Below are positions 1 to 21,666 of a DNA stretch of 21,666 nt, in pieces. Every line of letters begins with the position of its first letter. Within the stretch, counting starts at the first letter, position 1. Source of the stretch: a virus. The DNA is taken from the IMG/VR virus record IMGVR_UViG_3300017786_000176, positions 1-21,666 of that record, one strand, 5' to 3'. The notes under the pieces are model-generated. The model searched no databases. It saw nothing but the letters and a program-made list of their open reading frames with translations, and was not told where the DNA came from. The position numbers were made by a program, and so were the translations under genes.

Positions 1-538
1 GCCATGCATAATCATTTTTATAACCGAATACTACATCGTTAGATCTCATTTGAACTACACAATTTAATTTATTATCTCTAATGTAATAAGTTACTGAATT
101 AGTACAGATAAAATCGTTTTTACCATTTTCATTGTATTCATTCCATATACTTGGTCGAGTATAAATCATAGAAGCTCTACGAGAATCAGGATTATTTGTA
201 AGTTCGCATAGAACTTGATCATACTGGTTTTGATATTTATCAGCATAAATAAGATGACCATAATTAGAATTAATTTCGCCATGATTATTTGCTGTCATTT
301 TCCAGGCTGCTGGTGGCTCTCTATCAGTGTAAATATCATTAATATTTGTAGATTCTGAGTTATACCAATCTAATTCAGCATCAATATATTCTTGATTAGG
401 TTCACCGAATATAGCATTTTCTGTTGCGTGAAATGATGCGCTAAGTAACTCAATAGTCTTACTACCATTACGATCAATAGTAAAGTTTTTATTTGCTAAT
501 TCTTGAATAAAATGTTTACGTATATCTGCTATGTTCAT
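1..538 (-). CDS. 42: dCMP hydroxymethylase (gp42), C-terminus cut by window edge
   Basis: This enzyme turns dCMP into 5-hydroxymethyl-dCMP using methylene-tetrahydrofolate, the first step to hydroxymethylcytosine DNA. The start is ATG at 538; 179 codons are present and the frame is open to the left edge (T4 gp42 is about 246 aa). The sequence follows T4 gp42 closely from memory: GEINSNYG at 87-94, NPDSRR at 116-121 (nucleotide phosphate contact), the catalytic Cys at 145 in FICTNS, and MRSNDVVFGYKNDYAW at 164-179. The family is thymidylate-synthase-like. The position that is Asn in thymidylate synthases (dUMP) is Asp176 here, matching T4 Asp179, which selects cytosine. The start overlaps the upstream gene's stop as ATGA, so translation is probably coupled. 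T4 also has gene 42 downstream of gene 43. A plain thymidylate synthase is unlikely given the Asp. Confidence 0.95.
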   Translation of the reverse strand, partial: MNIADIRKHFIQELANKNFTIDRNGSKTIELLSASFHATENAIFGEPNQEYIDAELDWYNSESTNINDIYTDREPPAAWKMTANNHGEINSNYGHLIYADKYQNQYDQVLCELTNNPDSRRASMIYTRPSIWNEYNENGKNDFICTNSVTYYIRDNKLNCVVQMRSNDVVFGYKNDYAW

Positions 539-843
539 TTGCCGTACCTATCGTCTACTTCAGGATGTTCAATTGCATGAGTCATAAGAATCATGATTTG
601 AGTTGCAGCATGAGCTAAGTGAGACATACCTGATTCTGGATCGGTATCCTCGCCACCATGCCATGCGTTTAAATGTCGTTGTACAGATGAATATGTTCTG
701 ATCCAGCTTGTTGAATCGCCATCAATTCGCCAATTGTTAACACCATACTTTTCAGCGCCAAAACCTAGAACATCAGCGATTTGAGCTAATGCTTCAGGTG
801 GCACTAAGCCGAATGGAGTTTTGTTTTCGTCAAATTTTGCCAT
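535..843 (-). CDS. dATP/dGTP diphosphohydrolase-like protein (DUF5664 type)
   Basis: A 102-aa protein resembling the small phage family annotated as dATP/dGTP diphosphohydrolase N-terminal domain (formerly DUF5664), related to MazG-like all-alpha NTP pyrophosphohydrolases. Family-like patterns are LVPPEAL at 13-19, GAEKYG..NW at 29-38, QRHLNAWHGGEDTDPESG at 54-71 and HLAHAA at 74-79, with acidic residues suited to metal binding. The likely activity is release of pyrophosphate from a dNTP; the actual base is not readable from sequence. The ATG at 843 has AAGGA six bases upstream and its own promoter at 870-898. The stop overlaps the gp42 start (ATGA). This pairing suggests a role in shaping the dNTP pool for hydroxymethylcytosine DNA, comparable to T4 gp56 dCTPase; that is inference. 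Confidence 0.75.
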   Translation of the reverse strand: MAKFDENKTPFGLVPPEALAQIADVLGFGAEKYGVNNWRIDGDSTSWIRTYSSVQRHLNAWHGGEDTDPESGMSHLAHAATQIMILMTHAIEHPEVDDRYGK

Positions 844-869
844 GAGTTATCCTTTTGTAATATACATAT

Positions 870-898
870 ATTATATCATACTTTATAGTGTTTGTAAA
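870..898 (-). promoter_or_regulatory. sigma70-type promoter upstream of the NTPase-gp42 pair
   Basis: On the minus strand: -35 TTTACA (898-893), 17-bp spacer, -10 TATAAT (875-870), with TATG just before the -10. It belongs to a family of eight near-identical promoters in the window. The -35 lies inside the last codons of the upstream nuclease-like gene (stop at 883). Confidence 0.85.
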
Positions 899-1317
899 CA
901 AAAACTTTCACCATTATGAAAATAAATTCCGCTTAAATAGTAATCTAATGTTTCTTTATTGCCAACAAAGACGTACAGTATATCAGAATGCGGTGATGAC
1001 CAAGTCTTTCGTTGTTTATGAGCTTTGTTAGCTCTTTCTATAACAAATGGAACATAATGATCAAACTCAGTAACCTTAACTTCAACTGACTCTAAATCTG
1101 TATTAAATACATCTTTGTACTTACGAGGATCATCTGTAAACCCATGATGTTTCATTAAATACATTTCAGCAGCTTGGCCATACATATTAGTAGCTAATAT
1201 TTGAGAAAATGATCTACCTTTACGTGTACTTTCTTTACTAAAGATTTCACTGGTTTCTTTTTCAGCTCGTGCTCTTAAGTCTTCGCCATTAATATCAGTA
1301 GCTACATTAAATTTCAT
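883..1317 (-). CDS. probable PD-(D/E)XK-type nuclease
   Basis: A 144-aa protein not assigned by name. The residue pattern fits the PD-(D/E)XK nuclease core: a helix with GQAAE (Glu51), an acidic residue in YKDVFN (Asp69), then a strand with EVKVTE (Glu79-x-Lys81), followed by a predicted strand SDILYVFVG near 110-118. In this fold these residues bind Mg2+ and catalyse phosphodiester cleavage. It is the last gene of the operon starting at 3601. The ATG at 1317 has AAGG eight bases upstream, three bases after the stop of the SNase-like gene. Sitting next to another nuclease, it might degrade host DNA or process phage DNA. Function is inferred from motif spacing only; a structural comparison could overturn it. 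Confidence 0.55.
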   Translation of the reverse strand: MKFNVATDINGEDLRARAEKETSEIFSKESTRKGRSFSQILATNMYGQAAEMYLMKHHGFTDDPRKYKDVFNTDLESVEVKVTEFDHYVPFVIERANKAHKQRKTWSSPHSDILYVFVGNKETLDYYLSGIYFHNGESFCLQTL

Positions 1318-1320
1318 AAT

Positions 1321-1740
1321 TTAACCTTCGTAAATAATACCTTGTTCATTTAAAGCTTTTCTATTAGACAAATGATGTTCTTCTGTAAGGTCCTTTGAAT
1401 CACCGTAATATGGAACTGCGTGAAAGTTATCAATCATCATTGTATTTACTGATCTATCAAAATTTCCATAAATAAATAATTCTCCTAAAATTCTGCCAAA
1501 CTTACCTTTGTCATGCGACACTAGTGTTACATCAGCGTTAAGCAATAATGTCTCTAGGAATTTTTTAGATTGCTTACCATAAAATTTTTCTTCAAGATCA
1601 CGAGTCCTAGATTCAGGAGTATCAATACCCATCATTCGCACTCGTTGTTTTTTATAGATCATACCAAAACCTAGATCTACATCGACATCGACTGTATCGC
1701 CATCAACTATTCTTGTCACTTTAACGTTATAAGTATACAT
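1321..1740 (-). CDS. staphylococcal-nuclease-like (thermonuclease) protein
   Basis: A 139-aa SNase-domain protein, Ca2+-dependent and sugar-nonspecific in known members. Visible motifs: VDGDT at 12-16, RVRMMGIDTPE at 33-43, KGKFGRILGELF at 78-89. The catalytic triad of staphylococcal nuclease (Arg35, Glu43, Arg87) has counterparts at Arg35, Glu43 and Arg83, and the metal-binding Asp40-Thr41 is present, so it should be active. No signal peptide is seen; the protein starts directly with the first strand and should act in the cytoplasm. Its ATG overlaps the GroES-like stop by one base (TAATG). Similar single-domain SNases occur in marine T4-like phages. If phage DNA carries modified cytosine, such nucleases could recycle host DNA; that is a guess. 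Confidence 0.88.
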   Translation of the reverse strand: MYTYNVKVTRIVDGDTVDVDVDLGFGMIYKKQRVRMMGIDTPESRTRDLEEKFYGKQSKKFLETLLLNADVTLVSHDKGKFGRILGELFIYGNFDRSVNTMMIDNFHAVPYYGDSKDLTEEHHLSNRKALNEQGIIYEG

Positions 1741-2015
1741 TATGATTCCTCAGCAAGAACAGCTTTAATCCATTCAATATCAATTATTGCTGCTGCTTCA
1801 CGATTAATATCAACTGGCATAGCTTTATTCCAATCTAAAAACACTCTATCTCCAACTTCAATTTGACCTGCTGCGTATTCGCTAACTGCTAATACTAACC
1901 CTGGCTTAGATCCTTTACTTGTTTCTCCGGTTAATATAATACCGCCTGATGTTGTTTGTTCTTTTTCTACAGCTGTTACTAAAACTTGACTGCCTAACAT
2001 TTTTTTAATACTCAT
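1740..2015 (-). CDS. GroES/Cpn10-like co-chaperonin
   Basis: A 91-aa protein of GroES length. It carries the family's beta-barrel pattern: GSQVLVTAVEKE at 8-19, the mobile-loop region TTSGGIIL at 21-28 (the segment that docks on GroEL), GLVLAVS at 39-45, VGDRVFLDW at 54-62, and a C-terminal strand ending IKAVL. It should cap the host GroEL ring and help fold phage proteins, as T4 gp31 does for the major capsid protein; it looks closer to cellular GroES than to gp31. The ATG at 2015 has AGGAG seven bases upstream. It is in the operon with primase-like and nuclease genes, transcribed from the promoter at 3627-3655. Confidence 0.87.
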   Translation of the reverse strand: MSIKKMLGSQVLVTAVEKEQTTSGGIILTGETSKGSKPGLVLAVSEYAAGQIEVGDRVFLDWNKAMPVDINREAAAIIDIEWIKAVLAEES

Positions 2016-2023
2016 TTTTTCTC

Positions 2024-2941
2024 CTATATATTATTTCGAAAGACAAAATCAATTGCTCTTTCAGCTTCTTTAATCATATCTCGTTTTCCATACCAACCAC
2101 CGGTTTCATTGTCCAAGTCTGAACAAATCCAAGCAACTTCACGAGCTGAGATTGGATAACCTCTTTGCATTGCGTTACCAGCAGTTGATACCATAATTTT
2201 GTACATTTGTAAATACCAGCCTGACCCTGTAATACCTTTATATTCTTCAACTTGTCTTTGGTTTACAAAAGGGCAGTCTTTATATCCGGTCCATGAAAAG
2301 TCAGTGTTGTTGAGCTTTTCCTTTCGATGTTGTATAAGACTCCTTTTAATAGAGTCAGGTAACTTATCGAAAAACGATTCATTCGGTACGACGTATCTGT
2401 GTCTTTCCATAAGTTCTGTCGGATCCATGGTGATTCCGTCGTGTGTGAATATAAAGTTGTAGGCATTTTTATACCTTGAAGGCACATAGTACATTCTACT
2501 AAGATCTTTTGTTTGAGCATCTGCTATATCTCCTATTTCTTTATTTAAAGCGAACCAAAAATGCTTAATTTTTTCAGCATCTATTGTGTTAGTCAATGGG
2601 AATACTAATCTAAATTTTGGATGTTCTTTAGTTGAGCTTGCAGTTGAATAGCAAACATATTTATATTTAGAATACTTTTCATGAATATCTTCAATAGAAC
2701 CTTCATAATCGTCGACATCGACAATGCCGAAACCACCCCAGCTTAATACATTAGCATTAGCTCGAGTGGTTCCGGTCTTATATGTGGCTGGTGATATTAA
2801 AGGAGCATCAGTTTTCTTTTGATACTTATCACTCTCAGCCAAACGGTATAGAACTTTTTCAAAATCATCAAAAGAGTTATAATCCACTCTTTTAGTGGTT
2901 TTGTTATCGTATATACTATCAAATATTGTTAAGGAGACCAT
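2024..2941 (-). CDS. archaeo-eukaryotic primase (AEP)-like protein
   Basis: A 305-aa protein with the layout of an AEP/PrimPol-type catalytic domain. Motif I is FGIVDVDDY at 71-79, with the metal-binding Asp75-x-Asp77. Motif II is probably YSTASST..H.KFRLVFPL at 98-116, with His107, and motif III LSRMYYVPSR follows about 30 residues later. The C-terminal 90 residues (GSGWYLQMYKIMV onward) look like a helical accessory domain. This differs from the TOPRIM-type primase gp61 of T4. It could prime replication, act in repair, or process DNA ends. The ATG at 2941 lies inside the end of the upstream MazG-like gene (23-bp overlap), with AGG five bases upstream. Fold assignment is moderately sure; biochemical role is not known. 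Confidence 0.65.
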   Translation of the reverse strand: MVSLTIFDSIYDNKTTKRVDYNSFDDFEKVLYRLAESDKYQKKTDAPLISPATYKTGTTRANANVLSWGGFGIVDVDDYEGSIEDIHEKYSKYKYVCYSTASSTKEHPKFRLVFPLTNTIDAEKIKHFWFALNKEIGDIADAQTKDLSRMYYVPSRYKNAYNFIFTHDGITMDPTELMERHRYVVPNESFFDKLPDSIKRSLIQHRKEKLNNTDFSWTGYKDCPFVNQRQVEEYKGITGSGWYLQMYKIMVSTAGNAMQRGYPISAREVAWICSDLDNETGGWYGKRDMIKEAERAIDFVFRNNI

Positions 2942-3320
2942 GATTACCTAAGTGCGATGGAGCTTTCCAACCTTCAGGTTTTACTAGATCGGGTAGTCCC
3001 AATGGATTAGGGCGTGATTCTTTTACGCCAACTTCTTTAGCCATATTTGCTTTATTTACTACGTGCCAAGCTTCATGAGCATCAACGCCCATAAGATCCA
3101 AAGTGCCAATAGCAACTACGCATAGATCAATAAGACCATCAACGATTTCTTCAGCATCCTTTTCACCAACAGCTTTAAATGTTTCATCAAACTCTTCTTT
3201 GAGAAACGCTACACGAAAATGTAGTAGCTGCTCTAGCTTTTCAGGATTATTTTTAATCCATTCATGAACACCGTATTTATGGTGCATGTCTTTAATATCA
3301 TTTACCCAATTTAAACTCAT
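2919..3320 (-). CDS. MazG-like all-alpha NTP pyrophosphohydrolase
   Basis: A 133-aa protein with the metal-binding signature of MazG/HisE-type enzymes: KEEFDE at 41-46 (ExxE, Glu43/Glu46) and EEIVDGLID at 57-65 (ExxD, Glu58/Asp61) on consecutive helices. Members hydrolyse a nucleoside triphosphate to monophosphate plus pyrophosphate. The C-terminal part, ANMAKE..V..SRPNPLGLPDLVKPEGW, is typical of phage homologues. Substrate is not readable; dCTP is a candidate because gp42 lies 2.4 kb downstream and T4 needs a dCTPase (gp56) to keep cytosine out of its DNA. The start overlaps the preceding stop (ATGA at 3317-3320), so translation is coupled. The tail overlaps the primase-like gene. Confidence 0.83.
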   Translation of the reverse strand: MSLNWVNDIKDMHHKYGVHEWIKNNPEKLEQLLHFRVAFLKEEFDETFKAVGEKDAEEIVDGLIDLCVVAIGTLDLMGVDAHEAWHVVNKANMAKEVGVKESRPNPLGLPDLVKPEGWKAPSHLGNHGLLNNI

Positions 3321-3601
3321 ACAATAATTCCTTGGTTTGGCGTTACAATAGCACCAGTTGCTTCTTTATATTGATTAAGAACATCGTCTACAGGATCAAC
3401 TGTAAATAGAATGTGAACACCTTTAATTGTCAATCCATCTTCAGCCTTTGTATATGGAACATAAGGCATAAAACCTAGCTTACCTTCTTCAGCTGCGTAT
3501 AATGCAACTGGCTTTTCAAACGTAATTGAATCATTAGATTCATCTGTAATTGTAGCAATAACTTCTTCGCCTGAAGTAAGTCTGATTAATTTAATAGTCA
3601 T
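3317..3601 (-). CDS. small Sm-like (SH3-barrel) conserved phage protein, copy A
   Basis: A 94-aa protein of unknown function, first in the operon running to 883. Its N-terminal half, IRLTSGEEVIATITDES, resembles an Sm1-like strand-turn-strand, followed by short strands and an EKPVALY element. It aligns along its length with the 125-aa product of 20082-20459: LT..E..I near the start, E-R/K-P in the middle, then EG, F, P-Y/F and a V-rich end, so the two are probably paralogues. RNA binding would be the guess for an Sm fold but nothing here proves it. The ATG at 3601 has AAGGAG seven bases upstream, and its promoter is at 3627-3655. Confidence 0.72.
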   Translation of the reverse strand: MTIKLIRLTSGEEVIATITDESNDSITFEKPVALYAAEEGKLGFMPYVPYTKAEDGLTIKGVHILFTVDPVDDVLNQYKEATGAIVTPNQGIIV

Positions 3602-3626
3602 TTGTATCTCCTTTAATAATAGATAT

Positions 3627-3655
3627 ATTATAACACATTTTAGTGTATTTGTAAA
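3627..3655 (-). promoter_or_regulatory. sigma70-type promoter for the Sm-like to nuclease operon
   Basis: Minus strand -35 TTTACA (3655-3650), 17-bp spacer, -10 TATAAT (3632-3627). The sequence before the -35, AAATAAACG, is shared with other copies and may be an A/T-rich UP element. It lies between gp43 (ends 3674) and the Sm-like gene (starts 3601). Confidence 0.87.
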
Positions 3656-3673
3656 CGTTTATTTTCATTTATT

Positions 3674-6184
3674 TTAAAAAAATTCATCAAGGGTTGCTAT
3701 GTCTTTTGAGTTCCAACCAACAGCTTCAAGTATTGGATCAATAACACCTAAGAATGTTTTATCAAACTGTGTGTCATAATCAATGTAGCGATGCAAACCA
3801 AACTCTTCGGGCAGATAATCAAGGAAAGATATTACGTTTTCCTTTATATGGTTAGGTGTTCGAAGATAGATAAACTTAATCTTTTCGCCATTTTGAATCT
3901 TGTTATATTGCTTTGTAAGCGATTTGTCTACAAGCATTTTGTTATACATAATACTACCACGAGCATGAATTGGTGTACCTTTTTTGTATATTGTTTGATT
4001 ATCCATGTAGTTAGTAAGGTTAGTTATACCTCGTGGAAATGCAATCTCATCGGGTGGCAAGGTTTTAAAGTACGTTCTAAAGGTTTCAATATCTTGTTGA
4101 ACTTTTGATTCAGAACCACTAATAATTGTTTTAAACATTTGCTTAAGCGCTTCACGACATGGAGCTGGTGTAGAAGACTTAATAGCTTCGATACCCATAA
4201 TTTTAAGTTTTGGTTCAGCATATCGAACGCCTTCGTTGTCAAGAACGTTTAGGATATATCTTTTCTTTGCTGTCCAGATACCACGATCAGCGATTGCTTC
4301 ACGTTTCATAACCATTCTATTTTCGATACCACCCATGACATTAAATAAATCTGCATAGCTTTCTTCAAGAACAGTTTCAAGCTTTTCTTTACAAACTGTA
4401 TCGACAAATTCCAATGGATTCTTAGGACTAACAGCTTTAACAAGATCATCGAGTACTACGTAAACAGAATCTGTATCGATAGCAATAACATAGTCTTTTT
4501 TAGTTTTAAGAATCTTGTTAAGATATTCATTGATGGCCTTTTCAGCCCAGCGAATAGTAAGCTGACCAGATAGAGTAATACCTTCAGCAATACGTTGATC
4601 AAAGAATCTAAAGTACTTGTTACCAAGTGCGCCATAAAGACTGTTTAGAAGAATCTTAATAGACATTTGTTGATTTTCTGCAATATTAATATCGCGTTGG
4701 ACTCGATACAATTCTTGCTTGTTGCTTTTATCAACCTTTTCAAGTTCCTTTTGACCATTGATCATCGCACGTTTAATTACAACGCGTTCACTGTACATTT
4801 CGTCAATAATTTTTGGTAGGATACCTTGTTCATCAGTAGTAAAATACTGACCAGATGCTGAAGCACATTCATTAGTTTCAAGCTTAGGTTTAACATCACC
4901 GCTTAGAAGACTATCAACAGTAACATTAGCAACTTTACCATTAATAATAGTTTCAGGTGACATGTTATTTTGCATAATGATTGATGGATACAGTGAGTTC
5001 AAATCAAAAGAAACAACCCATTCGTGCATTCCAACATGTGGATCTTTTACAAAGCCACCTGGATATGGTGATTTAAACTTTTCTTCGCCAAATGGAACAA
5101 TAACGTTATTTGCATGTAGATTACGAAAGATAATAGAATCCCATATAGCAGTTGTACCCATAACATCGCCATAGTTAACACCACCACGATATGCCATAGT
5201 AAGAGCTAGTGTAATAAGACCCATTTTATCTTCGAAACGATCTACTAAGTCAACGTCTTTAATGTTGTAGTCAATAAACTTTTGATGATCATGTATGTAA
5301 AGAGTGTGAAGGTTACCATGTTCTTCATAAGAAAGCTTACGTTCTCCAAGTACTACGTGAGCAATATTGTCAAGCTTATATGATTCCTGTGGACCATAGG
5401 AGTAACCAAATTTACGAAATAGATCAAGGTAATCCATTTGAGCGATACCTTGAATTTCATAAGCGCACTGTTTACGCTGCATTGTATTCACGTCACGTCG
5501 ATCAATCAAACCCCAGGGAGATAACCTACGAACAAACTCTTCACCATGGATTTTAATGATGCGATTAACAAGGTATGGTATATCAAAGAATCGTGAATTC
5601 CAACCAGTAATAACATCTGGACATTGCGATGGTAAAGACCAATGAGCAATAAATTTTAATAGAAGTTCTGATTCAGTCATACACTTTTCATATACTACAC
5701 GATTTTCTGTCATGTAAGTATTTTCTACGTCATAGTCTTTAAGACCCCAGACATAGAATGTGTTATCAATATTGTTTTTCATACAGATTGCTGTTACTTC
5801 ATGAGCCGCTTCTTCTGGTTCAGGAAAACCAGCATCTGATTGTACTTCAATATCGATTGTTGTAACATTAATAAGATTACGATCAAACTTTATATTGCCA
5901 GGAAAGGCTTCATTGATATAAGCAGGGATATGTTTATTGTTTCCATATATGTGACGACCAGCTGTATGTTGATTTGCTGATAGCCATTCTTTAGCTTCAC
6001 GCATATCAGAAAATTTAATAGGCGCGACCTTTGTACCATCTAAGGCTTTATATGGAGTTTCCTTAGGAGTGTTAACATAAAATGTTGGTTGGTACTTAAT
6101 CTTTGTTTGAATTTTTTTGCCATTGCTATAACCACGATAAAGAAGGTTATTGCCATAGCGAGAAACCGATGTATAAAATTTCAT
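3674..6184 (-). CDS. 43: DNA polymerase, family B (gp43)
   Basis: Replicative DNA polymerase with 3'-5' proofreading, 836 aa (T4 about 898). Exonuclease motifs: TIDIEV with Asp111/Glu113, GWNSRFFDIP at 194-203, YNIKD at 306-310. Polymerase motifs: A, SFDLNSLYPS at 392-401 with Asp394; B, KILLNSLYG at 510-518; C, AIDTDS at 568-573 with Asp570/Asp572; then KKRY further on. The extreme C-terminus ends in LDEFF, resembling the clamp-interaction tail of T4-type polymerases, so it should bind gp45. No intein or intron is seen. The gene is alone behind its own promoter (6215-6243), unlike T4 where regA lies directly before gene 43; here about 3 kb of structural and chaperone genes intervene. Confidence 0.98.
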   Translation of the reverse strand: MKFYTSVSRYGNNLLYRGYSNGKKIQTKIKYQPTFYVNTPKETPYKALDGTKVAPIKFSDMREAKEWLSANQHTAGRHIYGNNKHIPAYINEAFPGNIKFDRNLINVTTIDIEVQSDAGFPEPEEAAHEVTAICMKNNIDNTFYVWGLKDYDVENTYMTENRVVYEKCMTESELLLKFIAHWSLPSQCPDVITGWNSRFFDIPYLVNRIIKIHGEEFVRRLSPWGLIDRRDVNTMQRKQCAYEIQGIAQMDYLDLFRKFGYSYGPQESYKLDNIAHVVLGERKLSYEEHGNLHTLYIHDHQKFIDYNIKDVDLVDRFEDKMGLITLALTMAYRGGVNYGDVMGTTAIWDSIIFRNLHANNVIVPFGEEKFKSPYPGGFVKDPHVGMHEWVVSFDLNSLYPSIIMQNNMSPETIINGKVANVTVDSLLSGDVKPKLETNECASASGQYFTTDEQGILPKIIDEMYSERVVIKRAMINGQKELEKVDKSNKQELYRVQRDINIAENQQMSIKILLNSLYGALGNKYFRFFDQRIAEGITLSGQLTIRWAEKAINEYLNKILKTKKDYVIAIDTDSVYVVLDDLVKAVSPKNPLEFVDTVCKEKLETVLEESYADLFNVMGGIENRMVMKREAIADRGIWTAKKRYILNVLDNEGVRYAEPKLKIMGIEAIKSSTPAPCREALKQMFKTIISGSESKVQQDIETFRTYFKTLPPDEIAFPRGITNLTNYMDNQTIYKKGTPIHARGSIMYNKMLVDKSLTKQYNKIQNGEKIKFIYLRTPNHIKENVISFLDYLPEEFGLHRYIDYDTQFDKTFLGVIDPILEAVGWNSKDIATLDEFF

Positions 6185-6214
6185 AGTGTAGAGATATCCG
6201 AATAATAAGTATAT

Positions 6215-6243
6215 ATTATATCATAGTTTAAGTCAAATGTAAA
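6215..6243 (-). promoter_or_regulatory. sigma70-type promoter for gp43
   Basis: Minus strand -35 TTTACA (6243-6238), 17-bp spacer, -10 TATAAT (6220-6215), preceded by AAATAAACG. It lies just downstream of the terminator at 6264-6281, so the polymerase gene is insulated from the hsp20 unit. Confidence 0.88.
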
Positions 6244-6253
6244 CGTTTATTTT

Positions 6254-6281
6254 AAAAAAGTTAGGAGGGATTGCTCCCTCC
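6254..6281 (-). terminator. intrinsic terminator after hsp20 and the membrane peptide
   Basis: Read on the minus strand: GGAGGGA, tetraloop GCAA (a GNRA loop), TCCCTCC (stem 6281-6264), four bases, then a run of T. A 7-bp G/C-rich stem plus a U tract is a textbook rho-independent terminator. It closes the late unit starting at about 7002. Confidence 0.88.
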
Positions 6282-6294
6282 CTTCTTAAAGGCT

Positions 6295-6414
6295 TTAATA
6301 TGAACTCGCTGCTACCAACATAATAAATGGAGATATGCATAATATCCCAGCTATTAGTAAAGTTGCTTCGAATCCAGATCTAATGCCGTGCTTGTGTTTA
6401 CGTATGTAACCCAT
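6295..6414 (-). CDS. 39-aa predicted single-span membrane peptide
   Basis: A short gene between hsp20 and the terminator, ATG at 6414 and TAA at 6295. GGAG sits eight bases upstream of the ATG, a good ribosome site. The product begins with a basic segment (MGYIRKHKHGIRSG) followed by about 20 uninterrupted hydrophobic residues including ATLLIAGILCISPFIMLVAA, so one inner-membrane helix is likely, N-terminus inside by the positive-inside rule. No family is recognised. It shares the late unit of hsp20 (late box at 6995-7002), so it should be made late; a role in lysis timing, membrane remodelling or superinfection is possible but unsupported. Confidence 0.68.
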   Translation of the reverse strand: MGYIRKHKHGIRSGFEATLLIAGILCISPFIMLVAASSY

Positions 6415-6472
6415 AGTTTGACTCCAGTAGATAGTTTATTACAACCCACTGAGTTTTCGCTGCTCACCGGAT

Positions 6473-6928
6473 TTACTCGTTGAGTAAACCCTTCTTCTTT
6501 GATATCCCAGTAGATCCGATTTCGATCTTCCGAGGACGCCTTTCTTCTGGAACTTCGACTCTGGCATTAACCACAAGTATCCCATTCACAAGATCAGCCC
6601 CATCAATTACAACAAATTCTGAGAGCCGGAAGGACTTCTCAAATTTGCGGGATGATATACCTTTGTGTGCGTATTCTCGCTCATCGTCATGCGATCTTTC
6701 ACCTTTTACTAATAGAATACCATCTTTTACTTCGATAGAGATATCGTCATTTGTAAAACCCGCTACAGCAAGCTCAATGATGAAATTTTCAGCATCGATT
6801 TTGACTACGTTATGGGGTGGATAGTTATCTTGAGCTCTACCAGCAGTGTGTATTCTTTCAAGCTCGTTTAGTATTGGTTCAAAACCAATAAACAGTGAAC
6901 GTGGTACGTTCATAGTATTTCTTACCAT
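6473..6928 (-). CDS. hsp20: small heat-shock protein, Hsp20/IbpA-like
   Basis: A 151-aa alpha-crystallin-domain chaperone that holds unfolding proteins without ATP. The core spans about 38-137: VVKIDAENFIIELAVAGF at 41-58, SIEVKDGILLVKGER at 64-78, FRLSEFV near 100, the family signature NGILVV at 115-120, and the C-terminal IxI motif IEI at 135-137 used in oligomer contacts. The ATG at 6928 has a very strong ribosome site (AGGAGGAG). A TATAAATA late box lies 67 bp upstream, so expression should depend on gp55, perhaps to assist capsid or tail assembly. Hsp20 genes are common in marine T4-like phages and absent from T4 itself. Confidence 0.95.
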   Translation of the reverse strand: MVRNTMNVPRSLFIGFEPILNELERIHTAGRAQDNYPPHNVVKIDAENFIIELAVAGFTNDDISIEVKDGILLVKGERSHDDEREYAHKGISSRKFEKSFRLSEFVVIDGADLVNGILVVNARVEVPEERRPRKIEIGSTGISKKKGLLNE

Positions 6929-6970
6929 TTTATTTCTCCTCCTATGCTTATAGCAAGGTATTGTTTATGG

Positions 6971-6987
6971 ACCCGATTATTCAGCAT
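6971..6987 (-). other. shared hairpin motif in late leader, copy 1
   Basis: Minus strand ATGCTGAATAATCGGGT, 14 of 17 bases identical to the leader at 11789-11805. Four base pairs (CTGA/TCGG, one a U-G wobble) enclose ATAA; in the other copy the same stem is CCGA/TCGG, so a substitution keeps the pairing. It lies 43 nt before the hsp20 ATG and close to the expected late start site. Role unknown. Confidence 0.55.
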
Positions 6988-6994
6988 CCACATA

Positions 6995-7002
6995 TATTTA
7001 TA
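6995..7002 (-). promoter_or_regulatory. T4-type late promoter for hsp20
   Basis: Minus strand TATAAATA, an exact match to the -10 element recognised by T4-type gp55, which is encoded in this window. It is intergenic and 67 bp before the hsp20 start. No sigma70 promoter of the repeated family is present here, which supports late use. Confidence 0.75.
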
Positions 7003-7019
7003 CAAGCTGTCTAGCTAGT

Positions 7020-7097
7020 TTAAATATTCTTTAGTAGTTTATTCCATACTTTTTGGATTCTACTTGATTTCATTAATTTGTGTAATTTTTTAAACAT
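7020..7097 (-). CDS. possible 25-aa basic peptide
   Basis: An ATG at 7097, nine bases after the glycosyltransferase stop, opens a 25-codon frame ending at 7020. The product (MFKKLHKLMKSS and on) has eight lysines and hydrophobics every three to four residues, compatible with an amphipathic helix. Only a weak AAAGAA stands in for a ribosome site, and the frame is short enough to arise by chance in A+T-rich DNA. Confidence 0.28.
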   Translation of the reverse strand: MFKKLHKLMKSSRIQKVWNKLLKNI

Positions 7098-7106
7098 TTT
7101 ATTTCT

Positions 7107-8138
7107 TTAATATATTGGGTCTTTAGCCGGATAGCTAACTAACCCTAGTGTGTCTGGTACATAATCTTCTGGAAAAAATGTTTCAGGAAAATCTACATAC
7201 TCTGGTTTATCTGTAACGCATTTATTATTTGCGAGCAATTTATCATATTCGTCACCAAGTTTATTCATCCAATTTATCCAGCCCCAGTCGCATTCAGTCT
7301 GATTTACAAAATCAACTATACCTTCTAATCTTTGATCATACACGTATGTTGGGTAAATTTCATGAAGATGTCTTAAGTCTATATCACCTTGACTCCAAGC
7401 ATATTTTAAATTTAAATACTGCATTGTATCTTCGCCAACAATAAGTTCTGGATCAAATCTAAATTTATTAGTTGTGGCTTTTTTAGAATAAAATGTTATT
7501 CGTAAATGTGGTTCCCAGTTATCAATATAATTATATGCAAAAGAATATATTCTATGTTGAGCTGCATTAAGAGCTATTGAATATCCAGGGCCATCGGGAT
7601 GTAAATTATCTATATGAACTCCAGTCCCCGCGAGCTGTCTTTCCCACCACTTTTTACACTGCATAAATGATCTAAGAGCATAACTTGGTTTATGGCTTGG
7701 ATCTAGCTCACCGTATTGAAAAAGCGATTTTTGAAACCCATTGCCAATTAATCCCAATTGATATTCTAGTGCTATAACATCAGGTGGTGAGTCTGACTGT
7801 GCTATTTTGTCGTATAGCCATATCCCATGTGGCGTAATAAAATCATCACCATCAACTAAAACCATATAATCATTATCAGAAGCTTGGAATATATCCAAAA
7901 CACTATTCTTACCAGTTGATGGAGTTCCATCGCTATCTGTTATATAATATTCTAAATTTTCTGATTTTGCCCAAGCTTCAGCGTCAACTAAATATTGAGA
8001 ATTTCTTTCATAATGTATTTCACAATCGACATTCGAATTAAAGACATATACAATATCTTCTTTAGGAATAGTCTCTAAATGTCTTTTTGTAGTAAATATA
8101 TTACTACTACATAGAACATAATATTTTAACTTAGCCAT
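7107..8138 (-). CDS. GT-A fold glycosyltransferase-like protein
   Basis: A 343-aa protein with features of a GT-A (family 2-like) glycosyltransferase: a first strand near the N-terminus (KLKYYVLCSS), GKNSVLDIFQ near 76-85, and the metal and sugar-nucleotide motif YMVLVDGDDF at about 91-100 (DxD-type). A later VGEDTMQYLNLKY resembles the ED-bearing acceptor region of family 2 enzymes. The C-terminal third is rich in Trp and Tyr with no assigned domain. It follows the tail assembly chaperone by three bases, so it is probably cotranscribed with structural genes and might glycosylate a tail protein, the host surface, or hydroxymethylated DNA; T4's own DNA glucosyltransferases are GT-B. Acceptor and donor are unknown. 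Confidence 0.68.
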   Translation of the reverse strand: MAKLKYYVLCSSNIFTTKRHLETIPKEDIVYVFNSNVDCEIHYERNSQYLVDAEAWAKSENLEYYITDSDGTPSTGKNSVLDIFQASDNDYMVLVDGDDFITPHGIWLYDKIAQSDSPPDVIALEYQLGLIGNGFQKSLFQYGELDPSHKPSYALRSFMQCKKWWERQLAGTGVHIDNLHPDGPGYSIALNAAQHRIYSFAYNYIDNWEPHLRITFYSKKATTNKFRFDPELIVGEDTMQYLNLKYAWSQGDIDLRHLHEIYPTYVYDQRLEGIVDFVNQTECDWGWINWMNKLGDEYDKLLANNKCVTDKPEYVDFPETFFPEDYVPDTLGLVSYPAKDPIY

Positions 8139-8141
8139 AAA

Positions 8142-8675
8142 TTACTCAGTTGGTTTTGCCGGCCAAGTAACGCTTATTGGAAAGGTTTCTTGGGTTGTTA
8201 TATCTCTTAAAGCCTGTCTATATGCAGTCATTTCAGCAGATAAAGTACGATCTGATAATGCAGTGTTATCTGTCATAGATAATAGCTCATCTCTTTTGTT
8301 TCTAATAGCTGAAGCTCTTTCTTCATCAGTTAAATTACGAACTGTTGTAATTCTTGTTCTAAGAGTTTCTGTTTCTTCCCATGTTTCTTCAAGCCATTCA
8401 GCATTTGGATCATAATCGGGATTAATATCAAGTTCAATGTCTTTAAGTGTTCCAGTCCAACTTTCAGGAGTAAATTCTGCTGCTGCTGATTCTCTTTTAT
8501 AAAAAACGGCAGCTTCTATTTGAGCATCTTTGGCTAAATTAATAAGTTTTTCTTCAGATAAATCACCATCAAAATATCTTCTAGTGATATAAGGTCTAAA
8601 GCTTTCTTCAGTAAATTTAAATAATACCATTCTTTCTGTGGTATCAATAAGTTTTATTTCATAATTTTTATACAT
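8142..8675 (-). CDS. phage tail assembly chaperone-like protein
   Basis: A 177-aa protein. The last 60 residues carry the pattern of the phage tail assembly chaperone family (Phage_tail_APC type): RNKRDELLSMTDNTALSDR, then AYRQALRDITTQETFP, then VTWPAKP. The N-terminal half contains a probable beta domain and no recognised motif. Such proteins are usually encoded beside tail fibres and help fibre folding or attachment. It lies directly after the fibre-like gene at 8688-9431 (12-base gap), with AGGA before the ATG at 8675. The pairing supports assignment of both to the tail tip or fibre. Confidence 0.78.
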   Translation of the reverse strand: MYKNYEIKLIDTTERMVLFKFTEESFRPYITRRYFDGDLSEEKLINLAKDAQIEAAVFYKRESAAAEFTPESWTGTLKDIELDINPDYDPNAEWLEETWEETETLRTRITTVRNLTDEERASAIRNKRDELLSMTDNTALSDRTLSAEMTAYRQALRDITTQETFPISVTWPAKPTE

Positions 8676-8687
8676 TGGTTTTTCCTA

Positions 8688-9431
8688 TTAAGTATTTAAT
8701 CTAATTGCTATATGACCTGAGTCTGACATATCAACTGGCCTACCGATTGAAGCTCCTCTAATTGCTCGCCATAAAGCAATTTCAGCTGAATTTGTGCACT
8801 TAAATCTCCAGTAATAAGCATATGCGCCATCATGATAACTACCAGCAATTTGGCCAAATTCATCTGCATTGGTTCGATTTAATGTTGTTGAGTAATTAGT
8901 AAAATTTACTCCAGTAACCGGCTCGCCGTAAGATTGTTTAATGTTATTATATCTAAAATTTATGCTTGTAAAACCACTATTACCTGAACCTCTTTTAGTG
9001 ATAAATATTTGACCGTTATTAGTACCATCTTGTTGGGTATAAATTCCTATTAATTTTTGCCCTGTAGAGAATGTTAAATTTCTTGATATATGACCAAATG
9101 AACTAACTGAAGATCCACTTTCTCCGCTAGAATATTGAAATAGACCACCCTTATACGATTGCCAACCACTTCTTGCTCGACCGTCATCATCTGAGTCCCA
9201 TGACCGTGCACAAGTTAATTCTGCGGTTTTACCACTAGCGCCAAAAAAATCTTGAAAGCTTATTTCAGGTTCTGTATTATATTGCGCAATATATGGAAAC
9301 GGTGTTGGCGCATAAGGATCACCATTTGGATGATAAAAATCGGCCATTTCAATTTCATTACCAGTGGGACTATTACCGGTAAACTCAATATATAAATCAG
9401 TCAAATCTACGTTTGACGTTGCTATGGGCAT
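8688..9431 (-). CDS. tail-fibre-like virion structural protein
   Basis: A 247-aa protein, rich in Gly, Ser, Asn and aromatic residues with few Lys. The N-terminus (residues 1-70) has the layout of short phage fibre and structural proteins: VDLTDLYIEFTGN, then ISFQDFFGASGKT at about 56-68. The rest looks like beta-rich host-contact sequence with no named domain. It is followed by a tail assembly chaperone, which supports a fibre or adhesin role at the virion surface. The ATG at 9431 has AAGGAG eight bases upstream, six bases after regA. Expression is probably late, although no late box stands directly upstream; the nearest TATAAATA is inside gp62 at 10028-10035. Confidence 0.62.
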   Translation of the reverse strand: MPIATSNVDLTDLYIEFTGNSPTGNEIEMADFYHPNGDPYAPTPFPYIAQYNTEPEISFQDFFGASGKTAELTCARSWDSDDDGRARSGWQSYKGGLFQYSSGESGSSVSSFGHISRNLTFSTGQKLIGIYTQQDGTNNGQIFITKRGSGNSGFTSINFRYNNIKQSYGEPVTGVNFTNYSTTLNRTNADEFGQIAGSYHDGAYAYYWRFKCTNSAEIALWRAIRGASIGRPVDMSDSGHIAIRLNT

Positions 9432-9436
9432 TTATA

Positions 9437-9817
9437 TTACTCCTTGCTACTATTACCTATATTATATTTAGGGCATAGCTGCCACTCGTTTTTCTCTTTA
9501 TATGGAATAACTTTAATTTGTCTTAGTGGTGCGATATCCTTAGCTTGTTCTGGATCTACAAAAGATACTAAACCCCAGTCACTAAGCAATGTCGCAATAG
9601 TATTTCTTCGCTGAATATCATTCAACAATAAGTTAGATGGTTTTCCATCTAATAAAAATAATTCTTTAAAATGCACAATAAAGTATCTACCTTGCTTATG
9701 CAAAATATGACAAGATTGATATAGCTTTTGATCTTTTCTTGAAGCAACACCAATTCTAGTCAACGTTTCTCTGATCTTTAAAAAGTCATCAGGTTCGTTT
9801 AAAGTTATTTCCAACAT
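9437..9817 (-). CDS. regA: RegA translational repressor
   Basis: RegA binds the start regions of early mRNAs and blocks ribosomes; in T4 the targets include genes 44, 45 and regA itself. Recognised from MLEITLNEPDDFLKIRETLTRIG, followed by YQSCHIL, YFIVHFKELF, RRNTIATLLSDWGL and the terminal EWQLCPKYNIGN, close to T4 RegA along its length. I chose the ATG at 9817 (126 aa; T4 has 122) because homology begins there. An in-frame GTG at 9862 would add 15 residues, overlap gp62 by 17 bases and has GAGG ten bases upstream, so it remains a real alternative. It is last in the WYL_2, 44, 62, regA series. Confidence 0.95.
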   Translation of the reverse strand: MLEITLNEPDDFLKIRETLTRIGVASRKDQKLYQSCHILHKQGRYFIVHFKELFLLDGKPSNLLLNDIQRRNTIATLLSDWGLVSFVDPEQAKDIAPLRQIKVIPYKEKNEWQLCPKYNIGNSSKE

Positions 9818-9845
9818 TGAAGTTGGCGTCCATTGGACCTCTATG

Positions 9846-10226
9846 TTATTTTCGTTTTCCACCTTTATAAATCCTCGTTTTCAATTCGTTAATTTGATCA
9901 TTGTTTAGTAATGACAATACAGATTTAGCTTTCTCATTGCTATATCCATAATATTCTTTTATCAATTCTAGGTTTTCTATATTCATAGGCTTTGCCCACT
10001 TTGAAAACCTTCGCTTTTTCTTAATTATATTTATAAGAAAATCGAATTGAAGACGATTGTCTATGTGATGATTCAAATTCATTTCATTAGCAAAAAGAAT
10101 GGTGTCAGGAAAATAAGATAATCCTCTGTTTACCATAAACGGCGTATATGCTTTTTCAGCAACGTCATCAACCATTAAATCCTTTTTAGATGTGTTTATA
10201 GCATTTAAGTATTCAAAAGGGTTCAT
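9846..10226 (-). CDS. 62: clamp loader small subunit (gp62)
   Basis: Non-ATPase subunit that with four gp44 subunits opens the gp45 ring and places it on primer-template DNA. A 126-aa protein (T4 gp62 is about 187 aa), beginning MNPFEYLNAINTSKKDLM and ending in a basic tail. A lysine-rich KKKRRFSKW at 69-77 may touch DNA. Assignment rests on the N-terminal pattern, size and position: its ATG overlaps the gp44 stop (ATGA), as expected for the fixed 44-62 gene order of T4-like phages. The C-terminal part is shorter than in T4, as usual in marine relatives. Confidence 0.88.
   Translation of the reverse strand: MNPFEYLNAINTSKKDLMVDDVAEKAYTPFMVNRGLSYFPDTILFANEMNLNHHIDNRLQFDFLINIIKKKRRFSKWAKPMNIENLELIKEYYGYSNEKAKSVLSLLNNDQINELKTRIYKGGKRK
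10028..10035 (-). promoter_or_regulatory. possible late promoter inside gp62
   Basis: Minus strand TATAAATA within the gp62 coding sequence. It is the nearest exact late box upstream of the structural cassette at 9431-7107, which otherwise has none. An 8-base A+T motif will also occur by chance a few times in this composition, so confidence is low. Confidence 0.3.
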
Positions 10227-11158
10227 TTAAATCGAACCCCAGCCATAACTTCTGTAAGACATGCGACTGTATTAAGTTCATGGTCAGCAACAAATGAATT
10301 CTTATATTGATAATCAGCCAAAATAAGTACCAGCTGTGGTACACTTTGTGGATCAATATAGTCATTCATATTATCATAGATTTTACGATAAATTGCTGCT
10401 GGTTCTGAATCAATATTATTTGAAACCCATTGTCTCATACCTTTAAAGTTTTTTTCTTTTAAATGAATCATAAGATCATTTAACGAAACTTCAGATAAAG
10501 ACACGAGAATACCAGTATCAATAGTACCACTACTACCATAACGCTGAAGTTCATTAAGAACTTTACGCCAATCTGGCATGTGTTTCATAATCAATTCAGC
10601 AACTACCTTTTCGTCATAACTAATACCTTCATCTTTTAAGATTTTAGTACATCGTTTGAGAAACTGTCCACATAGTGGTGCTGCATCCTTTTTAGAAACG
10701 TTAAACTCGATTGTAGTACAACGAGAATGTAGTGGTTCAATGATACGGTTTTTAAAATTACATGTAAGAATAAATCGGCAATTATTGCTGAACTCTTCAA
10801 TAAATCCACGTAATGCTGGTTGCGTTGATTGAGCATTTAGGTAATCTGCTTCATCCAAGATGACTACTTTGTAGCCACCTTGAAGTGAAACAGAAGACGC
10901 AAACTGCTTAATTTTATTACGCAATGTATCAATGCCAGACTCTTCAGATCCATTGATCAAGAGATAATCTAGTTCAAGTTCGTTACATAAAGCTTTCGCG
11001 ACTGTAGTTTTACCTAGTCCGGCTGTGCCGGTAAGAAGCATATTGTGTAGGTCACCTCCTCTAACAATATCTTCAAAGGTTGATTTTATGTGTTTTGGTA
11101 AAATACAATCTTGAATTTTTTGTGGACGATATTTTTCAACCCAAAGAAACTCTGACAT
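10223..11158 (-). CDS. 44: clamp loader large subunit, AAA+ ATPase (gp44)
   Basis: Motor subunit of the sliding-clamp loader, 311 aa. Walker A GTAGLGKT at 44-51, Walker B ILDEAD at 100-105, and the arginine-finger SRC motif at about 145-147, all in the order of AAA+ clamp loaders; the N-terminal LWVEKYRP is diagnostic. The start is ATG at 11158, which overlaps the stop of the preceding gene by one base and has GGAGG seven bases upstream. A TTG at 11173 would add five residues but has no comparable support. This start region is a likely RegA target by analogy with T4. Confidence 0.97.
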   Translation of the reverse strand: MSEFLWVEKYRPQKIQDCILPKHIKSTFEDIVRGGDLHNMLLTGTAGLGKTTVAKALCNELELDYLLINGSEESGIDTLRNKIKQFASSVSLQGGYKVVILDEADYLNAQSTQPALRGFIEEFSNNCRFILTCNFKNRIIEPLHSRCTTIEFNVSKKDAAPLCGQFLKRCTKILKDEGISYDEKVVAELIMKHMPDWRKVLNELQRYGSSGTIDTGILVSLSEVSLNDLMIHLKEKNFKGMRQWVSNNIDSEPAAIYRKIYDNMNDYIDPQSVPQLVLILADYQYKNSFVADHELNTVACLTEVMAGVRFK

Positions 11159-11415
11159 TAAAGTACCTCCCAACCAAGAACTGTACTAACACGGAAAGAT
11201 CTCCATGCATCTTTATCTAGAGACCAAACAGCTAAGTGTTCAGATTCTGGGCTGATAGAATTAACAGCGCCAGTGACACCATTAGCTTCTAAAACAGCAG
11301 GGTTGAGAGAACAAGGCATGACTCGTATTTCATCTGAGTCGATTTTTTGAAAGGTTACTGTAACAGTTCCTTTCTTCAACGCTTCGATTAAGCGTGAACA
11401 TTCATTGCGATCCAT
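11158..11415 (-). CDS. WYL_2 (Sm-like SH3 barrel) small protein
   Basis: An 85-aa protein matching the layout of the phage family formerly called DUF2693, now WYL_2: a short N-terminal helix, VTVTFQKIDSDEIRVMPCSL at about 18-37, and the closing strands VWSLDKDAWRSFRVSTVLGWE near 63-83. The fold is an Sm-like SH3 barrel; function is unknown and could involve nucleic acid or protein binding. It is translationally coupled to gp44 (TAATG). No sigma70 promoter fits in the short gap upstream; transcription probably reads through the terminator at 11447-11465 from the gp45 promoter. AAGGA precedes the ATG. Confidence 0.72.
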   Translation of the reverse strand: MDRNECSRLIEALKKGTVTVTFQKIDSDEIRVMPCSLNPAVLEANGVTGAVNSISPESEHLAVWSLDKDAWRSFRVSTVLGWEVL

Positions 11416-11429
11416 AATATTTCCTTCAT

Positions 11430-11465
11430 AATAAAATTAATAAAATGCGGAGGAGCTACCTCCGC
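11430..11465 (-). terminator. intrinsic terminator after the 89-aa late gene
   Basis: Minus strand stem GCGGAGG / CCTCCGC (11465-11447) with a 5-nt loop, followed by ATTTTATTAATTTTATT. It closes the unit opened by the late box at 11854-11861. Since gp44, gp62 and regA lie beyond it without an evident promoter, it may be leaky. Confidence 0.8.
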
Positions 11466-11482
11466 GATAAGCTAATGCGATA

Positions 11483-11752
11483 TTAAGCTTCTTCAGCTTC
11501 GACTTCTTCAGGAAGATCATCGCCTGCAGGAACTGCGCCTTCAGGAACTTCATCTTTAGGAGCAGCAGCTTGTAGGAATCCTACAACTCTGTTTCTTACT
11601 CCACCAACAGCTTCAAGCTCTTGGCCTTCGAAAGCGCCACGTTTAGAACAAATATCAATAATTTGTGCCATAGTAGCGATATCTTGTAGAGACAATTGAG
11701 GTGCCTCACCTTCTTGAGCAGCATCTACTGCTGCGTTTACTTCTTCAGTCAT
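11483..11752 (-). CDS. acidic 89-aa protein expressed as its own late unit
   Basis: A conserved-looking small protein of unknown function. The middle (LSLQDIATMAQIIDICSKRGAFEGQELEAVGGVRNRVVGFLQ, residues 20-61) reads as two or three helices and resembles proteins found near gene 45 in marine T4-like phages; both ends are unstructured and acidic (tail PEEVEAEEA). No enzyme motif or membrane segment is present. A TATAAATA late box lies 102 bp upstream and a strong terminator follows 18 bp after the stop, so it is monocistronic and late, in the middle of replication genes. That timing suggests a virion or assembly role. AAGGAG is six bases before the ATG at 11752. Confidence 0.7.
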   Translation of the reverse strand: MTEEVNAAVDAAQEGEAPQLSLQDIATMAQIIDICSKRGAFEGQELEAVGGVRNRVVGFLQAAAPKDEVPEGAVPAGDDLPEEVEAEEA

Positions 11753-11788
11753 TTTCTTCTCCTTTGCAAAGTAGACTAATTAATGAAA

Positions 11789-11805
11789 ACCCGACCATTC
11801 GGCAT
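11789..11805 (-). other. shared hairpin motif in late leader, copy 2
   Basis: Minus strand ATGCCGAATGGTCGGGT. The stem CCGA/TCGG encloses ATGG, matching the motif at 6971-6987 in 14 of 17 bases. It lies 37 nt before the 89-aa gene's ATG. Because TTTT follows closely, it might alternatively be a weak terminator for gp45. Confidence 0.5.
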
Positions 11806-11853
11806 TTCCAATATTATCCTCATATTATTATGAGAATTTTTTCTGTGCATAAT

Positions 11854-11861
11854 TATTTATA
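11854..11861 (-). promoter_or_regulatory. T4-type late promoter for the 89-aa gene
   Basis: Minus strand TATAAATA, overlapping the gp45 stop codon (11857). It is an exact match to the T4 late -10 element. The gene downstream has no sigma70-type promoter and is followed by its own terminator, which supports use. Confidence 0.72.
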
Positions 11862-12522
11862 CACCGAAACTTGACGATTTCTCCAAAGCGATAAAATAAT
11901 CCAAAGGATTATCAGCATTTCTCCAGTTAGAAATAAGCTTTGAAGAGATCGATACTTTGTAATCACCTTGTAGCATTTTTAAGTTAGAAATACTAAACAC
12001 GTAATTAAAAGTTTCTGTTGATGTTGTACCTAGATTAATATCAAAAGTATTAGCTGTTGAATCTTTTTCATTAAATACAGAAGCTACTACTTCGCCACCT
12101 TGGCTACTAAAACTTAGTTCTGAATGGCCAAGAACTGAAGCTGCTTTTCGAATCTTATCTAGATTAGCTGATGAGATATCGAGTTCAACTTCGCATTCCG
12201 GCATATTAATATCTTTAGTCGGCTGCGTAAGAATATCAATTTCTGAATAGAAATACTTGATCTTTTGAGAGCCATCTGACATAGTAAGATATTTATCGCT
12301 AAAATCCAATTCAGGTTCGTCCATAAGACTGAACAGAGAAAGGAATTCGTTGAGATCATAAACGCCAAATTCTACAGGAAAGTCTTCCAAAATAGAAGCT
12401 GTTGCCATAATAGTTTTTGCTTCAGATAAAGTTTTAAGCGTTTGACCAGGCTTAAAAACTAGGTTTGCATTAATACCTGAAAAGTTTTTCAGGATGTTGA
12501 TTGTGTCACTTGAGATTTTCAT
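11857..12522 (-). CDS. 45: sliding clamp (gp45)
   Basis: Trimeric ring that tethers gp43 to DNA and, in T4, activates late transcription with gp55 and gp33. A 221-aa protein (T4 228 aa) starting MKISSDTINILKNFSGINANLVF and continuing with the two-domain clamp pattern: TLKTLSEAKTIMATA, FGVYDLNEFLSLFSLM, LDISSANLDKIRKAASVLG, and FNYVFSISNLKML..DYKVSISSKLISNW near the end. All match T4-type clamps. The ATG at 12522 has AAGG six bases upstream. Its promoter is at 12549-12577, so it heads the clamp and clamp-loader transcript. Confidence 0.96.
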   Translation of the reverse strand: MKISSDTINILKNFSGINANLVFKPGQTLKTLSEAKTIMATASILEDFPVEFGVYDLNEFLSLFSLMDEPELDFSDKYLTMSDGSQKIKYFYSEIDILTQPTKDINMPECEVELDISSANLDKIRKAASVLGHSELSFSSQGGEVVASVFNEKDSTANTFDINLGTTSTETFNYVFSISNLKMLQGDYKVSISSKLISNWRNADNPLDYFIALEKSSSFGV

Positions 12523-12548
12523 ATTGTACCTTTATTGTTTAATAGTAT

Positions 12549-12577
12549 ATTATAACATAGTTTTGTCATAATGTAAA
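12549..12577 (-). promoter_or_regulatory. sigma70-type promoter for gp45
   Basis: Minus strand -35 TTTACA (12577-12572), 17-bp spacer, -10 TATAAT (12554-12549), with AAATAAACG upstream. The -35 is nine bases past the stop of the DUF3310-like gene. Confidence 0.87.
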
Positions 12578-12585
12578 CGTTTATT

Positions 12586-12879
12586 TCACTTATTTTTGCG
12601 GTCATGTTCATATAATGCTAAGAAACCATAATGAATAATTTTCATCAAGTCTTTACGATGATCTGAAGGATCTCCCTTCTTTCCGTAACGACCGTTATAT
12701 TTATCAACGTTTCCTAAGAAGAAACCAATACCATGACCACGGTCAATGATTACCTCTGATGATTGGAGGCCACCTTGTCCATAGTGACCACCATAAGTTT
12801 TATCAATGTACTTACTAAATTCCGCAATGAGCTCGTCTTCACGGAATTTGTAGTCTATTAATGTTTTCTGTTTTGCCAT
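12586..12879 (-). CDS. DUF3310-like small protein
   Basis: A 97-aa protein. The C-terminal half, FFLGNVDKYNGRYGKKG..SDHRKDLMKIIHYGFLALYE, has the GN..KY..R.GKK...DL.K pattern of phage DUF3310 proteins, a family that includes the T7 gp1.7 nucleotide kinase; kinase activity cannot be inferred for this one. The N-terminal half contains an odd His/Gly segment, TYGGHYGQGG. I chose the ATG at 12879, one base after the CobS-like stop, with GGAG nine bases upstream; a longer frame from 12936 lacks a ribosome site and overlaps the neighbour. It is probably cotranscribed with the AAA+ gene. Confidence 0.65.
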   Translation of the reverse strand: MAKQKTLIDYKFREDELIAEFSKYIDKTYGGHYGQGGLQSSEVIIDRGHGIGFFLGNVDKYNGRYGKKGDPSDHRKDLMKIIHYGFLALYEHDRKNK

Positions 12880-12880
12880 A

Positions 12881-14026
12881 TTAGTCTTCTCCAAAGATTT
12901 CTTCATGTGTTGGCGTTTCAACGTCTGTTGCTTCAATTTCTTCTACGCCAGCATCTACTTTACTGTATAGATCTAAGAATGCAGACTTTGTATCTTCATC
13001 AAACCTTGCAATACATAGATCAATTGATTTTGCTCTATTATTAAAAATAGAGTAAGTTTGAGCAATATGACAAAGCCTACGAGTTGAAATAACTTCGTCA
13101 ACACCTTCATCATAAAAAGTTTTTCTAATAATGTCAGCCCATGTTACAAGCTTTTCAACAAAATCAGCATCATCAGCTCCAAACTTAGCCATGTGATTAT
13201 TAAGAATTTTAGTCTCAATAGATGGCGATGGAAACTTTTGATCAATAGCAACTGTAAACCTTTCAAGAAAAGCTTCATCAATAATAGAAGCTGCAGTAAA
13301 CCTGCCATCTTCTGAGCCTTTACCCTTAGTATTAGCTGTTGCTATAACATTGAAGCCAGCTTTAGGAGAAACTGTTTCACCTGTTTTCTTAACGAGAACA
13401 GGCTTGCCTTCAAGTATACCTTGCAGACACATAATTTTATTTGTAGCTCTATCCACTTCGTCCAACAGTAGAATCGCACCGTTTTCCATAGCCTTAAGCA
13501 CGGGCCCTTTAGAGAATACAGTTTCTCCATCAATAAGTCTAAACCCGCCAAGCAAGTCGTCTTCGTCCGTTTCAGGATTAATTTGTACACGTATAAACTC
13601 CCTATTAAGTTTTGAGCAAGCTTGCTCTACCATAAAGGTCTTACCATTACCAGATAGACCTGAAATATAAACTGGATAAAACATTTTCGATTTAACAATC
13701 TTTACGATATCACCAAATGCGCCCCAAGGCACAAACGTTGGATCAGCTTTCGCAAAAGATTTTTCTTCATTAACAATAGATTGCATTTTAGCCTTTGGTG
13801 ATATATTTATCACGTTTGTTTCAACTGGCTGAAGTAGAGCACTTAGATCGTAAGTACCAATTTTTACCCTGTTGTCTTTCTGCATAAGTGGGTTGTAATC
13901 CTTTCCAGTATAGCCCAAAGCCTTACCAGTATTTTCGATTACGTTTTTTCTAAACGAAGTTTGATCTGGGTAATTAGTAGCTAACTCGTTTAAGATGTTT
14001 TTTGTTGAGATTTTCATGTCTTTCAT
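12881..14026 (-). CDS. cobS: CobS-like (MoxR-type) AAA+ ATPase
   Basis: A 381-aa AAA+ protein like those called CobS in marine T4-like phages. Walker A GLSGNGKT at 123-130, Walker B ILLLDEVD at 185-192, the strand NVIATANTKGKGSEDGRF (sensor-1 region) near 228-245, and EAFLERF after it (arginine-finger region). In cobalamin synthesis CobS works with the VWA protein CobT to insert cobalt; here the partner gene upstream (14226-16343) encodes a VWA protein, but no cobalamin genes are near, so the pair more likely remodels a phage or host complex. The C-terminal tail is acidic. The ATG at 14026 has AAGGA eight bases upstream; a TTG at 14044 is less likely. Promoter at 14056-14084. Confidence 0.9.
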   Translation of the reverse strand: MKDMKISTKNILNELATNYPDQTSFRKNVIENTGKALGYTGKDYNPLMQKDNRVKIGTYDLSALLQPVETNVINISPKAKMQSIVNEEKSFAKADPTFVPWGAFGDIVKIVKSKMFYPVYISGLSGNGKTFMVEQACSKLNREFIRVQINPETDEDDLLGGFRLIDGETVFSKGPVLKAMENGAILLLDEVDRATNKIMCLQGILEGKPVLVKKTGETVSPKAGFNVIATANTKGKGSEDGRFTAASIIDEAFLERFTVAIDQKFPSPSIETKILNNHMAKFGADDADFVEKLVTWADIIRKTFYDEGVDEVISTRRLCHIAQTYSIFNNRAKSIDLCIARFDEDTKSAFLDLYSKVDAGVEEIEATDVETPTHEEIFGED

Positions 14027-14055
14027 AATGTAGTTCCTTATCAAATAATATGTAT

Positions 14056-14084
14056 ATTATATCATAGTTTCAATGTATTGTAAA
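14056..14084 (-). promoter_or_regulatory. sigma70-type promoter for the CobS-like gene
   Basis: Minus strand -35 TTTACA (14084-14079), 17-bp spacer, -10 TATAAT (14061-14056). The segment from this promoter to about 14141 is related to the spacer at 16370-16445. Confidence 0.88.
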
Positions 14085-14095
14085 CAGTTTTAGTG

Positions 14096-14119
14096 AAAAA
14101 AAGTGAATTATTTTCACTT
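14096..14119 (-). terminator. intrinsic terminator after the CobT-like gene
   Basis: Minus strand stem AAGTGAA / TTCACTT (14119-14101), loop AATAA, running directly into TTTTTTT. The stem is A/T-rich but perfect over 7 bp. It separates the VWA gene from the CobS promoter, so the two partner genes are transcribed independently. Confidence 0.68.
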
Positions 14120-14122
14120 TTC

Positions 14123-14141
14123 TTAGATTATTTAGTTATAT
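14123..14141 (-). repeat. spacer repeat ahead of the CobS promoter
   Basis: Minus strand ATATAACTAAATAATCTAA, identical to 16427-16445 except one base. Both copies lie a few tens of bases upstream of a family promoter and downstream of a preceding stop codon. It may be a duplicated spacer or a shared binding site. Confidence 0.6.
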
Positions 14142-14167
14142 AATAACCCTCTGTTATACACATCACG

Positions 14168-14220
14168 CTGAGTGAATCTAATTTGGTTATCAATAGGGTA
14201 ACCTTAACCAATTCACTCAG
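14168..14220 (-). ncRNA. long hairpin in the 3' untranslated region of the CobT-like gene
   Basis: Minus strand: CTGAGTGAA pairs with TTCACTCAG (9 bp), continuing into TTGGTTA with TAACCAA (7 bp), a 6-nt one-sided bulge and a 15-nt loop. The element starts five bases after the stop codon. No U tract follows, so it is not a standard terminator. The stop codon region (AGTGAATCT, 14228-14220) could also pair with AGATTCACT on the right arm, giving an alternative structure. Confidence 0.5.
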
Positions 14221-14225
14221 ATTCA

Positions 14226-16343
14226 CTAAGCTACGATCCTACCAAAGGTTGTCATAAGTACTTTGTTCTGTTTCTTACTCTTTGAGTATTTCTTAAAAGC
14301 ATTTGCCATTTGATTCTTAGTTTGATCAGAAGTTACACCAAACTCATCATTTTCTGTTGCTAGCTTATTACCACCCTTGATCAGATAAAACTCTTTGTAT
14401 CCCAAAGCATCTTTACGAACAACTACTTTGTTTTTTCTATATTCTTTACTAGCTTCGCTTCTATGGCTGTCGTCCCAATTATGAATTTGAGCAATTTTGT
14501 TATTAAACATTCTATTATCGTCAGCCATAAAGAAACCAATTGTGTTTGTTGCGTATCTTTTACTGATATTTTCAAGTAGGGCTTGTGTAACTGAACTTGC
14601 AGAATCAGCTTTAACGAGCTTACGATCAATAATCATATTGATACCTCTATAAGAGCCTCGGGTTTCTACTTTGTTATCTTCTAGCTTACCATCATTGTAA
14701 GTTTGAAGCCTGTTAACATCACCATCAGAAAGTACTACTAAATTCATCTTTTCAACTTGGTTTTTTGATTTAAAATCTTTAATAAGCTCGTGAGCCATAA
14801 CCAAAGCTTGGTTAAGTGGAGTAGAACCAAAGTCTTCACACTTACCTATCATATCTCTACCAGTCCAAGAAGATACTTTAGATCTTACATATAATGCTTT
14901 TATCGACTCTTCAAAGTCTGATTTTTTTAGCTTTGACGACGTTAGTAATGGAAGCGCGATATTGTCTAGATCCATATCACCGTCAAGTAGAAGTCCTGTT
15001 TCTCGCAGTCCATAAAAATCTAAAGCGCTGTTTGTTGTAGTAAATGCATAAACATCGAATGGAATGTTTACTTGCTTGCAGAAAAGTACCAAGTGTATTA
15101 ATTGATCTAAAACTTTTGGTAAAGATTCGTACATAGATCCAGAATAATCGATTAGCATAATCATACCATGACTTTTAGCATCGTATAATCTAGTAGTTTG
15201 CTTAAAGATATCCTCATTAACTTTATAAGAGTGCAGTTTATTAACATCAAGAACTCCAGTTTTTGCTGTAGTTGCTTTAGCCCACTGAGTGGCCGCTTTT
15301 CGCATTTCAAACTCTTTTACTGCAATTCCAACGTTTCTTTTTATGTCTTTTATTGCTTTAGGATACTGTAACTCAGCATCAGATATTTCAGATATTTGCA
15401 TAGTATGAAGACTTTCTTTAGACTTTGCTCGTTGAGCTTTAACTTCAGAGTATGGTATTACAATCTTCTTTTTTACTTCTTTATTAATGTCTTCAACAAC
15501 AAGAAGCTGTCTACCATCTTCGTCAACATCCAAAAGAGATGATTCGTTTTCTCTAAATGCTTCGTCAGTAATAGAAACTTCTCCACCAGAACCTTTTGTT
15601 GGATTTTGTTCTTCAGGAGCTTTGTCTTCTTCGCCTTCTTCATTGTCATCTTCAGGAGCACTAGATCCTTGATCATCAGTTTCTTCTTCGTTTTCTTCTT
15701 CTCCATCGCCTTCATTTGAATCAGAAAAATCATCTTCAGAATCATCGTTTGAATCTTCTTTCTGATTTTTGTCATCTTCGTCTTGATCTTCGTCTTCAAT
15801 AGACTTATCGTATGCAACTATGTCTTTAACAAGTTCTAAAACGTCTTGGAAGTCTTCAGTTGTATTTGCTCTATCTAAAAATGCTTTTTCTTCATCGCTA
15901 AATTCAAGGTCAATGTGATCACCAACTTTAGCTTGAAGATTAATTTTATCAATAATTTTTAGAGATGATAGATCAATATCATTAGTGCCAAAGAAATTAT
16001 CATCAAAAAGCTTACTATAAGCTCTTGAGAATGGACCAACAAGTCCTGGATATCGAGCTTTAACTTTACGCTCAATCCTAGCATCTTCAATAACATTAAT
16101 GTATGACCTAGGACATCCAACTAGCTTCTCAGGACTATCATGCCAGCCCTCATATGGAGTTTCTAAAGCGTGACCAACTTCGTGACCGACAAATAGATCG
16201 TATACGTCTTTACCCATATCTTTCCACAGAGGAAGACCAAGTACACGGTTTTTAATGTCAAACCAAGGAGTCTGATAATTACCATGTCTAATAGTAATAT
16301 TTTCTTTGGCTAAAAGCTTTGGTAGGCTAGAGTTGTTATACAT
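14226..16343 (-). CDS. CobT-like protein: HExxH metallopeptidase-like domain, acidic linker, VWA domain
   Basis: A 705-aa multidomain protein. N-terminal part: GHEVGHALE with the zinc motif HEVGH at 54-58, and NVIEDARIERK at 83-93, a likely third ligand (gluzincin-like); this suggests a peptidase. Residues about 183-250 are an almost pure Asp/Glu/Ser linker, as in CobT. The C-terminal VWA domain has the MIDAS motif DYSGS, followed by GSTPLNQAL (MIDAS Thr) and LVVLSDGD. VWA proteins bind AAA+ partners of the MoxR/CobS class, and such a gene lies next downstream. It has its own promoter (16370-16398), AAGGA before the ATG at 16343, and three in-frame stops at the end (TAG TGA, then TGA). Peptidase activity and target are unproven; the pair could dismantle or mature a protein complex. 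Confidence 0.87.
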   Translation of the reverse strand: MYNNSSLPKLLAKENITIRHGNYQTPWFDIKNRVLGLPLWKDMGKDVYDLFVGHEVGHALETPYEGWHDSPEKLVGCPRSYINVIEDARIERKVKARYPGLVGPFSRAYSKLFDDNFFGTNDIDLSSLKIIDKINLQAKVGDHIDLEFSDEEKAFLDRANTTEDFQDVLELVKDIVAYDKSIEDEDQDEDDKNQKEDSNDDSEDDFSDSNEGDGEEENEEETDDQGSSAPEDDNEEGEEDKAPEEQNPTKGSGGEVSITDEAFRENESSLLDVDEDGRQLLVVEDINKEVKKKIVIPYSEVKAQRAKSKESLHTMQISEISDAELQYPKAIKDIKRNVGIAVKEFEMRKAATQWAKATTAKTGVLDVNKLHSYKVNEDIFKQTTRLYDAKSHGMIMLIDYSGSMYESLPKVLDQLIHLVLFCKQVNIPFDVYAFTTTNSALDFYGLRETGLLLDGDMDLDNIALPLLTSSKLKKSDFEESIKALYVRSKVSSWTGRDMIGKCEDFGSTPLNQALVMAHELIKDFKSKNQVEKMNLVVLSDGDVNRLQTYNDGKLEDNKVETRGSYRGINMIIDRKLVKADSASSVTQALLENISKRYATNTIGFFMADDNRMFNNKIAQIHNWDDSHRSEASKEYRKNKVVVRKDALGYKEFYLIKGGNKLATENDEFGVTSDQTKNQMANAFKKYSKSKKQNKVLMTTFGRIVA

Positions 16344-16369
16344 AATATGATCCTTTTCAATATACGTAT

Positions 16370-16398
16370 ATTATACCACAAAAACAAGGCAATGTAAA
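16370..16398 (-). promoter_or_regulatory. sigma70-type promoter for the CobT-like gene
   Basis: Minus strand -35 TTTACA (16398-16393), 17-bp spacer, -10 TATAAT (16375-16370). The spacer sequence differs more from the family than the other copies, but the boxes and spacing are the same. Confidence 0.85.
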
Positions 16399-16426
16399 CT
16401 GTTTTGGTGAAATAAACCCAATTATT

Positions 16427-16445
16427 TTAGATCATTTAGTTATAT
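16427..16445 (-). repeat. spacer repeat ahead of the CobT promoter
   Basis: Minus strand ATATAACTAAATGATCTAA, one base different from 14123-14141. The left part can pair with the gp46 stop region (AGTTATA/TATAACT), forming a weak A/T hairpin. Confidence 0.6.
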
Positions 16446-16447
16446 GC

Positions 16448-18169
16448 TTATAACTTTTTGATCTTAGAAAAGTTTCTATCTTTTATAAACTCAATCTTAG
16501 ATCTAAACTTGTTTTCAAGTATATCGCCCTTATGTGATATAATGAATACATTAGTACCATCTTCTAAGGTGTTTAGAATCTTAGTCAAATTATCAATACC
16601 ATCATGATCTAACGATGAATCAAATGTTTCATCTAATACTAAAAGATTAGTAGCTGCTGAGTTCTTCATTTTAGCAATCTGTCTCCAAGTAAAGAGCAAT
16701 GCCAAATCGATACGTTGTTTTTCACCTTCACTAAATGATGTATAGTTAAATGCGTCACGGTGTCTTGATCTAATAGTTTCATTAAAGCTTTCATCTAAAT
16801 GGAATGCCACAAAGAAATCCAAAACTTGAAGATACTGATTAATAAGTCTATTCATTACAGGAAGATATTGCTTAATAACTTTAGTTTTGATGCCAGTATC
16901 CTTAAGCATTTCTCCAATAACTTCGTTATAAGTACGCTCTTCAACATAAGCTAATTTCTTTTCTGTAACAGTGTCTTTTGATTCACGTAGTTCTTCAAGC
17001 TCAGTTTTAGCGGTCTTAATATCTCCAGTTGATTGTAATAACCCACTGATTTCCTTTTGAATCTTTTCTATTTCTTTTTGAATTAGATTAATCTTGTCGT
17101 TATTAGAGTTAATATGACGCTGCTTAGATAAAAGCTCTTTCATATTATTTTGACATTCTTCTAAATGATTAGTTGTAGTAGTATTCTCAACTTCTAATTC
17201 TTTCATTCCTTTTTGAATTTTAGCTGCAGATTCTTTTATCTTAGCTAGCTTGCTTTCTTTAATAGACACATCAATATCTTGATCGCATGTAGGACAATGT
17301 TCATGTTCTTCAAAGAATTTAGCATCGCTTACAAGATCTTTAATTTTAGATCTATATACTCGATCTTCAGATTTTATATCTGATACCTTTTTACTAAGCT
17401 CTTCATGTTTGTTATTTTCGATTTCAGTTAATGCATCAAGATTCTTTCCAAGATCAGCTGATTCAGTAACTAGAGTTTTAACGTCAGCTTCATACGACTC
17501 AACTGAATTTTCTTTAGATTTAATCATATCTTTATTAATTGATTGTAAATCTCTAATGTACTTATTTTGAGTTTCAATCTTAGCTTTATAAAGATTTAAT
17601 GAATGGTTTATTTCAGATAGTTCTTCCTTTATTTTAGAGTTACGTTCTTTTAGTAATGAATTCATTTTACTAAAAATATTAATATCTAATAAATCTTCAA
17701 TAACTTCTCTACGCTGGCCTTGTTGTAATTGCATAAAGGGAATAAATGAACTACTACCTAGTACTACTACCTGGTGAAATGATTTATGATTTAGTTTGAG
17801 AATGTTTTGTTCTAGAAATTTTTGGTAATCACGAGCATTCGAAGATTGATTAATCATGTTACCATTCTGATAAATTTCAAACTTACCAGGCTTAATAGTT
17901 CTGTGTATTCTAAATTCAGAGTTACCGACAGTAAATTCAACTTCAACAACAGTACCTTTCTTATTGATACTGTTAACTAGTTGATCTTTTTTAATATCTC
18001 TGTGTGATTTACCAAATAAGCCAAAGGAAAGCGCATCCAACATAGTTGATTTACCAGCGCCATTTGAACCAACTACAAGAGTTGATGGTGTTCTATCTAA
18101 TTGTACTTTAATTGTATCATTGCCAGTCGAAAGAAAATTCTTCCAACTGACGCTTTTAAAATGTATCAT
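16448..18169 (-). CDS. 46: recombination endonuclease subunit gp46 (Rad50/SbcC-like)
   Basis: ATPase and DNA-tethering subunit of the gp46-gp47 nuclease that resects DNA ends for recombination-dependent replication and degrades host DNA. The 573-aa protein has Walker A VGSNGAGKS at 33-41, two coiled-coil arms flanking a zinc hook CPTC at 292-295, the ABC signature FSEGEKQR at 479-486, Walker B LLVLDETFD at 509-517 and the switch histidine in IISHKGD. Length is close to T4 gp46 (560 aa). The ATG at 18169 overlaps the gp47 stop (ATGA), as expected for subunits of one complex. It is the last gene of the gp55 transcript. Confidence 0.97.
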   Translation of the reverse strand: MIHFKSVSWKNFLSTGNDTIKVQLDRTPSTLVVGSNGAGKSTMLDALSFGLFGKSHRDIKKDQLVNSINKKGTVVEVEFTVGNSEFRIHRTIKPGKFEIYQNGNMINQSSNARDYQKFLEQNILKLNHKSFHQVVVLGSSSFIPFMQLQQGQRREVIEDLLDINIFSKMNSLLKERNSKIKEELSEINHSLNLYKAKIETQNKYIRDLQSINKDMIKSKENSVESYEADVKTLVTESADLGKNLDALTEIENNKHEELSKKVSDIKSEDRVYRSKIKDLVSDAKFFEEHEHCPTCDQDIDVSIKESKLAKIKESAAKIQKGMKELEVENTTTTNHLEECQNNMKELLSKQRHINSNNDKINLIQKEIEKIQKEISGLLQSTGDIKTAKTELEELRESKDTVTEKKLAYVEERTYNEVIGEMLKDTGIKTKVIKQYLPVMNRLINQYLQVLDFFVAFHLDESFNETIRSRHRDAFNYTSFSEGEKQRIDLALLFTWRQIAKMKNSAATNLLVLDETFDSSLDHDGIDNLTKILNTLEDGTNVFIISHKGDILENKFRSKIEFIKDRNFSKIKKL

Positions 18170-19227
18170 ACGACCTCGAGATTCTGTGCTTCAGTATATA
18201 GTTTTCTTAATTCGACTTTGATATGATCTTTATCTAGATCAGTTTCAACAGCGTCGACATAAGTATCAAGTAAGACTCCAGTATCTTCTAATGATACTTT
18301 TTCATCTTCTACGCTTTCACCCAGATACTCTTCGAAAGTTTCAGCGATTTTAAGTTCATACGTTTCAATGCTTTGCAATTTATCAACAAAACGATCAAAC
18401 ATATAAAGATCAGTTTTGTTTACAACAATAAGTTTAATAAATTTATGCTCGAACTCTGAAACATCAATAGTATTATAATCAGTTTTAGTATCATCATATA
18501 CTATCTTTTTAAACATAGTAATAGGATTACGAACTGGTGTTACTTCCCGAGTTTCAGTATCTAAGATATGGAAATACTTAGGATCATCGCAATCAGACCA
18601 AGTAAACTCCATTTGATTACCAAGATAATGAACGTTTCCTTGACTAGATTTAGTGTGAAAATGACCAGTTAACACAGTTTCAAACCTAGAAAAGATATCA
18701 GCATTCATACCATGAGGATTAGTAATACCAGCCATGAGCTCAAATCCTTTCAACTCAAGATGCGCCCCTAAAATAGAAGCATTACAATTCATAGCCCATT
18801 TAGTGTATTCTTCATAGTTTGCGCTATTAATCCAAGGTATTACACCAACCTTACAGCCATCATAATCAAGGACTGTTGGTTTCATTATAATATTAACGTT
18901 GGATGTGAAGTAACCAAGTAATTCTTTGAGTGAACATAATTCGTTTGTATTCTTGAAATATACATCGTGGTTACCAGGAATAATATCCATTGTAATACCA
19001 AGATCACGCATAGGCTCAAGAAAGTGTTTACGATTAGCATTAAGCGCTTTAAAGTTAACGAACTTTCGATGCTCATAATAATCCCCTAGATGTAAGATGT
19101 TAGTGATACCATGTTCTTTAAGATATGGAAAAAATATCTCTCCATAAAAACGCTCTTGATAGTTTAAAAATATATCAGACGAGTTTCTTACACCACAGTG
19201 AGTATCATTCAATATAGCTATTTTCAA
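18166..19227 (-). CDS. 47: recombination endonuclease subunit gp47 (Mre11/SbcD-like)
   Basis: Mn2+-dependent nuclease subunit partnered with gp46. The 353-aa protein has calcineurin-like phosphoesterase motifs in order: NDTH at 7-10, HLGDYYEHR at 46-54, GNHD at 85-88, GAHLE at 154-158 and TGHFH at 187-191, so all metal ligands appear intact. The start is TTG at 19227: MKIAILNDTHC begins there, and GGGAG lies eight bases upstream; no ATG is available before the first catalytic motif. The TTG overlaps the TGA of the preceding 39-aa gene (TTGA), an unusual coupling that may keep gp47 output low. Confidence 0.96.
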   Translation of the reverse strand: MKIAILNDTHCGVRNSSDIFLNYQERFYGEIFFPYLKEHGITNILHLGDYYEHRKFVNFKALNANRKHFLEPMRDLGITMDIIPGNHDVYFKNTNELCSLKELLGYFTSNVNIIMKPTVLDYDGCKVGVIPWINSANYEEYTKWAMNCNASILGAHLELKGFELMAGITNPHGMNADIFSRFETVLTGHFHTKSSQGNVHYLGNQMEFTWSDCDDPKYFHILDTETREVTPVRNPITMFKKIVYDDTKTDYNTIDVSEFEHKFIKLIVVNKTDLYMFDRFVDKLQSIETYELKIAETFEEYLGESVEDEKVSLEDTGVLLDTYVDAVETDLDKDHIKVELRKLYTEAQNLEVV

Positions 19228-19343
19228 TCTGCGTATCTCCCATGATTAATCAAGTGATGCATTCTGTGACTATGAATAGCCCATATCAATTTAATCAATG
19301 ATGTTTCAGTATAAACACCAGCTTTGCATTCGTATTTCCACAT
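19224..19343 (-). CDS. 39-aa conserved-looking small protein between gp55 and gp47
   Basis: A short frame, ATG at 19343 to TGA at 19224, filling exactly the gap between gp55 (stop 19346) and gp47 (start 19227). The product begins MWKYECKAGVYTETSLIKL and ends HHLINHGRYAD. It is rich in His, Trp and Tyr and has no recognised domain. Evidence for reality: the tight fit in the operon and the TTGA overlap with gp47, implying ribosomes pass through it. Against: no clear ribosome site of its own, so it would depend on coupling from gp55. Confidence 0.62.
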   Translation of the reverse strand: MWKYECKAGVYTETSLIKLIWAIHSHRMHHLINHGRYAD

Positions 19344-19345
19344 AA

Positions 19346-19921
19346 TTATACCATAAACAATTCTAGTTTTTCTCGTTCTTTTTCGATCTTAGCAAACTCT
19401 TTGATCTTATCGTCCTTAGTTCTAATTTGATCAATTCTTTGTCTTAATGTATCGACATATTCCATGGTTTGAGCTGCCCCGTTTTCATCCATACCCATTG
19501 CTGCAAAATCTTCAATGCCCATCTTTTCAATATATTTAAATTTGATTTCTTGCTGTTTCTTTTCTTTAGTGATACGTCTTATAAATGCAAAGAAGCAAAT
19601 CTGAGTAAAATAAGAAAATGCATTAGGGTTTCCAGTTCTAGTAGCTGTTTCAATATTATAGTTATTAATAGCTCTTAGACAGTTTTCAACTCCATCCATA
19701 ACCATTTCTTCTCTATAAGTGTACCGAACGAAGTTCGGTCTGTGAGACAGTCCTTCAGATATTTTCATGAAACATGTAGCTACGTAATTAGTTACCTTAG
19801 GAATTTCTTTATCAGCCTCTTTAGCTGCGCGTACTGTTTTTACATATTCTACGACAGCTAGTGAAAATTCCTTGTTATTCACGTAATGTGGCTTAGCTTT
19901 TGGTTTGATTTTAGTGGTCAT
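19346..19921 (-). CDS. 55: late-transcription sigma factor gp55
   Basis: Phage sigma factor that directs host RNA polymerase to TATAAATA late promoters, acting with gp33 and the DNA-loaded gp45 clamp in T4. The 191-aa protein (T4 185 aa) contains the sigma region 2-like stretch: FVRYTYREEMVMDGVENCLRAINNYN at about 64-89 followed by NAFSYFTQICFFAFIRRITKEKKQQ at 100-124, then a charged C-terminal helix ending ELFMV that fits the clamp-binding tail. AGGAG precedes the ATG at 19921, and its own promoter is at 19944-19972. Two good late boxes in the same window are its likely targets. Confidence 0.95.
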   Translation of the reverse strand: MTTKIKPKAKPHYVNNKEFSLAVVEYVKTVRAAKEADKEIPKVTNYVATCFMKISEGLSHRPNFVRYTYREEMVMDGVENCLRAINNYNIETATRTGNPNAFSYFTQICFFAFIRRITKEKKQQEIKFKYIEKMGIEDFAAMGMDENGAAQTMEYVDTLRQRIDQIRTKDDKIKEFAKIEKEREKLELFMV

Positions 19922-19943
19922 TTATATCTCCTAATAATGTATT

Positions 19944-19972
19944 ATTATATCATAGTTTGGGTCAAATGTAAA
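19944..19972 (-). promoter_or_regulatory. sigma70-type promoter for the gp55-47-46 operon
   Basis: Minus strand -35 TTTACA (19972-19967), 17-bp spacer, -10 TATAAT (19949-19944). It stands back to back with the plus-strand copy at 20017-20045, 44 bp between the -35 boxes. Confidence 0.88.
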
Positions 19973-20016
19973 CAATTATTTTATTAAATTATTTTCAATT
20001 TATTTCACCTGAACCG

Positions 20017-20045
20017 TTTACAAATGGTCAAAAGTATGATATAAT
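20017..20045 (+). promoter_or_regulatory. plus-strand sigma70-type promoter, antisense to the Sm-like gene and uvsW
   Basis: TTTACA (20017-20022), 17-bp spacer, TATAAT (20040-20045). The segment AAAGTATGATATAATATA is shared with the promoter at 870-898, so this is a true family member in the opposite direction. No plus-strand gene with a good ribosome site follows. The expected start is near 20052 and the transcript would run through G-rich sequence into the complement of 20082-21666. Confidence 0.82.
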
Positions 20046-20081
20046 ATAGATGTTACCGGGGAGGTTAGGGGTATACAACAG

Positions 20082-20459
20082 TTAATGTATTGTTGGTTCA
20101 ATGTCTTCTTCATTGTCGCTTCTTTCATCGGTCAACTTCTCACCTTCAAGTTCATATTCAGACATAGCTTCAAACTCGCTACGTATAATATCTTGACATG
20201 AATACTTAATGTAAGACTCTTTTGTTTCTTCTACTACTTCTGTATGGTTAATCACAAAGCGTTTCATGATTTTAAACACCTTTTTATCAGAGAAGGGAAA
20301 CCAATCTCCAAAAGTAAAAACGCCTTCTGGTGTTACTTGCACGACCGCAGGTCGTTCTACAATAAACGATTGCTCGTTTGAGCTTTGAACATAACAAATA
20401 AGATCTTCGCTATTTGTCAGTTTAAAATGTCTTATGTCTACCTTTTTAATCGATTCCAT
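20082..20459 (-). CDS. small Sm-like (SH3-barrel) conserved phage protein, copy B
   Basis: A 125-aa protein of unknown function directly after uvsW (TAAATG junction, no gap). Residues about 10-90 align with the 94-aa product of 3317-3601 (FKLTNSEDLICYV against IRLTSGEEVIATI, ERPAVV against EKPVAL, then EG, F and P-F/Y). A C-terminal extension of about 35 residues is strongly acidic (EGEKLTDERSDNEEDIEP). No Shine-Dalgarno sequence precedes the ATG; the upstream bases are pure A/T. Translation may rely on coupling to uvsW. A plus-strand promoter lies just past its 3' end, so it is exposed to antisense RNA. Confidence 0.7.
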   Translation of the reverse strand: MESIKKVDIRHFKLTNSEDLICYVQSSNEQSFIVERPAVVQVTPEGVFTFGDWFPFSDKKVFKIMKRFVINHTEVVEETKESYIKYSCQDIIRSEFEAMSEYELEGEKLTDERSDNEEDIEPTIH

Positions 20460-21666
20460 TTATATATTTATATCATGTATTTTATAGTCAAATTTTTCTT
20501 TACTGTATATCTTTATACGTTCAGCAGCATGGTTCAAAGTATAATTCTTTTTAGTTTTCCAATGCAAATCGTCAGCAATATCATATACCTTAGTATCTAT
20601 ACCATCTGCAGACTTTCTTAGTCCTCGCCCGATACTTTGGAGAACCCTAATTTGAGATTTACTTGGTGAAGCAAATATAATATTGTGTAGACGCTTAATA
20701 TTAATACCTGTAGAGAAAGTGCCCATACTAGCCACAATGATCGCGTTATCTTGTTTTTCTGTGATCGCTCGTATCTCTTCCCTCGTGTCCACATCGGTTT
20801 CGCCTGAGACATAAAATAACCTCCTAGTGTTTCTTGGTAATTCGTCAAACTTTTTCTTTAATAGATCATGTAAAGGTTTGCCATGCTTATCTACGAACTG
20901 AAACAATATCAATGAATTACCTTCTTGATCCATAGCTAAGTTAGCTATAAAGTTATTTCTTGGTCCATATTTTACAATAAAATCTATCTCTTCTTGGTAC
21001 GTCATTTTTGATACAAGTTTACAGTATTCATCAGTATACTTCAATAACAAGACAAATATGTCTAGTTGTGATAAAGAGTTTTCTTCTATAAGCTTCTTAG
21101 TTGTTGTTACCTTAAACACTGGACCAAATAAGCCTTCTAAAACTAGTTGATGAGTTTGTGAACCATCCAATGTTCCTGTAGTACCAATCCGGTATTTAGC
21201 ATTAACGCATTTCTCAAGTATCGATGTAAGTGACTTAGCCTTAAAGTTATGAGCCTCATCTCCAACAACCATACCAAAATTCTGAAACCAGTTTGAGTTC
21301 AACTTATAAACTGATTGCCATGTTGTAATAATAACTCTTTGCTTTATATTATATTTCTCTTTACCTGAATATATTTTATGACAATTCTCTGAGACGTTCC
21401 AGTCATCAGTTGAAGAATAGTCACCAAAATCCGAGTACATCTGCTCTACTAACGAAGTCGTGGGTACAATTAACATTACACTACCTTCATTCATTTCGAG
21501 GTAGTATCTAATGGCCAGATATATGATCAGACTCTTACCAGAAGCCGTAGGGCTTAAAAGTAATGATTTTTTATCTGATAACGCCCTCGACAGTGCATCA
21601 AGTTGATAGGGTCGGGGTGTTATACCTACTCCGTTCACAGAGAGTGACAGACCGTCTAAAAAAGAA
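20460..21666 (-). CDS. uvsW: UvsW-type SF2 RNA-DNA helicase, N-terminus cut by window edge
   Basis: ATP-dependent helicase that unwinds R-loops and branched DNA and, in T4, switches replication from origin to recombination-dependent mode. The C-terminal 402 or so residues are present: ITPRPYQLDAL, Walker A SPTASGKS, DEAH box GDEAHN, motif III GTTGTL, then YVSGETD, SMGTFSTGINI and motif VI QSIGRGLRK, closely following T4 UvsW. A GTG at 21638 could be read as a start, but the frame stays open to the right edge and T4 UvsW (503 aa) has about 100 more N-terminal residues, so the true start is probably outside. Codon usage and G+C match its neighbours. Confidence 0.95.
   Translation of the reverse strand, partial: SFLDGLSLSVNGVGITPRPYQLDALSRALSDKKSLLLSPTASGKSLIIYLAIRYYLEMNEGSVMLIVPTTSLVEQMYSDFGDYSSTDDWNVSENCHKIYSGKEKYNIKQRVIITTWQSVYKLNSNWFQNFGMVVGDEAHNFKAKSLTSILEKCVNAKYRIGTTGTLDGSQTHQLVLEGLFGPVFKVTTTKKLIEENSLSQLDIFVLLLKYTDEYCKLVSKMTYQEEIDFIVKYGPRNNFIANLAMDQEGNSLILFQFVDKHGKPLHDLLKKKFDELPRNTRRLFYVSGETDVDTREEIRAITEKQDNAIIVASMGTFSTGINIKRLHNIIFASPSKSQIRVLQSIGRGLRKSADGIDTKVYDIADDLHWKTKKNYTLNHAAERIKIYSKEKFDYKIHDINI

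Follow-up and report, generated by a model that had tools for sequence, protein, structure and literature searches.

Early-type promoters and a conserved zinc-peptidase-like site in a VWA protein paired with a CobS-like ATPase of marine T4-like phages

A VWA protein and an ATPase within a replication gene region

The 705-aa protein encoded at 14226–16343 and the CobS-like ATPase encoded beside it probably form an early-expressed AAA+/VWA remodelling machine with a predicted gluzincin-like peptidase domain, serving host takeover or replication. The sequence-only reading had proposed an ATP-driven remodelling or proteolysis machine, and this proposal gained support, as a prediction, from the AAA+/VWA pairing, the intact zinc-peptidase-like site, the constant association of the two genes, and scores far below the CobT and CobS thresholds.

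The window, the whole 21.7-kb virus record analysed here, has a gene order typical of the replication and recombination region of marine T4-like phages: UvsW, gp55, gp47, gp46, the 705-aa protein, the CobS-like ATPase, gp45, gp44 and, later, gp43. The closest sequenced DNA polymerase is that of phage C48C1 (Kyanoviridae), with 51% identity. The pair is flanked by genes for replication and recombination rather than for heads or tails. Apart from the cobS-like ATPase gene, no B12 or chlorophyll gene turned up in the window genes that were scanned, and cobN was absent from the window. The earlier statement that no cobalamin or chlorophyll gene lies nearby thus holds for the other scanned genes and needs qualifying for the ATPase itself, which databases label 'porphyrin biosynthesis' or CobS. 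Defence-system profiles returned nothing of note. Elsewhere in the window, a GroES-like co-chaperonin gene (1740–2015, minus strand) lies close to MazG-like, primase-like and nuclease-like genes. A tail-fibre-assembly-like gene (8142–8675, minus strand; PHROG 4912 and others) sits within the replication gene block, flanked by genes at 7107–8138 and 8688–9431 that have no PHROG match.

The 705-aa protein, encoded on the minus strand, matched PHROG 459 over residues 5–704 (E 3.6e-178). In its full-length model (pLDDT 75.9), a compact gluzincin-like N-domain is connected through a disordered acidic linker to a helical stretch and the VWA domain. The N-terminal domain (residues 1–182; 15798–16343, minus strand) reached a pLDDT of 88 when modelled alone and carries two helices of interest. 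The first, residues 45–61, bears HEVGH at residues 54–58 (16170–16184, minus strand); the second, residues 79–97, bears NVIEDARIE at residues 83–91 (16071–16097, minus strand), in which N83, E86, D87, R89 and E91 are invariant. From the sequence, E86 or D87, located 28–29 residues past H58, is the likely third zinc ligand. The linker (residues 193–254; 15582–15767, minus strand) was modelled with a pLDDT below 50, and Asp and Glu make up 49% of residues 179–256. The MIDAS motif DYSGS occupies residues 399–403 (15135–15149, minus strand) and is completed by T508 and D540, all five MIDAS residues being invariant. The gene coordinates given in the sequence-only reading, together with its placement of the HEVGH, the NVIEDARIE, the acidic linker and the intact MIDAS, were confirmed.

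The adjacent gene (12881–14044, minus strand) encodes a protein matching PHROG 249 (E 1e-113) and AAA_5 above its cut-off (E 8.9e-22). Its best solved ATPase relatives are midasin, CobS and NorQ, placing it in the MoxR/CobS class, as had been claimed; it measures 387 aa from a TTG start and the previously reported 381 aa from the first ATG (14026). The co-occurrence for which a search had been suggested was found: in all 74 loci with room for it (more than 500 nt), the same strand carries the cobS-like gene immediately downstream, and GenBank record counts are equal for the two genes among the phages listed under Synechococcus (365), 'Cyanophage' (61) and Prochlorococcus (24). Between the two genes, the stretch 14090–14240 (minus strand) forms strong hairpins (-39.3 kcal/mol, z -4.1 against shuffles). 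The first of these is recognisable in several relatives; in L010 the inner stem differs in sequence yet pairs, and in L002 the hairpin is absent.

Distribution of the pair among phages

PHROG 459, labelled 'peptidase', and PHROG 249, labelled 'porphyrin biosynthesis', are found in about 460 phage records and correspond to T4-GC 146 and T4-GC 150/cobS of cyanophages, with full-length matches here. In P-SSM2, Syn1 and P-HM2 the pair has the same neighbours in the same order as in the window. Cultured cyanophage members are 29–37% identical to the window protein, which belongs to an environmental clade. Pelagiphage Mosig, which infects HTCC1062, also carries the pair. Related proteins near AAA+ genes were found in Rhizobium phages, SSU5-type phage-plasmids, ICP2, Roseobacter phage CRP-810, Gordonia phage Hollow and Bacteroides phage BS162P1. 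Phage-plasmids of Salmonella, Klebsiella and E. coli carry related pairs as well. In other, unrelated phages too, genes for ligase, DnaE, primase or polymerase are found close to the pair.

Several searches were negative. A viral scan with the CRP-810 protein returned no relatives, PHROG 459 was detected in 0 of 14 control cellular genomes, and the pair goes unmentioned in a paper on an SSU5-like plasmid. PHROG 459 was also absent from the whole record of C48C1, despite the close DNA polymerase, indicating that the machine is not essential in all such phages. In C48C1 (L240, 23152–25608), gp46 is followed directly by gp45; the pair was either lost by natural deletion or never present in this lineage.

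Predicted folds of the two halves

The C-terminal half most closely matched the NorD VWA domain in the NorQ complex (Z 16.6, 254 residues, rmsd 5.5), followed by the midasin MIDAS domain (Z 16.0, 214 residues, rmsd 3.4). The VWA fold and the DxSxS, T and D residues are all present, identifying this half as a VWA domain with a MIDAS. The phage ATPase likewise matches NorQ, extending the likeness to both partners, whereas a metallopeptidase domain is not reported in the NorQ–NorD system. NorD acts on nitric oxide reductase.

The nearest solved folds of the N-domain are those of zinc metallopeptidases, namely ArdC, abylysin, IrrE, BlaR1, jannalysin and selecase, all in weak matches (Z no higher than 5.4; Foldseek E no better than 0.27). 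As in the minigluzincins and the ArdC- and IrrE-type enzymes, the modelled helix bearing HExxH precedes one that carries acidic residues; unlike them, the N-domain is fused to a VWA domain, and these low-scoring folds are unaccompanied by a sequence-family match. Against viral models, the N-domain retrieved its relatives first. Next came entries bearing the names CobT or VWFA, some of them from haloarchaeal viruses, with SprT-, M48- and IrrE-like proteins matching less strongly. A Pfam search with 40 N-domains assigned no family, DUF5700, a putative zinc peptidase family, appearing at E 0.088 in three members; a PDB sequence search with the SSU5 N-domain gave chance matches only. CobT was missing from the fold-search matches, an absence that is uninformative since the CobT entries may be newer than the library.

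Conservation and loss of the zinc site

A scan of IMG/VR yielded 80 relatives with identities of about 46–90%, 77 of them full-length, and 40 non-redundant members were aligned. HEV[GS]H, NxxEDxRIE and DxSGSM were each kept in 77/77 full-length relatives, so that the conserved HExxH expected of a gluzincin is present throughout; the chance expectation for a protein of this kind is about 0.02 HExxH motifs. Every zinc-site residue listed above, together with D399, S401, S403, T508 and D540, was invariant among the 40 members. An alignment with members 16–22% identical to the Rhizobium phage 'CobT' retained 26 invariant columns, including HE..H, N..ED and D.SGSM, and N..ED is unchanged in the Rhizobium phage relative as well. 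Furthermore, HExxH was present in all 54 Rhizobium- and SSU5-group IMG/VR members with a readable N-terminal site.

The sequence-only reading had held that homologues without the HExxH but with the rest of the protein would speak against it. None was found among the marine relatives (77/77 keep the motif); outside this clade, Pseudomonas phage nickie, an Acinetobacter plasmid and true CobT are of this kind. In nickie and the plasmid the whole zinc site is gone, replaced by DSEISK and DQEVAK. These two relatives (L089, 3983–6067; L092, 4001–5923) have lost both His residues and N..ED and retained the linker, the VWA domain and the CobS-like partner, making them natural dead-site variants useful as controls. 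On the tree, the zinc-site losses need two changes, of which well-supported branches force only one; long branches meet in this tree. Loss of the whole site in nickie, the Acinetobacter plasmid and CobT indicates that some AAA+/VWA pairs can dispense with the peptidase site, which is different from showing it to be inactive in the window protein; as these relatives illustrate, the ATPase–VWA core can work without a peptidase.

The same relatives, which lost the site and kept the rest, favour an alternative in which the zinc site is real but non-proteolytic, holding a peptide or stabilising the fold while the machine only remodels. We regard this as doubtful: the Glu of HExxH, needless in a purely structural site, is invariant in the 77 marine proteins and retained by the Rhizobium and SSU5 groups, and where the site is lost both His residues and N..ED vanish together, as in a functional unit.

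Early-type promoters precede both genes

Both genes are preceded by promoters of the GTTTACA-N17-TATAAT type with TG ahead of the -10 element. GTTTAC is the -35 region element of T4 early promoters (PMC1524935). The promoter of the 705-aa gene, GTTTACATTGCCTTGTTTTTGTGGTATAAT, lies at 16370–16399 and that of the cobS-like gene, GTTTACAATACATTGAAACTATGATATAAT, at 14056–14085, both on the minus strand. The same type occurs, also on the minus strand, upstream of gp45 (sliding clamp; 12549–12578), gp43 (DNA polymerase; 6215–6244) and gp55 (late sigma factor; 19944–19973). In total, eight such sites were observed in the window against 0.03 expected. A matrix that left out the promoters of the 705-aa and cobS-like genes was applied with a threshold above 99% of controls; the upstream regions of 62/77 VWA genes and 70/76 cobS genes passed it, these relatives not being mutually independent. 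The T4-type late element, TATAAATA, stood upstream of 5/77 VWA genes and 0/76 cobS genes.

The promoter type shared with gp43, gp45 and gp55 suggests, at the level of sequence, that the pair most likely acts in host takeover and genome replication. An early promoter is compatible with later use as well. The main texts on P-HM2, S-CREM1 and pelagiphages say neither when the pair is expressed nor whether it is found in virions. A further copy of the early-type promoter, at 20016–20045 on the plus strand, opposes all surrounding genes and points towards the antisense of 20082–20459 and UvsW; it may drive a small RNA.

The earlier suggestion of host takeover or virion maturation is divided by these promoters, which favour takeover or replication over virion maturation. 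In group 2.2 jumbo phages, a MoxR AAA+ ATPase paired with a metallopeptidase–VWA protein has been proposed to act in virion assembly (PMC7824862), and by its described architecture this is the same domain fusion beside a MoxR-class ATPase. The window pair, read in the same way, would be a virion-assembly chaperone with a maturation peptidase. The same publication reports a MoxR–VWA pair without a peptidase for archaeal virus tail development (PMC7824862), and T4-like phages do process virion proteins. However, both genes here have early-type promoters, the late element is rare or absent upstream of them, their neighbours are replication and recombination genes, and C48C1 has its own head maturation protease without having this pair, making a virion role for the pair unlikely.

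Relation to cobaltochelatase CobT and CobS

The window ATPase scored 61 bits (E 9.8e-17) on the CobS equivalog TIGR01650 against a cut-off of 558, and the 705-aa protein scored 8.7 bits on the CobT equivalog TIGR01651 against a cut-off of 759, where a true CobT scored 1093. Pfam PF06213, the CobT N-domain family, did not match the window protein, though phage-plasmid relatives match; the scores were 325 bits for CobT and 129.6 for SSU5 against a cut-off of 26.1. Profile comparison of CobT with the phage-plasmid N-domains gave 48.2, with the best of 100 column shuffles at 22.2, demonstrating homology, and comparison of the marine N-domain with the phage-plasmid group gave 87.8, with shuffles at 21.6. 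PHROG 459 also matched SSU5 residues 75–140 (E 1.3e-5). A direct match between the marine and CobT N-domain profiles was rejected (20.1 against 20.5 shuffled), so that the link holds only via the phage-plasmid group.

At the homologous position, CobT carries RGxxDxxAL[RK] in 79 of 80 rhizobial-type genomes, with no HExxH there, and RGxxDxxAL or a near variant is also found in most of 30 more diverse CobT genomes. The two HExxH-like strings among the 80 genomes lie about 135 residues upstream of this position. When 289 genomes from the class to which G001 belongs were searched with the phage-plasmid profile, 219 matched; among the matches listed, only the linker and the VWA half were covered, as expected of CobT. 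In the VWA tree CobT sits among HExxH-bearing rows. At sequence level, CobT looks like a relative whose peptidase site was lost: homology follows from the profile scores, and we infer the direction of change, since the VWA tree is unrooted with long branches.

These results bear on a published conflict. The pair of cyanophages and archaeal viruses has been read as CobT/CobS, with the 'peptidase' label deemed a mistake (PMC8651126). The homologous CobT N-domain lacking the site, set beside the intact site in the phage, indicates that this label does not look mistaken. Cobaltochelatase CobS/CobT (PDB 9uka) resembles the phage system in having an AAA+ and VWA pair, an acidic linker and an N-domain homologous via the phage-plasmid relatives; it differs in that CobT has no HExxH and in that its partner CobN is not encoded in the phage window.

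Could the pair nevertheless be the CobT/CobS of cobaltochelatase, joining host CobN to raise the B12 supply? The CobS homology is genuine, CobT homology runs through the phage-plasmid relatives, and CobN is present in Synechococcus elongatus, one of the 14 control genomes, so that a partner could exist in cyanobacterial hosts. Against this, both proteins fall far under the equivalog cut-offs, the phage protein retains a zinc site missing in true CobT, the window has no cobN, and related pairs reside in phage-plasmids of Salmonella, Klebsiella and E. coli, bacteria not known to have a CobN-type aerobic pathway. The Mosig host HTCC1062 belongs, moreover, to SAR11, which is a genomically encoded B12 auxotroph (PMC9296465). 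A cobaltochelatase role is therefore distinctly unlikely, and the early-type promoter common with replication genes, together with the zinc site missing from CobT, is better explained by a protein-processing machine than by a B12 gene.

Discussion

The proposed remodelling machine would operate as follows. By family membership, the ATPase would form a MoxR/CobS-class AAA+ ring. The VWA MIDAS would bind a client or dock on the ring, by homology with NorQ–NorD, CobS–CobT and midasin. The N-terminal gluzincin-like domain, tethered by the flexible acidic linker, would cut or hold the protein pulled by the ring; its site is conserved, and catalysis is predicted from that site. The pair would thereby act in host takeover and genome replication, as its promoter type suggests, and not in B12 synthesis or late virion maturation.

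The family (PHROG 459), the architecture (PMC7824862) and both sides of the annotation conflict (PMC8651126, PMC7824862) are already known. New here are the promoter result with its controls, the view of CobT as a probable dead-site relative, the conserved-site counts and the weighing of the published readings. The balance favours neither published reading exactly: the peptidase label is supported, the B12 role is weakened, and early rather than late expression is indicated by the promoter sequences, in contrast to the virion assembly proposed for the group 2.2 jumbo-phage pair.

The cobS gene, which belongs to the core genes of marine T4-like cyanophages (PMC3037559), is often reported as a viral B12 gene. 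More tentatively than for the machine itself, we suggest that the marine cyanophage 'cobS' may be non-metabolic, driving a zinc-peptidase/VWA protein that is made early with the replisome and acts on a host or replication protein by removing or cutting it, and that cobaltochelatase CobT may be a dead-site offshoot of such machines. If this is true, ecological claims on viral B12 metabolism that rest on cobS would need revision, a common unsolved phage machine would become testable with simple mutants, and the origin of the CobT N-terminal domain would be explained.
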